A stretch of DNA of 64,000 bases, taken from assembly GCF_016734805.1 (NCBI RefSeq), contig NZ_JAERQG010000001.1, positions 1,302,001 through 1,366,000 of the forward strand. Direction: 5' to 3'. Origin of the DNA: Marivirga atlantica. Lineage in GTDB: Bacteria; Bacteroidota; Bacteroidia; Cytophagales; Cyclobacteriaceae. Positions 1 through 64,000 of this stretch are shown here, one piece after another; position 1 is the stretch's first letter, and each line of letters starts with the position of its first letter. The notes beneath the pieces are model-generated. The model was not told the origin of the DNA, did no database searches, and saw only the letters and a list, made by a program, of their open reading frames with translations. The position numbers were made by a program, and so were the translations under genes.

Positions 1-315
1 ATGGTGAATAGGCTCAGAAGTTCGGTGATACATGTCAAAGTTTATTCCGAATTTTTCGAAAGTACCTTTGTTCAACTCATGATACTTATCAATTATTTCT
101 TTCGGAGAAATACCTTCCTTTTTAGCACGGATAGTAATAGCAGCTCCATGTTCATCACTTCCACACATGAAAGCAACATCTTTCTTTTTAAGTCTCAGAT
201 ATCTGACAAAAATATCTGCTGGTAGGTAAGCACCTGCAATGTGACCAATATGTAGTGGTCCATTGGCATAAGGAAGTGCTGCTGTAATGGTATATCTGTT
301 ATTCTTAAGTGTCAT
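1..315 (-). CDS. metG: Methionine--tRNA ligase, N-terminal part (cut by window edge)
   Basis: Class I aminoacyl-tRNA synthetase that charges tRNA-Met in the cytoplasm. Only the first 105 codons are inside the window; the rest lies beyond position 1. Translating the minus strand from the ATG at 315 gives the Rossmann-fold start [16 protein letters not shown], with the HIGH ATP-binding signature at residues 22-25, followed by [11 protein letters not shown] and [10 protein letters not shown], both typical of MetRS. A -7 promoter box (331-339) sits 16 bases upstream of the start codon. The gene is divergent from pyc. Identity is secure from the N-terminal motifs; KMSKS and the anticodon-binding domain cannot be seen. 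Confidence 0.93.
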
Positions 316-330
316 GTATTAATATTTGGG

Positions 331-339
331 GCAAATATA
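331..339 (-). promoter_or_regulatory. -7 promoter box upstream of metG
   Basis: On the minus strand the sequence reads TATATTTGC, an exact match to the Bacteroidota primary-sigma -7 consensus TAnnTTTG. It lies 16 bases from the metG ATG, implying a very short leader. No clear -33 TTG was found at normal spacing. Confidence 0.5.
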
Positions 340-521
340 GCAACTAGAGTATTGTAAAAAGAATGTGTGGCTTGATATCAACTTTTTTTCTTATTCCATC
401 TTTTATAAACATCTGGGTGGGGAAAAGATTTATTTATTTTCACAATAGCAAAGTCCTTCCTAACTTAGGATACCATTTTAAATACAGATAGATAATATTT
501 TAAGAATTTTTCATCAACCTT

Positions 522-3500
522 ATGCAAACTGAATTAAAGGATATCAACAGAATATTAGTTGCCAACAGAGGCGAAATTGCCATTCGTGTACTTCGAGCAG
601 CCTCTGAGTTAAGAATAAGAACCGTTGCCATTTATACCTATGAAGATAGATATTCACTTCATCGATATAAGGCTGATGAAGCTTATCAAATTGGCAAGGA
701 TGATGATCCTTTAAAACCGTATTTAGATATTGAGGAAATCATAAGCTTGGCAAAGCATAAGAATATTGATGCCATTCATCCGGGATACGGTTTTCTTTCA
801 GAGAATGTAAACTTCGCCAGAAGATGTAGAGAAGAAGGGATCATTTTTGTTGGGCCAGAACCTGAGGTTATGCAGAACCTTGGAGATAAAGTGGCTGCTA
901 AAAATATTGCACTCAAAGCTAATGTTCCTATTATTGAGGATAGCAAAGAAGATCTTGTAGATACAGAAACTGCATTAAAAGAAGCAAACAGAATCGGTTA
1001 TCCGATTATGGTAAAGGCGGCTTCCGGTGGTGGAGGTAGAGGAATGCGTGTAGTTCGCAATGATAATGATTTGAAAAAATCATTTAGTGAAGCAAAGAAT
1101 GAAGCAGGTAATGCTTTTGGAGATGACACTGTATTTCTGGAGAAATTTATAGAAGAGCCTAAGCATATTGAGGTGCAGATAATGGGCGATAATTATGGAA
1201 ACCTTGTACATCTATTTGAAAGAGATTGCTCTGTGCAAAGGCGCTTTCAGAAGGTAGTTGAAGTAGCTCCGTGTATGACTTTGTCACAAGAGGCAAAGAA
1301 TAGAATCTACAATTACGCGCTAGCTATAACCAAGCAGGTAAATTACAATAATGTTGGTACAGTTGAGTTTCTCGTAGATAAAGAAGAAAACATCTACTTC
1401 ATAGAAGTAAACCCAAGAATTCAGGTTGAGCATACCATTACCGAAGAGGTTACAGGAATAGATATTGTACGCTCGCAGATTTTAATAGCTAGAGGCCATG
1501 CTTTAGACGATCCACGTATTTATATAAAGAGTCAGGATGACGTACAGTGCAATGGCTATGCAATACAGTGTAGAATAACCACTGAAGATCCTGAAAATGG
1601 CTTCAAACCGGATTATGGTACTATTATAGCCTACAGAAATGCTGGTGGTTTCGGTATCAGAATAGATGAAGGTAGTTCTTATCCGGGAGTGACCATATCG
1701 CCATTCTTTGATTCCATGATGGCTAAAGTTTCTGCCTCTGGTAGAACGCTAAGAGGAGCATCACAAAGATTACACAGGGCCTTACGAGAGTTTAGAATAA
1801 GAGGTGTAAAAACCAATATTGGTTTCCTTGAGAATGTAATAGCACACCCTACTTTTTATAATGGTGAGTGTACCGTAAAATTTATTGATGATAATCCTGA
1901 TCTCTTTGAAATAAGTAAGAAGTTTGACCGAGCCACGAAAACCCTAAGATTCCTGGCTAATGTTACCGTTAATGGTCACCCGGATATTAAAGTAAAACAC
2001 GAAAATAAGTACTTCAGAACACCTACTGTACCGGATTATGATAAATACGGTCAATACCCGAAAGGCACAAAAGACAAGCTGACTGAACTAGGGCCTGAAA
2101 AGTTTGCTCAGTGGTTAAAGAATGAAAAGTCTATACATTATACTGATACTACTTTTAGAGATGCTCACCAGTCATTACTGGCAACCAGAATGAGAACGGT
2201 TGATATGCTCAAGGTAGCTGAAGGCTTTGCAAAGAATAATCCTGAAGTTTTCTCTATGGAAGTTTGGGGAGGAGCCACCTTTGATGTGTGTATGCGCTTC
2301 CTGAATGAAGATCCGTGGGAAAGATTAGCTAAATTCAGAAAAGCTGTTCCAAATATCTTATTGCAAATGCTACTCAGAGGCTCGAATGGAGTAGGGTATA
2401 AGGCTTATCCTGATAATCTGATTGAAGAGTTTATTATAAAGAGTGCCGGAGAAGGTATTGATATATTTAGAATATTTGATTCGCTCAACTGGTTAGAAGC
2501 CATGAAGGTCAGCATTAAAACTGTTCGCGAAAAAACTAATTCTATCGCGGAAGCCGCAATCTGTTACACAGGTGATATTCTTGATCCAAATCAGACCAAA
2601 TATACGGTTGACTACTATACCAACTTTGCCAAGCAATTAGAAAACGAAGGAGCACATATCATTGCCATAAAAGATATGGCGGGCTTGCTTAAGCCTTATG
2701 CAGCTACAGAATTGGTAGCAGCCTTAAAGGATGCGGTTAATATACCTATTCACCTTCATACACATGATACCTCATCAATCCAATCTGCTACTTACCTAAA
2801 AGCTATTGAAGCAGGCGTTGATGTGGTTGATGTTGCATTAGGCGCAATGTCGGGCTTAACATCGCAACCGAATTTTAATTCTGTTGCATCTTACATGAAA
2901 GGGCAGGAAAGAGAGTTACCACTCAATATCGATTCCTTAAATGATTACAGTACCTATTGGGAAGATGTCAGAGAGTTCTACTACCCATTTGAATCAGGCT
3001 TAAAAGCTGGTTCTGCTGAAGTGTACGATCATGAAATTCCTGGTGGGCAGTATTCAAACTTAAGGCCACAAGCTGAGGCACTTGGTTTAGCAGAGAAGTT
3101 TGAAACAGTTAAGAAGAATTATGCGCTTGTAAATGAAATGTTTGGTGATTTGGTGAAGGTAACACCATCGTCAAAGGTAGTGGGTGATATGGCACTTTAT
3201 ATGACCTCTAATAACCTTACCACTCAAGATATATTGGAAAAAGGTAAATCACTTTCATTCCCTGAATCAGTGGTGAGCTTATTTAAAGGAGAACTTGGTC
3301 AGCCTGAAGGTGGATTTCCTTCTAAGCTAAGTGAAATTATCCTTAAAGGTGAAAAGCCTTTTACAGATCGACCAAATGCTCATTTGAAGCCGGTTGATTT
3401 GGATAAGGAAATGGCTGAATTCAAAAAGAAATTTGACAAAAACCGAACGGAGCTTGATCTACTTTCTTATCTGCTTTACCCTAAGGTTTATGAGCAGTAT

Positions 3501-3971
3501 TACAATCACCTGCAAACCTATGGCGAAGTTTGGTACATCCCTACATTGCCATTCTTCTATGGTTTGAAAAATGGGGAAGAAATGTTGGTTGAAATAGCAG
3601 AGGGTAAAACCATTGTTATCCGTTTACTTTTTGTTTCTGAACCAAATGAAGAAGGACTGAGAACGGTTTCTTTCGAATTGAATGGTCAAACCAGAAGGGT
3701 TAAGGTGAAAGATGAATCTGCCAAGGTTGATAAGGTCAATAATGTGAAGGCCGTAGAAGAAAATGAGGTTGGAGCGCCCTTACAAGGAAAACTGGCAGAA
3801 ATAAAGGTTAAAGTAGGAGAAGAAGTTACCGAAAACACGCCATTATTTGTTATTGAGGCCATGAAAATGGAATCTACCATTACTCCACCACGAGCAGGAG
3901 TAGTCAAAAAGGTGCATTTGAAAGGTGGTGATATGGTTGCTCAAGATGATTTAGTAGTTACTTTGGAATAA
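522..3971 (+). CDS. pyc: Pyruvate carboxylase
   Basis: Biotin-dependent enzyme converting pyruvate, bicarbonate and ATP to oxaloacetate, the anaplerotic feed of the TCA cycle. The 1149-residue length is right for the single-chain form. Domains in order: biotin carboxylase with ATP-grasp (about 1-455, glycine-rich KAASGGGGRGM loop), carboxyltransferase of the HMGL type (about 540-810, with TTFRDAHQSL near 543 and the metal-site HLHTHDT near 744), a tetramerisation region, and the C-terminal biotinyl domain with AMKM, biotinylated Lys1115. Start is the ATG at 522, preceded by AT-rich sequence. It is monocistronic, followed by a strong hairpin terminator. Together with acnA downstream it gives this stretch a central-carbon flavour. 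Confidence 0.97.
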   Translation: MQTELKDINRILVANRGEIAIRVLRAASELRIRTVAIYTYEDRYSLHRYKADEAYQIGKDDDPLKPYLDIEEIISLAKHKNIDAIHPGYGFLSENVNFARRCREEGIIFVGPEPEVMQNLGDKVAAKNIALKANVPIIEDSKEDLVDTETALKEANRIGYPIMVKAASGGGGRGMRVVRNDNDLKKSFSEAKNEAGNAFGDDTVFLEKFIEEPKHIEVQIMGDNYGNLVHLFERDCSVQRRFQKVVEVAPCMTLSQEAKNRIYNYALAITKQVNYNNVGTVEFLVDKEENIYFIEVNPRIQVEHTITEEVTGIDIVRSQILIARGHALDDPRIYIKSQDDVQCNGYAIQCRITTEDPENGFKPDYGTIIAYRNAGGFGIRIDEGSSYPGVTISPFFDSMMAKVSASGRTLRGASQRLHRALREFRIRGVKTNIGFLENVIAHPTFYNGECTVKFIDDNPDLFEISKKFDRATKTLRFLANVTVNGHPDIKVKHENKYFRTPTVPDYDKYGQYPKGTKDKLTELGPEKFAQWLKNEKSIHYTDTTFRDAHQSLLATRMRTVDMLKVAEGFAKNNPEVFSMEVWGGATFDVCMRFLNEDPWERLAKFRKAVPNILLQMLLRGSNGVGYKAYPDNLIEEFIIKSAGEGIDIFRIFDSLNWLEAMKVSIKTVREKTNSIAEAAICYTGDILDPNQTKYTVDYYTNFAKQLENEGAHIIAIKDMAGLLKPYAATELVAALKDAVNIPIHLHTHDTSSIQSATYLKAIEAGVDVVDVALGAMSGLTSQPNFNSVASYMKGQERELPLNIDSLNDYSTYWEDVREFYYPFESGLKAGSAEVYDHEIPGGQYSNLRPQAEALGLAEKFETVKKNYALVNEMFGDLVKVTPSSKVVGDMALYMTSNNLTTQDILEKGKSLSFPESVVSLFKGELGQPEGGFPSKLSEIILKGEKPFTDRPNAHLKPVDLDKEMAEFKKKFDKNRTELDLLSYLLYPKVYEQYYNHLQTYGEVWYIPTLPFFYGLKNGEEMLVEIAEGKTIVIRLLFVSEPNEEGLRTVSFELNGQTRRVKVKDESAKVDKVNNVKAVEENEVGAPLQGKLAEIKVKVGEEVTENTPLFVIEAMKMESTITPPRAGVVKKVHLKGGDMVAQDDLVVTLE

Positions 3972-3996
3972 CTTCTATAAAATAGAAGTTTAAATA

Positions 3997-4032
3997 AAAG
4001 GCCAGTTTCTGTTTTCAGGAACTGGCTTTTTT
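3997..4032 (+). terminator. Rho-independent terminator after pyc
   Basis: Hairpin: AAAAG(G)CCAGTTTCTG, a short T loop, then CAGGAACTGGCTTTTTT. The stem is about 14 bp with one bulged G and one wobble, followed by a T-run. A second small perfect inverted repeat (AACTTCTA/TAGAAGTT, 3970-3990) overlaps the pyc stop codon. Confidence 0.8.
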
Positions 4033-4055
4033 GATATCAGAATTACGTATACAAT

Positions 4056-4703
4056 CTATTTTATAACCTGATCCAGAACCCAGTATTCAATCTCATTATC
4101 TTGTAAGGCAATCAGTCCTTTTTCGGTACTATAATAGGACTTAGAACCTGAGTTGTTATCAATATTCATGTATACATCTTTAAAAGGTCTGCTAAAAAGG
4201 GTAGTGTCTCCAAGATGCATGACATCAACATCTAAATAAAACTCGTCTGTTGAAAATTGATAGTCTTTTGTATCCGTAATTAGCTTGAAGGGAGTTTTAT
4301 CTTCGTTGTTTATATATGTGATAATATGCAGATAATCAAATAAATATACATCATCACCAATTGGACCAGAACTTGTTCTTAAATAAATACTCATTTCTCC
4401 AGATTCACTGGTGAAAATACCTTTAATAGAAGACCCATCATAATATTCATACTGCTTATCTACATAGCTTTCATTGCATAAATTCTTAGTTTGAATATTA
4501 TTTGAAGTTTCATTAAAGTCCTCTGAAATGGTGAATACAACTTTCTCATTGTCTTGATTGATGAAAATCAGTTGTTCTTTTCCAGAGTAGGGCAAAAAGT
4601 TTTTTGATTGCTCAGTTAATTTTGAAGTACCTACTTTAACATCAGGTCCACAGCTACAAGAAGACATAACAGCAATCAATAGCAATAATATCAAGTATTT
4701 CAT
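4056..4703 (-). CDS. Small lipoprotein of unknown function
   Basis: A 215-residue predicted lipoprotein. The N-terminus MKYLILLLLIAVMSSC is a classic type II signal peptide with lipidated Cys16, followed by the Cys-containing SCGPD. The open frame extends 14 codons further upstream, but a promoter-like box lies in that extension and the lipobox fits only the ATG at 4703. The body is rich in beta-strand-forming sequence with no motif I recognise. It is convergent with pyc and divergent from acnA. Being lipidated, it is probably anchored to the outer membrane or facing the periplasm; no function can be assigned. Confidence 0.75.
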   Translation of the reverse strand: MKYLILLLLIAVMSSCSCGPDVKVGTSKLTEQSKNFLPYSGKEQLIFINQDNEKVVFTISEDFNETSNNIQTKNLCNESYVDKQYEYYDGSSIKGIFTSESGEMSIYLRTSSGPIGDDVYLFDYLHIITYINNEDKTPFKLITDTKDYQFSTDEFYLDVDVMHLGDTTLFSRPFKDVYMNIDNNSGSKSYYSTEKGLIALQDNEIEYWVLDQVIK

Positions 4704-4733
4704 CTTAAGTAAGGTTTGATTATTGGGTATAAA

Positions 4734-4741
4734 CGAAAGTA
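4734..4741 (-). promoter_or_regulatory. Possible -7 box for the lipoprotein gene
   Basis: Minus strand TACTTTCG, one mismatch from TAnnTTTG, 31 bases before the ATG at 4703. It lies inside the longest open frame, which argues for the downstream start. Confidence 0.3.
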
Positions 4742-4828
4742 GCAAAGTTTTTGGTATGATCTTATAACACTTAATGTTCTACCATGTTAATAGAGAACAA
4801 CTTATTGTGAACATTAAACTTTTTAATT

Positions 4829-7603
4829 ATGGCAAAGGACCCTTATAAAATTGTAAAAGAACTATCCACCAAGAATGGAAACCTTAAATACTACAGTTTG
4901 AAAGAACTGGAGAATCAAGGTCATGAAATTTCAAAATTACCTTTCTCCATCAGAGTACTACTGGAGAATGCAGTCCGAAACTTTGACGACTTTGCCATTA
5001 CAAAAGAAAATGTTGAAACGCTTTTAAATTGGAAGCCAGAGCCATCTGACAAAGACATTCCTTATAAACCTGCAAGAGTATTGATGCAAGATTTTACTGG
5101 AGTACCGGCAGTAGTTGATATTGCTTCATTGCGGGCAGAAGCAGTAAGAAAAGGGAAAAAACCAAAAGAAATAAATCCACTAATACCTGTCGATTTGGTT
5201 ATTGACCACTCAGTTCAGATTGATTATTTCGGAACCAATTATGCCTATAAAAAGAATGTGGATGTTGAATATGAAAGAAACGGTGAGCGATATAAATTTC
5301 TAAAATGGGCACAAAAATACTTTAACAACTTCTCGGTAGTACCTCCAGGCATGGGCATTTGTCACCAGGTAAACTTAGAATACCTGGCTAAAGGCGTTAT
5401 AGAGCGTGACGGATATTTAATTCCTGATACTTTAGTAGGTACTGATTCGCACACACCAATGGTCAACGGAATTGGTGTTGTTGGCTGGGGTGTTGGAGGA
5501 ATAGAGGCTGAAGCTGCCATACTGGGGCAGCCTATTTATTTCATCATGCCAGAGGTTATCGGTTTAAGGCTAACAGGTAAATTACCTACTGGAACAACCG
5601 CCACAGATATGGTATTAACTATTACCAAACTGCTTAGAGACTATGGAGTAGTTGGTAAATTCGTGGAGGTATTCGGACCTGGACTGGAGCATTTAAGTGT
5701 TCCCGACAGAGCCACTATTTCTAATATGTCTCCAGAGTTTGGCTGTACTGTTACTTACTTCCCGATAGATGATCAGACTTTGGCCTATATGGACAAAACC
5801 AATCGATCAAAAGATCAGATAGAGCTGGTTGAGAAGTATTGCAAAGCCAATAAGTTATGGAGAGAAGATGAAGATAAAATTAATTATTCGCACGTATTAG
5901 AGCTTGATTTAAGCACAGTGGTACCAACAGTATCAGGCCCTAAAAGACCACAGGATAAAATTGTTGTATCTGAATTTCATGATAAATTTAAGGATTTGTT
6001 AAAAACTGAGCATGGTAGAGATTATGTAGCTCCTAACGACAGGCAGGTAAGTACCTGGTATGCAGAAGGTGGTGCTCAGATGAATAAGCAAAGCCAAGGT
6101 GGTGGAGAAGATGTAGTAGTTGAAGAGAAATCAAACAACGGTCTCAAAACCGTTAGCATTGAAACTAAAGATGGTGAGTATGATTTGAGTGATGGATCCA
6201 TCGCCATTGCGGCCATAACCAGTTGTACCAATACATCAAACCCGAGTGTAATGATTGGTGCTGGTTTAGTAGCTAAGAAAGCTGTTGAAAGAGGTATTGA
6301 TGTGAAACCATGGGTGAAAACGAGTTTAGCGCCAGGTTCTAAAGTAGTAACTGATTACTTACGAAAAGCTAATTTGTTAGGTGATCTGGAAGCCTTGAGG
6401 TTCCACTTAGTAGGATACGGTTGTACATCATGTATTGGTAATTCTGGACCATTACCAGCTGATATTTCTAAAGCTGTTGAAGAAAGTGATTTAGTTGTTG
6501 CTTCTGTATTATCAGGAAACAGAAATTTTGAAGCAAGGGTGCATCCTCAGGTAAAAATGAATTTCTTGATGTCGCCAATGTTGGTGGTTGCCTATGCCCT
6601 TGCAGGTAGAGTAGACATCGATTTAAATAATGATGCGCTTGGTTACGATGCCAACAATGAGCCTGTTTATTTGAAAGATGTATGGCCAAGCAATGATGAA
6701 ATCAATGAAGTGATGAGCAAAGTCCTTTCTCCTGAAAGTTATGATAAAAACTATGGAGAGATCTTTGAGGGCAATGAACAATGGAAATCTATGCAAGCTC
6801 CTGAAAATGAAGATTATGAATGGGATGATAATTCGACCTATATCAAAGAAGCACCATTCTTCAAAAATCTTTCTGTAGATGCAAAAGAAGCTAAGGATAT
6901 TGAAGATGCTTACGTCTTATTAAAATTAGGAGATTCAATCACAACAGATCATATTTCTCCGGCAGGTGCTTTTGCAGAAGCATCAGCAGCAGGACAATAC
7001 CTAAAAGGAAGAGGAGTAGAGCGAAAGGATTTTAACTCTTATGGTTCAAGAAGAGGTAATGATGAGGTAATGGTGAGAGGTACATTTGCCAATGTCCGTA
7101 TTAAGAATCAGTTGGCAACTCAGGAAGGTGGTTATTCAACACATATCCCGAGTGGTGAAGAGGCAACAGTGTACGAAACTGCTAGCAAATATATGGAAAA
7201 CGACACACCTACTATTGTACTGGCAGGTAAAGAATATGGTAGTGGTTCTTCCAGAGACTGGGCTGCAAAAGGCACTTACTTATTAGGTATTAAAGCGGTG
7301 ATAGCTGAAAGTTACGAACGTATCCATAGAAGTAATTTAGTAGGAATGGGAGTGCTTCCATTGCAATATGAGTCAGGTGATACTGCTGATTCATTAGGAT
7401 TAGATGGTACAGAGCAATTCACCATTACAGGAATTTCTGATGGTTTATCCGTAGGTAAAAAACTTGATGTTATTGCTAAATCAAAAGAGGGTAAAGAGAC
7501 TAAGTTTAAAGTACTTTGCCGATTAGATTCAGGAATAGAAATAGAATATTATAAAAATGAAGGTATTCTTCAGTATGTGCTAAGACAGTTCTTGAAGGAA
7601 TAG
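4829..7603 (+). CDS. acnA: Aconitate hydratase (AcnA/IRP1 type)
   Basis: Isomerises citrate to isocitrate via cis-aconitate in the TCA cycle, using a [4Fe-4S] cluster. At 924 residues it matches the AcnA/IRP-like family rather than the roughly 750-residue mitochondrial type. Cluster ligands are visible as SCTNTS (Cys466) and GYGCTSCIGNSGPL (Cys532, Cys535). Other family blocks: LVGTDSHTPMVNG, GWGVGGIEAEA, and in the C-terminal swivel domain GDSITTDHISPAGA, SRRGNDEVMVRGTFAN and AGKEYGSGSSRDWAAKG. The ATG at 4829 follows an AT-rich leader; a terminator follows at 7626-7652. It could additionally bind RNA as some AcnA proteins do, but nothing in the sequence shows this. Confidence 0.97.
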   Translation: MAKDPYKIVKELSTKNGNLKYYSLKELENQGHEISKLPFSIRVLLENAVRNFDDFAITKENVETLLNWKPEPSDKDIPYKPARVLMQDFTGVPAVVDIASLRAEAVRKGKKPKEINPLIPVDLVIDHSVQIDYFGTNYAYKKNVDVEYERNGERYKFLKWAQKYFNNFSVVPPGMGICHQVNLEYLAKGVIERDGYLIPDTLVGTDSHTPMVNGIGVVGWGVGGIEAEAAILGQPIYFIMPEVIGLRLTGKLPTGTTATDMVLTITKLLRDYGVVGKFVEVFGPGLEHLSVPDRATISNMSPEFGCTVTYFPIDDQTLAYMDKTNRSKDQIELVEKYCKANKLWREDEDKINYSHVLELDLSTVVPTVSGPKRPQDKIVVSEFHDKFKDLLKTEHGRDYVAPNDRQVSTWYAEGGAQMNKQSQGGGEDVVVEEKSNNGLKTVSIETKDGEYDLSDGSIAIAAITSCTNTSNPSVMIGAGLVAKKAVERGIDVKPWVKTSLAPGSKVVTDYLRKANLLGDLEALRFHLVGYGCTSCIGNSGPLPADISKAVEESDLVVASVLSGNRNFEARVHPQVKMNFLMSPMLVVAYALAGRVDIDLNNDALGYDANNEPVYLKDVWPSNDEINEVMSKVLSPESYDKNYGEIFEGNEQWKSMQAPENEDYEWDDNSTYIKEAPFFKNLSVDAKEAKDIEDAYVLLKLGDSITTDHISPAGAFAEASAAGQYLKGRGVERKDFNSYGSRRGNDEVMVRGTFANVRIKNQLATQEGGYSTHIPSGEEATVYETASKYMENDTPTIVLAGKEYGSGSSRDWAAKGTYLLGIKAVIAESYERIHRSNLVGMGVLPLQYESGDTADSLGLDGTEQFTITGISDGLSVGKKLDVIAKSKEGKETKFKVLCRLDSGIEIEYYKNEGILQYVLRQFLKE

Positions 7604-7625
7604 TTTCATAATAATCATTTATTGA

Positions 7626-7652
7626 AGCCTCAACATTGTTGGGGCTTTTTTT
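7626..7652 (+). terminator. Terminator after acnA
   Basis: Stem AGCCTCAACA, loop, TGTTGGGGCT followed by a run of T. It lies inside the upstream extension of the next open frame, so it also argues that the photolyase gene starts further down, at 7700. Confidence 0.8.
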
Positions 7653-7699
7653 ATGTCTCAAGATTAAAACATGTGTCTTACTACAGTGTTGCTCTTTTA

Positions 7700-9166
7700 A
7701 TGTCACAACCCATTCAAATAGTATGGTTAAAGCGGGATTTGCGTTTAACAGATCACGCGCCAATAAAGAAAGCAGTTGATAGCGCATTGCCCACTTTGTT
7801 ACTGTACGTTTGGGAACCATCCCTCATGAAGGCGGAAGATTACAGTGAGCGCCATTGGAGATTTATTGCTGAATCTCTAAATGATCTATCCGACCAACTT
7901 TCAAAATATAATTTATCCATTCATCAGTTTAGAGGTGAAGTAGTAGATGTTTTTCAATATCTGGATGAAAAGTACGATGTGAAATATCTCTTATCACATG
8001 AAGAAACTGGGCTTAAACTCACTTATGATCGTGACAAGGCAGTTAAGCGTTTTTGTTATCAAAATAATATTGAGTGGATTGAATATCAGCAATTCGGAGT
8101 GCAAAGAGGTCGGGCTAATCGGACGGATTGGGCTAAAGAATGGTATGCCTTTATGGAAGAAACTATTGAAAGCATTTCAATAGAGAAATTAAACGGTGTA
8201 AATGATCTTGACATTCCTTTAGAGCTTAATGGCCAAAGAATTTCCAAGGAGTTACTTCTGGCGAATCATAACATGCAAAAGGGAGGATCGGATACAGCCA
8301 TAAAATATTTCAATTCATTTCTTTTTGATAGGCACGCTTCCTACAATAAGAATATTAGTAAACCGGAAGCTTCAAGAAGATCGTGCAGTAGGTTAAGTCC
8401 CTATTTAGCCTTTGGCAATTTGAGTATGCGAGAGGTTTATCAGGGAGCTAAGAAGGCAAAGGAAAAAGGAAATAAAAGTGCACTCAATAGCTTTATGTCT
8501 CGTTTGCGGTGGCACTGCCATTTCATTCAGAAATTTGAGATGGAAGATCGTTATGAGTTTGAGAATATCAATCGAGGCTATAATTCTATCAGGCAGGAAG
8601 AAGATAAATTTTTATATGAAGCCTGGGAAGCTGGCGAAACAGGTTTTCCACTTGTTGATGCGTGCATGCGTTGCGTAAAAGCTACTGGATATCTTAATTT
8701 CAGGATGCGCGCCATGCTGGTATCTTTCTTAACATACCATTTATGGCAACCCTGGAGAAGAGGCGCAGTATTTCTTGGAAGGCAATTTTTAGATTTTGAA
8801 CCAGGCATTCATTATCCGCAATTTCAAATGCAATCTGGTGTAACAGGTATCAATACCATCAGAATTTACAATCCTGTTAAGCAGTCTCAGGATCATGATG
8901 GTAAGGCTGAATTTATTAAAAAATGGGTGCCTGAATTAAGGGAGTTACCTGCTCATTTTGCTTTACAGCCTTGGGAATTAACAGCCATGGAAATGAGTGA
9001 ATACAATTTTACATTAGGAGAAGATTATCCTCAACCTATTATTGATTTTGAAAAGGCCGGTAAACATGCGAGAAATGAAATTTGGGCTATGAAGAAAGAT
9101 CCTGTAGTGAAACAAGAAGCCAAGCGTATTTTAAGAAAACACACTACTGAGAATAGAATCGTTTAA
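7700..9166 (+). CDS. Cryptochrome/deoxyribodipyrimidine photolyase family protein
   Basis: FAD flavoprotein of the photolyase/cryptochrome family, 488 residues from the ATG at 7700. Members repair cyclobutane pyrimidine dimers with blue light or act as photoreceptors. The N-terminal antenna-type alpha/beta domain begins [17 protein letters not shown]. The FAD-binding helical domain includes [46 protein letters not shown] and the signature [16 protein letters not shown] near the C-terminus. The open frame runs to 7622, but the acnA terminator occupies that stretch, so MSQPIQ is the preferred start. No Cys cluster of the FeS-BCP class is evident, so a class I-like or bacterial cryptochrome assignment is favoured. 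Repair versus signalling cannot be decided here. Confidence 0.85.
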
Positions 9167-9194
9167 TGACCTCCAATCTGAATAATTAATTACT

Positions 9195-9202
9195 TACGTT
9201 TG
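9195..9202 (+). promoter_or_regulatory. -7 promoter box upstream of the RND exporter gene
   Basis: TACGTTTG, an exact TAnnTTTG match, 24 bases upstream of the TTG at 9226. An in-frame stop at 9208-9210 excludes any earlier start, so this box supports the TTG start. Confidence 0.45.
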
Positions 9203-9225
9203 TGTGATAAACCAATTCTTCAACT

Positions 9226-11451
9226 TTGAAGCATAGCCTCACATACTTTTATAGTCTTTACAGGAAAAAATCCTTCCGCCTATGCTTATTAATTTGCTGG
9301 ATTTCCCTTATAGGTATCTCTATTTACCAGCTACAATATTTAAAATTAGCTTTCGACTTTGAGTCATTCTTTGCTCAGGACAGCCCCGATAAGCAATTCT
9401 ACGATGAACATAAGAAGGCTTTTGGTTATGATAATGATTACTTACTGCTCATCATTGAAGCCGAAAATAGACTGTTCTCTTCATCTGTTTTTACGGCCTT
9501 GGATCAATGGCAGAAGCAAGCTTCTCGCATTGAAGGTGTAGAGAAAATCAATTCGCCATTATCCTTAAAGCGAGTAATTGAAACACCTTTTGGACTGACC
9601 GCTTACCCATTAATTCATTTCGAAGATAGTACCAAGTTAGCGGCCGACAGCTCTAAAATTGCGCAACATCCTTTATACAAACAATATTTTAGTTTTGAGA
9701 GAAAGGCCATGATAGCTGTTATACAACATGTCCATTTCACCGATAAAAAAGTAGAAGAGGACTTCCTCAAACAACTCAAAGCCAGCTTAAACAGCTCAAA
9801 TTTATCAAAAACTAGTCTTGTAGGTAGGCTAACAGCTCAGCAGTCATTCGTTGAGAACATCAAACATGATTTTATTTGGTTTTCCTCACTGGCGTTGATC
9901 CTTTCTGCTATTATTCTGCTCTTAATTTATCGTTCATTCAGGTTAATGTTAGTACCTTATTTGATGAGCGTAACCGCTATGTTCTTCACTTTAGGGCTTA
10001 CTTCAATGTTAGGAATTCCGCTCAGTATCTTAAGCGTACTATTGCCAACCATCATATTATTTGTTTCAACTTCTGATGCTATTCACTTGTTAAATAGTTT
10101 CAGACATACTCAAAAATCCTCACATAATAATCGATTGTCAGAAGCTGTTCATAAGGTTTTGATTCCTACATTTTTAACTTCTTTAACAACGGCAATTGGC
10201 TTCATCAGCTTAATTTTTCTTCCATCGAGTCCTATAAAACAATTGGGTATATTAGCTGCAACTGGGGTGCTACTTGCCTTTATCGTAAATTTTCTATTTG
10301 CCCCGCTTTTATTGGCTAAGAATTACAAGCAAGCTCAAGGCAAGCTTCCGTGGAAAGCCTTAACGGTTATCATTTTCCGAAATAGGAAACTGATTTATGT
10401 TATTTTTGGTGGCTTCATATTGCTCTCTGCGTATTTTACCTTTCAGCTCAATACCGATAGTTATTTACTACGAGATTTACCTGAAGATGATGAGGTAAGG
10501 CAGAGTTTTGAGCTGGTCGACAACAGTTTTGGAGGATCCAAACCTTGGGAAATAGCATTGTGGCCTACGGACAGTTCGGAAACTGTTTGGAATGCTGAAT
10601 TTATGAATGAGGTGAATAAGATTAGTTCGTATTTAAACGATTCTCTTGACTTTGGAAGAGTAGTAGCACCGTCTCAATTATTGAAATATGCTAATCAGGT
10701 AAATAAGGGCGGATTGGTTGGTAACTATGCTTATCCTTATGAAAATACTCAAGATTTAATGGGAACAGCTGAAAAACTTAATCGCTATTTGAATGGGGCA
10801 GTAATCAATCAAGAAGGAAATTATGCCAGAATATTAGCTTTCATGCCCGATTGGGGAGCAAGTAAAACGACTAGGAAAAATGCAAAACTCGTTAAATTTA
10901 TTTCTGATAATGTAGATCAAAAAGTACTCGGTTATAGACTGACAGGTACCTCATTCTTGATTGATAAGAGCAATGAACTTGTATCATTGAATCTTCTAAA
11001 GGGATTGCTGATAGCAATTGGTTTAATTTCAATTATTCTGGCAGTTTATTTCAAATCATTCAAAATACTTTTGATTAGCTTAATACCTAATTTAGTACCT
11101 CTCTTAATAACAGCTGGTTTAATGGGATTAATGCAAGTGCCTATTAAGCTTACTACAACTATCATTTTTGTAGTTGCCTTTAGTATTGCCGTTGATGATA
11201 CTATTCATTTTATAGCCTCTTATAAAAAGCAAAGCGCTAAGAATCACATATGGAACACGCTAAAAACCTTTAGACTAGCAGGACTTTCCATCATAATCAC
11301 CACACTTATCATTGTGAGTGGATTCTCTCTTTTCATATTAAGTAGTTTTGCCACTACCTTTTATTTGGGTTTATTTCTGTCCTTATCGCTTCTAATAGCG
11401 CTATTGACGGATATTTTCTTACTACCTATTATTCTACCAAAGAATAGATAA
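9226..11451 (+). CDS. RND superfamily / MMPL exporter
   Basis: Inner-membrane protein of the 'predicted exporter of the RND superfamily' group, 741 residues. It has the duplicated RND plan: one N-terminal membrane helix (about 17-35), a periplasmic loop, a cluster of about five helices starting near 216, then the same pattern again with a second cluster starting near 589. Each half carries an acidic residue in an equivalent helix: STSDAIHLL in the first, and AVDDTIHFI near 657 in the second, as expected for proton coupling. It starts with TTG, forced by an upstream in-frame stop. Substrate is unknown; relatives export lipids or hopanoids. It is convergent with dtd, and no adaptor or outer-membrane channel gene is adjacent. 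Confidence 0.85.
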   Translation: MKHSLTYFYSLYRKKSFRLCLLICWISLIGISIYQLQYLKLAFDFESFFAQDSPDKQFYDEHKKAFGYDNDYLLLIIEAENRLFSSSVFTALDQWQKQASRIEGVEKINSPLSLKRVIETPFGLTAYPLIHFEDSTKLAADSSKIAQHPLYKQYFSFERKAMIAVIQHVHFTDKKVEEDFLKQLKASLNSSNLSKTSLVGRLTAQQSFVENIKHDFIWFSSLALILSAIILLLIYRSFRLMLVPYLMSVTAMFFTLGLTSMLGIPLSILSVLLPTIILFVSTSDAIHLLNSFRHTQKSSHNNRLSEAVHKVLIPTFLTSLTTAIGFISLIFLPSSPIKQLGILAATGVLLAFIVNFLFAPLLLAKNYKQAQGKLPWKALTVIIFRNRKLIYVIFGGFILLSAYFTFQLNTDSYLLRDLPEDDEVRQSFELVDNSFGGSKPWEIALWPTDSSETVWNAEFMNEVNKISSYLNDSLDFGRVVAPSQLLKYANQVNKGGLVGNYAYPYENTQDLMGTAEKLNRYLNGAVINQEGNYARILAFMPDWGASKTTRKNAKLVKFISDNVDQKVLGYRLTGTSFLIDKSNELVSLNLLKGLLIAIGLISIILAVYFKSFKILLISLIPNLVPLLITAGLMGLMQVPIKLTTTIIFVVAFSIAVDDTIHFIASYKKQSAKNHIWNTLKTFRLAGLSIIITTLIIVSGFSLFILSSFATTFYLGLFLSLSLLIALLTDIFLLPIILPKNR

Positions 11452-11453
11452 AA

Positions 11454-11906
11454 CTACTTTCTGTCTTTTGAATCAATAATTATAGTCACAGGTCCATCAT
11501 TTATTAAATTTACTTTCATATCTGCACCGAACTCTCCAGTCTGAATTTCTGTCGGGATCGAATTATTCAATGATTTAATCATGGACTCATAAAGAGGAAT
11601 TGCAATATCTGGTTTTGCAGCTTTAATGTAGGAAGGCCTATTTCCTTTTTTAGTGCTTGCATGTAGTGTAAACTGACTTACTAGAAGTATTTCACCATGC
11701 ACATCGATCAAGCTCTTGTTCATAACGCCTTCTTCGTCATTAAAAAGCCTCATATTTACAATTTTCCTACTTAGCCAGTCAATATCTTCCTGATTATCGG
11801 CTTCCTCTATTCCAAGCAAAATCATTAATCCTGACTCTATTTGACCTTTTATATCACCTGCTATTTTAACAGAGGCTTCACTTACCCTTTGAATTACAGC
11901 AATCAT
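11454..11906 (-). CDS. dtd: D-aminoacyl-tRNA deacylase
   Basis: Cytoplasmic quality-control enzyme that hydrolyses D-amino acids (and glycine) off mischarged tRNAs. The 150-residue length is standard. Motifs: MIAVIQRVSEASV at the start, the SQFTLHA loop, KGNRPSYIKAA, and the C-terminal GPVT cross-subunit motif (NDGPVTIIID). The ATG at 11906 overlaps the stop of the upstream gene by 4 bases (ATGA), so it is translationally coupled as the last gene of a four-gene minus-strand operon. Confidence 0.96.
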   Translation of the reverse strand: MIAVIQRVSEASVKIAGDIKGQIESGLMILLGIEEADNQEDIDWLSRKIVNMRLFNDEEGVMNKSLIDVHGEILLVSQFTLHASTKKGNRPSYIKAAKPDIAIPLYESMIKSLNNSIPTEIQTGEFGADMKVNLINDGPVTIIIDSKDRK

Positions 11907-12574
11907 TTTACTTCTTGTATTTTATCAGATTCTATTACTTTGAAGTTCTCCGATGAATTTAAGGCAAAGTGCTTCATAGCATGGGCAATTTGCTTGGCGC
12001 TTACTGGGCCATATTTCTTTAAAGGACCTTTAAAAATAAAGTCTAATTTAGTCATTAGCCATTTAGCAGTGGCTTCACCTGAACGTTTTTCATTTCGCTC
12101 ACCCGTAATTAATGAAGGTCTATGTATATAAGTTCTATTAATCTTTAGTGATTTTACAGCATCTTCAGTTTCGCCTTTCACTTTATTATAAAAAATCATT
12201 GATGAGGATTTTGCACCCATTGCTGAAATAAGGCTAAACGAATCACCATCATGTTCCTTTGCTACAGCAGCAAAGTCAACAACATATTGGTAGTCTACTT
12301 TCTTAAAGTTTTCCTTACTGCCGGCTTTGTTAATAGTAGTACCCAAACAGCAGAAGTAATCAGTTGCCTTTAATTCAGTTTGATGGTTATTCATGTTGCT
12401 GAAATCATCCATGATAACCTCTTTCACCTTACTTTCATCCTGCAGTTCTTGACTTCTTCTATTCACTACAATTACTTGCTCAAAGGAATCATCTTCTATT
12501 AGCATATCGAGCAAATGCCCTCCAACTAGGCCTGTAGCCCCAGTTATACATGCTATTCTTTTATTGGTTTTCAT
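11903..12574 (-). CDS. NAD(P)-binding Rossmann-fold protein, atypical SDR type
   Basis: A 223-residue short-chain dehydrogenase/NAD(P)H-binding protein. The dinucleotide-binding GATGLVGGHLL sits at the N-terminus, and the chain then follows the HTATIP2/'NAD-dependent epimerase-like' layout: VVNRRS, DYFCCLGTTINKAGS, YNKVKGETE (Y and K spaced as YxxxK) and YIHRPSLITGERNE. Substrate unknown; relatives are annotated as oxidoreductases or semialdehyde-dehydrogenase-like. Its start overlaps the upstream DUF1232 gene by 14 bases and its stop overlaps dtd by 4. Confidence 0.8.
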   Translation of the reverse strand: MKTNKRIACITGATGLVGGHLLDMLIEDDSFEQVIVVNRRSQELQDESKVKEVIMDDFSNMNNHQTELKATDYFCCLGTTINKAGSKENFKKVDYQYVVDFAAVAKEHDGDSFSLISAMGAKSSSMIFYNKVKGETEDAVKSLKINRTYIHRPSLITGERNEKRSGEATAKWLMTKLDFIFKGPLKKYGPVSAKQIAHAMKHFALNSSENFKVIESDKIQEVK

Positions 12575-12986
12575 CTATTATTTCCTTGTTATTAGTTTTA
12601 CTTTTTCTTTCCCATAATAAAAATTCGTTTAGTTCAGACTGTAATCTATCATAGGTCCATAAGGCAAGAGAGGCGTCATCTAGAAGACCACTTACTGGTA
12701 TGAAATCTGGAATTAAATCTGTCGGAGTAATGAAATATATGATGACGGCTGTAATGTAGAGCATATTTTTCCATGAAATATCCCTGTATGAACCATTCAC
12801 GTATGACTTGATAAGTCTGATAAAGTCAGCAAAAACCTTTCTGGTAGCTCTTACCTTCTTAGAAACTTTTGCCTTTGACTGCAGTGTTTCACTGGCATTC
12901 CTGATAAGCTTATTGCTGAGTTTCTTATCTCTCAAGATAAATGATGCACGCCTTACAGCATTTTTATAGGATAACTTCTTACTCAT
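12561..12986 (-). CDS. YkvA/DUF1232 family protein
   Basis: A 141-residue protein with the DUF1232 signature at about 75-115: YFITPTDLIPDFIP then GLLDDASLALW, in which a membrane-associated helix precedes the PxDxIPD motif. The N-terminal half is basic and helical. Function is unknown for the family. It overlaps the gene before it by 8 bases and the one after by 14, so it belongs to the same overlapping operon. Confidence 0.85.
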   Translation of the reverse strand: MSKKLSYKNAVRRASFILRDKKLSNKLIRNASETLQSKAKVSKKVRATRKVFADFIRLIKSYVNGSYRDISWKNMLYITAVIIYFITPTDLIPDFIPVSGLLDDASLALWTYDRLQSELNEFLLWERKSKTNNKEIIDENQ

Positions 12987-13200
12987 TATTATGCTGCTTT
13001 AATTTTTTATTCTTCTTTATAGGCACATAGATGTAAGCATATAGGGTATAAAGTGTAAAAGAACCTAAAAGGATCAGATAGAAATCTGTGAGCAGATTTT
13101 TGTAAATGAATATGGCCCAGAAAACTATTGTAAAAAGTATACCAAGCACTATCCTTATATTATTAGCCTTTATTTGAGTTTTAATAAATTTATCCTCCAT
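12979..13200 (-). CDS. Small two-helix membrane protein
   Basis: A 73-residue protein, first gene of the minus-strand operon, with ATG at 13200. Two hydrophobic segments (about 15-33 and 38-60) are linked by a short turn and followed by a Lys-rich tail, as in a hairpin inner-membrane protein with a cytoplasmic C-terminus. No family recognised. Its 8-base overlap with the DUF1232 gene supports it being real. Confidence 0.65.
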   Translation of the reverse strand: MEDKFIKTQIKANNIRIVLGILFTIVFWAIFIYKNLLTDFYLILLGSFTLYTLYAYIYVPIKKNKKLKQHNNE

Positions 13201-13319
13201 AAATAATGATTTGATCGATGTCTAATTTAATGAATCAATTATTAATGAAAGAGTTTACTTAATAACAACCAAAAAGTTTTTTTCTGTGTCTGTTAATTCG
13301 TTAACCGAAATGTTACATC

Positions 13320-14222
13320 ATGCTTAAAACTATCTTACCAATACTACTAATTTTTTTCACTTTATCAGCCAGGGCTCAAATTGATACAGATACTACTAAG
13401 ACACTGATTGTAGTACACACAAAAACAGGTGATGTTATCAAAGGATATTTAATTTCACAAGATAGGGAGTATCTAAAGATGGAAAGTATAATAGCAGGTA
13501 CATTAACCATCTCAGTGAAACAAATTGATAAAATTGTTTTACAAGATGCTAATACTGATCGAAACGATTTAACAGAAGTTGAAATTAGGGAAAAGACATT
13601 ATCAAATAAAAATGGCGAAGTATATTTAAATGAGCAGTATTACATACTTTCAAGTTCAGCCTTTAATCTGAAACAAGGTGAGTCTACCTTGAAAAATAAC
13701 ATACTGACTTTTGGATATGGTTTCTCCGATAATTTCTCAATGGGATTTGGAACCAGTGTACTAGCCATTTTGGGAGGAGTAGGAGCATTATATATTAGCC
13801 CAAAATATACTGTAAGAATTAATGACTATGTACGGCTTAAGTTTGGTCTGGATGCATTTGTAGGCGCAAGCGTTGAAAATGAAAGTGCCGCTGCAGCCAT
13901 TCTTAATACAGGCGTAACAATAGGGAGTCCAAATGCTCATTTAACCTCATCAATATATTATGGCTATGCTTCTGATTTTGGTTCTACGGATTTTCTGTAC
14001 TCGGTAGCCGCAATGGTAAGGGTAACCAGAAAATTAAGTTTTATTGCAGATAATTTATTGTTTCGATTCAGTGAAGACAAATATCAATATCTTACAACAG
14101 CCGCCATGCGCTTACATAATATGAAAACTACTTTTGACCTTGGCTTTCTAACAACAGAAGAAATAACGCAAGAGCTTCCTGTTTTAGGAATTCCTTTTAT
14201 TGGCTTTTCTTATAAATTTTAG
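13320..14222 (+). CDS. Secreted or outer-membrane beta-rich protein of unknown function
   Basis: A 300-residue protein with a type I signal peptide (MLKTILPILLIFFTLSARAQ, cut after AQA-like AQ). A short N-terminal module (about 25-80) has a repeated strand pattern, KTGDVIKGYLIS then AGTLTISVKQIDKIVL, that looks like a small beta domain. From about 120 to the end there are alternating hydrophobic/polar strands with glycine-aromatic turns and a terminal aromatic (SYKF at the C-terminus), typical of an outer-membrane beta-barrel. It is convergent with the next gene with a gap of only 2 bases. No specific family recognised. Confidence 0.7.
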   Translation: MLKTILPILLIFFTLSARAQIDTDTTKTLIVVHTKTGDVIKGYLISQDREYLKMESIIAGTLTISVKQIDKIVLQDANTDRNDLTEVEIREKTLSNKNGEVYLNEQYYILSSSAFNLKQGESTLKNNILTFGYGFSDNFSMGFGTSVLAILGGVGALYISPKYTVRINDYVRLKFGLDAFVGASVENESAAAAILNTGVTIGSPNAHLTSSIYYGYASDFGSTDFLYSVAAMVRVTRKLSFIADNLLFRFSEDKYQYLTTAAMRLHNMKTTFDLGFLTTEEITQELPVLGIPFIGFSYKF

Positions 14223-14224
14223 AT

Positions 14225-14746
14225 TTAAAATTCTCTTTGAATTTCTTCCTTTAATAAGGCTAAGCTGTAGGCAATTGAATCATTAGTTTTACTCAGCGCC
14301 TGTTCATAAATACGTTTCACCAGTGATAAGGCTTTATCTTCCGGGTTGAGCTCTTTTGCGGCCTGGTTAATTGACATAATCAGCTCTTCTTTTGCGGTTT
14401 TTACAGATGACCAGGCATCATTGCTTATGTAAACCTGCTGAGCCAGGTTATGATTAAATTCTTCTCTAATTTCGTTAAGAAGCAAAAACTGTAACTCCGC
14501 CACATTCTGATCTTTTTGCTGAACCCTTCTTATTAATTGTTCAGGTGAAATTCTTTCAAGGTAGAGACACATCCTTTCATAAGCTTGTAACCTTAGCGGA
14601 AGAATGATCTCTTTATTTTTACCTTTTAAATTGATAAGGTTTCTCTCATTTGATTTCTGCAGCATTGTTTGAATGGCCAGATACATGGCGTATAAAACTA
14701 TAGCAGCAGGTATTATAATTTTAAGTAAGTCCCATAATGGTTCCAT
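14225..14746 (-). CDS. Single-helix membrane-anchored protein of unknown function
   Basis: A 173-residue protein from the ATG at 14746. One N-terminal membrane helix (about 8-25) is followed by a long helical cytoplasmic part with LPLRLQAYERMCLYLERI, then an Asn/Gln-rich helix and a C-terminal helix. It resembles a conserved uncharacterised Bacteroidota family I cannot name with certainty. The open frame begins 27 bases earlier with a TTG at 14773, but an exact -7 box covers that codon, so the ATG is preferred. Confidence 0.7.
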   Translation of the reverse strand: MEPLWDLLKIIIPAAIVLYAMYLAIQTMLQKSNERNLINLKGKNKEIILPLRLQAYERMCLYLERISPEQLIRRVQQKDQNVAELQFLLLNEIREEFNHNLAQQVYISNDAWSSVKTAKEELIMSINQAAKELNPEDKALSLVKRIYEQALSKTNDSIAYSLALLKEEIQREF

Positions 14747-14770
14747 AAGCGAAAACGTATTGAATTTTTC

Positions 14771-14778
14771 CAAAAGTA
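14771..14778 (-). promoter_or_regulatory. -7 box for the 14225-14746 gene
   Basis: Minus strand TACTTTTG, an exact TAnnTTTG match, 25 bases before the ATG at 14746. It overlaps the alternative TTG start and so argues against it. Confidence 0.5.
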
Positions 14779-14821
14779 AATTAAAATGGCTTTACTACAT
14801 AGCTTAAGCAATCAGAAAACT

Positions 14822-14829
14822 TACTTTTG
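14822..14829 (+). promoter_or_regulatory. -7 box for the HesB-like gene
   Basis: TACTTTTG on the plus strand, 38 bases before the ATG at 14868. It forms a divergent promoter pair with the box at 14771-14778. Confidence 0.5.
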
Positions 14830-14867
14830 TTTTTATTCGTTGCCCTATAAAGTAAAAAATAAAATCA

Positions 14868-15164
14868 ATGATTCCTGTAGATATTAGCAAAGAGGCACTT
14901 GATGAAGTGAAGAATATAATGGCAAACAAGAATATCCCTGAAGGATATGGCTTACGCATTGGTGTAAGAGGTGGAGGAGGTTGTTCAGTAGCTGGTATGA
15001 ATTATATATTAGGTTTTGACAAGAAGAAGGCAACAGATAAAGAATTTAAGGTGGACGGTGTCACTATATATATAGAGAAGAGTCATTTTATGTATATTAT
15101 AGGAACAAAGGTGAAGTTTGTAAATGACAATGAGAGTAGCGGTTTTGTTTTTGAAAAGGTTTAA
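14868..15164 (+). CDS. HesB/IscA-like protein lacking the C-terminal cysteines
   Basis: A 98-residue protein with the A-type Fe-S carrier fold: an ISKEALDEVK start, the GLRIGVRGGGGCSVAGMNY core with one cysteine where IscA has its first ligand, and an SGFVFEKV end. A-type carriers (IscA, ErpA, SufA) normally continue with a CGCG-type segment carrying two more ligand cysteines; here the stop codon comes immediately before that segment. The protein may therefore bind iron or a cluster differently, or have a structural role. It has its own promoter and no isc/suf genes beside it. Confidence 0.8.
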   Translation: MIPVDISKEALDEVKNIMANKNIPEGYGLRIGVRGGGGCSVAGMNYILGFDKKKATDKEFKVDGVTIYIEKSHFMYIIGTKVKFVNDNESSGFVFEKV

Positions 15165-15234
15165 TCTAAGAATATTTACTTTTAATCTTTGAATAATAGG
15201 AGTTTATCCTTTTAAAATATTAACTAAAAATCCC

Positions 15235-15251
15235 GTATAAAATTTTTATAC
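15235..15251. promoter_or_regulatory. Palindrome in the SusC promoter region
   Basis: GTATAAA, 3 bases, TTTATAC: a perfect 7-bp inverted repeat ending 14 bases before the -7 box, so it covers the expected -33 region. It lacks a T-run and GC content, so an operator is more likely than a terminator. No regulator gene is adjacent. Confidence 0.3.
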
Positions 15252-15265
15252 CATTAATTCTTTGT

Positions 15266-15273
15266 TAAGTTTG
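15266..15273 (+). promoter_or_regulatory. -7 box for the SusC/SusD operon
   Basis: TAAGTTTG, an exact TAnnTTTG match, 38 bases upstream of the SusC ATG. Confidence 0.5.
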
Positions 15274-15310
15274 TTATTGAGTAAACAATTTTTAACCTAA
15301 ACAAACTAAT

Positions 15311-18300
15311 ATGAAGAAGATTCTACTAACATGTTTCATGTTGGTGTTCGTGCTTTACGCATGGGCCCAGGATCGCACTGTAAGTGGTAAAGTCACCGAT
15401 GCACAAACAGGTGAAGGCTTACCAGGTGTGAATGTTTTAATTAAGGGTACCAGTAATGGTGTGAATACTGACCTTAATGGTCAGTTCAAAATATCTGTCC
15501 CTTCAAGCGATGCCGTTCTTGTATTTACTTTTATTGGAATGGAGAAAAAGGAAGTTACAGTAGGCTCCAGGTCGGTAGTTGATGTTAGTCTAGCTCCGGA
15601 TGTCCAGCAGTTATCTGAGGTAGTAGTGACTGCTATGAACGTTTCTAGAGATAAGGCTTCATTAGGTTATTCCCAACAGACCTTGGATGCCGATGCAGTT
15701 AGTAAAGTTAAGGAAACTAACTTTATTAATTCTTTGTCTGGTAAAGTAGCTGGTGTGAATGTTCGTCAAAATAACACCATGGGTGGTTCAACGAATATTA
15801 CAATTAGAGGTAATTCTTCATTTTCTAATAACCAGCCTTTATTCGTGATAGATGGTGTGCCAGTTAGTAATGAGACTAATAACTCAGCTGCTCAACAAAA
15901 CGGTGGTTATGGTTATGATTACGGTAATCCAGCTGCTGATATAAACCCTGAGGATATTGCATCTATGTCCGTTCTTAAAGGCGCAGCCGCTACAGCATTA
16001 TACGGTGCTCGTGGCCAAAATGGTGTAATTTTAATAACTACTAAAAAAGGTAATAAAGGTAAAGGCCTGGGAATTACTATTAGTTCAGGACTAACTATTG
16101 GATCTATCGATAGAAGTACGTTTGCTGAATACCAAGATAAATATGGTGCTGGATATGGTCCATACTATGGCAGTACTGGTTACTTTGAAGATGGTGACGT
16201 TGATGGAGATGGTACAGAGGATTTTTACGTACCTACAACAGAGGATGGATCTTATGGAGGAGCTTTCGATGGATCAAACGTTTTTCATTGGGATGCATTT
16301 GTTCCTGAGTCAGATAACTACAGAACCGCAAAACCATGGGTTGCAGCAGCAAACGGTCCTGCAGAGTTTTTTGAAACGCAAACAACTTGGAACAATTCAA
16401 TAGCCTTATCTGGAGGCAATGAAAATAATTCATTCAGATTAAGTTATTCTAATGTTGATGAGAGTGGTATCATGCCAAACAGTACAATGGATAAAAACAC
16501 TATCAATTTTACTGGTTCAACTAAGTTGTCTGAAAAGCTTTCTACTGATGTTTTATTTCAATATAACAGGCAAGATGTAGTTGGTAGATATTCTACTGGA
16601 TATAGCGATAACATTATGTCCAATTTTAGACAGTGGTGGCAGGTAAATGTTGATGTTAAAGAACAAGAAGATATTTACAATAAAACTGGAAAAAATTACA
16701 CATGGAATGCTGCCGACCCATTCGCAGATCCTACTAATCCAATTTATTGGGATAATCCATATTGGACAAGATATGAGAACTACAATTCAGATACTAGAGA
16801 TAGAATTTTATCAAAAATTGGTATTAATTACCAAATTAATGATTGGTTAAATTTCTCTGGTCGCGCTTCAATTGACACTTATTTTGAAGAAAGAGAAGAG
16901 CGCAGAGCTGTTGGTTCCGTTCCAACTGCATTTGGTGTGCAAAGAAATTCTGAGTCATCAGGTTATCAAAGAACTGATATTACTAGTGCTGAGTATAACT
17001 ATAATGGTGTTCTTTCAGGAACCAAAGAAGTTTCAGCAGATTTCTCTATTTCAGGTTTGTTAGGATTTAATCTTAGAAAAGAGCGTTATGAGTATTCTCA
17101 AAAATCTACAAGTGGTGGTTTAGCCGTTCCTGGTTTGTATGCATTAGGGAATTCTGTAAACCCTAATCCTTTCCCTTTTGAGCAAATATTAGAGAAAGAA
17201 GTGTATGGTTACTTTGGTAATATCAACTTAGGTTACGGAGACTTCCTATATTTAGATGGAAACTATAGAGTAGATGTGTCTTCAGCTTTGCCGCTAGATA
17301 ATAATCAATATGATTACTTTTCACTTGGTTTAGGTTTCGTATTTTCTGAATTAGTTGATATTGACTGGATGGATTTTGGTAAATTCAGGGCTAGTTATGG
17401 TACGGTAGGTAATGATGCAACTGCTCTTAGAGTGAAAGATATTTACTTAAGGCAACCAAACTTTGGTACTGCAATACAGACAACGTTACCAACAACCAAG
17501 AATAACAGTAACTTATTGCCTGAAATTACAAAGGAATATGAGGTTGGTTTACAATTCACAGGTTTAAATAGAAGATTAAACGTTGATTTAGCTTATTACA
17601 ATAGAGAAACGTCTAACCAACTGTTAAGCGTTCAACTATCTAAAGCCACTGGTTATGGATCTACTTATTTAAATGCAGGCGCTATCCAAAATCAGGGTGT
17701 TGAGTTAGTATTAGGTGGTGATATCATTAGAAATAATGATTTCAAATTTAATATGACTGCTAACTTTACTAAAAATGTTAGTGAAGTTCTTAGTTTAATT
17801 GGTGATACTGAGAATTATGTATTTGGGTCTTTCCAATCTGGTGTGACATCAAATGCTACAGTAGGAGAGCCTTTCGGTGTTCTTAAAGGTACAGGTTACG
17901 AGTATATTGACGGAGAAATTGTTATCAACGGAAGCGGATACCCTGTAGCAGTAGCTGATCAGATAATTGGTGATCCTAACCCAGATTGGACATTGGGTGT
18001 GAATAATACTTTATCTTATAAAGGTTTTGCTTTAAACTTCTTAGTTGATGTGCAAAAAGGAGGTGATGTTTATTCGCTGGATATGCATTATGGAAGAGGT
18101 ACTGGTCTATATCCTGAAACAGCTGCTTTAAATGCTAATGGTGTGAATGTGCGTGAACCTGTTGCCGATGGCGGTGGTTTTCTTTATGAAGGTGTAACTG
18201 AAAGTGGAGAGCCTAATACAACTTACGCGGATGCATCTTTTTATGGAGGTGCCTTTTATTGGGGTAACTCAAGTAGACAACCTAACCAAATGACAGTGTA

Positions 18301-18544
18301 TGATGCTTCATCAGTAAGATTAAGAGAAGCATCTTTAACTTATAGCTTGCCACAGAGTATGGTAGAAAGTTTCGCTAGAAGCGTTAATCTTTCATTTGTA
18401 GGTAGAAACCTTTGGATAATACACAAAAACGTTCCTTATGCTGATCCTGAATCAGGTTTAGGTTCTGGTCCAGCACAGGGTTTCTTGGTAGGGTCTTATC
18501 CAACGGTTAGAACTACTGGTTTCAAATTAGACATCACATTTTAA
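15311..18544 (+). CDS. SusC/RagA family TonB-linked outer membrane protein
   Basis: TonB-dependent outer-membrane importer of the SusC class, 1077 residues. Signal peptide MKKILLTCFMLVFVLYAWAQ; a carboxypeptidase-D regulatory-like domain (about 22-110, VSGKVTDAQTGEGLPGVNV); a TonB-box-like LSEVVVTA; the plug domain (about 125-235, SLSGKVAGVNV, FVIDGVPVSN, GARGQNGVILITTKKG); then a 22-strand-type barrel with a final aromatic-rich strand ending DITF. It pairs with the SusD gene 18 bases downstream as a lidded transporter for oligomers. No glycoside hydrolase or regulator lies nearby, so the substrate cannot be inferred and may be peptide rather than glycan. Confidence 0.95.
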   Translation: MKKILLTCFMLVFVLYAWAQDRTVSGKVTDAQTGEGLPGVNVLIKGTSNGVNTDLNGQFKISVPSSDAVLVFTFIGMEKKEVTVGSRSVVDVSLAPDVQQLSEVVVTAMNVSRDKASLGYSQQTLDADAVSKVKETNFINSLSGKVAGVNVRQNNTMGGSTNITIRGNSSFSNNQPLFVIDGVPVSNETNNSAAQQNGGYGYDYGNPAADINPEDIASMSVLKGAAATALYGARGQNGVILITTKKGNKGKGLGITISSGLTIGSIDRSTFAEYQDKYGAGYGPYYGSTGYFEDGDVDGDGTEDFYVPTTEDGSYGGAFDGSNVFHWDAFVPESDNYRTAKPWVAAANGPAEFFETQTTWNNSIALSGGNENNSFRLSYSNVDESGIMPNSTMDKNTINFTGSTKLSEKLSTDVLFQYNRQDVVGRYSTGYSDNIMSNFRQWWQVNVDVKEQEDIYNKTGKNYTWNAADPFADPTNPIYWDNPYWTRYENYNSDTRDRILSKIGINYQINDWLNFSGRASIDTYFEEREERRAVGSVPTAFGVQRNSESSGYQRTDITSAEYNYNGVLSGTKEVSADFSISGLLGFNLRKERYEYSQKSTSGGLAVPGLYALGNSVNPNPFPFEQILEKEVYGYFGNINLGYGDFLYLDGNYRVDVSSALPLDNNQYDYFSLGLGFVFSELVDIDWMDFGKFRASYGTVGNDATALRVKDIYLRQPNFGTAIQTTLPTTKNNSNLLPEITKEYEVGLQFTGLNRRLNVDLAYYNRETSNQLLSVQLSKATGYGSTYLNAGAIQNQGVELVLGGDIIRNNDFKFNMTANFTKNVSEVLSLIGDTENYVFGSFQSGVTSNATVGEPFGVLKGTGYEYIDGEIVINGSGYPVAVADQIIGDPNPDWTLGVNNTLSYKGFALNFLVDVQKGGDVYSLDMHYGRGTGLYPETAALNANGVNVREPVADGGGFLYEGVTESGEPNTTYADASFYGGAFYWGNSSRQPNQMTVYDASSVRLREASLTYSLPQSMVESFARSVNLSFVGRNLWIIHKNVPYADPESGLGSGPAQGFLVGSYPTVRTTGFKLDITF

Positions 18545-18562
18545 TTATAAATTAGATATAGT

Positions 18563-20149
18563 ATGAAAAAGATATTATTTCTCATCCTTCTAACTATCGG
18601 ATTCTTCGGATGTGATGATAGATTGGATGAATTAAATACAGATAAAATCAACCCCGCAGAGGTTGATCCGTCATCTTTGTTTACTCGAGGTTTAGTAGAA
18701 ACTTTTAATAACATGGTGACACCTAACGTAAACTCTAATCCATTTAAGTTATATGGTCAGTATTGGTCTCAGACAACATATCCTGAGGAATCACAGTATA
18801 ATCTAACTAGTAGAAATATACCTGCTGGTTTTTGGACAAATGTTTATAGAGATGTTTTAGTGGATTTAAAAGAAGCTAAAAGACTAATTTCTTTGGAGAT
18901 TGAGAATCCAACTCCTTCAACAAACGTTGTTCAGTTAACAAATCAGGTGGCGGTTATCGACATTTTAATGGCATATAATTATGCTGTTCTTGTTGATGTA
19001 TTTGGTAATGTACCTTTTACTGAAGCTTTAGATCCTGATAACATTACACCAGCTTATGATGATGCTAGCTCTGTATATGATAATGTACTTACAATGATTG
19101 ATGGAGCATTATCTGCTGTAGATGCGTCTGAGGACGGCTTTACCGGAGGACAAGATGTACTATACAGTGGTGACATGATGGCATGGACAAAATTCGCTAA
19201 TTCTGTCAAATTCAGATTAGGAATGAGATTAGCTGATGTCAATTCATCAAAGTCAGTTTCTGTAGTTAATAGTGCGCTTAATGCTGGAGTTTTTACGTCA
19301 AACGCGGATAATGCTTCTATGGCATACCAAAGTGCAGCACCTAATACGAATCCAGTTTATTCGGCATTGGTATTAAGTGGAAGGAGTGATTATGTGATAT
19401 CAAATGTTCTTGCAGATAAATTAAATAGTACCATGGATGGTAGACTATTTAGATATGCAAGTGGTCCGATAGATTTTCCTTTTCCAACTGATGATAATGA
19501 TGTAACACAGGATACGACCTTTACAACTGATGGTTTATTCCTGATTATTGATGGAGAAACCACTCATGTGTCTGGGGAAGTAACTCTTACTGCTGATCAA
19601 GAGGGATCGGTATCTTATATTCAAGGAGGTGTATACGGTACTAATAATTCGTTTAATGCTTTCTCTAAAGTTAGTGCATTACTTTATGATGATCCAGAAT
19701 ATCCAGGTACAATATTGAACTATGCAGAACTAGAGTTTTTGATGGCCGAAGCTGTTGAAAGAGGAGGGTATTCTGTTACCGGAACTGCTGAGGAGCATTA
19801 TAATGCAGGTATACAGGCTTCATTTGATCAATGGGGTGCTTCAGGTTATGTCGATTATATCGCGCAACCAGAAATAGCGTATGCTACTGCATCTGGTGAT
19901 TATAAGCAAAAAATTGGTTTTCAAATGTGGGTGGCCTTATATAATCAGGGTTTTGAGTCTTGGAATACTTGGAAAAGACTTGATTTTGATGGGTTGGTCC
20001 CATTACCTGGTGAAACAGATTTGTCTATTCCTCTTCGTTTACCATACCCACTTGAAGAAGCCCAGCTTAATGGTCAGAATCTGAGTGCTGCTGCTTCAGC
20101 TATTGGTGGTGATGAAGTTACCACCAAGATTTTCTGGGATATGAACTAA
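18563..20149 (+). CDS. SusD/RagB family surface lipoprotein (SusD-like type 2)
   Basis: Substrate-binding lid of the SusC partner, 528 residues. Lipoprotein signal MKKILFLILLTIGFFGC, with lipidated Cys17 followed by acidic DDRLDELNTD, the usual start of the SusD-like_2 group. Helical TPR-like segments follow (NVYRDVLVDLKEAKRL; VIDILMAYNYAVLVDVFGNVPFTEAL), with the C-terminal FQMWVALYNQGFESWNTWKRL typical of the family. It is co-transcribed with SusC and ended by a strong terminator, so the T9SS protein downstream is a separate transcription unit or depends on readthrough. Confidence 0.94.
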   Translation: MKKILFLILLTIGFFGCDDRLDELNTDKINPAEVDPSSLFTRGLVETFNNMVTPNVNSNPFKLYGQYWSQTTYPEESQYNLTSRNIPAGFWTNVYRDVLVDLKEAKRLISLEIENPTPSTNVVQLTNQVAVIDILMAYNYAVLVDVFGNVPFTEALDPDNITPAYDDASSVYDNVLTMIDGALSAVDASEDGFTGGQDVLYSGDMMAWTKFANSVKFRLGMRLADVNSSKSVSVVNSALNAGVFTSNADNASMAYQSAAPNTNPVYSALVLSGRSDYVISNVLADKLNSTMDGRLFRYASGPIDFPFPTDDNDVTQDTTFTTDGLFLIIDGETTHVSGEVTLTADQEGSVSYIQGGVYGTNNSFNAFSKVSALLYDDPEYPGTILNYAELEFLMAEAVERGGYSVTGTAEEHYNAGIQASFDQWGASGYVDYIAQPEIAYATASGDYKQKIGFQMWVALYNQGFESWNTWKRLDFDGLVPLPGETDLSIPLRLPYPLEEAQLNGQNLSAAASAIGGDEVTTKIFWDMN

Positions 20150-20173
20150 GGTTGAATTGCTCAACAAATTTTT

Positions 20174-20204
20174 AAAAGGTCAGAATTATTTCTGACCTTT
20201 TTTT
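20174..20204 (+). terminator. Terminator after the SusCD pair
   Basis: Stem AAAAGGTCAGA, loop ATTATT, TCTGACCTTTTTTT: an 11-bp perfect stem with T-tail. Confidence 0.85.
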
Positions 20205-20249
20205 GTATTATTGTAGAAAAAGAATTTTCTCTAGCTAAATTAATAAAAT

Positions 20250-23200
20250 ATGAAGATAAATTTACAGAAAGCCTTAATACTCATATCCATTAGTTGTTTG
20301 ATTGGTATGATTATCTTTATTCCTTATCCCAAGGATCAAATTCTATCTGAAAATGACCCTAAGTCAGAATTTTGGTCTTCTAAGAAGGCAAGAATAAAGG
20401 GTGGACAAGATGAATATATGAAACCAGATGGCTTCATAGAATATTTTAATCAGGTCAATAAGGAAATAGGACAAAATCATGACTCGTATTCAAAAGGTTA
20501 TAGAACGAGAGAACTGAATCAGTCTTTTCTGAATTACAAGAACTCTAAGCATGCATCTAAGAATATTAATGACCTAAGTGCTACTTTTATTTCTCGCGGT
20601 CCGGGCAACGTAGGAGGTCGTACGAGGGCGATAGCTGTTGATCCTGATGACCAAACACACTGTACCTGGATTGCAGGTGCTGCCAGTGGCGGACTATGGA
20701 AAACTACAGATTGTGGTTTAAGTTGGATAAATATTTCTGAGGGTCTACCTAATTTATCTACAAACTCTATTGCTCAGGCAGCTAGTAATCCAGATGTTAT
20801 TTATGTAGGTACAGGTGAAGTTTTTGCCGGAAACGCAACTTTTGTTCGTGGTGATGGTATTTATAAATCAACGGACAGGGGGGGTACTTGGAGTCTTCTG
20901 AATTCTACTGTAGATAATACCGATTACATTTCTGTGAATAGAATAGCTGTAGACCCTCTTGATGAAGATATTTTAGTTATTGCAACCAATAGTGGTATCT
21001 ACAAATCTACTGATGGTGGAAATTCTTGGATAGAAACTTTTGATTCTCCTGCAGGTTCTTCTGTTCAAGACTTACAAGTGAATCCAGATGATTTCTCGAT
21101 ACAATATGCTGGTGTTAATAGTCGTGGTATTTATAAATCAATCGATGCTGGTCAAACTTGGGTTCAATCAAGCGAAGGTATATCTGAGGGTCTCAGATTT
21201 GAAGTTGCAGTGGCACCAAGTAATCCTGATGTAGTTTATACTTCTACTTACGTAGGAACTACAACAATATTGTATGTTTCAACAGACAGCGGAGAAACTT
21301 GGGTAAAAGCGAAAGATGAGAGTCAAAACACTGATTTTCTAGGTGGACAGGGTTGGTATGACAATACAATAGAAGTAAATCCTTATGATGCTACGGAGGT
21401 TTTTGTTGGTGGAGTAAGCATTGGCAAATTTAAAGTTAATGCGAGTTCTATCACAGAATCTGATAGACAGTTTCTAGGTATCGATGAAGAAAACACTTCA
21501 TTTTTATCGTTTGTCAATTTCGGAGCTACTTATAATAGTGGTTCTTTAAATATTTCTGACGGAAGTTTGTCACCTTCTCAAAATCCAGTATCAGTAGAGA
21601 TTAGATGGGGAGGCGATAATGTGCAAAAAGCTCATAGATTTGAGGTTCCTTCAAATGGTGGAAGTAATTCCGATGGCGGGGCTGGTGTCCCAGTAACTAA
21701 TTACTCTTATCAGGATTATGTTGACGTACCTTTTGAGGTTTGGGATATTGAAAATGATAGACAGTTGATGGTTTCTTTCAGAGATCAAGAGGCTGACGGG
21801 ACTTTTAATTTAAATCCTAGAGACGATAACGCAGATCCTGAATTACTAACCGCTAGAGAGTATTTATATATTCACGATATTACATATGACCCAGAGAATC
21901 CTGATTCAGATATAACTGGTAGATCAGGTGGAGTAGAGTACAAAAATATGTATTACTTTTGGCCTATTTTGGCCGAAGGAGCTATTTGGAATCCATCATC
22001 TTTTACTGATGCAATTTTAAGATTTAAATATGGAGCAGAGGTGTTCGCATCAGCACAGGCTACCACGATTTACGATGCATATGGAGATTGGAACGGTGAA
22101 AATAGAAATACACTCCACCCTGATCATCATAATTTAACGTTTGTAAAGACAAATGAGGCCAACAAAGAATTTATGGTGGTTAATGGCAATGATGGTGCTT
22201 TTGGTTTTTCATCTGATAATGGTATTACATTTGAAGAAAGAGAAAAAGGCTATGTAACCTCTCAGTTTTATGGTGCAGATAAAAAACCTGGTGAAGATAA
22301 GTTTATAGGAGGTACTCAAGACAATGGGACATGGGTGTCTAATGGTGAGAATGTTGACAATACGAACAGTTACTCTTTTGTTTTAGGTGGTGATGGTTTT
22401 GAAGTACTTTGGAATTCCAGAGATTCTGACTTAGTATTGGGAACTATTTATAATAATAGAATTTACAAATCCACTAATGGAGGAACCATTTTTCAACCGT
22501 CTAGTACGGGAATTGCTAATGACGATGGTCCATTTATAACGAGATTGGCAAACTCGAAATCATCTCCGAATATAGTTTATGCAATAGGTGATGGAGGTGT
22601 ATATAAAAGCACAGACTTCGGGTCAAATTGGACGCTTAAATCGATCAATTCAGCTGAATGGGCTGGTAATAATAGCTCTAGTGATGTAGAAGTGTCGTTA
22701 GCAAACGATAGTATTGTTTGGGCTGGAGCTGGTATGGCAAGTGGTGTAGTAAGAATGTTCGTTTCTACAGATAAAGGAGAAAGTTATAAAGTAACGGATA
22801 TTCCTTTAGAAGCACCAAGGGCTTATTGTACAGGTATTTATACGCACCCTATAGAAGAAGAAACAGCTTATATTTTATTTTCGGTTGCAGATAGGGCAAA
22901 GATTCTTAAAACAGAAAATTTGGGTGTAACGTGGACTGATATTTCTGGTTTCGGTACTGGAGCGGATCAAAGTAATAATGGTTTTCCAGATGTATATGTA
23001 CATAGTTTATTGGTTATGCCGTTTAACACAGATATAATCTGGGTTGGAACTGAAATTGGATTATTTGAGTCATTAGACGGTGGTGAAACATGGAATATCC
23101 GAAATGATTTTCCATCTGTTTCTATATGGTCAATGAAGGCAGTGGATGATCAAATTGTAATAGGGACTCATGGACGTGGTATTTGGACAGCGACAATCGA

Positions 23201-23999
23201 TGACTTATCATACGCTGCCTTATCTATCAATGATTTCACATATAATGGTTATGGAAATGCTGAAATGAGATATTCATTGCCAAACGCCTATGAACAATTG
23301 ACAATATCAGCAAATGGAGTAATTTTAGATACAATCGAGAGCCCTGAAATGGGAGATAATGTTTATTCTTTTGATTCTTTCACATATCTGAAAGGGGCAA
23401 AAATAACTATTTCAGCTTCAGCTATTAATCAACAATTCAGAGCAAGTTATAGTATAGAAGAAATTGATAGCTCCCCTGAAATATTAAAGTTTGAAACGGG
23501 AGACTTGGTTGCAGATGGATACCCTATTGTGTTGGAAGTCGAAAATACAGAGCCATTTAATAAAGTTGAAGTTTATTTTGATGATCAATTAGTTCATACA
23601 GATAATCAGACTTTGACTGTCGAAGATGAGAAAAGGATTATTAGTTTTAAATATCAGGATCAAGGTACTTTTACTGTTACAGTAAAGTCCTATTTAGGCA
23701 ATATTGTCTTTGAGAGTGTTCTAAATAACGTAGTTACTTCTAACCAATCAGCATTTGAAAGAGGGGTCAGCCTTTACCCTAATCCAGTAGTCTCAGAACT
23801 AAATATCGAAGATGAAACTTCAGCTTTGAGAAGAGTACAGATATTTACTTCAAACGGAAAACTGGTAAAATCACTTAAACTGAATGAAGCCTCTCGATTA
23901 ACAACTGTTAATGTTGGGGAACTTGAAGAAGGAATGTATTTAGTTCAGTTAACTGATAAAAACGGAGCTATCAAAACGAAAAGAATAGTGAAGCAATAA
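20250..23999 (+). CDS. Asp-box (VPS10/sialidase-like) propeller protein with T9SS type A sorting domain
   Basis: Secreted 1249-residue protein. An N-terminal hydrophobic signal/anchor (about 9-28) is followed by GPGNVGGRTRAIAVDP and about ten BNR/Asp-box repeats of the form IYKSTDGGxxW (for example GLWKTTDCGLSW, GIYKSTDGGNSW, GVYKSTDFGSNW), which build beta-propellers as in VPS10/sortilin and sialidases. HGRGIWTATI closes the propeller. A beta-sandwich region follows, then a type A T9SS C-terminal signal from about 1175 (YPNPV, GKLVKSL, GMYLVQL, KRIVKQ). No catalytic residues of a known hydrolase could be identified. It overlaps the next gene by one base (TAATG). Confidence 0.88.
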   Translation: MKINLQKALILISISCLIGMIIFIPYPKDQILSENDPKSEFWSSKKARIKGGQDEYMKPDGFIEYFNQVNKEIGQNHDSYSKGYRTRELNQSFLNYKNSKHASKNINDLSATFISRGPGNVGGRTRAIAVDPDDQTHCTWIAGAASGGLWKTTDCGLSWINISEGLPNLSTNSIAQAASNPDVIYVGTGEVFAGNATFVRGDGIYKSTDRGGTWSLLNSTVDNTDYISVNRIAVDPLDEDILVIATNSGIYKSTDGGNSWIETFDSPAGSSVQDLQVNPDDFSIQYAGVNSRGIYKSIDAGQTWVQSSEGISEGLRFEVAVAPSNPDVVYTSTYVGTTTILYVSTDSGETWVKAKDESQNTDFLGGQGWYDNTIEVNPYDATEVFVGGVSIGKFKVNASSITESDRQFLGIDEENTSFLSFVNFGATYNSGSLNISDGSLSPSQNPVSVEIRWGGDNVQKAHRFEVPSNGGSNSDGGAGVPVTNYSYQDYVDVPFEVWDIENDRQLMVSFRDQEADGTFNLNPRDDNADPELLTAREYLYIHDITYDPENPDSDITGRSGGVEYKNMYYFWPILAEGAIWNPSSFTDAILRFKYGAEVFASAQATTIYDAYGDWNGENRNTLHPDHHNLTFVKTNEANKEFMVVNGNDGAFGFSSDNGITFEEREKGYVTSQFYGADKKPGEDKFIGGTQDNGTWVSNGENVDNTNSYSFVLGGDGFEVLWNSRDSDLVLGTIYNNRIYKSTNGGTIFQPSSTGIANDDGPFITRLANSKSSPNIVYAIGDGGVYKSTDFGSNWTLKSINSAEWAGNNSSSDVEVSLANDSIVWAGAGMASGVVRMFVSTDKGESYKVTDIPLEAPRAYCTGIYTHPIEEETAYILFSVADRAKILKTENLGVTWTDISGFGTGADQSNNGFPDVYVHSLLVMPFNTDIIWVGTEIGLFESLDGGETWNIRNDFPSVSIWSMKAVDDQIVIGTHGRGIWTATIDDLSYAALSINDFTYNGYGNAEMRYSLPNAYEQLTISANGVILDTIESPEMGDNVYSFDSFTYLKGAKITISASAINQQFRASYSIEEIDSSPEILKFETGDLVADGYPIVLEVENTEPFNKVEVYFDDQLVHTDNQTLTVEDEKRIISFKYQDQGTFTVTVKSYLGNIVFESVLNNVVTSNQSAFERGVSLYPNPVVSELNIEDETSALRRVQIFTSNGKLVKSLKLNEASRLTTVNVGELEEGMYLVQLTDKNGAIKTKRIVKQ

Positions 24000-24430
24000 T
24001 GAGGTATTATTTATTATCGATTTGTTTAATAATGATTGTTGGTTGTTCGCCTAAAATGTCGAACAGCCAACAATCTGGTTATTCGGAAGATTTTATGAAT
24101 GCAGCCTATGAAGCGGTAAATGCTCCTATGATTGATTTCAAAGAAAATTCATCGAATGACTACGTGCTATGTACTTACATGAAGCCAACAGATGTGCCTG
24201 GTTCTGAACCATTAAAAATAGCAGTTGTGGAAAAGTCCACCAATAAGGTTACTTATAAAACAAGTGTGAGTAATGGATCAGTTAAATGGGTTGATCAGTA
24301 TAAACTTGAACTAGTATCGCCACCGGGTATACCTAATGGTAATAAAGCTACCCTTGAGGATTATACTTATACGATTGATGTGAAAACTGGTAAAAGGAAT
24401 AAGAAACTAAATGTGGAAGTTAAGAACTAA
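23999..24430 (+). CDS. Small lipoprotein coupled to the propeller protein
   Basis: A 143-residue predicted lipoprotein: MRYYLLSICLIMIVGC, lipidated Cys16, then SPKMSNSQQ. The body looks like a small beta domain (KIAVVEKSTNKVTYKTS, YTYTIDVKTGKRNKKLNVE). The start codon shares one base with the previous stop, so translation is coupled to the Asp-box protein and the two may work together at the surface. Its stop codon overlaps the stop of hldD on the other strand (CTAA shared). No family recognised. Confidence 0.7.
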   Translation: MRYYLLSICLIMIVGCSPKMSNSQQSGYSEDFMNAAYEAVNAPMIDFKENSSNDYVLCTYMKPTDVPGSEPLKIAVVEKSTNKVTYKTSVSNGSVKWVDQYKLELVSPPGIPNGNKATLEDYTYTIDVKTGKRNKKLNVEVKN

Positions 24431-25380
24431 GCTTTAATTAGTTCTTTAACATATTGCTGAACCCCTTCCTCTAATGGAGTGAAGGGGTTTTTATATCCTA
24501 TTCTTTTAAGCTTATCCATGTTAGCTTCAGTGAAATACTGATATTTATCTCGAATATCTTCAGGGGTGTCAATGAAACTAATATTTTCCTCCTTATTCAT
24601 TGATTTAAATACAGCTCTCACCAAATCTAGAAAAGTGCGTGCTTTACCGCTGCCTAGGTTATAAATGCCGGAATTTTTTCTGTGATGCATCAACCAAATC
24701 ATCACATTAACTACGTCTTCTACAAACACAAAATCGCGCATTTGCTCACCATCTTTGAATTCAGGATTATGAGACCTGAAGAGTTTCATGCCATCAGTTT
24801 TTTGTATTTGATTAAAAGCATGAAAGATAACGCTGGCCATTCTGCCTTTGTGGTATTCTCTTGGGCCGTAAACATTAAAGAATTTTAACCCTGTCCAGAA
24901 GAATGGTTTTTCCTTCTGCTCTAATGCCCAAATGTCAAACTCATTTTTGGATTCACCATACGGGTTTAAAGGCTTCAAGTTAGGAATTTTTGACTCATCG
25001 TCATCATAACCTAACTCACCTAAACCGTATGTAGCGGCTGAACTCGCGTATACCAGCGGTATCTGTTTATCGATGCATAACTTCCATATCTTCTTAGAAT
25101 AATCTGTATTGAGCGACCATAGTAGTTCTCTGTCGAACTCTGAAGTATCAGTTCTAGCACCTAAATGAAAGATGAATTCAATTTCTTGTTCTTGACCGTA
25201 AGCCCATTCAAAAAAGTCGTTTCTTTCAACTTTTTGAAGAATAGTTAAGTCTTCTAGATTTTTATTTTTCTCGGGATTATCGAACTTATCGACAGCAATA
25301 ATTTGTTTGAAACCGTCTGTATTGAGCCTTTTTATAAGATTGCTAGCTATAAAGCCAGCAGCGCCAGTAACAATGATCAT
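24427..25380 (-). CDS. hldD: ADP-glyceromanno-heptose 6-epimerase
   Basis: Extended SDR that interconverts ADP-D- and ADP-L-glycero-D-manno-heptose for the LPS inner core; cytoplasmic, NADP-dependent. 317 residues from the ATG at 25380. Motifs: TGAAGFIASNLIKRLN nucleotide loop, FHLGARTDT, YASSAATYG, the catalytic YGESK (YxxxK), KFFNVYGPREYHKGRMASV, and a C-terminal TPLEEGVQQYV. The longer open frame to 25407 would overlap the promoter box at 25405-25412, so the ATG at 25380 is chosen. No other heptose genes are in view. Confidence 0.93.
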   Translation of the reverse strand: MIIVTGAAGFIASNLIKRLNTDGFKQIIAVDKFDNPEKNKNLEDLTILQKVERNDFFEWAYGQEQEIEFIFHLGARTDTSEFDRELLWSLNTDYSKKIWKLCIDKQIPLVYASSAATYGLGELGYDDDESKIPNLKPLNPYGESKNEFDIWALEQKEKPFFWTGLKFFNVYGPREYHKGRMASVIFHAFNQIQKTDGMKLFRSHNPEFKDGEQMRDFVFVEDVVNVMIWLMHHRKNSGIYNLGSGKARTFLDLVRAVFKSMNKEENISFIDTPEDIRDKYQYFTEANMDKLKRIGYKNPFTPLEEGVQQYVKELIKA

Positions 25381-25404
25381 AGATTCTATAAATATGCTTT
25401 TAAG

Positions 25405-25412
25405 CAAAGCTA
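25405..25412 (-). promoter_or_regulatory. -7 box for hldD
   Basis: Minus strand TAGCTTTG (TAnnTTTG), 25 bases upstream of the ATG at 25380. It overlaps the alternative start of the longer frame. Confidence 0.5.
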
Positions 25413-25434
25413 TTTATATTAAACGAATAAAGCG

Positions 25435-25442
25435 TATATTTG
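25435..25442 (+). promoter_or_regulatory. -7 box for the PTPS/QueD gene
   Basis: TATATTTG followed by C on the plus strand, 20 bases upstream of the ATG at 25463. It is divergent to the hldD box, 22 bases apart. Confidence 0.5.
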
Positions 25443-25462
25443 CAGCCTAAAATTTGAACGAC

Positions 25463-25879
25463 ATGGTTTACGTCAATCGCAAAGAACATTTTAATGCCGC
25501 TCATAAGCTATTCAATCCTAATTGGAGTAAAGAGCAGAATGCCGAAGTTTTTGGACCTTGTGCTAATGAAAATTGGCATGGACATAACTTTGAATTGATA
25601 GTTACGGTAGCAGGTGAGCCAGATCCTAATACTGGTTTTGTGATTGACCTTAAGAAGCTAAGCATACTAATTAAAGAGGAGATCATTAAAAAGGTAGATC
25701 ATAAAAACTTGAATTTAGATGTTCCCTTCCTGGTAGGTAAGATGACAAGCTGCGAAGTCATCATAAAAGAGTTTTGGGATATATTAGCGCCTAAAATAGG
25801 GGGAATCCAGCCTTCAGCCTCTCTTTATAAATTAACCTTATATGAGACTCCACGAAATTTTGTGGAATACATGGGGTAA
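25463..25879 (+). CDS. 6-pyruvoyl-tetrahydropterin / 6-carboxytetrahydropterin synthase family
   Basis: T-fold enzyme acting on dihydroneopterin triphosphate; 138 residues. Zinc-binding histidines are seen in HFNAAHKL and HGHNFEL, and the catalytic Asp-His in VDHKNLN. The nucleophile Cys precedes HGH by five residues (CANENWHGH). From memory of the family, this spacing is that of true PTPS enzymes (CxxxxxHGH), whereas QueD usually has CxxxHGH. The product could therefore be a pterin cofactor rather than a queuosine precursor; no other queuosine or biopterin gene is nearby to decide. The ATG at 25463 is preferred to an in-frame TTG nine bases earlier. Confidence 0.88.
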   Translation: MVYVNRKEHFNAAHKLFNPNWSKEQNAEVFGPCANENWHGHNFELIVTVAGEPDPNTGFVIDLKKLSILIKEEIIKKVDHKNLNLDVPFLVGKMTSCEVIIKEFWDILAPKIGGIQPSASLYKLTLYETPRNFVEYMG

Positions 25880-25934
25880 TAATTTTTATCAGACTTATTC
25901 CGATATTTCAGGAAGAGATTTTTAACTTGCGGTA

Positions 25935-27667
25935 ATGGAGAATTTTGTTGTTTCTGCTAGAAAGTATAGACCGAAAGGATTTGATGAAGTGGTTGGTCAA
26001 AGCCATATTACTTCTACTCTAAAGAATGCTATTGATAACAATCATTTAGCGCAAGCTTTGCTTTTTTGTGGTCCTCGTGGAGTAGGTAAAACTACTTGTG
26101 CGCGTATACTTGCCAGGCTCATCAACGATTTTGATGTTGATAACATGGAAGGTTCTTCTTCTATGAATATTTATGAGCTTGATGCAGCCTCCAATAACTC
26201 AGTAGACGATGTTCGTAACCTGATTGACCAAGTGCGGGTACCACCTCAGCAGGGGAAATATAAGGTGTACATCATTGATGAGGTTCACATGCTTTCTAAT
26301 CAGGCCTTCAATGCCTTCTTGAAAACACTGGAAGAGCCGCCCTCATATGCCATATTTATATTGGCCACTACAGAGAAACATAAGGTAATTCCAACTATAC
26401 TTTCTCGTTGTCAAATTTATGACTTCAATAGAATTCAAGTTTCTAACATTGCAGAGCACCTATTAGATATTGCAAAAAGGGAAAATATTGAAACTGAAGA
26501 AGCAGCACTTCATCTTATCGCCCAGAAGGCAGATGGTGCCCTTCGAGATGCACTTTCTATATTTGATTTGGTAGTGACTTTTTCACCTGATAATAAAATA
26601 ACCTATCAGGCAACTATCGATAATCTGCATATTCTTGATTATGACTACTATTTCAAAATAGTTGATCATCTTTTCGATGAGAATATTCCTCAGAGCCTTT
26701 TAATATTTGATGAAATATTAAAGAAGGGCTTTGATGGACAAAATTTCCTAAATGGCTTATCTGCACATCTTCGAGATTTACTAGTTTGTAAGGATACCGC
26801 AACCCTAGTTTTGTTGGAAGTTTCAGATCAAGTGAAACAGAGATACAATGAGCAGGCCAAGGCTTTGAATACCTCATTTATCCTTACTGCTCTACAGGTT
26901 ATCAATCAGGCCGATCAGACTTATAAGGCAAGCAAAAACCAACGACTGCACGTAGAATTGGCACTGATGAAAATTGCTAAAATTAATAGTGCCATCAGTT
27001 TAGCGAAATCTAACCAAGAGGTTTTAAAAAAAAAAGTGAGCTAGCAGCCGCTAAGGCTGATAGTTCTCAGGAAACAACAGATGAATCGGGTGATAAAGAT
27101 TATCTGAGTCAACTGACTAATGGCCCCAAAAAGGAGCAAAAGCTAAGATCAACAATTGATATTCCTAAACCCGGACAGCAAGCTAAGCCAGCCAATGAAG
27201 CTAGTAAGGTTGTTCTCAATGAAAACTCTGATAATGAACCAAGTCTGGAATTGTCAGAGCCTAATTCACAGTCTGAACAGGAGTCTATTGTTAAATCTGA
27301 AGAATCTATTCCTTTAACAAAGGAGAATTTATCAGAATCAATCCAGCAATACGTAGAAGAGAATAAAGCTATAGATATAATGGCTAAGAATAGCCTGAAA
27401 AGTGATTTTGAATTTGAGGGAAATCAGATTACTTATAAGCTGGCCAATCCTTTAGAAAAAGATAAGGTTGAACTGGAGAAGGGTGCCTTACTAAATCATC
27501 TGCGAGTAAAGTTTAACGAACCCAATTTGAATATTAATTATGTAATTGATGTACAAACGGGATCGTCTAGACCTTATACCCCAAAAGAGAAGTTTGAGGC
27601 CATGATGAATAAAAATCCTGCTCTTGCTAAACTAAGAGATAAACTGGGGTTAGATACTGACTATTGA
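25935..27667 (+). CDS. dnaX: DNA polymerase III subunit tau/gamma, with -1 frameshift
   Basis: Clamp-loader ATPase of the replisome. The first frame (25935-27044) encodes a 369-residue gamma-like product: Walker A GPRGVGKTT (46-53), Walker B VYIIDEVH (111-118), the ELDAASNNSVDDVR block, LKTLEEPP and sensor-1 LATTEKHK. It ends at TAG just after a run of ten A. The -1 frame continues open from there to 27667 (SELAAAKADSS, an acidic hydrophilic linker, then a folded C-terminal domain with KLRDKLGLD), giving a tau-like chain of about 577 residues after a -1 slip. The four-Cys zinc module usual between Walker A and B is absent. Its end overlaps the convergent CPBP gene by 7 bases. A homopolymer sequencing error is the alternative explanation. 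Confidence 0.9.
27026..27059 (+). promoter_or_regulatory. Probable dnaX frameshift/slippage signal
   Basis: Ten A at 27026-27035, read in frame as TTA AAA AAA AAA GTG AGC TAG. It contains A AAA AAA heptamers suited to -1 tandem slippage and is long enough for polymerase slippage. Nine bases downstream a hairpin CAGCC-GCTAA-GGCTG (27045-27059) could act as stimulator. The layout resembles the known dnaX signals of E. coli (A AAA AAG plus stem-loop) and Thermus (A9). Confidence 0.7.
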
Positions 27668-28554
27668 TCATATAATTGATCTAAATGGTGGTTTATTATT
27701 GAATCGCTATTTAGATTCTTGTTTTTGCTTTCAAAATAAATATTAATTACTTGATCTTGGTGTAATTTGTTGAATTCTAATTTAGGATTATTAAAGATGA
27801 CCCCAGCAGTTTTTAAGTAAATATTTTCTAGTGTTATTCTGTCTAGATTAGTCTCATTTCTGATAGTGTCAAAATTCATTTTAGCACCAAAACGTGCTTC
27901 TTTTGACTCAATAATTAAGTTGTATTGAGTATTTTCTATATCAACTTTGGTACTTGTGTTAAATACAATTGATTGAGTTAACAAGATTAGATTAAATAAA
28001 GCATGAAATATAAAACCTAAAAGAAAATGCATCCTAACCCTTACATAACTGAGGCATAGGCCACCAATTATCTGAGATAAGACTAAAAGAGGACTAATTA
28101 TGATTATTATAAGCGTGACATCCTCGAAATTGGTTAAATGAATAAATCCAAACGCTAAAACGAAAAAGTATAAAAAATACGAATAATATTTTTTCCAAAA
28201 TTCTTTTAGCCGATTGCTACCGAGAATATAATTAATTATTCGAAAGATATAGTTATAACGCCAGATTAATGGAAATCTAAAAATCACCTCTTCTAAAAAA
28301 GGGACTAAAATAACGCCAAATACGATTATAAAGGTGACGGAAGTATCGTCTAGCAATCTGTCAATTTGGTGTGATGGTAATTCAATGATACTATATGAAC
28401 TTAACAATTCAAGAAGAAAGTGTACTGCTAAACCTACTATAAGGTTAATGAGTAATAGTAGAGAAAATACTTTAATATTTTGCCACCTTGATAAAGTGCT
28501 TCGGCCTTCATTAGGATTTTTAGAGAACCTTATGAAATCGCTAAGTATTTTCAA
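27661..28554 (-). CDS. CPBP family intramembrane metalloprotease
   Basis: Multi-span membrane protein of the CAAX protease/bacteriocin-processing (CPBP, Abi) family, 297 residues. Visible motifs: EEVIFR (EExxxR), a helix ending FIHL (FxxxH), and HALFN (HxxxN), the three zinc/catalytic motifs, within about seven hydrophobic segments. After the last helix there is an unusual soluble tail of about 90 residues (from about 205) with beta-strand-like sequence. The start is a TTG, 9 bases after the stop of the DUF3078 gene and in the same frame; no ATG is available. Substrate unknown. Confidence 0.82.
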   Translation of the reverse strand: MKILSDFIRFSKNPNEGRSTLSRWQNIKVFSLLLLINLIVGLAVHFLLELLSSYSIIELPSHQIDRLLDDTSVTFIIVFGVILVPFLEEVIFRFPLIWRYNYIFRIINYILGSNRLKEFWKKYYSYFLYFFVLAFGFIHLTNFEDVTLIIIIISPLLVLSQIIGGLCLSYVRVRMHFLLGFIFHALFNLILLTQSIVFNTSTKVDIENTQYNLIIESKEARFGAKMNFDTIRNETNLDRITLENIYLKTAGVIFNNPKLEFNKLHQDQVINIYFESKNKNLNSDSIINHHLDQLYDQ

Positions 28555-28563
28555 TACTTGCTC

Positions 28564-29469
28564 TTAGATCTTCAGGGAGAAGCCTATAGCAATTGCACTC
28601 TTGAACTGAACGCCTGGAGCTAATCTGGTGTCTCCAGTTGTTTCATTCACTACAATTTCTTTCGATTTAATATCCTCATCGTAGATTAATTGCGTGCTAA
28701 AGGTAGCGTTAATGAATTTGTTTACTTTGAAGACTAATGTGTTTTCCCAGTTAACATCTATCTCAGCTAACTCTTCGTAAGCGGCAAAGAGGTTGAGGTT
28801 AGAAGAGAAAGTCACATTTTCTACAATTGTTTTGTTAAAAGCTGAGGCAAAGTTAACACCACCCTGAAACCTGTACTTATCACCAGCCTCAACTCCGTAT
28901 GCTCCACTGCTCGACAGAGAATCATCTAATACAAAAGTTGTTTTAGATGATAATGGTGAAAGGGTAGCATTAAAAATCTTTTTGTATTTATAGGTAATAC
29001 CTATGTTGGCTAGCAAGAAGCCCGGTGCCATAAATTTAGAAATAACTGAATCTCTACCATCAATTTCTTCAACACCTTCAGCAAACTGAGTTCTGAAATC
29101 GACCAAGGCAGAAGCAAACCAGTTTTGAGTCATTTTTCTACTGTATCTTGATGTTAAAATGATATTATCATCAGTTTTTATAAAAGGCTGGTCTTCATCT
29201 CCTTGTCTTAAAATGCCATAAGCCATGTCTAGTCTATTGGCCCACAGATTCTTTCCCTTTTCGTAATCCGCCTTAAAGTTAGTTAGTCCAGTAATTGATA
29301 TAGAGCTTTGGCCACCACCAGCCCAGTTAGTTAAGCTTACTTGCGAAAAGTTTAAGTTGATAACTGCCTCTTTTGTCCAATAAGAGGTGTCTGCAGGAAT
29401 AGTATCATTCTGCGCTTTAAGTTGTAACACGCTAAAAATTATGGCTACAATGAGTGATAGCTTTTTCAT
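28564..29469 (-). CDS. DUF3078 outer-membrane protein
   Basis: A 301-residue protein with a type I signal peptide (MKKLSLIVAIIFSVLQLKAQ). The DUF3078 hallmark follows: NLNFSQVSLTNWAGGGQSS, then KADYEKGKNLWANRLDMAYG, RYSRKMTQNWFASALVDFRTQF and alternating strands to a terminal aromatic-type strand (IAIGFSLKI), consistent with an outer-membrane barrel. Role unknown for the family. It is probably the first gene of a pair with the CPBP protease, 33 bases downstream of the receiver gene on the same strand. Confidence 0.85.
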   Translation of the reverse strand: MKKLSLIVAIIFSVLQLKAQNDTIPADTSYWTKEAVINLNFSQVSLTNWAGGGQSSISITGLTNFKADYEKGKNLWANRLDMAYGILRQGDEDQPFIKTDDNIILTSRYSRKMTQNWFASALVDFRTQFAEGVEEIDGRDSVISKFMAPGFLLANIGITYKYKKIFNATLSPLSSKTTFVLDDSLSSSGAYGVEAGDKYRFQGGVNFASAFNKTIVENVTFSSNLNLFAAYEELAEIDVNWENTLVFKVNKFINATFSTQLIYDEDIKSKEIVVNETTGDTRLAPGVQFKSAIAIGFSLKI

Positions 29470-29502
29470 AGGAGAGAAAATAAATTGGTGTTTACCCTAG
29501 AA

Positions 29503-29916
29503 TTATAAATCTAACGACCTGATTTCATTTAAAGCATTTTCTGTTAATGGCTTTGTAATGAACTTTATCACGTGATCGTTATTAACGATTTTATCAATAT
29601 CTCTTTTATTATCTGAGCTGGAAAGAATTATTACTTTACACTTGTCTTTAACTGTGTCAGTAAATTTTTCAAATTCATATAAAAATACAAAACCATCAAC
29701 TATGGGCATGTTGATGTCAAGAAAGATAATATTTGGTAATTTATCTGGATCATTCTTGTGCTCTTCAAGATACTCTAAGGCACTTTTTCCAGAATTTTTT
29801 ATTTCAACGGTCTTAGCGAATTCGGTAATTTCAATGATTCGTTTACTGATAAAGTTATCAGTATCGTTATCATCTACTAGCATCACTAAATCAACAGTTT
29901 TTGTAGCTGTTACCAT
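29503..29916 (-). CDS. Single-domain response regulator
   Basis: A 137-residue stand-alone receiver. The acidic pair DD in VMLVDDNDTDNF, the phospho-acceptor Asp in NIIFLDINMP, and the conserved Lys in FITKPL are all present. There is no output domain. The DNDTDN start is characteristic of Rcp1-like receivers that pair with kinases carrying the SHDLQEPL H-box; such a kinase lies at 40392-41510, but pairing over that distance is only a guess. A good -7 box is found 124 bases upstream of the ATG. Confidence 0.9.
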   Translation of the reverse strand: MVTATKTVDLVMLVDDNDTDNFISKRIIEITEFAKTVEIKNSGKSALEYLEEHKNDPDKLPNIIFLDINMPIVDGFVFLYEFEKFTDTVKDKCKVIILSSSDNKRDIDKIVNNDHVIKFITKPLTENALNEIRSLDL

Positions 29917-30004
29917 GTAATTCCTTACTTGATTCTATTTCTGTTTACTCTGTTTTAGAGTTATATCTAAACATAAGTAAACTTTTTTTTAATTAAAACT
30001 TATT

Positions 30005-30033
30005 CTGTTTGAAAAATTAGTTTTTTCGAACAG
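30005..30033. other. Hairpin in the leader of the receiver gene
   Basis: CTGTTTGAAAAA, about four bases, TTTTTTCGAACAG: an imperfect 12-bp inverted repeat. It begins where transcription from the box at 30040-30047 would start, so the minus-strand mRNA would carry it at its 5' end. Confidence 0.3.
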
Positions 30034-30039
30034 TGAGTG

Positions 30040-30047
30040 CAAATGTA
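30040..30047 (-). promoter_or_regulatory. -7 box for the receiver gene
   Basis: Minus strand TACATTTG followed by C, an exact consensus match, giving a leader of about 115 bases for the gene starting at 29916. Confidence 0.45.
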
Positions 30048-30062
30048 AGACAATGAACTAAC

Positions 30063-30085
30063 AATTAATCCGTTTTGGATTAATT
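30063..30085 (-). terminator. Weak hairpin at the end of the lytic transglycosylase gene
   Basis: AATTAATCC, loop, GGATTAATT: a 9-bp perfect stem overlapping the stop codon. No T-run follows on the minus strand, so its function as a terminator is uncertain. Confidence 0.3.
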
Positions 30086-32114
30086 ATTTACGTTTAATGA
30101 TAATTATTTCGCCCTCTTTTATACTGTAATCATCTTTGTTATTCCACTCCAGAATTTCCTTAAGGCTTACATTATATTTTCGAGCCAAGCTATAAAGTGT
30201 TTCTCCAGATGATATTTTATGTTCAATGTCAGCTTTTTGCTCAGAAGAACTTTCAGATGAATTGTCTTCATTATCAGATGCTTGTTGCCGCTCACTATCA
30301 GGAATAACCATTTTGTTAACCAGAATTTTTTGGTCAATTGCTAAGGTATCTCTGATGTCTAAATCATTGTAATTAAGTAAATCTGAGATTCTCATATTGA
30401 ACCTGTTTGAGATGGAGAAAAAGGTGTCTCCTTTTTTGATAGTATATTCCATTAACTCAGTATTCTCTCTTTCTTGCTCAAAATTCTCTGTGTCAACTTG
30501 AGTAGAATCAATTTCTATAGCGGAGGTATCATTTTTTAAAGTATCTGAAGTAATCACTTCATGGTCAACAGAGGGAGTTTTATCCAGTTCATGAGAAACA
30601 TCCATAGTGCTGTTAGTAGAGTCTTGTTTAACTGATGTAATCGTACTATCAGTTTCAGCTATGGGTTCAATATTTATTGGCTTAGCAACTTCTTCCTTTT
30701 TAGTTTGGACAGAATCAAGCTGAATGGAACTCTTATCTTTCTGAGAGGGAGCTTTTATCTCAGCTTTTTCATCTATTACTTTTTCCTGTTCTTGTTTTGG
30801 TTTAACAGGCATTCTAATTTCTTTATATTCAACAGGAATATTGCTTGGTCTGTTAAGTCTTAACCACAGCACACGGCCTGCTTTTGGTGTTGCAGGATCT
30901 TTCATTCTATTTTTCCTATAAAGTTTATGCAGCTTTAGTCCATACTTTTGGCTTATCTCCCACATGCTTTCACCAGGTTGAACTGTATGATAATAGAACT
31001 TGGCTCTATTTCTTTTTCTTTGGAGATAATATATTTCTCCTATTTCTAACGACTGTCTAAGTGACATGTCATTAAACTTTCTGAATTTAGATGCCTTTAG
31101 TCCGCCTTTTTCGGCTAATGATTCAACTTTATATCCTTCAGCTGCTACAATTCCTTTTAATCCATTTACTTTAATTTCATGGGCGATGGTAGCGTTTTTA
31201 CTAGCTGCTTTATCTTCAATGATAGGGTATTGATTTTGAAGTCTTTGATTAACCTTCCCCGGTAAATCTACAGTAGGCTCTTTTTTGGTGTTATGATAGG
31301 GTGTGTCACTATTTGCGCGATCAATAGGGACAATAACTGTATAATTTTTATCATCGGGAATTCTACCTCTTAGAAGCCATTTGTTATAGTCTTCGATTAA
31401 TTCCTGTTCTACATTTTCTTCATTGGCAATATCTTTCAAATGTTTGCCTTGAGCATCTTTAACCTCTTTTAAGTAATAAGTAGGTTGTGTTGTACCTAAT
31501 GCATTTTCAAAGGCTACTTTGTGAGCCAGATATTTCTTTAAATACCAATAAGTGTTCTTTGTGATGGGTAGCTTCCGTGCACCAAAATAACGCTCATCAA
31601 TTACACTTCTGGCACCTGCAACACCTCGTTGATAAGCTATTAAAGTATAGGCCCAGTTGTCAAACTGTTCATTGTGCTTTTTGAGATAATTGGCCGCTGC
31701 ATGTGAGGCGGATACTATGTTCATTCTTTCATCAACCTGCCGATCTATTCTGAGGCCATTTTCCAAACCTGATATCTCTTTGAACTGCCAGAAACCTACA
31801 GCATTACTAGATGATACTGCATCAGGGATAAGTGCGCTTTCTTGTATTACTAAATACTTAAAATCATCAGGCAGCCCCTCTTCTTTGAAAATTCTTTCGA
31901 TGATGGGCATGTACATATCTGCCTTCTCCAATTGCTTCTGAAAATAAGAATCGCTTCTTGTCAAAGCATCAACATGAGACTGAATATCTTTGATAGCATC
32001 TTTTGTGAGCTTGAGTTCCATATCCGCAAAATCAATTTTATGCGGAACAGTCTGGCTCAGTCCACTGAATGAAATTAGAAGCAGGTTAAGTACTAGTAAA
32101 CAGGTTATTCTCAT
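30084..32114 (-). CDS. LysM lytic transglycosylase (MltD-like)
   Basis: Periplasmic murein lytic transglycosylase, 676 residues. Signal peptide MRITCLLVLNLLLISFSGLSQ. The SLT/MltD catalytic domain (about 60-200) contains VIQESALIPDAVSSSNAVGFWQF with catalytic Glu in QES, MNIVSASHAAANYL and LIAYQRGVAG. Three LysM peptidoglycan-binding modules follow: YHTVQPGESMWEISQKYGL (about 370-415), YTIKKGDTFFSISNRFNM and HKISSGETLYSLARKYNV at the C-terminus. Between the first and second is an acidic Ser/Thr/Asp-rich linker of about 110 residues. Its start overlaps the stop of the upstream O-methyltransferase gene (ATGA). Confidence 0.93.
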   Translation of the reverse strand: MRITCLLVLNLLLISFSGLSQTVPHKIDFADMELKLTKDAIKDIQSHVDALTRSDSYFQKQLEKADMYMPIIERIFKEEGLPDDFKYLVIQESALIPDAVSSSNAVGFWQFKEISGLENGLRIDRQVDERMNIVSASHAAANYLKKHNEQFDNWAYTLIAYQRGVAGARSVIDERYFGARKLPITKNTYWYLKKYLAHKVAFENALGTTQPTYYLKEVKDAQGKHLKDIANEENVEQELIEDYNKWLLRGRIPDDKNYTVIVPIDRANSDTPYHNTKKEPTVDLPGKVNQRLQNQYPIIEDKAASKNATIAHEIKVNGLKGIVAAEGYKVESLAEKGGLKASKFRKFNDMSLRQSLEIGEIYYLQRKRNRAKFYYHTVQPGESMWEISQKYGLKLHKLYRKNRMKDPATPKAGRVLWLRLNRPSNIPVEYKEIRMPVKPKQEQEKVIDEKAEIKAPSQKDKSSIQLDSVQTKKEEVAKPINIEPIAETDSTITSVKQDSTNSTMDVSHELDKTPSVDHEVITSDTLKNDTSAIEIDSTQVDTENFEQERENTELMEYTIKKGDTFFSISNRFNMRISDLLNYNDLDIRDTLAIDQKILVNKMVIPDSERQQASDNEDNSSESSSEQKADIEHKISSGETLYSLARKYNVSLKEILEWNNKDDYSIKEGEIIIIKRK

Positions 32115-32755
32115 TTTTTTCTTAAGATCATTAAACCATCCCTAATAGGGAAAAGCACATCTTGCACGCGCTCATCGTCATGCACAAATTTATTAAAGCC
32201 AAGGATTGCTTCGGTATCTTTATCTAGTTTTTTACGATTTTTTGCGAGCACTTTGCCGCTCCATAAAACATTGTCAATAAGTATGTAACCTCCTTGCTTA
32301 ACCTGATCGAAGCACAATTTATAGTAGTTCAAATAATTCTCCTTATCGGCATCAATAAATACCATGTCCCATTTTTCATCAAGCGTAGGAACTATATCCA
32401 AAGCATTGCCCTTTAGGAATTTTATTGAATTAGAGAAATCACTTTGATTAAAATAGCTTTGCACACGCTTCTCTAACTCTTCATTGATATCAATAGTGTA
32501 AAGAAGTCCATCTTTCTGAAGCCCTTCTGCCATGCTTAGTGCCGAGTAGCCAGTGTAGGTTCCAATCTCTAAAATCCGAGATGGTTTAATCATATGACTT
32601 AGCATGGAAAGTACTCTACCCTGTAAATGGCCGCTGAGCATGCGTGGTTTCAATACTTGAAGATGCGTTTCTCTATTAATTGATTTTAGAAGCTCAGGTT
32701 CGTTTTCGGTATGTTCTTCTATGTACTTTGATAAATCCTCGTCAAGAAACTCCAT
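32111..32755 (-). CDS. SAM-dependent O-methyltransferase (caffeoyl-CoA type)
   Basis: A 214-residue class I methyltransferase of the O-methyltransferase family 3 group. SAM-binding motif ILEIGTYTGYSALSMA, then YTIDINEE, and the metal-binding acid motif FIDADKENYLNYY. The last residues, MILRKK, are family-typical. Substrate is unknown; bacterial relatives methylate catechols or tRNA hydroxyuridine (TrmR). It lies between the M16 peptidase (6 bases) and the lytic transglycosylase (4-base overlap) in one minus-strand operon. Confidence 0.87.
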   Translation of the reverse strand: MEFLDEDLSKYIEEHTENEPELLKSINRETHLQVLKPRMLSGHLQGRVLSMLSHMIKPSRILEIGTYTGYSALSMAEGLQKDGLLYTIDINEELEKRVQSYFNQSDFSNSIKFLKGNALDIVPTLDEKWDMVFIDADKENYLNYYKLCFDQVKQGGYILIDNVLWSGKVLAKNRKKLDKDTEAILGFNKFVHDDERVQDVLFPIRDGLMILRKK

Positions 32756-32761
32756 AATTGT

Positions 32762-33994
32762 TTATTTGGCGCTGTAAGTTAAAATACTCAAATTTTCCTC
32801 TGCCCATACTTCATTGGCAATATCCATTAATTCGTTGGCAGAAATTTTCTTAATCTGCGTAAAAATCTCGTCTATAGATTCTATGTTGTCTTTATCCAGA
32901 AGGCTACGGCCTAGCATGAGCATGAAGCTCATATTATTTTCTTCAGCCATTGCCAGCTGGCCCATTAGTTGTTCTTTTGCTACATGCAATTGTAAACTGC
33001 CCAAAGGTGTTTTTTGCAGCTTTTGAAGTTCTTTCTTAACTAAATTGATACTTCTATTGAGCTGCCCCGGATCAGTTCCGAAAAATATACTAAATAGTGC
33101 TGTATCAATAAAAGGATGGTAGCCAGCATCAATAGCATAGACAAAACCATGTTTTTCACGCAAAACCATATTTAACCGTGTATTCATTCCTGGTCCTCCA
33201 AGTATGTTTGATAGCATGAAGAATGGTAACCGCTTTGGATGATGAATTGGGTAGGCGGTAGTTCCAATTGCACATTGCGCCTGGCTGATTTCTTTTTTTA
33301 CATTTTTTGTCTTAGGCTTATACTGATCAAATAAAAGGCGATCTCTTTGCCTGGTTTTGTGCGGTATATTGTATAAGTATTTATCAATAAGCCTGTTTAA
33401 CTTTCTTTCTTTGATATCTCCTACAACAGAAAATACTATCCTTTCAGTATCAATATTCTCATCAAGAAAGTTTATAAAGTCTTCTCTTGTAAAACTTTTG
33501 AGGCTTTTCTGTGTGCCTAAGATGTTATTTCCTAACGGATGATCGCTAAAGATAACCTCATCAAACTCATCTTGAATGGCATCTTCAGGTGAATCAGCAT
33601 ACATGGCCATTTCTTCAAGAATGACCTGCCTTTCCTTTTGAATTTGCTTTTCAGGAAAGTTGGAATTGAAAGTGATATCTGTTAATAAATCAATGGCTCT
33701 TTCGACATGTTGTTCCAGAACTGATGCATGGAAAAATATTTTTTCTTTTGTTGTATAAGCATTGAGCTCGCCACCAACAGAGTCTAACCTATTGAGAATA
33801 TGATAAGCCTTCCTTTTCTCAGTTCCTTTGAAAGCCATATGCTCCCAAAAGTGAGCTATTCCAACTTGGTGGGGCTTTTCATCTCTACTGCCTACATCAA
33901 GCGTAAAACCACAATGAACAATTTTTGAATTGTTAACTGGCTGATGTACTACCCGGATTCCGTTATTTAATGTTCTTACCTGAAATGATTTCAT
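32762..33994 (-). CDS. M16 family zinc metallopeptidase
   Basis: Pitrilysin/insulinase-family peptidase, 410 residues, corresponding to the compact single-chain PqqL/MPP-beta-like form. The inverted zinc motif HFWEH (48-52, HxxEH) is intact, followed by MAFKGTEKR and the distal glutamate region ERQVILEEMAMYADSPEDA. The C-terminal half carries the inactive repeat with GGPGMNTRLNMVLREKHGFVY. There is no signal peptide, so it is likely cytoplasmic. It heads an operon with the O-methyltransferase and the lytic transglycosylase. The 420-base region upstream holds its promoter(s). Confidence 0.92.
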   Translation of the reverse strand: MKSFQVRTLNNGIRVVHQPVNNSKIVHCGFTLDVGSRDEKPHQVGIAHFWEHMAFKGTEKRKAYHILNRLDSVGGELNAYTTKEKIFFHASVLEQHVERAIDLLTDITFNSNFPEKQIQKERQVILEEMAMYADSPEDAIQDEFDEVIFSDHPLGNNILGTQKSLKSFTREDFINFLDENIDTERIVFSVVGDIKERKLNRLIDKYLYNIPHKTRQRDRLLFDQYKPKTKNVKKEISQAQCAIGTTAYPIHHPKRLPFFMLSNILGGPGMNTRLNMVLREKHGFVYAIDAGYHPFIDTALFSIFFGTDPGQLNRSINLVKKELQKLQKTPLGSLQLHVAKEQLMGQLAMAEENNMSFMLMLGRSLLDKDNIESIDEIFTQIKKISANELMDIANEVWAEENLSILTYSAK

Positions 33995-34015
33995 GTATGT
34001 AGTTTATTTTTCAAC

Positions 34016-34058
34016 GGCCACATGGAATTCGCTTCGATGAGCTAATTCTCAGTTGGCC
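34016..34058 (-). other. Hairpin in the M16 leader
   Basis: GGCCA/TGGCC outer stem, a small internal loop, and a GAATT/AATTC inner stem with a 14-base apical loop. It begins immediately downstream of the TACTTTCG box (34060-34067), so an mRNA from that box would start with this structure. Confidence 0.3.
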
Positions 34059-34199
34059 TCGAAAGTATAAGATGCCTTGTCATGAGTATGGTCAAATTTT
34101 TAACGACTACCTATAATTCAACATTAACATTTATTGGGCAGTTCGTATAAGACTATCTTGAATGTATATGCTCATTTCATGCTGTCCCCACTTAGCTGG

Positions 34200-34207
34200 C
34201 AAAAGTA
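34200..34207 (-). promoter_or_regulatory. -7 box upstream of the M16 gene
   Basis: Minus strand TACTTTTG followed by C, an exact TAnnTTTG match. It would give a leader of about 200 bases. The inverted repeat at 34226-34257 lies just upstream, where a regulator could bind. Confidence 0.4.
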
Positions 34208-34413
34208 CAAATTTTTGATGGTTTACCTACCTTAAAATTATAGAACAAGAAGGTAGGAGAATGGAGAGAAATTAAAATTTGTTAACACAAGAAATCAGAA
34301 AATGCTTAGTTTTAAAAGTTACAATAGTTGACTGGTCTGCAAAGGGAGCCACCTAATAACTTTAAAATTTTTAGTGTGACTCCATGTGACCTATAAAGCA
34401 AAACTTGTATTAG

Positions 34414-35556
34414 ATGAAAATAGCCTTCGAAGCAAAAAGGGCCTTTAATAATTTTACGGGCCTTGGCAATTATGCAAGATTCGTGATCAGTGCGATAGAT
34501 AAACATCTGGATGCAGACGGCTTGCTATTGTATACGCCTGGTATAAAGGATCATCCTGAAGCGCAAGCATTTTATAGGAAATACAAAAACCAAGTGATTC
34601 AGCCAAAAGGTGTTTACAGTAAAGGAGCTCTTAAAAAAGTCTGGAGAAGTGCATCAATTTATAAAAATGCAGTTAAGGAAAATGCAAATATTTTTCATGG
34701 CTTAAGTAATGAACTTCCTTCTGGCTACAACAACAAAACAAAGCGCATTGTAACCATACATGACTTAATATTTCTGAGATACCCAGAATATTATCCGTTT
34801 ATTGACAGGAATATCTATAAAAGAAAGTTTAAGAAAGCGTGTACTTCATCTGATGCTATAATCGCTGTAAGTGAGCAAACAAAGGCAGACATTATCGAAT
34901 TTCTTGGTATCCCTGAAGAGAAAATACAAGTAGTTTATCAGGGAGTTCACGACAATTATCACATCGAGATTGGCACTGAACGCATGCTACATTTAACACA
35001 GAAATATGGCTTGCATAGGCCTTATTTATTGTATGTGGGTTCCATTGAAGAAAGGAAAAATGCGCTACAAATGGTGAAAGCGTTTAAGCGTATGAAAGAG
35101 CAAAACCCAAAAGATGATACATTGCTGATTCTGGTTGGTAAGAAAACCAAGTATCAGGAGGCTGTAGAAAAAGAGATAAGACAACTGAATATAATTGAAG
35201 ATGTACTTATTTTGAATAAAGTACCATTTGGTGAGTTGCCTTTTCTATATAAAGGTGCAGCCGGCACTATCTATCCATCTTCATTTGAAGGTTTTGGTAT
35301 TCCTGTTTTAGAATCACTAACCATGCGCACACCAGTTTTAGCAGGTAAAGGTTCAGCTATGGAAGAAGCAGGAGGGAAGCATGCACTATATGCAGATCCG
35401 TTTCAAGTTGAAGAATTTGCAGCTCAAATCTCAAAACTTATAAATGATCAGTCCTTAAGTACGGGTATGCTTTCAGGAGTAGAAGAGCACTTAGCAAAAT
35501 TCACAAGCAAAAAAATAGCTTCTGATCTGGAGCGTGTTTATAATAGTGTTTTATAG
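34414..35556 (+). CDS. Glycosyltransferase family 4 (GT-B fold)
   Basis: A 380-residue retaining glycosyltransferase, likely cytoplasmic or peripheral at the membrane. GT-B features: an N-terminal glycine-rich NFTGLGNYARFV acceptor loop, VTIHDLIFLRYPEYYP, AVSEQTKADIIEFLGI, LLYVGSIEERKN at the start of the C-terminal domain, and the E(x7)E donor motif SSFEGFGIPVLESL. Sugar donor and acceptor are unknown; it is alone, with no polysaccharide cluster around it. The start ATG at 34414 follows the intergenic region; it is convergent with the subtilase gene with one base between. Confidence 0.9.
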   Translation: MKIAFEAKRAFNNFTGLGNYARFVISAIDKHLDADGLLLYTPGIKDHPEAQAFYRKYKNQVIQPKGVYSKGALKKVWRSASIYKNAVKENANIFHGLSNELPSGYNNKTKRIVTIHDLIFLRYPEYYPFIDRNIYKRKFKKACTSSDAIIAVSEQTKADIIEFLGIPEEKIQVVYQGVHDNYHIEIGTERMLHLTQKYGLHRPYLLYVGSIEERKNALQMVKAFKRMKEQNPKDDTLLILVGKKTKYQEAVEKEIRQLNIIEDVLILNKVPFGELPFLYKGAAGTIYPSSFEGFGIPVLESLTMRTPVLAGKGSAMEEAGGKHALYADPFQVEEFAAQISKLINDQSLSTGMLSGVEEHLAKFTSKKIASDLERVYNSVL

Positions 35557-35557
35557 A

Positions 35558-37021
35558 TTACTTTTCAGGCCAAACTATTTCCAGCACTAATTCATCTTTT
35601 GCAGTAATGGTTGTGTATTTCACCTTCTTATCGGGACGTTCAATGATAAGTTCTTCCTCTGAATCATTTCTTCTTCTAATTCCATGATCCGAAACATTTA
35701 TGCTGTCTTGTTTATGGAAGTACTCAATTTGCACTATGTCTTTATAAGTACTTAAATCAAATGAGTTGCTTTTTGCTCTTACAAATTGAGTATTGTCTTC
35801 TGTCGGTTTATTTTGAAGCTGAAGTTTAATGTTTTCACAATCAGGGACACCATAGCCGAGGTAATTATTTGGTAGCCTACTCAAATGTCCGGAATTTTTA
35901 ATGATTTCCATTATATCATAATTGGTTAGAGTAGAATCATACTGCCAAATGCAGGCGGCCAGTCCCGTAATAACAGGAGCACTATACGAGGTGCCGTTTG
36001 CAGCAAAACATGATATATCCGGCTTTACATAAGCTAGTTTTTCCGGGCCTATGGAACTGTAGCTCATCTTTGACCAATCACCAAAATTTGTAGAACCTAC
36101 CGCCATTACACCCTTAGCATCAGCAGGTAATGAAATTACTTTCCATTTATGACTACCATCATTGCCGGCTGAGATAACTAACAACATTCCTTTTTCGGCC
36201 GCTTTTTGAGCCGCTTGCGTAATCATGCTAGTCTTGCCATCAACCTCATTCACTTTATGGTTTTCCTTTTTCTTGTCAAAGTCATCAGTATAGCCTAACG
36301 AAGAATTCACTAAACGAACACCCATGTCGTAAAAACGCTCAAGTGCCATTACCCAGTAATCTTCCTCCAATCTATTTTCTCTAATTCCATGATCTGTTCT
36401 TGCCAGATAAAGCTGTGCATCAGGAGCCATACCCGTTTGTAAATCGATATCATCATTTTTACCAATGATCATTTTTAAAACCTCGGTGCCATGGTCATCA
36501 TGTGCCAATCTTTTTCCATAAAAGGGATCTGTGTTTCCTTTCATTAAATAATCAGTAAAGTGTTTGAGTTGCTCATTTTTGAAAGCTTGAGCCAGGGCAG
36601 GTTCTTTATCCGCAGCCATAAAGCCACCATCAATAACTCCAATTTTAATTCCTTTCCCGCTAAGTTTTAAACTGTCAGTTAGGTACCAGGCCTTTATCTG
36701 TTCCAATACGAAAGCGTATTCAAAGGTATTTCGCTCAGTAGCATGCTGTTTTAAGGTTGCAACAGGTTGAAAATCAGTCATTATACCTTCATTTAGTAGC
36801 CTCTTTAAAATATCTTCTTCACCATAAATGCTGTAAGCTTCCAAGAATTCTGAATAGAAAAAAAGCTCCATGCTTTCTCTTTCCAGCACCTGAGTGATTG
36901 ATGATTTAGTCAGGTCATCAGCAAACTCTACCCAATACTTGTTTTGCGCAACACTTCGGCTAGAAAGAAGTATAAGAAGTATTATATTTAAATTTAGAAG
37001 GAGATACCGCTTTTTAAACAT
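35558..37021 (-). CDS. S8 family serine peptidase (subtilase)
   Basis: Secreted subtilisin-like protease, 487 residues. N-terminal hydrophobic signal (about 7-25, ending SVAQ), then an inhibitor-like propeptide region to about 120. The catalytic triad is complete: Asp131 in KIGVIDGG, His177 in HDDHGTEV, Ser345 in NGTSYSAP; the oxyanion Asn is in VISAGNDGS. A C-terminal segment of about 90 residues follows the catalytic domain. No T9SS C-terminal signal is visible, so it probably stays in the periplasm or outer membrane. Confidence 0.92.
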   Translation of the reverse strand: MFKKRYLLLNLNIILLILLSSRSVAQNKYWVEFADDLTKSSITQVLERESMELFFYSEFLEAYSIYGEEDILKRLLNEGIMTDFQPVATLKQHATERNTFEYAFVLEQIKAWYLTDSLKLSGKGIKIGVIDGGFMAADKEPALAQAFKNEQLKHFTDYLMKGNTDPFYGKRLAHDDHGTEVLKMIIGKNDDIDLQTGMAPDAQLYLARTDHGIRENRLEEDYWVMALERFYDMGVRLVNSSLGYTDDFDKKKENHKVNEVDGKTSMITQAAQKAAEKGMLLVISAGNDGSHKWKVISLPADAKGVMAVGSTNFGDWSKMSYSSIGPEKLAYVKPDISCFAANGTSYSAPVITGLAACIWQYDSTLTNYDIMEIIKNSGHLSRLPNNYLGYGVPDCENIKLQLQNKPTEDNTQFVRAKSNSFDLSTYKDIVQIEYFHKQDSINVSDHGIRRRNDSEEELIIERPDKKVKYTTITAKDELVLEIVWPEK

Positions 37022-37088
37022 GCCGAAATTTACTGATTAAGTAAGTGGATATCACATGTAGGCGGTTTTTATTTGTGAAAATCACTTT

Positions 37089-38378
37089 ATGAAATACAAT
37101 CCATTAGATAAGTCAGTTTACATTAATAATAGAAAAAGCTTTACCAAGCATTTGCCTTCAAAGTCGTTAGCAGTTTTTAACTCAAATGATGTAATGCCCA
37201 CCAATGCTGATGGCACAATGAGCTTTAGGCAAAACAATGATATATTCTATCTATCGGGCATAGATCAGGAAGAGAGTATCTTGGTTTTATTCCCTGATTT
37301 TCCGGTTCCAGCTTTTCGTGAGATTTTGTTTGTAACTAAAACTAATGAACATATCGCTATTTGGGAAGGACATAAGTACACTAAAGAAGAAGCTACAAAT
37401 GCCTCCGGTGTTAAGAATGTGATGTGGCTAGATCAATTTCCAACTGTATTTACAACACTAATGGCCGAAGCCGAGCAAGTTTTTGTGAATACCAATGAGC
37501 ATATGAGAGCTCCCAAAGAAGTTGAAACCAGAGATGATAGGTTTATTAAGTGGTGTAAAGATAAATATCCTGCTCATCAATATAGAAAGGCAGCTCCTAT
37601 TATGCATGACTTGAGAGCTATTAAATCCCAAGCTGAAATTGATCAGCTTCAGGTCGCTAACACCATTACTGAGCAGGCTTTCAAGCGAGTACTTAACTTT
37701 GTGAAACCCGGAGTAAAAGAGTACGAAATTGAAGCGGAATACTTGCATGAGTTTGTAAGAAATGGCTCAAAGGGATTTGCTTACACCCCAATTATAGCTT
37801 CAGGTGCTAATGCATGCGTACTTCATTATATTGAAAATAGTGATGTATGTAATGATGGTGAGCTTCTATTGATGGATGTAGGAGCAGAATATGGTAATTA
37901 TAATGCCGATATGACACGAACAATCCCCGTTGGAGGAAAGTATACCAAAAGGCAAAAGGATGTTTACAATGCCGTTCTTCGTGTTCAGCGTGAGGCTATG
38001 AAATTACTGATACCAGGTAATACACTGCCTGAGTATCAGAAAGAAGTAGGTAGACTTATGGAGAGTGAGTTGTTAGGTTTGGGTTTGTTGGATAAAACAG
38101 ATGTGAAAAATCAAGACCCCAGAAATCCCGCTTACAAGAAATATTTTATGCACGGAACCTCGCATCATATTGGGTTGGATGTTCACGATGTAGGGAATAT
38201 TTACAAAAAGCTTGAGAAAAATATGGTATTTACCATTGAGCCAGGCATATATATACAGGAGGAAGGAATAGGAATAAGATTGGAAAATGATGTGGTGATT
38301 ACTGATGATGGCTTGCATGATTTAATGCGAAATATTCCAATAGAGGCAGATGAGATAGAGGATATTATGAATTCATAA
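37089..38378 (+). CDS. Aminopeptidase P family protein (Xaa-Pro aminopeptidase, M24B)
   Basis: Cleaves N-terminal residues preceding proline; cytoplasmic, dinuclear metal. 429 residues with the N-terminal AMP_N domain (DIFYLSGIDQEES) and the pita-bread catalytic domain from about 180. Metal ligands are visible in LLMDVGAEYGNYNADMTRTIPV (two Asp), HGTSHHIGLDVHD (His), VFTIEPGIY (Glu) and GIRLENDVVI (Glu). It is followed 6 bases later by the DinB gene and then the RidA gene, forming a three-gene unit. Confidence 0.94.
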   Translation: MKYNPLDKSVYINNRKSFTKHLPSKSLAVFNSNDVMPTNADGTMSFRQNNDIFYLSGIDQEESILVLFPDFPVPAFREILFVTKTNEHIAIWEGHKYTKEEATNASGVKNVMWLDQFPTVFTTLMAEAEQVFVNTNEHMRAPKEVETRDDRFIKWCKDKYPAHQYRKAAPIMHDLRAIKSQAEIDQLQVANTITEQAFKRVLNFVKPGVKEYEIEAEYLHEFVRNGSKGFAYTPIIASGANACVLHYIENSDVCNDGELLLMDVGAEYGNYNADMTRTIPVGGKYTKRQKDVYNAVLRVQREAMKLLIPGNTLPEYQKEVGRLMESELLGLGLLDKTDVKNQDPRNPAYKKYFMHGTSHHIGLDVHDVGNIYKKLEKNMVFTIEPGIYIQEEGIGIRLENDVVITDDGLHDLMRNIPIEADEIEDIMNS

Positions 38379-38384
38379 AGAGCT

Positions 38385-38948
38385 ATGTGGATCAAAGATG
38401 TTATAAAAGAGCTACGGGAAATAAAGCAGTCTACTGAGGCTGAGTTTGGTCAATTATCAGATGAAGAACTTCGCTGGAAACCATCTGAAAAGAGTTGGTC
38501 AATTGCTGAGTGTTTAAAGCATATTGAAATTGCCAACAATATGTATTTAAACGACATTAACAAAAAGCTTGAGAAGGCTGAGGTGAGAACTATTGAGTAT
38601 CCGATTAAACTATCCTGGATGGGTCGTATCTTCCTGTTATTTGTTGATCCTAAATATAAATGGAAAGTAAGAGCACCAAGAATCTTCAAGCCTATAAATG
38701 AAAATAAGGTAGAAGATGGAACTCAAGTGCTAACAAATTATCTTCAGCTTCAGAATGAAATTATTGAGACAGCTGAAAGAGCTATTGGTTATGACCATGC
38801 TAGTATTTACACAGTAAGTCCATTGAGTTCATTATTGAAATTTAATATAGGTGAACAATTTTATATAATGATGCGCCATGAACTGCGTCATTTAAATCAA
38901 GCAAAAAGAGTTAAGGATAAATTGAGTTTAAAAAACAAAGCTGCCTAA
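38385..38948 (+). CDS. DinB family protein
   Basis: A 187-residue four-helix-bundle protein of the DinB/YfiT superfamily. Family sequence: LSDEELRWKPSEKSWSIAECLKHIEIANNMY, with the first metal-site His in KHIE, and a C-terminal RHELRHLNQAKRV with the HxxxH pair. Members include bacillithiol- or mycothiol-dependent transferases, but many are unassigned. Its stop overlaps the RidA start by one base (TAATG). Confidence 0.87.
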   Translation: MWIKDVIKELREIKQSTEAEFGQLSDEELRWKPSEKSWSIAECLKHIEIANNMYLNDINKKLEKAEVRTIEYPIKLSWMGRIFLLFVDPKYKWKVRAPRIFKPINENKVEDGTQVLTNYLQLQNEIIETAERAIGYDHASIYTVSPLSSLLKFNIGEQFYIMMRHELRHLNQAKRVKDKLSLKNKAA

Positions 38949-39361
38949 TGTCAATCTGTAAAAATTCAGAAAGAGCCCCACTACCTGTAGGCCTATATCC
39001 GCACGCCAGACAAGTTGGCGATTTATGGTTTTTATCAGGCGTTGGTCCAAGAAAAAAGGATAGCAAGGAAATACCAGGTGTCACCTTAAAGGAAGACGGT
39101 TCTATTGCTTCTTATGATATTGAAGCACAATGTCATTCAGTATTTCAAAATGTTAAAATGATTTTGGAAGATATTGGATCTGATTGGTCGAAACTGGTTG
39201 ATGTTACTGTTTTCCTCACCAATATGAAAGATGATTTTAAAACTTTCAATAGAATTTATGCTGACTATTTCAAAGAAAATCAGCCTTGTAGAACTACAGT
39301 AGAAGTAAATGCATTACCTACACCTATAGCTATTGAATTAAAGTGTGTGGCAGAGGTGTAG
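38948..39361 (+). CDS. RidA family protein (enamine/imine deaminase-like)
   Basis: A 137-residue YjgF/YER057c/UK114 protein. Expected active-site features include FLSGVGPR near the N-terminus and the conserved Arg in CRTTVEVNALPTPIAIELKCVAEV. Family members hydrolyse reactive enamines/imines. The YPHARQVGDLWFLSG start also resembles 2-aminomuconate deaminase proteins of tryptophan catabolism, but no other pathway gene is present. Last gene of the unit with aminopeptidase P and DinB. Confidence 0.88.
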   Translation: MSICKNSERAPLPVGLYPHARQVGDLWFLSGVGPRKKDSKEIPGVTLKEDGSIASYDIEAQCHSVFQNVKMILEDIGSDWSKLVDVTVFLTNMKDDFKTFNRIYADYFKENQPCRTTVEVNALPTPIAIELKCVAEV

Positions 39362-39364
39362 GTA

Positions 39365-39718
39365 TTAATCCTGCTTTACAATAAGGTACCAGTCATTGCC
39401 CGTAGGAAGAATGCCGTACTCGTAATTATACAGATAAGTATCTCCTTTTTTTGTGGTGTAAGTATGTGTATGGTATTTCATTAAATAACCTTTTTCTTGT
39501 AGTTGCTGGCCATGTATTTTAGCGGTATCCTTATTGCCAAGTGTATCCTTCAGTACTATTCTGTTTTTTCTGAGCGCATTGTTAATGTTACGCATTATGT
39601 TCGTGCTAACTTGCTTAGCCTGATTGTTATATGCATTCCGGCATGAATCATCACAAAATTTCTTATCGGCTCTTCCTTGTATAGGTTTACCGCAGTTCAA
39701 ACATTCACGTATTTCCAT
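39365..39718 (-). CDS. Small zinc-ribbon protein
   Basis: A 117-residue protein with an N-terminal treble-clef-like zinc ribbon: CLNCGKPI, 13 residues on CDDSCRNAYN (CxxC and CxxxC). A short basic helix (MRNINNALRKNRIVL) is followed by a beta-rich C-terminal half ending in WYLIVKQD. It resembles conserved Bacteroidota DUF2116-type Zn-ribbon proteins; nucleic-acid binding is plausible but unproven. It is convergent with the RidA gene (3 bases) and divergent from the ethylene-receptor-type gene. Confidence 0.75.
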   Translation of the reverse strand: MEIRECLNCGKPIQGRADKKFCDDSCRNAYNNQAKQVSTNIMRNINNALRKNRIVLKDTLGNKDTAKIHGQQLQEKGYLMKYHTHTYTTKKGDTYLYNYEYGILPTGNDWYLIVKQD

Positions 39719-39927
39719 TTTTGAAGCATTATTTAGAATGAGATCATATAGGTATGAAGTAATATATTAAAGAATTATTATACTTTTAAGATATGTGAAT
39801 GAAATAAATTTGATGTTATTACAGGGAATAATCTTTTTATTATATTCCTTTTCAATATGACTTTTTTTATGAAGCTTTAATTTTTTGCTAACCGTATTGA
39901 TTTGTTTTTTCTACCAAAAATTGAACA

Positions 39928-40392
39928 ATGGATCAGTTAACAGAGTTTTTTCAAAAGCTATTTGATACTAGCGATTGGCCTGCCCGCTGGTATTGTGGTG
40001 AGTGGAGCGATTTTCATGGATGGCTTTATATTTTTAGTGATGTAGCAATTTGGCTTGCCTATTTCTTTATTCCCATGATAATCATCTGGTTTATTCAACG
40101 TAAGCCAAATGTTCCATTTTTACCGGTGTTTTGGCTGTTTGGTGTTTTTATTATTTCATGCGGAGCAACACATTTTTTAGATGCCATAATTTTTTGGTGG
40201 CCTGTTTACCGCCTAAGTGGCTTACTCAAGTTTATTACCGCAATAGTGAGTATGTTAACAGTGTTTGCGCTCATACGCGATATGCCTAAAATAATGGATT
40301 ATAAAGAAGATTTACTAAATGAAATTGCGAATAAAGACGCTTTGATTGATGAATTAAGAAGAGAGATAGAAGCTAAGGGAGATAATTACTGA
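39928..40392 (+). CDS. Stand-alone ethylene-receptor-type transmembrane domain protein
   Basis: A 154-residue membrane protein with three helices (about 32-57, 64-90, 95-117) and a short charged helix at the C-terminus. It aligns without gaps to the ethylene-binding domain of plant ETR1. All seven residues known to be needed for ethylene binding in ETR1 are conserved: Asp38, Tyr45, Ile48, Pro49, Ile75, Cys78 and His82 (ETR1 Asp25, Tyr32, Ile35, Pro36, Ile62, Cys65, His69), with the CGATH copper-site motif intact. No GAF, PAS or kinase domain follows in this protein. It overlaps the next gene, a histidine kinase, by one base (TGATG). Binding of ethylene via Cu(I) is inferred, not shown. Confidence 0.9.
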   Translation: MDQLTEFFQKLFDTSDWPARWYCGEWSDFHGWLYIFSDVAIWLAYFFIPMIIIWFIQRKPNVPFLPVFWLFGVFIISCGATHFLDAIIFWWPVYRLSGLLKFITAIVSMLTVFALIRDMPKIMDYKEDLLNEIANKDALIDELRREIEAKGDNY

Positions 40393-41510
40393 TGCGAATA
40401 GGAAAAAGGAACGATAACATTCAATCAGTAGTATTATTGACAATGGCTTTAGTGTTGTCAGGTATAATTTTTATTGCTGATATTTTCGTTTCTTCGCATA
40501 TTGCTGTAAGCGTACTTTATTGCATAGTAATATTATATAGCTGGTTACTACCGGGGAATAGAACCACCGTTTATACAGCTATTTTCTGTACAATTTTAAT
40601 TTTCATTTCGGATTTCTTTGGCGATGAGACTTACAACATTAAAGACGTTTACTTGATCAATAATTTCATAGCGTTTATTGCTATATGGATTTGTGTTGCT
40701 TTAGTCAGTTTGGCTAAACATGGTTTTAAGAGTTTTGAGAACTTAACACAGTCCTTAGAAGATGAGGTGGAGAAGAGAACCTCAGAATTAAAAAATGTAA
40801 GCTTAAGAGAAAAAAGAAATGCTAATCTACTCGCTACAAAAAATAAAGCCTTATCTCAATTTGCACATGTGGCATCTCACGATTTACAAGAACCTCTTAT
40901 AACAATATCGCAAACAACGGAGCTCATTAGTAAGAGGATTAATAATAGCGATGACAGGTTACTAAATAAGTACTTAGAGTATCTTCATGGCTCAACCACA
41001 AAAATGCAATTGTTAGTTAGGGGTTTAATGGATTATTCCAGATTGGGGAGTCATTGGGAGCTGCAAAAAGTTGATGTTAATAACATTATTACTGAGCTGA
41101 AACATGAGGTGCTGAATAAAAACAGGCATATAAAGGCTAATCTTTCTGTTAAGAATACTTTACCAAAAGTTTCGGCAAATCGAGAAGATTTAAAATTGCT
41201 TTTCCAAATATTGCTAGACAATTCATTGAAGTTTAGAGAACATGGAGCGGAAGTTAAAATTGAAATTGATGCTATTTCAGATGATGGATTTTGGGAGTTC
41301 ACTTTTTGCGACAATGGTATTGGCATTCCAAAACGTTATCAATCTAAAATATTTGTTATTTACAAAAGACTCAATAAAGAAAAGGATTATGAAGGAATTG
41401 GTCTAGGCTTATCCTTAGCGAAAAAAATTATTGAGCTGCATGATGGTGAAATTTGGGTAGAATCTGAAGTAGAAAAAGGAAGTACATTTCACTTCACCAT
41501 ACCTAAATAA
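40392..41510 (+). CDS. Membrane histidine kinase coupled to the ethylene-receptor-type protein
   Basis: A 372-residue sensor kinase. Four hydrophobic segments (about 12-30, 35-52, 57-75, 88-110) form an N-terminal membrane domain without a recognisable ligand site; a coiled coil (LEDEVEKRTSELKN) leads to HisKA with HVASHDLQEPL (phospho-acceptor His163). The HATPase domain has ILLDNSLKF (N box), DNGIGI (G1) and EGIGLGLSLAKKII (G2). No HAMP, PAS or receiver domain. Translation is coupled to the upstream gene, so the two likely act together: gas-binding membrane unit plus kinase. No response regulator is adjacent; the lone receiver at 29503-29916 is of the type that pairs with such H-boxes. Confidence 0.92.
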   Translation: MRIGKRNDNIQSVVLLTMALVLSGIIFIADIFVSSHIAVSVLYCIVILYSWLLPGNRTTVYTAIFCTILIFISDFFGDETYNIKDVYLINNFIAFIAIWICVALVSLAKHGFKSFENLTQSLEDEVEKRTSELKNVSLREKRNANLLATKNKALSQFAHVASHDLQEPLITISQTTELISKRINNSDDRLLNKYLEYLHGSTTKMQLLVRGLMDYSRLGSHWELQKVDVNNIITELKHEVLNKNRHIKANLSVKNTLPKVSANREDLKLLFQILLDNSLKFREHGAEVKIEIDAISDDGFWEFTFCDNGIGIPKRYQSKIFVIYKRLNKEKDYEGIGLGLSLAKKIIELHDGEIWVESEVEKGSTFHFTIPK

Positions 41511-41525
41511 CCTGCCTCAATTCAT

Positions 41526-42365
41526 TTAGAGTATCTTTCTTATATTATTCGCTTGCTCAATGCTCGCTTGCATTTTTTCATTTTCATTATTTTCTATAAA
41601 TGATTTCAATCGCTTCATTTCATTAATGTAAGCATCAATAGCAGCAATCATATGCTCTTTATTAGCTTGGAAAATAGGCACCCACATATCGGCTGAACTT
41701 TTGGCAAGGCGAACAGTCGATTCAAACCCACTTCCTGCCATGTTGAAAATGTTCTTTTCGTCTTTTTCAAGAGCCTGTACTGTTAAGCTCAAAGCAAAAG
41801 AAGTTATGTGAGAGAGGTGAGATACGTAAGTAATATGCTTATCATGAGTGGATGAATCCATGAAAATATTAGTGGAGCCCATTTGCTCGAACAGATGCTT
41901 TACTTTTTGAACTGCTTCTTTATCACTTTCTTCCTGATTGCAAATTATATTGATTTTCCCCTGAAATAAACCTGTGAAGGCAGCCTCCGGACCGGAGAAC
42001 TCAGTCCCGGCTATCGGATGACAAGCTACAAACTGTTTCCTTTTTGGGTGGTTTGCTATTGCCTTACAAATAGCTCCTTTTACTGAGCCAACATCCAATA
42101 TGATGGTTCCAGTTTTTATGAAGTCTAAAATTTCAATTAGTATATCTGAAGCTACACTAACTGGTGTGGCCAATATAATCAAATCTGAAATTTGGCAGGC
42201 TTCATCAAGTGAAACTCCCTTATCTATTATATTCAGTTCAACAGCTTTTTGCAGATTCACTTCAGACCTATCTACTCCAAATGTTTGTTTAGCTAAACCT
42301 GCCTTTTTTAAATCTAAAGCTATAGAGCCCCCTATAAGGCCAACACCTATTATACTTACAATCAT
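41526..42365 (-). CDS. tyrA: Prephenate dehydrogenase
   Basis: Oxidative decarboxylation of prephenate (or arogenate) to the tyrosine precursor, NAD(P)-dependent; 279 residues. The N-terminal Rossmann motif is GVGLIGGSIALDL; VGSVKGAI, HPIAGTEFSGPEAA and DKHITYVSHLSHITSFAL are family blocks, the last carrying the substrate-site His. No chorismate mutase or ACT domain is fused. It overlaps the aminotransferase upstream by 4 bases, so it is the last gene of a pheA-aminotransferase-tyrA operon. Confidence 0.93.
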   Translation of the reverse strand: MIVSIIGVGLIGGSIALDLKKAGLAKQTFGVDRSEVNLQKAVELNIIDKGVSLDEACQISDLIILATPVSVASDILIEILDFIKTGTIILDVGSVKGAICKAIANHPKRKQFVACHPIAGTEFSGPEAAFTGLFQGKINIICNQEESDKEAVQKVKHLFEQMGSTNIFMDSSTHDKHITYVSHLSHITSFALSLTVQALEKDEKNIFNMAGSGFESTVRLAKSSADMWVPIFQANKEHMIAAIDAYINEMKRLKSFIENNENEKMQASIEQANNIRKIL

Positions 42366-43525
42366 TTCTTTTGCTTGAATTTTATAATCCGTTCTAAAGC
42401 TTTATTCAACTTTTCTTTATCAGCGCATAGGGAGATTCTCACATATTTACTTCCATTGCTTCCGAATACTGTTCCAGGAACTATAAATACTTGAGCATGA
42501 TGAAGTATCTCATCTGTGAAATTTTCAACACTCGTAACATGTTCAGGAATTTTACCCCAGGCAAACATGCCAGATTGCTCTGATTGATAACTGCAATCGA
42601 GGCTATTGAGGATTTTGAAGGCTATTTCTTTTCTTTCCTTGTAAAGCGCATTTTGTTGCTGGTACCAATCATCAGATAAATTTAGTGCTTCTATAGCGGC
42701 CAATTGAATAGGTTTAAACATGCCACTATCCATATTGCTTTTAAATTTCAGGATGTTATTGATATGATGCTCTTTTGCTGCGATTACTCCAATACGCCAG
42801 CCAGCCATATTGTGCGATTTGCTTAAGGAGTTAAGCTCAATTACATGATCATTTGGTCCATTTTTTAGAATGCTTTCTGGCTTTTCATTTAGAATGAAAC
42901 TATAAGGATTGTCATGACAGATTAGGATATTATGCTGTTCAGCAAATGTGTTGAGTTTTTTGAAGAGCTCATTATCTACCTTAGCTCCAGTAGGCATATG
43001 AGGATAATTCACCCACATGAGTTTTACTTTGCTTAAATCAGTTTTGGCTAGTTCATTAAGATCGGGTTGCCAATTTTCATCTTCCTTTAAATCATAATAG
43101 CGAATTTCAGCTCCGGCCAGTTTGGCTGTGGCACTATAGGCAGGATAACCAGGATTGGGCACCAATACTTCATCTCCATGTTCCAGATATGCCATAGAAA
43201 TATGAAGTATACCTTCTTTCGATCCCATTAATGGAAGTAATTCTGAATCGGGATTGAGCTTAACCTTAAAATATTTCTGATACCAGTTGGCAAAGGCTTC
43301 TCTTAATTCAGGCAAGCCTCTATAACTTTGGTAGCCATGATTTTCAGTTAACTGAGCAGCATTGTTTAATGCTTCTATTACGGATTCATGCGGAGGTAAA
43401 TCTGGGCTACCAATACCAAGATTGATAATGCCCTTGCCATTTTTATTCAGCGCATCAACCTCTTTCAGTTTTTTTGAAAAGTAATATTCTTCCACATGGC
43501 TAATGCGAGATGCTGAATTTATCAT
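42362..43525 (-). CDS. PLP-dependent class I/II aminotransferase (aromatic operon)
   Basis: Fold-type I aminotransferase, 387 residues. PLP lysine in SLSKSHNMAGWRIG; other marks are INLGIGSPDLPPHESVI, GSKEGILHISMAY, the NPGYP loop, LMWVNYPHMPTGA and the CHDNPYSF Asp region. Lying between pheA and tyrA with 4-base overlaps on both sides, it most likely transaminates phenylpyruvate/4-hydroxyphenylpyruvate or prephenate, although the sequence class also includes aspartate and LL-diaminopimelate aminotransferases. Confidence 0.9.
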   Translation of the reverse strand: MINSASRISHVEEYYFSKKLKEVDALNKNGKGIINLGIGSPDLPPHESVIEALNNAAQLTENHGYQSYRGLPELREAFANWYQKYFKVKLNPDSELLPLMGSKEGILHISMAYLEHGDEVLVPNPGYPAYSATAKLAGAEIRYYDLKEDENWQPDLNELAKTDLSKVKLMWVNYPHMPTGAKVDNELFKKLNTFAEQHNILICHDNPYSFILNEKPESILKNGPNDHVIELNSLSKSHNMAGWRIGVIAAKEHHINNILKFKSNMDSGMFKPIQLAAIEALNLSDDWYQQQNALYKERKEIAFKILNSLDCSYQSEQSGMFAWGKIPEHVTSVENFTDEILHHAQVFIVPGTVFGSNGSKYVRISLCADKEKLNKALERIIKFKQKK

Positions 43526-44367
43526 ATTGTTATTCCTTTTTTATAACTACCTAAAAGCCTCAAAGAAGAGGTTTTGTGTTTTAATTCTTCAATCAAATTG
43601 TAGAGCTCCTTAATTTCATCAAATTCTATGTCCACTACAAAATAATAAGACCATTCCTGCTCAATAATTGGGAATGACTGGATTTTAGAGATGTTGAAGT
43701 CGTATTCCCCGATTGTGATTAATACATCAGACAAACTTTTTGGTTCATGAACTAAGCTAAAAAGCAAGCTAGCTTTGTTTGCTTCATGGTTATCTCTCTG
43801 TTCAGGATTTATTACAAGGAAACGGGTGAAGTTATTCTTTACAGTTTCAATGTTGGGTGCAATAATCTCGAGATCATAAATTTTAGCAGCCTGTTCACCT
43901 GCAATAGCTGCTACTCCTTTTAAGTGCTCATTTTTTATCTTTTTAGCACTTAAGGCCGTATCCTCAGTTTCAACCAACTTGATATTAGGATGCTTCTTTA
44001 GAAATTCCTCACACTGTTTTATAGCCATGTGGTGTGAATGTATTTCTTTAATGTCGGAAATAGTCTGACCAGGTAAAGCCATTAATTGCTGACCAATTTG
44101 CAAATATACCTCACCAACAATTGAAAGAGCTGAATTTCTAAGAAGCTGATAATTAGGTAGAATAGTACCGGCAATGGAGTTCTCAATGGCCATTAGTCCA
44201 CCATCAGACAACTCGCTATCTTCAGAAGCTTTTACAACTTCAGAAAAGGTGTTGCAGTAAACAAATGAGAGCGTCTCATTAAAATAATGCTGAGCGGCTT
44301 TTTCATGAAAACTTCCTGAAAAACCTTGAATGGCAACTCTTATGTTATCCTTAATACTTTTATTCAT
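43522..44367 (-). CDS. pheA: Prephenate dehydratase
   Basis: Converts prephenate to phenylpyruvate for phenylalanine synthesis; 281 residues, monofunctional (no chorismate mutase). The N-terminal PBP-like catalytic domain includes VAIQGFSGSFHEKAA and LMAIENSIAGTI, and the catalytic Thr is in NNFTRFLVI (TRF motif). The C-terminal ACT domain begins at about 195 (LFSLVHEPKSLSDVL). The position of the usual ESRP effector motif reads SKIQSFP, as seen in some Bacteroidota relatives; allosteric control by phenylalanine is plausible but not certain. First gene of the operon; ATG at 44367. Confidence 0.94.
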   Translation of the reverse strand: MNKSIKDNIRVAIQGFSGSFHEKAAQHYFNETLSFVYCNTFSEVVKASEDSELSDGGLMAIENSIAGTILPNYQLLRNSALSIVGEVYLQIGQQLMALPGQTISDIKEIHSHHMAIKQCEEFLKKHPNIKLVETEDTALSAKKIKNEHLKGVAAIAGEQAAKIYDLEIIAPNIETVKNNFTRFLVINPEQRDNHEANKASLLFSLVHEPKSLSDVLITIGEYDFNISKIQSFPIIEQEWSYYFVVDIEFDEIKELYNLIEELKHKTSSLRLLGSYKKGITI

Positions 44368-44431
44368 TGGTAGTGTTTGTCAATACTAAGCTATTAATAA
44401 AGTTGGATTGTTGTAATAATCCTTGCTGCAA

Positions 44432-46228
44432 TTAGTGAAGGGGATAAATAATAGGAATTAGGATGGAAGCTGTAATCCAAAGCAAAAGACTCAATGGAGC
44501 ACCTACCTTAAAGAAATCAGTGAACTTGTAATTACCAGCACTGTATACCATGGTGTTCGTTTGATAACCAATGGGAGTCATAAAGCTCGCACTGCCGGCC
44601 ATCATAACAGTAATTAGCAAGGGAGTAGTGTTTAAACCCATAATTTGTGCGAGGGCAATCACAACCGGAGCCAATAAAGCAGCCGCTGCATTATTTGACA
44701 TGATCTCTGTGAAAACCATTGTAATAAGATATAGTGTGGCAATAATCATCATTTGACCTCCGGTGTCTTTAAGAAAGCTCATAAGGTATTCGGCTATAAT
44801 TTGTGTTAACCCACTGGATTTCATAGCTGCACCAAAACTAAGCGAGCCTGCCAACAAGAATATTACCTTCCAATCTATTGCCTGATAGGTATCTGTCATG
44901 CTTAGAATTCTAAAAATTACTAGTATTGCCACCCCAGCCCAGGCAGCAATAACAATGGGAAGAATATTCAAGGATGCTAATAATATTACGCCTAAAACAA
45001 CTGAACAAGTAAGGTATAGATTTTTCTTTTGAGGTATTTCTACAGCTGTTTCTCTTACTGAAAGAAATGGTGCATTAGGATTCTTTTCATCGTTTTTTAG
45101 TAATTCGTAGCCATTCTCATTGGTTTGTAATAGCAAAACATCACCTATTTTAAGGCGCAGGTTTTCAAGGTTCGAAAACTTTCTTTTGCCTCTCTGCCTA
45201 ATAGCTAGTACTCTTGCCTGATAGTTTTTTAAGAAATTCACATTTTTAAGTTTTTTACCCACGAGCTGAGTTCTTGGCATAATGATAACTTCAACCATCT
45301 TTGTGCCTTCTTCAGGAAAGCTTTTTTCGTTAATATTACTTCTTATTGATAGGTCATTATCCTCAATTACCTGCCTTACTTTGTCCATGGCTCCGCTGAT
45401 GAGTAATACATCCTTTTCTTGCAAAATTTTTGAGGGAGAAGGATTGTTCTCAATTTCATCGCCTCTCTTTAGTCGCTTTACTTCTACTTTTAAATCTTTT
45501 TCTTCAAATAATTCTTGAATGGTGGCTCCTTTCTTATCCTCTGAAAGCTTGTTAATCTGAACCTCCGTAAAGAAAGTTTTAATGGAATTGTCGTCTTCAA
45601 GTGTCTTTCTTTTACTTTTTTTAGGGAGTAAATATTTACTTATGAAAATCAGGTAGAAAAGTCCGACCACTACAAACACCAATCCTATAGGAGTCATGGT
45701 AAACAGGTTTATTTGAGTAGCTTCATTATTTGCTGCAATTCCTGCAACCAATAGATTAGTGGAGGTACCCAGCAAGGTGCAACTTCCGCCTAAAATGGCT
45801 CCGTATGATAGCGGTATCAGAAATTTATTAGGCTCCATTTGTAGCTTTTTAGCAGATTTAGAAACTATAGGGATAAGCGTAGCTACTACCGGGGTATTAT
45901 TGATAAAAGCAGATATTGAGCTGGTGCCAATGCTCATTCCGAAAACTGCTGCTCCGAATGATTTGCTAAATAAACGTGTAGTAATTGGTGCAATTACCTG
46001 TATAATTCCTGACCTGAGTAAAGCATCGCTCAAAATAAACATGGCGGCTACTGTAAGGGTAGCACTGTTGGAAAAGCCTGCAAAACTTTCTTCCGGACTA
46101 AGAATGCCTGCGGCTACCCAGACTACCATTACACATAAAGCTACCAGATCAATGCTTAGAAGCTCAGTAGCAAAAAGTACCATTGCGCAAATGATTACTG
46201 CAATGGTTATAATCAACTGATAGTCCAT
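44432..46228 (-). CDS. SLC13/DASS family permease with two RCK_C domains
   Basis: Inner-membrane transporter of the divalent anion:sodium symporter group, 598 residues. Two membrane halves (each with re-entrant SNT-type motifs: FINNTPVVATLIP in the first, MSNNAAAALLAPV in the second) flank a cytoplasmic stretch from about 205 to 390 that holds two TrkA-C/RCK_C-like modules (KVEVKRLKRGDEI; MVEVIIMPRTQLVGKKLKNVNF). Likely substrates are sulfate, phosphate or dicarboxylates; this cannot be decided. It follows the big adhesin gene on the same strand but beyond a terminator. Confidence 0.9.
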   Translation of the reverse strand: MDYQLIITIAVIICAMVLFATELLSIDLVALCVMVVWVAAGILSPEESFAGFSNSATLTVAAMFILSDALLRSGIIQVIAPITTRLFSKSFGAAVFGMSIGTSSISAFINNTPVVATLIPIVSKSAKKLQMEPNKFLIPLSYGAILGGSCTLLGTSTNLLVAGIAANNEATQINLFTMTPIGLVFVVVGLFYLIFISKYLLPKKSKRKTLEDDNSIKTFFTEVQINKLSEDKKGATIQELFEEKDLKVEVKRLKRGDEIENNPSPSKILQEKDVLLISGAMDKVRQVIEDNDLSIRSNINEKSFPEEGTKMVEVIIMPRTQLVGKKLKNVNFLKNYQARVLAIRQRGKRKFSNLENLRLKIGDVLLLQTNENGYELLKNDEKNPNAPFLSVRETAVEIPQKKNLYLTCSVVLGVILLASLNILPIVIAAWAGVAILVIFRILSMTDTYQAIDWKVIFLLAGSLSFGAAMKSSGLTQIIAEYLMSFLKDTGGQMMIIATLYLITMVFTEIMSNNAAAALLAPVVIALAQIMGLNTTPLLITVMMAGSASFMTPIGYQTNTMVYSAGNYKFTDFFKVGAPLSLLLWITASILIPIIYPLH

Positions 46229-46241
46229 AAGATATAATTAT

Positions 46242-46276
46242 AAAAAAATAGGTATGTAACAAACTGCTACATACCT
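46242..46276 (-). terminator. Terminator of the 1720-residue T9SS gene
   Basis: On the minus strand AGGTATGTA, loop, TACATACCT, then ATTTTTTT: a 9-bp perfect stem with T-run. It separates the adhesin-like gene from the SLC13 permease gene. Confidence 0.85.
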
Positions 46277-46309
46277 AAATAAATAAAATTTAATAATTTA
46301 TGTTTAAGG

Positions 46310-49300
46310 TCATCTGACCACAGTTACTCCACCACGCTCTTCATAAGTTCGGCCATTATTAGCATCAGTACTGCTAAAAGTAATGATATAGGCATAGGTA
46401 CCTTGAGGTACTGCATTACCATTAGTATCTGTGGTATCCCATTCAAAATCTTTGTCAGTTGATTGAAATACCAAGTTACCCCATCTGTTATAAATGATGA
46501 TTTGGAAATCACCCACATACTCATTTGCAAAAACACTAAAAGTTCTGTTTTGAGCAATGCCACTACCAGGCCTTACTGCATTAGGAGCAAAAACCTTTGG
46601 CTTACAGTCTTCCAGCACTGTGGTTGAAATATTGTATTCGCAGCCAGCAGCTCTAAGTACTACTTCATAAGTACCAGGCTCATTGGCAATCACAGTTCTG
46701 CTTGTTGCTGTGCTACCATTAGGTAAAGTCCATAAATAGGAGCCGTAAGAGCCAGGGTCTAAAGTGACAGCTCTTTCACTTTCAACACCAGTAGAACAGA
46801 TGAAGTAAGTATCTTGAATGGTAGGTTCAAATACTTCTTGCACTGTGATATCTCGAATGATTTCTACTTCTTCGCAGGTCTTATTGCCCTCATCAGAAAC
46901 CTTAAATCTATAAGTATCAGTTGCTGTTATATTCCACTCTGGAACATTCTGAGAAGGATCGGTAGTAGGAATATCATTGTCATTACTGTTTTTTAATGTA
47001 AAGGAATATGGGCCTTCTCCTCCGCTAATATTACCTCTTAATAAAACTGTTCCATCTTCACAGTTGATTTGAGAAGTTAAAGCTACATCTAGAGGTTCAT
47101 AGATACTTTCAACATTAAAAGAGGCCGAATCAGCACAACTAACATTACTATTAGGGAACACAGAAACTCTGTAGGTTCCTGTTTGCTGCACAGTTATACT
47201 TTGGCCTTGCGCACCATTGCTCCAGCTAAAATCAAAATTGGCCGGATCGCCACTTACTAAAAATGCCGTAAGTGTTTGTCCGCCATCACAATTTATATTG
47301 TTTTCAATATTGCTAATTTCTGCTGATGCGGAAATGTTAACAGTTATATCTTCTTCACTATCGCAAAGTCCTGTCTGAGTTGCTGTTATTCTAATAGGAC
47401 CCGTTGTACTAGTAATATTGTTTACATCTGTTGGCATAGGATCGTAATCAAAAGTAACACCAGTAGCAGTGATGCCTTGTAAGTATGCTTCCAAATCAAA
47501 GGTACCACAGGAAGAGACTACAGAATCTGGATTGAAGGCTACAGAATCAGCTGGTGTTAAAGAAAAATCTATTACTCCTAAACAGCCAGCCCCGCTATTA
47601 TCTGTTACCTCAATGGAGTAGTCTCCAATACTTAACGAACCAATAGTAAAAGGCTCAGTAGTCTCTGTTCCATTTGATATCTGAGTTCCTTGCTGGTCAA
47701 GAATGCTCCAATCGAAATCAGGAGTGAATGTCCCAGTTAGATCAACTGTAATTTCCTGATTGTTTTCTTCACAAATATCTGGGGTTTGAGTTACGGCAAC
47801 CGTAAAATCACCATTCTCTCCCAATGGGACAGTTAGTGTGCTATTGCATCCAGTTAAGTTATCAGTTATAGTTATATTATAGCTTCCTGCTTCTAGATTA
47901 GCTGGACTAGTATTAGTTGTATTTTCTGTGACAGGTGTTGGCCCATTCCATGTAATAGTGTAATCTCCTGACCCGCCATTTGTTCCCAACTCAATTCCGC
48001 CTTCCGCCATATTACAATTAGGTATAGTTGTAGAAATTAAACTTAGTGAAGGTGTTTCATTCACTATAACTTCAACCTCGTCCACTGCTACACAATTAGG
48101 GTCTAAAGGATCAGGAATTTCTACTCTGACAAGAAATGTTCCATGGTTAGCTGTAGATAGGTCATAAGTTCTACCTGAAGCTGACATATCTTGCACATCA
48201 TTAACAAACCAATTATAGGTGTTTGCATTTACATTGGCATCTAAGGTTAAAATCTCATTCTGACAAACATTTTGATCAGGTCCTAAATCAACATCGAAAG
48301 GAGGTCCTACGAATATTTCTGCTTCAGACGTACAGCCATTGGCGCTAGTCACGGTTACATTGTAAATGGCTTGTTCAGTAACAGTAATGGTTCTTGTAGT
48401 TTCGCCAGTGCTCCACAGATAAGTTTGTCCGGCAACTTCAGGTATTTCCTGTCCTAGTGTTAAAGTATCACCACAGAAGTTTCTTGGACTTACAATCTGA
48501 CTCAAATCAGGGCTTGCAAATATTTCAATATTTTCGACTAATAAATTATCATATCCGCATTGGTTAGTAATTCTAAGGGCCACTTCATATTGCCCTGGGT
48601 CAATGGCTACATCAACTGTGTCATTTTGCTGGTTTGAAGTATACACACTCGCTGAACCATCAGCAGGCGTAATTGTCCAATTAAACACATCGAAGTTTGT
48701 AGTTCCTGATCCTTGCAAGATAATCGGATCAGATGAACAGGCGGCAATTACATTTATGCTAGGTTCCTGCTCAGGGGTAGATAAATTTTGAATGAAATTA
48801 GGAAGTCCTAAGCGTGAGTTTCTTCCAGATAAATTAAAAGGCTGCAAACTACTGGCCAGGTTAGCTCCCTGATCAGGTTGAAAGCGATTGTCGGCACTAC
48901 CAATAGTATATACATCACCCGAATTATCGGCAGCCGCATAAAGCTGACCATCAGGTCCGGTTTGGATTGCTCCTGCAACAAAGTCTAAATCCGCAACAGT
49001 TACGCTATCCGGATTTTCAATATCGGCAATTGTATAACTATCTAGAACAGGTATTTGAACTAACTGAGATGTTCCTCCATTAATTATTGTGGCATAGAGA
49101 TAATCGGTTGAAGGTGAAAATTCAATTCCGTAAACTTCTCCTCCAAAATTTACATCTATCAATGCAGACTCATAAGCACCTGTGCTGTCAGCTCTTAAAT
49201 AATCAATAAATGCCCCTCCACTATTATAAGCATGAGCTATTTTATCGCCTCCTGCAGCATATTTAATATAGCCTGGCATGCTTTCTTCAGAGACGAAGGT

Positions 49301-51472
49301 TGCACCCTCTGAAACGAAATTAGGAGAATTGATACCTTGTGCGTTCACATCAAATGCTCTGAAATTATTAGTGCCTAGTTCATGCGTTAGAACGGTAGTG
49401 TTATCGGCACCTACAGCAGCAATTTTTTCGAGGTTTTCGCTATAGATCTTTCTATTCTTGAGTACCACATCACCTAAACCATTATTAAGTTTAAGGTCTA
49501 CTAAAGCATATTTGAATGATTTTGAAGTACTGCTTTCATCTTCACTCAAGAAAATGTAATAGAGTGAAGGGTCAACTCCATGAGCTACAGCCAACACACC
49601 TTGCGAAGCAGCTTGGCTACCTCCTAGGTTAGTACCATTAGCCATTTCGTTATGCTCGGAGTCCCATATGGTTTCTCCATTTGTGTAGAATAGTAAGTCC
49701 CCATTGTCATCTGAAACCGTTGCACAACCCTGCTCAGCAATTATATTACCATCAGTAACCGCTTGGGGACCAGCATCACCATTGAAATCAATACCGGCAC
49801 CATCACCAAAGTACCAGAAGTTCGCGAGCTGTTTGCCTTCTTCGAAAAGTGTGAGGGTAAAAGTTGCAGTTACAGTACAAGAACCAACAGTTACTGCTGC
49901 AGAGTAGGTGCCTGATTCATTAAATGTGGCTGTTCCATCTCCATTTACAGTAAATTTCTCCGGATCAGGATTAATCCAGGTGATATCGTCCGGTTGGCCT
50001 CCATCACTTAAAGTAGGTCCGTAGTTCTCAAGAGGAAGTTCACAAACTGTTGTGTCTTGTAATTGTACCTGGCTATCAAACTGATTCACCACTACTGTTC
50101 CGGAATCTATGAAAATATTACCACCCGCATTAACTGTTAACGTAACATTGAAACTACCAGCATCGGGGAAATCAACAATTGGACTTATGGCATTAGAAGT
50201 TTGACCGTTACCGAAATCCCAATTAATTCCTGAAATATCCTCTAAGTCATCATATGAGGCGAAAAATGAGATTGGGTTGTTTTGACAGATGGTAGCATTG
50301 AGCTGTGTATCATACCAGTCGAAACTAACAGGAGCATCTATCAACTGAGGAGGGCTCGAAAACGGTAAATTGCGAGCATTTCCAAAACTGGTTGCATTAA
50401 ATAGATTCCACTGAATGTTTAAAGAATCAGGTATAGAATCAGCAAATTGGATGTTGCTCAAAAATGATTCGGCACCGTTATTATATAAAAAATAAAGTTC
50501 ACCATCAGGGCCATTTTGGAGGGCTAATGCTTCGTTAATATTTCTGTTTAGAATATTTTGAGTTGTTAAACTATCAGGGTTAAACTGAAAGATATTTCCT
50601 TCATTAGTGCTTAGGTTGTTTCTAGAATAGTAGAGATTGCTTCCACCTACTGACCATTCTACATCTGTTATTAATTGATTAAGTGCACCTGTATTGGTAA
50701 GTACCTGTTCGTTCTCAAAATTGGCAGTACTCGGATCAGCCCCTATTAAATCTAATAAAATCACGTTCTTTGGAGATCCTGCTACATTTTCAGAACTGAA
50801 AGCAAATTGAATCGAGTCCTGTCCAATGGAGCGCATGCTTAAGTTATTAACTGCATAGTTTTGTGAGAATGTATGAGATAAGACAGTAGTTAGACTACCA
50901 TCATTATTTATTTGAGCTATCTGAAGTTGATTGTCCGCGGTAGTCTCAAATAGAACATAAAAGCTATCGCCAGCGCGAAATGTCTTTACCAAAGGAGATA
51001 AATTATTGAATCCGGTTGCAACAGGAGCTGATGTTACTTCTCCAAAAGTACCTAATGAAAGGTCTACATCTACATAGCTTAATCCTCGAGAAGCTGTTAT
51101 GAAATACACATGAAAAACTTCATTATTTCCGATAGGAGAAGGGCTAATAGCCACTGGGTGTCTTAAAGTATTATCTCCGGTAATGGCTCCGTCAGGAAGC
51201 ATTTGATGATTCTGACCATAAATGGTTGCTCCATCTGTGTAAAAAAGCAATTGTCCGTTAGTACCTCTTGCAGCTACAGCAGCACCGTTTTGCCCAAATG
51301 GAGTAGCCTGATCATCAATTAATATAGGTCTTCTACCTTGGTTTTTATTGAACTGAATGGCATTGGAGTTGTCTCCGAAATACCAGAAAGACTCGCTATA
51401 TTCCTGTGCGAAGAGTTGATTTCCGAAAAACAGCAGGCTAACGAGAATTGATTTTATGTAGAATTTATGCAT
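46310..51472 (-). CDS. Giant adhesin-like protein with T9SS type B (gliding motility-associated) C-terminal domain
   Basis: Secreted or surface protein of 1720 residues. Signal peptide MHKFYIKSILVSLLFFGNQLFAQ (ATG at 51472; the frame extends four codons to a GTG). The N-terminal half contains two copies of a propeller-like domain, each opening WYFGDxxxxIxF (Trp30 and about Trp552), each followed by a PKD/Ig-like part (first about 380-455). The C-terminal half is a string of Ig/SprB-like repeats (GSYNITITDNLTGC, GDYSIEVTDNS). The last about 90 residues form a gliding motility-associated CHU_C / type B T9SS signal: FQIIIYNRWGNLVFQS, FEWDTTDTNGNAVPQGTYAYIITF. Divergent from PorP/SprF, which such substrates require for surface attachment. 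Function could be adhesion or gliding. Confidence 0.9.
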   Translation of the reverse strand: MHKFYIKSILVSLLFFGNQLFAQEYSESFWYFGDNSNAIQFNKNQGRRPILIDDQATPFGQNGAAVAARGTNGQLLFYTDGATIYGQNHQMLPDGAITGDNTLRHPVAISPSPIGNNEVFHVYFITASRGLSYVDVDLSLGTFGEVTSAPVATGFNNLSPLVKTFRAGDSFYVLFETTADNQLQIAQINNDGSLTTVLSHTFSQNYAVNNLSMRSIGQDSIQFAFSSENVAGSPKNVILLDLIGADPSTANFENEQVLTNTGALNQLITDVEWSVGGSNLYYSRNNLSTNEGNIFQFNPDSLTTQNILNRNINEALALQNGPDGELYFLYNNGAESFLSNIQFADSIPDSLNIQWNLFNATSFGNARNLPFSSPPQLIDAPVSFDWYDTQLNATICQNNPISFFASYDDLEDISGINWDFGNGQTSNAISPIVDFPDAGSFNVTLTVNAGGNIFIDSGTVVVNQFDSQVQLQDTTVCELPLENYGPTLSDGGQPDDITWINPDPEKFTVNGDGTATFNESGTYSAAVTVGSCTVTATFTLTLFEEGKQLANFWYFGDGAGIDFNGDAGPQAVTDGNIIAEQGCATVSDDNGDLLFYTNGETIWDSEHNEMANGTNLGGSQAASQGVLAVAHGVDPSLYYIFLSEDESSTSKSFKYALVDLKLNNGLGDVVLKNRKIYSENLEKIAAVGADNTTVLTHELGTNNFRAFDVNAQGINSPNFVSEGATFVSEESMPGYIKYAAGGDKIAHAYNSGGAFIDYLRADSTGAYESALIDVNFGGEVYGIEFSPSTDYLYATIINGGTSQLVQIPVLDSYTIADIENPDSVTVADLDFVAGAIQTGPDGQLYAAADNSGDVYTIGSADNRFQPDQGANLASSLQPFNLSGRNSRLGLPNFIQNLSTPEQEPSINVIAACSSDPIILQGSGTTNFDVFNWTITPADGSASVYTSNQQNDTVDVAIDPGQYEVALRITNQCGYDNLLVENIEIFASPDLSQIVSPRNFCGDTLTLGQEIPEVAGQTYLWSTGETTRTITVTEQAIYNVTVTSANGCTSEAEIFVGPPFDVDLGPDQNVCQNEILTLDANVNANTYNWFVNDVQDMSASGRTYDLSTANHGTFLVRVEIPDPLDPNCVAVDEVEVIVNETPSLSLISTTIPNCNMAEGGIELGTNGGSGDYTITWNGPTPVTENTTNTSPANLEAGSYNITITDNLTGCNSTLTVPLGENGDFTVAVTQTPDICEENNQEITVDLTGTFTPDFDWSILDQQGTQISNGTETTEPFTIGSLSIGDYSIEVTDNSGAGCLGVIDFSLTPADSVAFNPDSVVSSCGTFDLEAYLQGITATGVTFDYDPMPTDVNNITSTTGPIRITATQTGLCDSEEDITVNISASAEISNIENNINCDGGQTLTAFLVSGDPANFDFSWSNGAQGQSITVQQTGTYRVSVFPNSNVSCADSASFNVESIYEPLDVALTSQINCEDGTVLLRGNISGGEGPYSFTLKNSNDNDIPTTDPSQNVPEWNITATDTYRFKVSDEGNKTCEEVEIIRDITVQEVFEPTIQDTYFICSTGVESERAVTLDPGSYGSYLWTLPNGSTATSRTVIANEPGTYEVVLRAAGCEYNISTTVLEDCKPKVFAPNAVRPGSGIAQNRTFSVFANEYVGDFQIIIYNRWGNLVFQSTDKDFEWDTTDTNGNAVPQGTYAYIITFSSTDANNGRTYEERGGVTVVR

Positions 51473-51731
51473 AGCTAAGCTCACTCAAATTTTAAGATAC
51501 CCATTTAACGTTTAAAGGCATGATTTAATTTTTAATTGTATTAAAATATACAGAATTGAAATTCAGACCGTTTAAACTCAACATCGAAATTAATAAATTA
51601 AATGCTTAAACTGATGGATGATACAAAGCCTTTTTATGTTTTATTTAATCTGTTTAAGTGAATTTATTGTGATTGGTACTTAGCCTTTGTCACTATTTTC
51701 ATATATTTCGACAATTTTGAATACTGTTTGT

Positions 51732-52787
51732 GTGCTAAAGAATATTTTGAAAGTTAAGTTTATTCCGAAGTTATCGGCTGTGGTGCTGCTAATGATTTGT
51801 TCTATGCAGCAAGTTTCTGCTCAGGATCCACAGTTTTCACAGTTCTATGCAGCTCCTTTATATTTAAATCCTGCATTTGCCGGAAATACGCAGATGAGTC
51901 GTTTTGGCGTTAACTACAGAAATCAATGGCCTAGTATAAGTGCTAACTTCACCACCTACTCTGCTTATTTTGATCACTATTTTGATATGATCAATAGTGG
52001 GGTTGGTTTTATTGTTTTAAGAGATCAGGAAGGTCAGGTAGGGTATAGGTCAACTACAGTTGGTGCTCAATATTCCTATCAGTTAAGGCTTACTGAGAAG
52101 CTGACCTTTCGACCTGGAGTACAGGTAGGTGTTATTAATACAAATCTGGATTTTAGCAGATTAACCTTTGCTGATTCGTTTGATCCTGAATGCCAATGCT
52201 TTTCAAATCCTACGGGTGAATCAGGTGCGGGATCAAGTAAATTTATTTTCGACCTTTCTTTGGGAGGAGTATTGTATACAGAGAATCTATGGTTCGGTTA
52301 TTCCAACTATCACTTGAATCAACCTAATCAATCTGTTGTAGGGACCGCCAGTGTGTTGAATATGAGACACTCATTTCATGCAGGTTATAAAATACCTCTT
52401 AAAACTGGACAAGGGAGACCTGGTTACACCAGATATGGTGATGAAAGAAGCATAACCCCAACTGCTCAATTCAAAATGCAAGGTCCTTTTCGTCAGTTGG
52501 ATTTAGGTGTATACAGCACACTAGAGCCAATGGTGGTTGGTTTACAATATAGAGGGATTCCGTTTGCGTCAGCTAATGAAGGGTTCTCTAGTGCTGAATC
52601 TTTAATATTAATATTGGGTTATACCTATGAGAAGCTTTCTGTAGGTTATAGCTTTGATTATACCTTATCAGGCTTAGGAATTAGAAGTGGAGGCGCTCAT
52701 GAAATATCTATTTCATATGTGCTGTCCCTTACCGATCCTAGACGCCCACCTGCAGATAAATTGAGGATTCCTTGTCCTAAATTTTAA
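51732..52787 (+). CDS. PorP/SprF family T9SS membrane protein
   Basis: Outer-membrane beta-barrel of the PorP/SprF family, about 351 residues. Family start after the signal peptide: AQDPQFSQFYAAPLYLNPAFAGN, then RFGVNYRNQWP, YSAYFDHYF, and SISYVLSL near the end. These proteins receive type B substrates at the cell surface, and this one is divergent from exactly such a substrate gene. No ATG start exists before the signal peptide; candidates are TTG 51687, TTG 51717, GTG 51732 and TTG 51747. GTG 51732 gives a normal signal peptide of about 30 residues and is chosen with low certainty. The next gene starts 6 bases later. Confidence 0.9.
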   Translation: MLKNILKVKFIPKLSAVVLLMICSMQQVSAQDPQFSQFYAAPLYLNPAFAGNTQMSRFGVNYRNQWPSISANFTTYSAYFDHYFDMINSGVGFIVLRDQEGQVGYRSTTVGAQYSYQLRLTEKLTFRPGVQVGVINTNLDFSRLTFADSFDPECQCFSNPTGESGAGSSKFIFDLSLGGVLYTENLWFGYSNYHLNQPNQSVVGTASVLNMRHSFHAGYKIPLKTGQGRPGYTRYGDERSITPTAQFKMQGPFRQLDLGVYSTLEPMVVGLQYRGIPFASANEGFSSAESLILILGYTYEKLSVGYSFDYTLSGLGIRSGGAHEISISYVLSLTDPRRPPADKLRIPCPKF

Positions 52788-52793
52788 TAATTT

Positions 52794-54041
52794 ATGCAAT
52801 TACATACTGAAGCTTTCCTGACTATCATATTAGTGATAATCACTGGTGAGTATTTGCTTACTACGCTGATAGATTTATTGAATTTGGGTAAAGATAGTAC
52901 CACTAAAGTACCTGATTCAGTAAAGCTGTTTTACAATCAAGAAAAATATAAAAAAGCATTGGCCTACCAGAGGGAGAACACTTACTTCGGGCTTATTAAT
53001 GGTTTTTTTAGTCTTATTCTCATTCTGTTAGTCGTAATATTTGGGTTGTTAGGCTGGCTTGATGAGTGGGTGAGTCACTACTTCTATTCTCTAGTAGGAC
53101 AAACACTGGCTTTCTTCGGCATTATTTTCTTGATTAATGATTTATTAAACACGCCTTTTCAGCTCTATGCTACTTTTAAAATTGAAGATAGGTATGGCTT
53201 TAATAAAGCGACACTAAAGACATTCTTTCTTGATAAGCTTAAAGGTTATGTGTTAACAGCTTTGTTAGGAGGGATATTAATTGCTCTTCTGATATTTCTT
53301 ATCATTAGTTTGGGGCAGTCATTTTGGTGGATATTCTGGATAGTGATATCAGTATTTATGATTGGGATGAATTTCTTTTATACTAGTTGGATAGTTCCAC
53401 TATTTAACAAACTCACGCCTCTGGATGAAGGTGAACTAAGGACAGCCATCATGGAATATGGAAAATCTGTTGAGTTTCCGATAAACAATATTTTCGTCAT
53501 TGATGGCTCCAAACGCTCAACCAAAGCGAATGCTTATTTCTCTGGCTTCGGTAGCAGGAAAAAGATTGTGCTTTTTGATACACTTATTGAAAAGCATACA
53601 ACAGAAGAACTTGTTGCTATTTTAGCTCATGAGGTAGGTCACTATAAGTTAAAGCATACTTATTCGGGTATGTTTAGTGGAATTTTACAAATTGGCGTAA
53701 TGCTCTTTATTATGTCCTTCATGATTTTTCAACCTACATTAAGTGAGGCCTTAGGTACGGATAGGTTGAGTTTTGGTGTCAATTTCATCGCATTCGGAAT
53801 TATCTATACACCCATCAGCTTGTTAACTGGCTTGTTATCAAATTTCATCAGCAGAAAACATGAGTTTGAAGCAGATAATTTTGCAGCTAAAACTTACAAA
53901 GGTGAAGCTTTAGCAACAGCGCTTAAAAAACTTTCAGTTGATAACTTGAGTAATTTAAGGCCTCATAGTTTGTATGTTTTCTTCCATTACTCACATCCTC
54001 CATTGTTAAAAAGGCTGGCTGCAATTGAAAGAACAGCCTGA
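52794..54041 (+). CDS. M48 family metallopeptidase (Ste24/CAAX protease 1-like)
   Basis: Polytopic membrane zinc protease, 415 residues. HEVGH (279-283) is the zinc motif, and the third ligand Glu is in SRKHEFEADNFAA. The N-terminal extension with several hydrophobic helices, a KIEDRYGFNKAT loop and the FFHYSHPPLLKRL C-terminal block match the Ste24-like subgroup. In eukaryotes these trim prenylated proteins; the bacterial role is probably membrane protein quality control. It sits 6 bases after the PorP/SprF gene, perhaps co-transcribed. Confidence 0.93.
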   Translation: MQLHTEAFLTIILVIITGEYLLTTLIDLLNLGKDSTTKVPDSVKLFYNQEKYKKALAYQRENTYFGLINGFFSLILILLVVIFGLLGWLDEWVSHYFYSLVGQTLAFFGIIFLINDLLNTPFQLYATFKIEDRYGFNKATLKTFFLDKLKGYVLTALLGGILIALLIFLIISLGQSFWWIFWIVISVFMIGMNFFYTSWIVPLFNKLTPLDEGELRTAIMEYGKSVEFPINNIFVIDGSKRSTKANAYFSGFGSRKKIVLFDTLIEKHTTEELVAILAHEVGHYKLKHTYSGMFSGILQIGVMLFIMSFMIFQPTLSEALGTDRLSFGVNFIAFGIIYTPISLLTGLLSNFISRKHEFEADNFAAKTYKGEALATALKKLSVDNLSNLRPHSLYVFFHYSHPPLLKRLAAIERTA

Positions 54042-54224
54042 TTTCTTATCCTATTTTAAATAAATACTATATATTTAAGACAGTTTGAGGGTAGTGCAAC
54101 TATTTTTATTCAGTAATTAAAATAGTTCATCAAATCAAGATGAGTAACATCCAAACAGTATACAACTTACAAAGTTCTTAGTAAGCATGCAGGCTACACT
54201 TTGTGCCGCTTAACATTAACTATT

Positions 54225-56546
54225 ATGAAGAAATTATTCTTTACATTACTATTTTTTGCAAGTGCCTTGGCAGTATTAGGTCAACAATCAAAAATTGATG
54301 ATTTAATATACCGAGGGGAAAACTACTTCAAAATCGAGAATTATGATGCTGCCATTCCTCAATTGAATGAAGCAGTAGAACTTGGTTCAAAGGAGCCATA
54401 TGTGCTTTATATGCTCGGTGTTTCCTATTTGAAGCAACCTAATGCAACTGATCAGTTAAAATCTATTAAGAGCTTTGAAACACTTGATAGAATGAATAAT
54501 TTTCAAAATGTGCCTAATGAAGTTTACTACTATATGGCACAGGCTTACCATAAAAACTTACAGTTAGAAAAAGCCGAAAAATACTACGATAAATATCTTT
54601 CTCTCATCAAAGGTAAGGATGCCAAATTAGAAGATGAAGTAAGCCTACAAAAGCAAAAAAGTCAGAATGCAGTACGTTTACTAAACGATAAAAAGGAGAT
54701 TGATATAGTGAGAATGGCACCTCCTATTAATACAGAATATACTGAGTACAATCCTGTAGTTTCTGCTGATCAGTCTATCATGGCATTTACCACTTTAAGA
54801 CCAGGCGAAAGAGGAGGTAGGGCTGTAGAAGAGGTTTATACAGCTACAAGCAGTTCTGGTGGTAACTGGGGTGATTTAACTAAAGTTTCTTTTAATACCA
54901 ATGAGAATGTTGGTACTGCAGGTATTTCACCTGATGGCCAGCAAATGCTTGTTTTTATAGGCTCTGGAAACAAGGGAAATATATACATCATGAATAAAGA
55001 AGGTGACAAGTGGAGCACTCCGGCACCTCTGAAAGGATTGAACTCAACAAGCCTTGAATCTACTGCCTCAATTACACCTGATGGTAAAATGATTTATTTT
55101 GCCAGTAACAGACCTGGCGGTTTTGGTGGTATGGATATTTATGTGGCAGAAAAATTAGCCAATGGCAGCTGGGGAAATGTTAAAAACCTTGGGCCTAATA
55201 TCAACAGTAAGTATGATGAAGATGCACCATTTATTCATCCGGATATGAAAACCTTATATTTCACCTCCAATGGAATGGGTTCAATGGGTGGTAGAGATAT
55301 TTTCAAAAGTGTTAAACTTGGTGGTAAATGGGATGCACCACAAAATATGGGTTACCCAATCAATACACCTTTAGATGATAATTACTTTACGCTGACAGCT
55401 GATGGTAGCAGAGGTTTCTTTTCTTCAGATCGTCAAGGTGGTTATGGAGGTCAGGACATCTACACTTTTGAGATGCCTGAGCAATATGCCAATATACCAC
55501 TTACTATGTTAAAAGGTAAAATTACAGCAGGAGACGAGGAAAAACCTGTACCAACAAAAATAAAACTGATTGACAACGAGAACAATACCAAAGTAGATTA
55601 TGTGTATGATCCGGATCCAAAAACTGGTAATTACCTAATCATTTTGCCTCCGGGTAAAAACTATGACCTCATCATTGAATCGGAAGGTTATTTACCATAT
55701 ACCTTAAATATCAATGTGCCTAATCAGACTTATTTTTATGAGTTATACCAGAAAATTAATTTGAAGTTGATCAAACAATTCGATGTAGTGGTTGGGCAGG
55801 AAGTAACTGTTAATAATGCCTTCTATGATACCAAGCAATCACAGCAGTATAATCCTAGGCAAGCAAACGAGGCGATGCTCGTGCAGAATGATAGCCTTGA
55901 TGTGTATGACATGATGGATGCTATTATTGCCACAGAAGATACGGCAGCATTTAATTATTTAATGGATTTAATGTATACAGTTAATCCTGTAGATGATGTT
56001 GATTTCTCTTCCAATAGTGATGAGATGGAAGTGGCTAGTCGAACTTATTACTACGATGAGAGTGATACCACTACCTTGAAAAGCAGAAATGTTGAGGGGG
56101 AAACTATTTACTCGTTACCTACTATGTATGTGACGGAAGAAGCTGAGAAACAAAAAGAGGATAAGTCAAAATCGGCTTCAGTAAATTATGACAAGTCATT
56201 ATTGGAACCTATTTACAAAATTTATTTTGATGTAGGCCAGGCTCAATTGAAGGATGAGTATAAGAGTAAACTTCAGCAGATATATGATATCCTTCAGGAT
56301 AATGAAGAGTTAGGTATTCAGATTTCCGGATATGCTTCAGCAGAGGGGGATCCTGAGTTTAACAGGAAACTATCCAATAAAAGAGCAATTGAGGTGCTTA
56401 ACTTCTTTAATTTAAAAGCAAATGGTATAGTGCGTAGAAGAATTATTGCAAAAGGTTATGGTGCAACTCAAGCTGACTCTCAGAACCCTGAAGAAAACAG
56501 AAGGGTTGAAGTTCAAATAGTAGATTTGAATAAAGCAGAAAGATAA
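54225..56546 (+). CDS. OmpA family protein with TPR, PD40 propeller and regulatory-like domain (PorE-type architecture)
   Basis: A 773-residue envelope protein from the ATG at 54225; signal peptide MKKLFFTLLFFASALAVLGQ with no lipobox Cys. Order of domains: TPR-like helices (about 25-150: YRGENYFKIENYDAAIPQLNEA, YYMAQAYHKNLQLEKAEKYYDKYL), four PD40/WD40-like strands (SPDGQQMLVF, TPDGKMIYFAS, HPDMKTLYFTSNG, TADGSRGFFSSDR), a carboxypeptidase-regulatory-like sandwich (about 430-515), a variable linker, and a C-terminal OmpA peptidoglycan-binding domain (IYFDVGQAQLKDEYKSKL, GYASAEGDPEFNRKLSNKRA). This is the plan of PorE, the T9SS anchor to peptidoglycan, although PorE of Porphyromonas is a lipoprotein; a paralogue linked to the neighbouring SprF is equally possible. 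Confidence 0.9.
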   Translation: MKKLFFTLLFFASALAVLGQQSKIDDLIYRGENYFKIENYDAAIPQLNEAVELGSKEPYVLYMLGVSYLKQPNATDQLKSIKSFETLDRMNNFQNVPNEVYYYMAQAYHKNLQLEKAEKYYDKYLSLIKGKDAKLEDEVSLQKQKSQNAVRLLNDKKEIDIVRMAPPINTEYTEYNPVVSADQSIMAFTTLRPGERGGRAVEEVYTATSSSGGNWGDLTKVSFNTNENVGTAGISPDGQQMLVFIGSGNKGNIYIMNKEGDKWSTPAPLKGLNSTSLESTASITPDGKMIYFASNRPGGFGGMDIYVAEKLANGSWGNVKNLGPNINSKYDEDAPFIHPDMKTLYFTSNGMGSMGGRDIFKSVKLGGKWDAPQNMGYPINTPLDDNYFTLTADGSRGFFSSDRQGGYGGQDIYTFEMPEQYANIPLTMLKGKITAGDEEKPVPTKIKLIDNENNTKVDYVYDPDPKTGNYLIILPPGKNYDLIIESEGYLPYTLNINVPNQTYFYELYQKINLKLIKQFDVVVGQEVTVNNAFYDTKQSQQYNPRQANEAMLVQNDSLDVYDMMDAIIATEDTAAFNYLMDLMYTVNPVDDVDFSSNSDEMEVASRTYYYDESDTTTLKSRNVEGETIYSLPTMYVTEEAEKQKEDKSKSASVNYDKSLLEPIYKIYFDVGQAQLKDEYKSKLQQIYDILQDNEELGIQISGYASAEGDPEFNRKLSNKRAIEVLNFFNLKANGIVRRRIIAKGYGATQADSQNPEENRRVEVQIVDLNKAER

Positions 56547-56564
56547 TTGATACCACAGACTAGT

Positions 56565-56604
56565 AAATTAAAAAGGCTGATCATCTGATCAGCCTTTTTA
56601 ATTT
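56565..56604. terminator. Bidirectional terminator with perfect 19-bp stem
   Basis: A perfect 19-bp inverted repeat with a 2-base loop, centred on GGCTGATCA/TGATCAGCC and flanked by A- and T-runs. It ends the OmpA gene on the plus strand and the 56618-57085 gene on the minus strand. Confidence 0.9.
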
Positions 56605-56617
56605 AAGATTTTGAGGT

Positions 56618-57085
56618 TTACGCTTCTTGCAGTTCGGACTTTTCTACTTGAGGTAATTTAACCTTGTCTAACAATTCTTCTTCTAGTAAATCTGCCCATG
56701 CTTTCATATAAAGCACTACATCTTCCTTAACATTATGTCTTAGCTGTATCCCTTTTTCGCCTAATACCTTTCTTACTTCATGGTTTTTTAGGCGTTCTAA
56801 TTCAATCATATCATTTCTCTCCAATCCTGATTCCATCATAGAAGAGATGATCTCATCCATTGGCATTTCGGTAATGCCACAAAAATCATTAACCTGCTCG
56901 GTCCAGTCTCCTGATTTCCGCATAGCATATTCATGAATTTCTCTTTTGGAAAATTGGGTGAGTTCTTGTGCTAAATGTCCGCAGTTGCATCCGCCCATAT
57001 GGCCCCACTGATAATTTGAGCCATCCTCTATTTTCTTAGCGGCTTTTCTAATCGCATCAATCAATTTTATGTTTGCTCTAGCCAT
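56618..57085 (-). CDS. Conserved hypothetical protein with Cys/His-rich motif
   Basis: A 155-residue soluble protein. The start at 57085 (MARANIKLIDAIRKAA) is preferred; the frame runs to 57178 but the extra residues look like leader sequence. The motif WGHMGGCNCGHLAQ (about 30-43) brings two Cys and two His together and might bind metal. The rest is helical and acidic. I do not recognise a named family, and the neighbours give no clue. It is divergent from the reductase gene at 57260. Confidence 0.7.
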   Translation of the reverse strand: MARANIKLIDAIRKAAKKIEDGSNYQWGHMGGCNCGHLAQELTQFSKREIHEYAMRKSGDWTEQVNDFCGITEMPMDEIISSMMESGLERNDMIELERLKNHEVRKVLGEKGIQLRHNVKEDVVLYMKAWADLLEEELLDKVKLPQVEKSELQEA

Positions 57086-57200
57086 AATTTTTGCTTTGTG
57101 TTTATAACTGAATGTTTTTAGAGAAAGTTTGTTCCTTCCTCTTGAAATATTTAGAAAGCCACAATCTTTTAAATACATGTCGTTTTTAATGAATGATTCT

Positions 57201-57208
57201 TATTTTTG
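57201..57208 (+). promoter_or_regulatory. -7 box for the FNR/2Fe-2S reductase gene
   Basis: TATTTTTG on the plus strand (TAnnTTTG), 51 bases upstream of the ATG at 57260. Confidence 0.45.
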
Positions 57209-57259
57209 TGCAAACCTTAAACATAACAAGCTGTTATCAGCTAAAATTATAGATAGATT

Positions 57260-58363
57260 ATGGCATTTAATTTTTTCAAAAAGAAAGATAAAGACACAAG
57301 TAAAAAGCAGGATAGATATAAAGAATTAACTGTAAAAGAAGTAATTAAGGCAACTAAAGATGCCATCGTTATTGAATTTGAAAAGCCTGACTGGGAGTTT
57401 ACCTACACAGCTGGTCAGTTTATAACGCTTATAACTGATATTGAAGGCGAAAGTGTTAGAAGAGCCTACTCGCTTTGTACTTCACCTTTAGTGGATGAAT
57501 ATCCTGCAGTTTCAGTAAAGCGTGTGGAAAATGGTAAGATGTCAAATTTCCTGAATGACAATACCAAAGCCGGTGATACCTTTAAGGTATTAGAGCCAAT
57601 GGGTAAATTCACGACTGAGGTAGATGCCGAAAAGAAAAGACACCTAATCATGTTTGCCGGAGGTAGTGGTATTACACCAATGATGGGTATTTCAAAGTCT
57701 ATCCTTCATGCAGAAAATGATAGCATTATCTCATTGATTTATGCCAACAGAAATCTTGAATCAGTCATCTTCAAAAAGGAACTGGATGATTTGCAAGACA
57801 AGTTTGAGGGTAGAATGCACATCATTCATGTGCTTGATGATGCACCACTTAACTGGCAGGGTGAATCCGGACTTTTAAATGAAGAAATGCTCAAGAAAAT
57901 ATTCGATCGTATTCCTAGCTGGGGACATGAAAACACGCAGTACCTGATGTGTGGCCCTGAAGGCATGATGAAGAATGTTGAGCAGATGCTTGAATCTTTA
58001 AGCATTCCTAAAGACAATGTATACAAAGAAAGCTTTGTTCAGGGTACTATTGATAAAGCCCAAAAAGAGACAACTGAAGGCAGTGGTCAGGATTATGAAG
58101 TAACAGTTCTTTTCGATGATGAAGAGCATGTTTTTACTGTTCCTGCTGATAAATCTATTCTGGAAACTGCTTTAGATAAAGATATTGATTTGCCGTTTTC
58201 TTGCCAGAGTGGTTTATGTACCGCCTGTAGAGGGAAACTACTTTCAGGTACCATGCATTTGGATGAAGATGAAGGTCTTTCTGATTCTGAAAGAGAAGAA
58301 GGTTATGTGTTAACCTGTGTAGGGCATCCTACTTCGCCAGGAGTAAAGATTCAAATCGGGTAA
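57260..58363 (+). CDS. FNR-like reductase fused to a plant-type 2Fe-2S ferredoxin domain (PaaE-like)
   Basis: A 367-residue electron-transfer protein. After a charged N-terminus comes the FAD domain (FTYTAGQFITL, RRAYSLCTSP: RxYS), then the NAD(P) domain (FAGGSGITPMMGI, LIYANRN, YLMCGPEGMM), and a C-terminal 2Fe-2S domain from about 275 with CQSGLCTACRGKLLSG (CxxxxCxxC) and the fourth Cys in LTCVGHP. The layout matches PaaE and ferredoxin-NADP reductase-like proteins common in Bacteroidota. No phenylacetate genes are nearby, so the partner is unknown. Its own promoter and terminator make it monocistronic. Confidence 0.9.
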   Translation: MAFNFFKKKDKDTSKKQDRYKELTVKEVIKATKDAIVIEFEKPDWEFTYTAGQFITLITDIEGESVRRAYSLCTSPLVDEYPAVSVKRVENGKMSNFLNDNTKAGDTFKVLEPMGKFTTEVDAEKKRHLIMFAGGSGITPMMGISKSILHAENDSIISLIYANRNLESVIFKKELDDLQDKFEGRMHIIHVLDDAPLNWQGESGLLNEEMLKKIFDRIPSWGHENTQYLMCGPEGMMKNVEQMLESLSIPKDNVYKESFVQGTIDKAQKETTEGSGQDYEVTVLFDDEEHVFTVPADKSILETALDKDIDLPFSCQSGLCTACRGKLLSGTMHLDEDEGLSDSEREEGYVLTCVGHPTSPGVKIQIG

Positions 58364-58391
58364 CATTTAGTGCTATAAAGAGTAAAATAAG

Positions 58392-58415
58392 AAGAGGACA
58401 TGTTCCTCTTTTTTT
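58392..58415 (+). terminator. Terminator after the reductase gene
   Basis: AAGAGGA, loop CATGT, TCCTCTT with a following T-run. Confidence 0.75.
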
Positions 58416-58429
58416 ATGAATGATAACTT

Positions 58430-60142
58430 ATGGAATTTACGATATACAAAAGAATATTTTTACCGGAAGATTTTAAAGTAGAAGACTGGGACGGACTTAA
58501 GCCTTATTTCGATCAACTTCTGGAAGCGGAAATCAACTCTGAAGATGAATTGCGGATATGGTTTAAGCAAATGAGTGAATTGGAGGCTGTGGTTTCAGAG
58601 GATATGGCATGGCGTTATATAAAAATGACATGCGATACTGCTGATGAAACACTTGCTCAGGCTTACGAGTACTTTGTACGGGAAATTGAACCTCATATGG
58701 CTCCTTATTCTGATAAGCTCAATAAAAAGGCATTAGCATCTCCTTATCTCGATGCTTTAAAAAAGGAACCAGGCTTTGATATTATGATTCGTGAGATGGA
58801 AAAGGAAGTTAAAATCTTCAGAGAAGAGAATATTCCTTTACAGACTGAAATTGCTAGTAAGAGTCAGAAATATGGAGCCATTTCCGGAGCTATGGATATT
58901 ACACATGGTGGTAAAGAAATGACATTACAACAGGCGGCTGTTATGTTGCAATCCACTGATCGGGAATTAAGAGAAGAAATTTATACAAAGATTAGCGATA
59001 GAAGGCAGCAGGATAAAGATAAGCTGGATGAGCTGTTCAATGAACTTATTGCTCTAAGAACTGAGCTAGCTAAAAACGCTGGCTTTGATAACTTCCGCGA
59101 TTATATGTTCGCGGCTATGGGCCGTTTTGACTATGCTCCTAAAGATTGCTTTGACTTCCATGATTCTGTACAAACAGAGGTAGTGCCTTTATTGGACGAT
59201 ATTGCCAAAGAGCGAAAGGAGAAGCTAGGTGTAGAAAATTTACGTCCATGGGATAAAGCGGTAGATGTTACCGGTAAGAAAGCTTTAGAACCTTTCCATG
59301 GGGCAAAAGACCTTACTAAGAAAACAGTGACTTGCTTTAAAAGGCTCGATCCTTATTTAGGGGAGTGTCTGGAGAAGATGGAGGAAATGGGTCATCTCGA
59401 TCTTGATTCAAGAAAAGGGAAGGCTCCGGGTGGTTATAATTACCCACTTTCGGAAACAGGTGTGCCTTTCATCTTTATGAATGCTACTTCCACCTTAAGA
59501 GATATGGTTACTTTATTGCATGAAGGTGGCCATGCAGTACACTCATTCCTCATGAATGACCTCTCATTGAATAGCTTTAAGGAAACCCCTTCCGAGGTAG
59601 CGGAATTAGCTTCCATGAGCATGGAGCTGATTACTATGGATCACTGGGACGTGTTTTTTGATAATGAAGAGGAATTGAAAAGAGCCAAGAAGGAACACCT
59701 CGAACAAATTATTGAAACCTTGCCATGGGTAGCTACCATTGATAAATTTCAGCATTGGATTTATGAAAACCCAAATCATACAATTGAAGAGCGCACAGAG
59801 GAGTGGAACAGGATATTTGATGCTTTCTCTGATGGTGTAACAGATTGGTCAGGTCTTGAAAAGAAAAAGGATAATATCTGGCAGAAGCAGCTGCATCTGT
59901 TTGAGGTACCTTTTTATTACATTGAATATGGCATGGCGCAATTAGGTGCTGTAGCGGTTTGGAAGAACTTTAAAGCAGATAATAAAAAAGGATTGGAAGC
60001 TTATATGAATGCCTTGAAATTGGGTTATACTAAATCTATTCCTGAAGTATACGAGGCTGCCAATATCAAATTCGATTTTAGCGAAGAGAACATCAGTAGT
60101 CTGATAAATTTTGTTAAAGAGGAAATGGCTAAAATTGATTAA
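58430..60142 (+). CDS. M3 family oligoendopeptidase (PepF-like)
   Basis: Cytoplasmic zinc peptidase that degrades short peptides, 570 residues. Zinc motif HEGGH (364-368) within LLHEGGHAVHSF, with the third ligand Glu in KETPSEVAELASMSMELI. Other blocks: MDITHGGKEMTLQQAAV, FDNFRDYMFAAMGRFDY and FEVPFYYIEYGMAQLGA. The start at 58430 is an ATG 15 bases after the preceding terminator. It is convergent with the E1 gene; a bidirectional hairpin separates them. Confidence 0.92.
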   Translation: MEFTIYKRIFLPEDFKVEDWDGLKPYFDQLLEAEINSEDELRIWFKQMSELEAVVSEDMAWRYIKMTCDTADETLAQAYEYFVREIEPHMAPYSDKLNKKALASPYLDALKKEPGFDIMIREMEKEVKIFREENIPLQTEIASKSQKYGAISGAMDITHGGKEMTLQQAAVMLQSTDRELREEIYTKISDRRQQDKDKLDELFNELIALRTELAKNAGFDNFRDYMFAAMGRFDYAPKDCFDFHDSVQTEVVPLLDDIAKERKEKLGVENLRPWDKAVDVTGKKALEPFHGAKDLTKKTVTCFKRLDPYLGECLEKMEEMGHLDLDSRKGKAPGGYNYPLSETGVPFIFMNATSTLRDMVTLLHEGGHAVHSFLMNDLSLNSFKETPSEVAELASMSMELITMDHWDVFFDNEEELKRAKKEHLEQIIETLPWVATIDKFQHWIYENPNHTIEERTEEWNRIFDAFSDGVTDWSGLEKKKDNIWQKQLHLFEVPFYYIEYGMAQLGAVAVWKNFKADNKKGLEAYMNALKLGYTKSIPEVYEAANIKFDFSEENISSLINFVKEEMAKID

Positions 60143-60148
60143 AAACAG

Positions 60149-60181
60149 AAAAGCTCATAATCTTTACGATTATGAGCTTTT
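60149..60181. terminator. Bidirectional terminator between the oligoendopeptidase and E1 genes
   Basis: AAAAGCTCATAATC, loop TTTAC, GATTATGAGCTTTT: a 14-bp perfect stem with A- and T-flanks, so it can serve both convergent genes. Confidence 0.85.
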
Positions 60182-60218
60182 AACATCAATATCTAGTTGG
60201 TACTAATTCAAAAAGAAC

Positions 60219-62306
60219 TTAATAAGCCAACAAGCCTTCTATCTCTTTCGCTACTTTTTCGGCATTAGGTAACATGGCATTTTCCCATACTACATTTAAG
60301 CCAATAGCAGGTAGGTTTAACGCGCCATAAGCTTTTACTGGTGCATCTAAATGCTCGAAACAATGTTGGTTTAATCGTCCGGCAAGTGACTCGGCAAAAG
60401 AATTCATTACCGGTTCCTCGGTAAGCACCAAGCCTCTTCCATGTTTTTTAACACTTTCAGAAATGGTTTCCCAATCTATTGGGTTAAGCGTTCTCAAGTC
60501 AATGATTTCTACTTGACCTTCAAACTGCTTGCTGGCTTCCTTAGCCCAGTAAACGCCCATACCATAAGTGATAACTACCATAGATTCGCCAGCATCAATC
60601 ATTGCCTGATCGGCTTCCTGATCTACTCTGGCTTTGCCCAATGGAATAATATAGTCTTCGTCAGGCTCGAAAGTCTTGGCATCGTCAGTTCCAGGCACTT
60701 TAGACCAGTATAAGCCTTTGTGCTCAAAGCAAACTACTGGATTTGGGTCATGGAAAGCTGCCTTTAACAAACCTTTCATATCGGCCGCGTTGGATGGGAA
60801 TATTACTTTAATTCCCCTAATGTTCAATACTGTTGATTCAATACTGCCAGAATGATAAGGACCACCACCACCATAAGCACCTATCGGAATTCTTATGAGT
60901 GATTGAATAGGAAACTGACCATTTGATAGATAACAAGATTTAGAAAGCTCTTCAACCAATTGGTTAATACCAGGCCAGATATAGTCAGCAAATTGAATTT
61001 CAACTATGGGTTTAGCACCAACAGCAGACATGCCTGCTGTGCTTCCTACTATGTAAGCTTCCTGAATTGGCGTATTGAAAACGCGCTCGTCACCGTATTT
61101 TTTGGCAAGATTAGCTGCTTCACGGAATACACCACCTAGCGTACCGCCAACATCTTGCCCATAAAACAAGGCTTCAGGATTATTTTTTAAGATATCATCA
61201 ACTGCATGCAAGGCGGCATCTACCATCACGCTTTTTTCAGCGCCTTTTGGTTTTCTTTCTCCTTTTTCTTCAACAATTGGTGTTTCAGCAAACTCATGTA
61301 ACATCACATCCTCAGGATCAGGATCTGCGGCTTCTACAGCTCGCTCAAATGAATCTTCAGCAATCTTAACACCAGCTTTTGCTAACTTATCAAGTTCCTT
61401 TTCTTCAAAACCTGCCTCCACCAAATATTTGTGAAACTTAGGTAATGGATCACCTACTGCATGAATTTCTAAATCATCATCCGTACGATACCATTCCTTA
61501 CGCACACCTGAAGTATGGTGACCTAATAGCGGACAATTTGCGTGAACCAAAACGGGTCCTTTTCTTTTCCTCACATGGTCAATAGCCTGTTTCATCTTAT
61601 CGAATGAATCTGCAAAGTCAGAGCCATTTGCCTGAATGCGTTTTAACCCTTTGAAACCTGCGGCAAATTCATAGGCGTTCATGGCCCGCATTTCTGCTCC
61701 TGTAGCTGAAATGCCCCAATCATTATCCTGAATCAAATATATGATAGGGAGGTTCTTTAATACTGCCATTTGAAAAGCCTCTGATACTTCCCCTTCAGTA
61801 ACGGAGCCATCTCCTAAAGAACAAACCACTACAGGTTTTTTGTCTCCTTCAAGTAAGTTTTGTCCTTCCAAATATTTAATAGCATGTGCCATCCCTGTAG
61901 CAGGTATTGCCTGCATGCCAGTAGCAGAACTTTGGTGCGGAATGGTTGGCATGCCTTCCCTTTTTAAAGAAGGGTGGTTATAGTAGGTTCTTCCTCCTGA
62001 GAAAGGATCATCTTTTTTAGCCATTAGCTGAAGCATCAATTCGTATGGCTCCATACCTATGCCCAACAAGAATGACTCATCACGATAATAAGGCGCAGCG
62101 TAATCGATTGCATCCAACTGCATAGAAGCAGCTAGTTGGATAGCTTCATGACCTCTTGAGGTACTATGAACATATTTAGCCGCAACAGGCTTATTTTCAT
62201 CGTAAATTTCTGCCATTCTTTTGGCAGTGTGCATCAGCTCGTAAGCTTTAAGAAGAATTTCTTTATCTATTTTGGATTTACTTTTCTGACTGGTTTTTGT
62301 ACTCAT
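60219..62306 (-). CDS. Fused alpha/beta E1 of 2-oxoacid dehydrogenase (branched-chain/2-oxoisovalerate type)
   Basis: Thiamine-diphosphate-dependent E1 component, 695 residues, with alpha (about 20-330) and beta (about 370-695) subunits fused in one chain. Alpha part: RGHEAIQLA, TPP motif GDGSVTEGEVSEAF followed by YLIQDNDWGIS. Beta part: DVGGTLGGVFREA, FNTPIQEAYIVGSTAGMSAVG, PIVEIQFADYIWPGINQL, RIPIGAYGGGGPYHSGS and LNPIDWETI. Such fusions are common in Bacteroidota and act on branched-chain or other 2-oxoacids with separate E2 and E3. The start is the ATG at 62306; the frame extends to a TTG at 62339 that overlaps the promoter box. Confidence 0.9.
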   Translation of the reverse strand: MSTKTSQKSKSKIDKEILLKAYELMHTAKRMAEIYDENKPVAAKYVHSTSRGHEAIQLAASMQLDAIDYAAPYYRDESFLLGIGMEPYELMLQLMAKKDDPFSGGRTYYNHPSLKREGMPTIPHQSSATGMQAIPATGMAHAIKYLEGQNLLEGDKKPVVVCSLGDGSVTEGEVSEAFQMAVLKNLPIIYLIQDNDWGISATGAEMRAMNAYEFAAGFKGLKRIQANGSDFADSFDKMKQAIDHVRKRKGPVLVHANCPLLGHHTSGVRKEWYRTDDDLEIHAVGDPLPKFHKYLVEAGFEEKELDKLAKAGVKIAEDSFERAVEAADPDPEDVMLHEFAETPIVEEKGERKPKGAEKSVMVDAALHAVDDILKNNPEALFYGQDVGGTLGGVFREAANLAKKYGDERVFNTPIQEAYIVGSTAGMSAVGAKPIVEIQFADYIWPGINQLVEELSKSCYLSNGQFPIQSLIRIPIGAYGGGGPYHSGSIESTVLNIRGIKVIFPSNAADMKGLLKAAFHDPNPVVCFEHKGLYWSKVPGTDDAKTFEPDEDYIIPLGKARVDQEADQAMIDAGESMVVITYGMGVYWAKEASKQFEGQVEIIDLRTLNPIDWETISESVKKHGRGLVLTEEPVMNSFAESLAGRLNQHCFEHLDAPVKAYGALNLPAIGLNVVWENAMLPNAEKVAKEIEGLLAY

Positions 62307-62336
62307 TCGGCTTAATTTTCTACCTTCGTTCCACCT

Positions 62337-62344
62337 CAAAAATA
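62337..62344 (-). promoter_or_regulatory. -7 box for the E1 gene
   Basis: Minus strand TATTTTTG, 30 bases upstream of the ATG at 62306. Two bases separate it from the opposing hemF box. Confidence 0.5.
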
Positions 62345-62346
62345 GT

Positions 62347-62354
62347 TAATTTTG
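62347..62354 (+). promoter_or_regulatory. -7 box for hemF
   Basis: TAATTTTG followed by C on the plus strand, 57 bases upstream of the hemF ATG. It nearly abuts the E1 box on the other strand. Confidence 0.5.
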
Positions 62355-62411
62355 CCCGAAGGCTAAGAGATTATTACACAAATTTGATAATAGGAGAAAA
62401 AGCGGTATAAG

Positions 62412-63320
62412 ATGATTTCCAAAGAGAATATTAGCAATTGGTTTCAGGAGTTACAAAGCGATATATGCAATGCCATTGAGAAGGAAGATGGTAAAGGAGA
62501 ATTTAAAACTGATGAATGGCAACATACCTCTGGCGGTGGAGGTAAATCAAGACTTTTAAGTAATGGAGCAGTGCTTGAAAAAGCTGGAGTGAACTTCTCG
62601 GCTGTGAAAGGAGAAGCACCCAAAAGTCTTTTAAATACTCTGGAAGTTGAAGTAGATGATGAACAAACACCTACCTTTTTCGCTACGGGTGTTTCCATTG
62701 TCATGCATCCCAAAAGCCCAATGGTTCCTATCATCCATATGAATGTGCGCTACTTTGAATTGAGTAATGGTACTTATTGGTTTGGTGGCGGAATAGATTT
62801 AACTCCGCATATTATTGATAAAGAACAAGCCTCATGGTTTCATCAACAATTAAAAAATGCTTGTGACCGGCATGATTTAGATTATTATCCTAACTTCAAA
62901 AGCTGGGCCGATGAATACTTTTATCTTCCTCATAGAAATGAAACCAGAGGAATAGGTGGGATATTCTTCGACAGATTGAAAGAGGACAGTAATAAATCGA
63001 AAGAAGATGTATTCAAATTTGTTCAGTCAATAGGGGAGAGCTTTGCGCCTGTTTATACGCACCTTATGCAGATTAATAAAGAGAAACTCTTTGAGGAAAA
63101 GCATAAGGCATGGCAACTATTAAGAAGAGGCCGATACGTGGAATTTAACTTAGTATGGGATAGAGGAACCAAATTTGGTCTACAAACAGGAGGAAGAACA
63201 GAATCCATTTTAATGAGTATGCCACCAACAGCAAATTGGGCATACAATTATCAACATCAGGAAGGTTTTGAGAAAGAAACTGCAAAATTACTAAAGAAGA
63301 ATATTGATTGGATAAACTAA
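62412..63320 (+). CDS. hemF: Oxygen-dependent coproporphyrinogen III oxidase
   Basis: Aerobic heme-synthesis enzyme converting coproporphyrinogen III to protoporphyrinogen IX; cytoplasmic homodimer; 302 residues. Family blocks: GGGGKSRLLSNGAVLEKAGVNFS, HMNVRYFE, WFGGGIDLTPHII, LPHRNETRGIGGIFFD and RRGRYVEFNLVWDRGTKFGLQTGGRTESILMS. Its presence points to an organism able to use oxygen. It has its own promoter, divergent from the E1 gene; carbonic anhydrase follows 104 bases later. Confidence 0.97.
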   Translation: MISKENISNWFQELQSDICNAIEKEDGKGEFKTDEWQHTSGGGGKSRLLSNGAVLEKAGVNFSAVKGEAPKSLLNTLEVEVDDEQTPTFFATGVSIVMHPKSPMVPIIHMNVRYFELSNGTYWFGGGIDLTPHIIDKEQASWFHQQLKNACDRHDLDYYPNFKSWADEYFYLPHRNETRGIGGIFFDRLKEDSNKSKEDVFKFVQSIGESFAPVYTHLMQINKEKLFEEKHKAWQLLRRGRYVEFNLVWDRGTKFGLQTGGRTESILMSMPPTANWAYNYQHQEGFEKETAKLLKKNIDWIN

Positions 63321-63424
63321 AGTGATTTACCGAGTTCTAAACAATTTCTTTATATTCATGCAGTGGTTATTTGTTTCCGATATATTCTGGAATCATTGAA
63401 AGACCTTTAAATAACCTATTGAAC

Positions 63425-64000
63425 ATGAACATTAAAGAAATATTTAAAAATAATCAGGCCTGGGTTAACGAAAAGCTTTCAGTTGATAAAAATTACTTTA
63501 GCGATATGTCTAAAGGGCAAAACCCTGAAGTGCTCTACATCGGATGCTCGGACAGTCGGGTTACTGCTGAAGAGTTAATGGGGTTAGGCCCGGGTGATGT
63601 TTTTGTACACAGGAATATTGCCAACATGGTGCCTACCACTGATCAAAGTGCCCTTTCAGTAGTGAATTATGCAGTGGAGCATTTAAAAGTAAATCATGTA
63701 GTGGTTTGTGGTCATTATTTTTGTGGAGGTGTTAAAGCGGCTATGCAGTCGGCTGATTTAGGAGTTCTAAATCCCTGGTTAAGAAATATTCGGGATGTTT
63801 ACAGACTTCATAAAAAGGAGCTTGACAGCCTTAGTGATGATGATGAGAAATATAAACGGTTGGTGGAGTTAAATGTGCAGGAGCAATGTACCAATGTTTT
63901 AAAAACACCAGAAGTACAAAAAGCTATTAAAGAAAGGAATTTAACAGTTCATGGTTGGGTGTTCGATATACACTCAGGTAAACTTATTGATTTAGAAATT
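63425..64000 (+). CDS. Beta-carbonic anhydrase (cut by window edge)
   Basis: Zinc enzyme interconverting CO2 and bicarbonate; the first 192 codons are seen, with no stop before position 64000. Zinc ligands: Cys in YIGCSDSRV (with catalytic Asp-Arg), and His and Cys in VVCGHYFCGGVKAA. HRNIANMV and GWVFDIHSGKL follow as in the can/cynT family. The ATG at 63425 gives MNIKEIFKNNQAW, the usual start. It could supply bicarbonate to pyruvate carboxylase and fatty-acid synthesis. The C-terminal end is not visible. Confidence 0.95.
   Translation, partial: MNIKEIFKNNQAWVNEKLSVDKNYFSDMSKGQNPEVLYIGCSDSRVTAEELMGLGPGDVFVHRNIANMVPTTDQSALSVVNYAVEHLKVNHVVVCGHYFCGGVKAAMQSADLGVLNPWLRNIRDVYRLHKKELDSLSDDDEKYKRLVELNVQEQCTNVLKTPEVQKAIKERNLTVHGWVFDIHSGKLIDLEI

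Follow-up and report, generated by a model that had tools for sequence, protein, structure and literature searches.

A putative split ethylene-receptor-type sensor in Marivirga atlantica, made of a stand-alone ETR1-type membrane protein and a separate histidine kinase

The described systems closest to the gene pair reported here are the ethylene receptors ETR1 of Arabidopsis, SynEtr1 (slr1212) of Synechocystis and AzoEtr1 of Azospirillum, which share with it a three-helix binding-type domain, seven residues of the binding site and a histidine kinase. The fused receptors carry the binding domain and the kinase in one polypeptide, the domain being the N-terminus of the kinase (AzoEtr1 is described as an ETR-PAS-HK protein of 525 aa), whereas in the Marivirga atlantica pair the domain forms a protein of its own, and the kinase, encoded by a second, overlapping open reading frame, has another membrane domain. 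SynEtr1 passes its signal to a response regulator, and for AzoEtr1 one is predicted from a gene nearby (PMC11819568). The path from ethylene binding in the membrane domain to the kinase was called obscure for ETR1 in 2019 (PMC6586836).

A separately encoded gas sensor is described in the case of H-NOX, the gene of which adjoins that of a histidine kinase thought to be controlled by H-NOX (PMC10746521). H-NOX and HnoK resemble the Marivirga pair in that a separate sensor gene adjoins a kinase gene, a likeness at most of working and not of kinship: H-NOX is a heme protein, whereas the Marivirga pair consists of two membrane proteins with a putative Cu(I)-type site and no H-NOX domain, the sensor protein containing only ETR1_N. 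By analogy, the trans logic proposed for H-NOX and HnoK may operate here between two membrane proteins. In the case of BceS, another kinase with a small membrane domain, the signal comes from a distinct partner in the membrane; this partner is the ABC transporter BceAB, unlike the 154-aa ETR protein described below.

The pair is located on the forward strand of a window of 64,000 nucleotides, which is the whole stretch of M. atlantica DNA that was analysed. The first gene (positions 39928..40392) encodes a stand-alone, putatively ethylene-binding membrane protein of 154 aa and the second (40392..41510) a histidine kinase of 372 aa with an N-terminal membrane domain. The list of open reading frames showed that the two genes are in different frames and overlap by one base, within a TGATG stop/start at 40390..40394; their upstream neighbour is a minus-strand gene and a convergent gene (41526-42365) is located directly downstream. 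The ETR1_N domain (PF25487) covers residues 30-123 of the small protein (E=4.8e-35; 120.1 bits for a cut-off of 27) and is its sole Pfam match above cut-off; the remainder, beyond the domain, is a helical tail. The coordinates, the TGATG overlap and the domain assignment of the preliminary description were recovered exactly, the last by the profile search against ethylene-receptor domains that it had proposed. Pfam matches of the kinase were PF00512 (HisKA, 2e-08; residues 154-220, 40851..41051) and PF02518 (HATPase_c, 2.3e-24; residues 264-371, 41181..41504), and its H, N and G boxes are intact (H163, N277, D307NGIG and G335IGLGL), the phospho-acceptor His163 being encoded at 40878-40880. The genome contains one ETR1_N copy and 71 HATPase_c matches. 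Farther along the window, on the minus strand, 46310-51484 encodes a secreted-looking protein of 1724 aa, the C-terminus of which presumably resembles a gliding-motility/type IX secretion sorting domain.

We then surveyed ETR1_N in related genomes. At most 11 or 12 candidates were scored per genome in the order, phylum and family surveys, so that weak copies may be missed. The genus survey found the domain in 5 of 10 genomes, with one copy each, and every copy stands alone in a frame of 155-165 aa. In the order survey it was found in at least 85 of 390 genomes and fused receptors were the common form; the short ETR frames of two genomes, G131 (close to the edge of a contig) and G227 (in two pieces), were left unclassed. 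The family survey returned at least 84 matches in 73 of 390 genomes, 23 of these 84 matches being located in frames no longer than 250 aa. Each of these 23 stand-alone frames precedes a kinase gene that encodes the N-terminal membrane domain of the window kinase, when the broken kinase frame of G005, which is only a fragment, and the pair of G015, with an ETR frame cut by the contig start, are included. For the last of the 23, in G963, the gene of the ETR protein is followed by that of a kinase sharing this membrane domain (E=2.7e-39) and then by that of a response regulator. The phylum sample contained the domain in at least 21 of 395 genomes, with a stand-alone copy in the window genome only, among the candidates scored.

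Among the loci collected (L001-L160), an ETR frame was found by phmmer in 156, of which 33 are of 260 aa or less and 123 are longer. Thirty of the 33 short frames are located directly before a kinase frame, with an overlap of one base in 16 pairs, an overlap of four bases in 7 pairs and gaps of 4 to 41 bases in 7 pairs; overlapping genes are thus found in 23 of the 30 pairs. Of the three others, L030 and L089 appear to be fused genes that were disrupted, with kinase-like frames overlapping in another frame, and L103 is on its own. Removal of L108, which is the same as L024, left 29 distinct split pairs. Apart from members of the family and order of M. atlantica, their hosts include Maribacter (L022) and Gramella (L026), both Flavobacteriaceae, and two MAGs, one of Crocinitomicaceae (L032) and one of Chitinophagales (L023). 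Two stand-alone ETR1_N proteins were observed to have no kinase beside them: that of L254 (G399), which looks divergent, and that of L103 (G109).

The split is not a single case, the arrangement being found at 29 distinct loci. The preliminary description had named a lack of linkage to kinases as evidence against its reading; the homologues proved to be linked, at 30 of 33 short frames and at 23 of 23 stand-alone frames of the family survey. Its statement that the system is unusual in Bacteroidota stands for the split arrangement and fails for the ETR1_N domain. Since this domain is common in the order, the Bacteroidota host is not surprising; what is surprising is the conserved split.

The recurrence also bears on the reading that the pair is a broken remnant of a fused ethylene-receptor kinase of the ordinary type, or that a sequencing frameshift has divided the gene of such a kinase; the prevalence of fused receptors in the order would favor this. 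This reading was rejected because the arrangement, including a membrane domain that belongs to the kinase, is repeated at the 29 loci; in addition, the kinase gene starts separately, its product has this domain in the place where fused proteins have the ETR domain, and the kinase motifs are intact. We regard it as extremely improbable.

Comparison of the 154-aa protein with ETR1 showed that D38, Y45, I48, P49, I75, C78 and H82, located on membrane helices 1 and 2 of the model (residues 28-58 and 65-88; 40009..40191), are all present. Y45 is the counterpart of ETR1 Y32. The others correspond to D25, C65 and H69 (given in PMC11819568) and to I35, P36 and I62 (given in PMC6586836) of ETR1. The offset from the ETR1 numbers is a constant +13, so that the seven residues expected of ETR1 at identical spacing were all found. 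Cys78 to His82 (40159..40173) contains the putative Cu(I) ligands, which correspond to C65 and H69 of ETR1 (role from PMC6586836).

The seven residues are exactly conserved in 28 of 29 distinct split rows and in 98 of 119 fused rows, while the Cys and the His are both kept in 29/29 and 118/119, respectively, and are among the most strictly kept positions. Homologues without Cys78 or His82, which had been named beforehand as telling against an ethylene-receptor-like protein, were absent from the 29 distinct split pairs. In ETR1, residues T94, S98 and P110 are linked to signal transmission (PMC6586836). Judged by an inferred offset, their counterparts would be T104, S108 and P120 of the third helix (residues 94-151; 40207..40380), which are kept in 29/29, 29/29 and 28/29 split rows, respectively.

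The strict conservation of the Cys and the His fits a metal site whatever its ligand, and the protein might belong to a split receptor for something other than ethylene, namely Cu(I) itself or a Cu(I)-binding small molecule such as CO or another alkene. We consider this the lesser possibility, although one to be taken seriously: conservation extends beyond these two residues to all seven that ethylene binding in ETR1 requires, and the fused bacterial relatives SynEtr1 and AzoEtr1 bind ethylene (PMC11819568). As for Cu(I) sensing, the list of open reading frames, when inspected by eye, showed no recognisable gene of copper homeostasis next to the pair.

The congener G005 (L015, L174) has a kinase broken by stops in the membrane region and an ETR copy with a shortened N-terminus, which is altered at W42 and P120, positions otherwise kept. 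This is an apparent joint decay, in a single case, of the kind that a dependence of the two genes on each other would produce.

The kinase N-terminal membrane domain (approximately residues 1-115; 40392..40736) was found by alignments, a Pfam scan and profile searches to be common to the kinases of split pairs. The N-terminal 128 residues of 25 split kinases have a mean column identity of 49%, with D30, N90 and L122 invariant, and the remaining split kinases also show the domain in the full alignment. The Pfam scan of the domain in 25 members gave no match better than E=0.0082 among the best 25 of 33 families. A profile of the domain was compared with 59 genomes, including that of the window, and gave strong matches (1.7e-24 or better) in eight, which are exactly the genomes with a stand-alone ETR protein, and weak matches in two others (1.6e-8 and 1.4e-6). 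Strong matches are expected in six of the eight, because these supplied rows of the profile; the informative result is that none of the 59 genomes has a strong match without a stand-alone ETR protein. Among 375 phylum genomes, with at most 11 candidates scored in each, a strong match was obtained in the window genome only, and six others had weaker matches (1.7e-14 to 5.7e-4). The membrane domain is thus part of a wider set, of which the close form accompanies the stand-alone ETR protein in the genomes searched. A Fisher test of this co-occurrence (p=4.5e-10) was set aside as evidence because the genes are linked and the profile is derived partly from the same loci. Among the partner kinases that were scanned, L022, L012, L032 and L005 contain a PAS domain, and none was found in the window kinase.

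Two kinases from among these weaker matches, L256 (G478) and L260 (G154), have a distantly related membrane domain and a response regulator gene after them, as many split kinases do, but no ETR gene in the stretch examined; they may represent an ancestral partner or respond to another input. Kinases related to this type are also found near the split kinases on the kinase-core tree. Since L256 and L260 have a related domain without an ETR gene nearby, the membrane domain of the split kinases may have an input of its own. A stronger form of this reading, in which the kinase would detect a signal of its own and the co-transcribed ETR gene would supply no more than a modulator, or a protein with a separate role, would draw on these two loci and on the stand-alone ETR proteins of L254 and L103. 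It appears unlikely to us when set against the lack of a strong membrane-domain match apart from a stand-alone ETR protein in the 59 relatives and, for the candidates scored, in the 375 phylum genomes, and against the gene overlap that recurs in 23 of 30 pairs.

The model of the ETR protein, made from 50 sequences (mean pLDDT 84.8, pTM 0.64), has three membrane helices, at residues 28-58, 65-88 and 94-151, the third being unbroken and continuing into a cytosolic stalk. The model of the kinase, made from only seven sequences (pLDDT 71.0, approximately 60-70 in the membrane part), has helices at residues 3-30, 40-52, 58-76 and 84-183, the last of which runs into the DHp domain at low confidence. 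This low-confidence model agrees with the four-helix membrane domain attributed earlier to a separate kinase, in that four helices precede or enter the DHp region. Heptad periodicity of the stalk had p<=0.05 in 12 of the 27 tails tested (of 30), and that of the kinase linker had p=0.01.

No convincing relative of the ETR protein was found in the PDB by sequence, and none at E<=0.001 by a Foldseek search with the model. The same model gave nothing at E<=0.001 in BFVD; the best match (E=5.5e-3, probability 1.00, 20% identity) was to A0A8E4UZR7, a viral protein of 289 aa, which, judging from the predicted fold, may be a virus-borne ETR-like domain. The best Foldseek matches of the kinase model were catalytic cores such as those of HK853 and ZraS. 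The model also matched chain D of the BceAB-S complex (8g3a_D; E=2.6e-15 over 340 columns), a match that says little about the membrane part because the better-scoring ones are isolated catalytic cores.

A third gene, encoding a single-domain response regulator, directly follows the kinase in 19 of 27 neighbourhoods (or 18 of 26 if the L024/L185 duplicate is counted once). These operon regulators are mostly of 138-145 aa, and the three that were scanned with Pfam were all Response_reg proteins. The eight neighbourhoods without a regulator are those of the window, L174, L176, L177, L025 and L032, and those of L173 and L023, which run out of contig, L173 with a cut regulator at the contig end. 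Directly after the window kinase there is no response regulator, the next gene being convergent. The closest relative of the operon regulators in the window genome is an orphan located approximately 99 kb away, at G000:C6:1242532-1242924 (50% identity, E=8e-36), beside which no kinase was recognised by eye in the list of open reading frames.

Operon regulators do not form one clade, their 19 rows needing four changes: 13 are in a well-supported group and the rest are found among non-operon copies. The orphan is outside the group of 13, and is 61% identical to the split-operon regulator of L024 and 58% identical to a non-operon congener copy, L248. The congeners G003 and G007 have a non-operon copy besides the operon one, and G002, without ETR1_N, also has one. 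The orphan is only a candidate for the cognate partner of the window kinase, because by sequence it is nearly as close to non-operon as to operon copies and because such a copy is also present in G002. A single-domain response-regulator-like frame is located approximately 10 kb from the pair, on the minus strand (29527-29901; G000:C6:1331527-1331901); it is 35% identical to an operon regulator and is, by proximity, a weaker candidate partner.

The ETR tree was built by a quick method on few columns, with 151 of 156 rows, after five rows identical over the stretch used were dropped. On this tree one change accounts for all 29 split rows. Twenty-eight are in one group (SH-aLRT 90) with L032 beside it, the branch joining all 29 having a support of 33; with this moderate to low support, the ETR domains of split pairs plausibly have one origin. 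Comparison of individual rows showed that the window ETR protein is closest to L025, from a Bacteroidia MAG (73% over 124 columns), and that the copies of its congeners belong to another supported group, of 18. No gene cluster found beside the congeners' copies (L171-L174) is present in the neighbourhood of the window pair, which is neither the positional counterpart nor the closest relative of the congeners' pairs. Its closest ETR relative and its different neighbourhood together suggest horizontal transfer or differential loss.

On the kinase-core tree, which was made with rows of at least 150 aligned residues and includes two kinases twice, from overlapping loci, the 30 rows of split kinases are scattered over more than one clade (seven changes). 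All are in a supported group (98) of 65 rows, together with 31 fused ETR kinases, two own kinases and two with the remote membrane domain, a pattern compatible with gene fission as well as with recruitment of the kinase. There is a correlation (rho 0.82, 28 pairs, L015 and L108 being left out) between the distances of ETR proteins and those of kinase membrane domains, as is also expected of linked genes.

From the reading frames, the domains, the conserved residues and their recurrent pairing, we infer, with a probability of about 0.6, that the pair is one split ethylene-receptor-type sensor in which the 154-aa protein is the ligand-binding subunit and acts in trans on an intramembrane-sensing kinase. 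The preliminary description had proposed such a two-component sensor, with a membrane protein as each of its two parts, and this is supported by the Cys and His of all 29 split rows and by the kinase that follows 30 of 33 short frames. The small protein would hold Cu(I) at Cys78 and His82 and through it bind ethylene or a like ligand. Binding would shift helix 3, which is predicted to continue as a cytosolic stalk of approximately 30 residues. The kinase has a small membrane domain without an evident extracytoplasmic sensor, its last membrane helix leading straight into the DHp domain in the low-confidence model. The two proteins would form a physical complex, in which the stalk and membrane contacts of the small protein would pass the signal in trans to the membrane helices and linker of the kinase. 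Phosphorylation of a single-domain response regulator, the third gene in many relatives, would be altered, in whichever direction the response takes; in the window genome this regulator would be unlinked or lost.

A limited literature search, with the main reviews of non-plant receptors outside it, did not turn up any report of a bacterial ethylene-binding protein that is split from its kinase or stands alone. The new finding is that such split systems recur, often with three genes, have a kinase membrane domain of their own and are plausibly of a single origin. We slightly favor the wider view that a Bacteroidota lineage made the ethylene-binding domain a detachable trans subunit, in a hetero-complex with an intramembrane-sensing kinase and with a single-domain regulator; on this view, ethylene signalling could do without a covalent link between helix 3 and the kinase. 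If the pair is a natural receptor, its separate small binding protein would allow the binding and transmission steps to be expressed, mutated and recombined independently. Possible ethylene-linked or Cu(I)-linked sensing would be extended to many Bacteroidota, and the split form would serve to test whether the same ligand is kept when the binding domain is a protein of its own.
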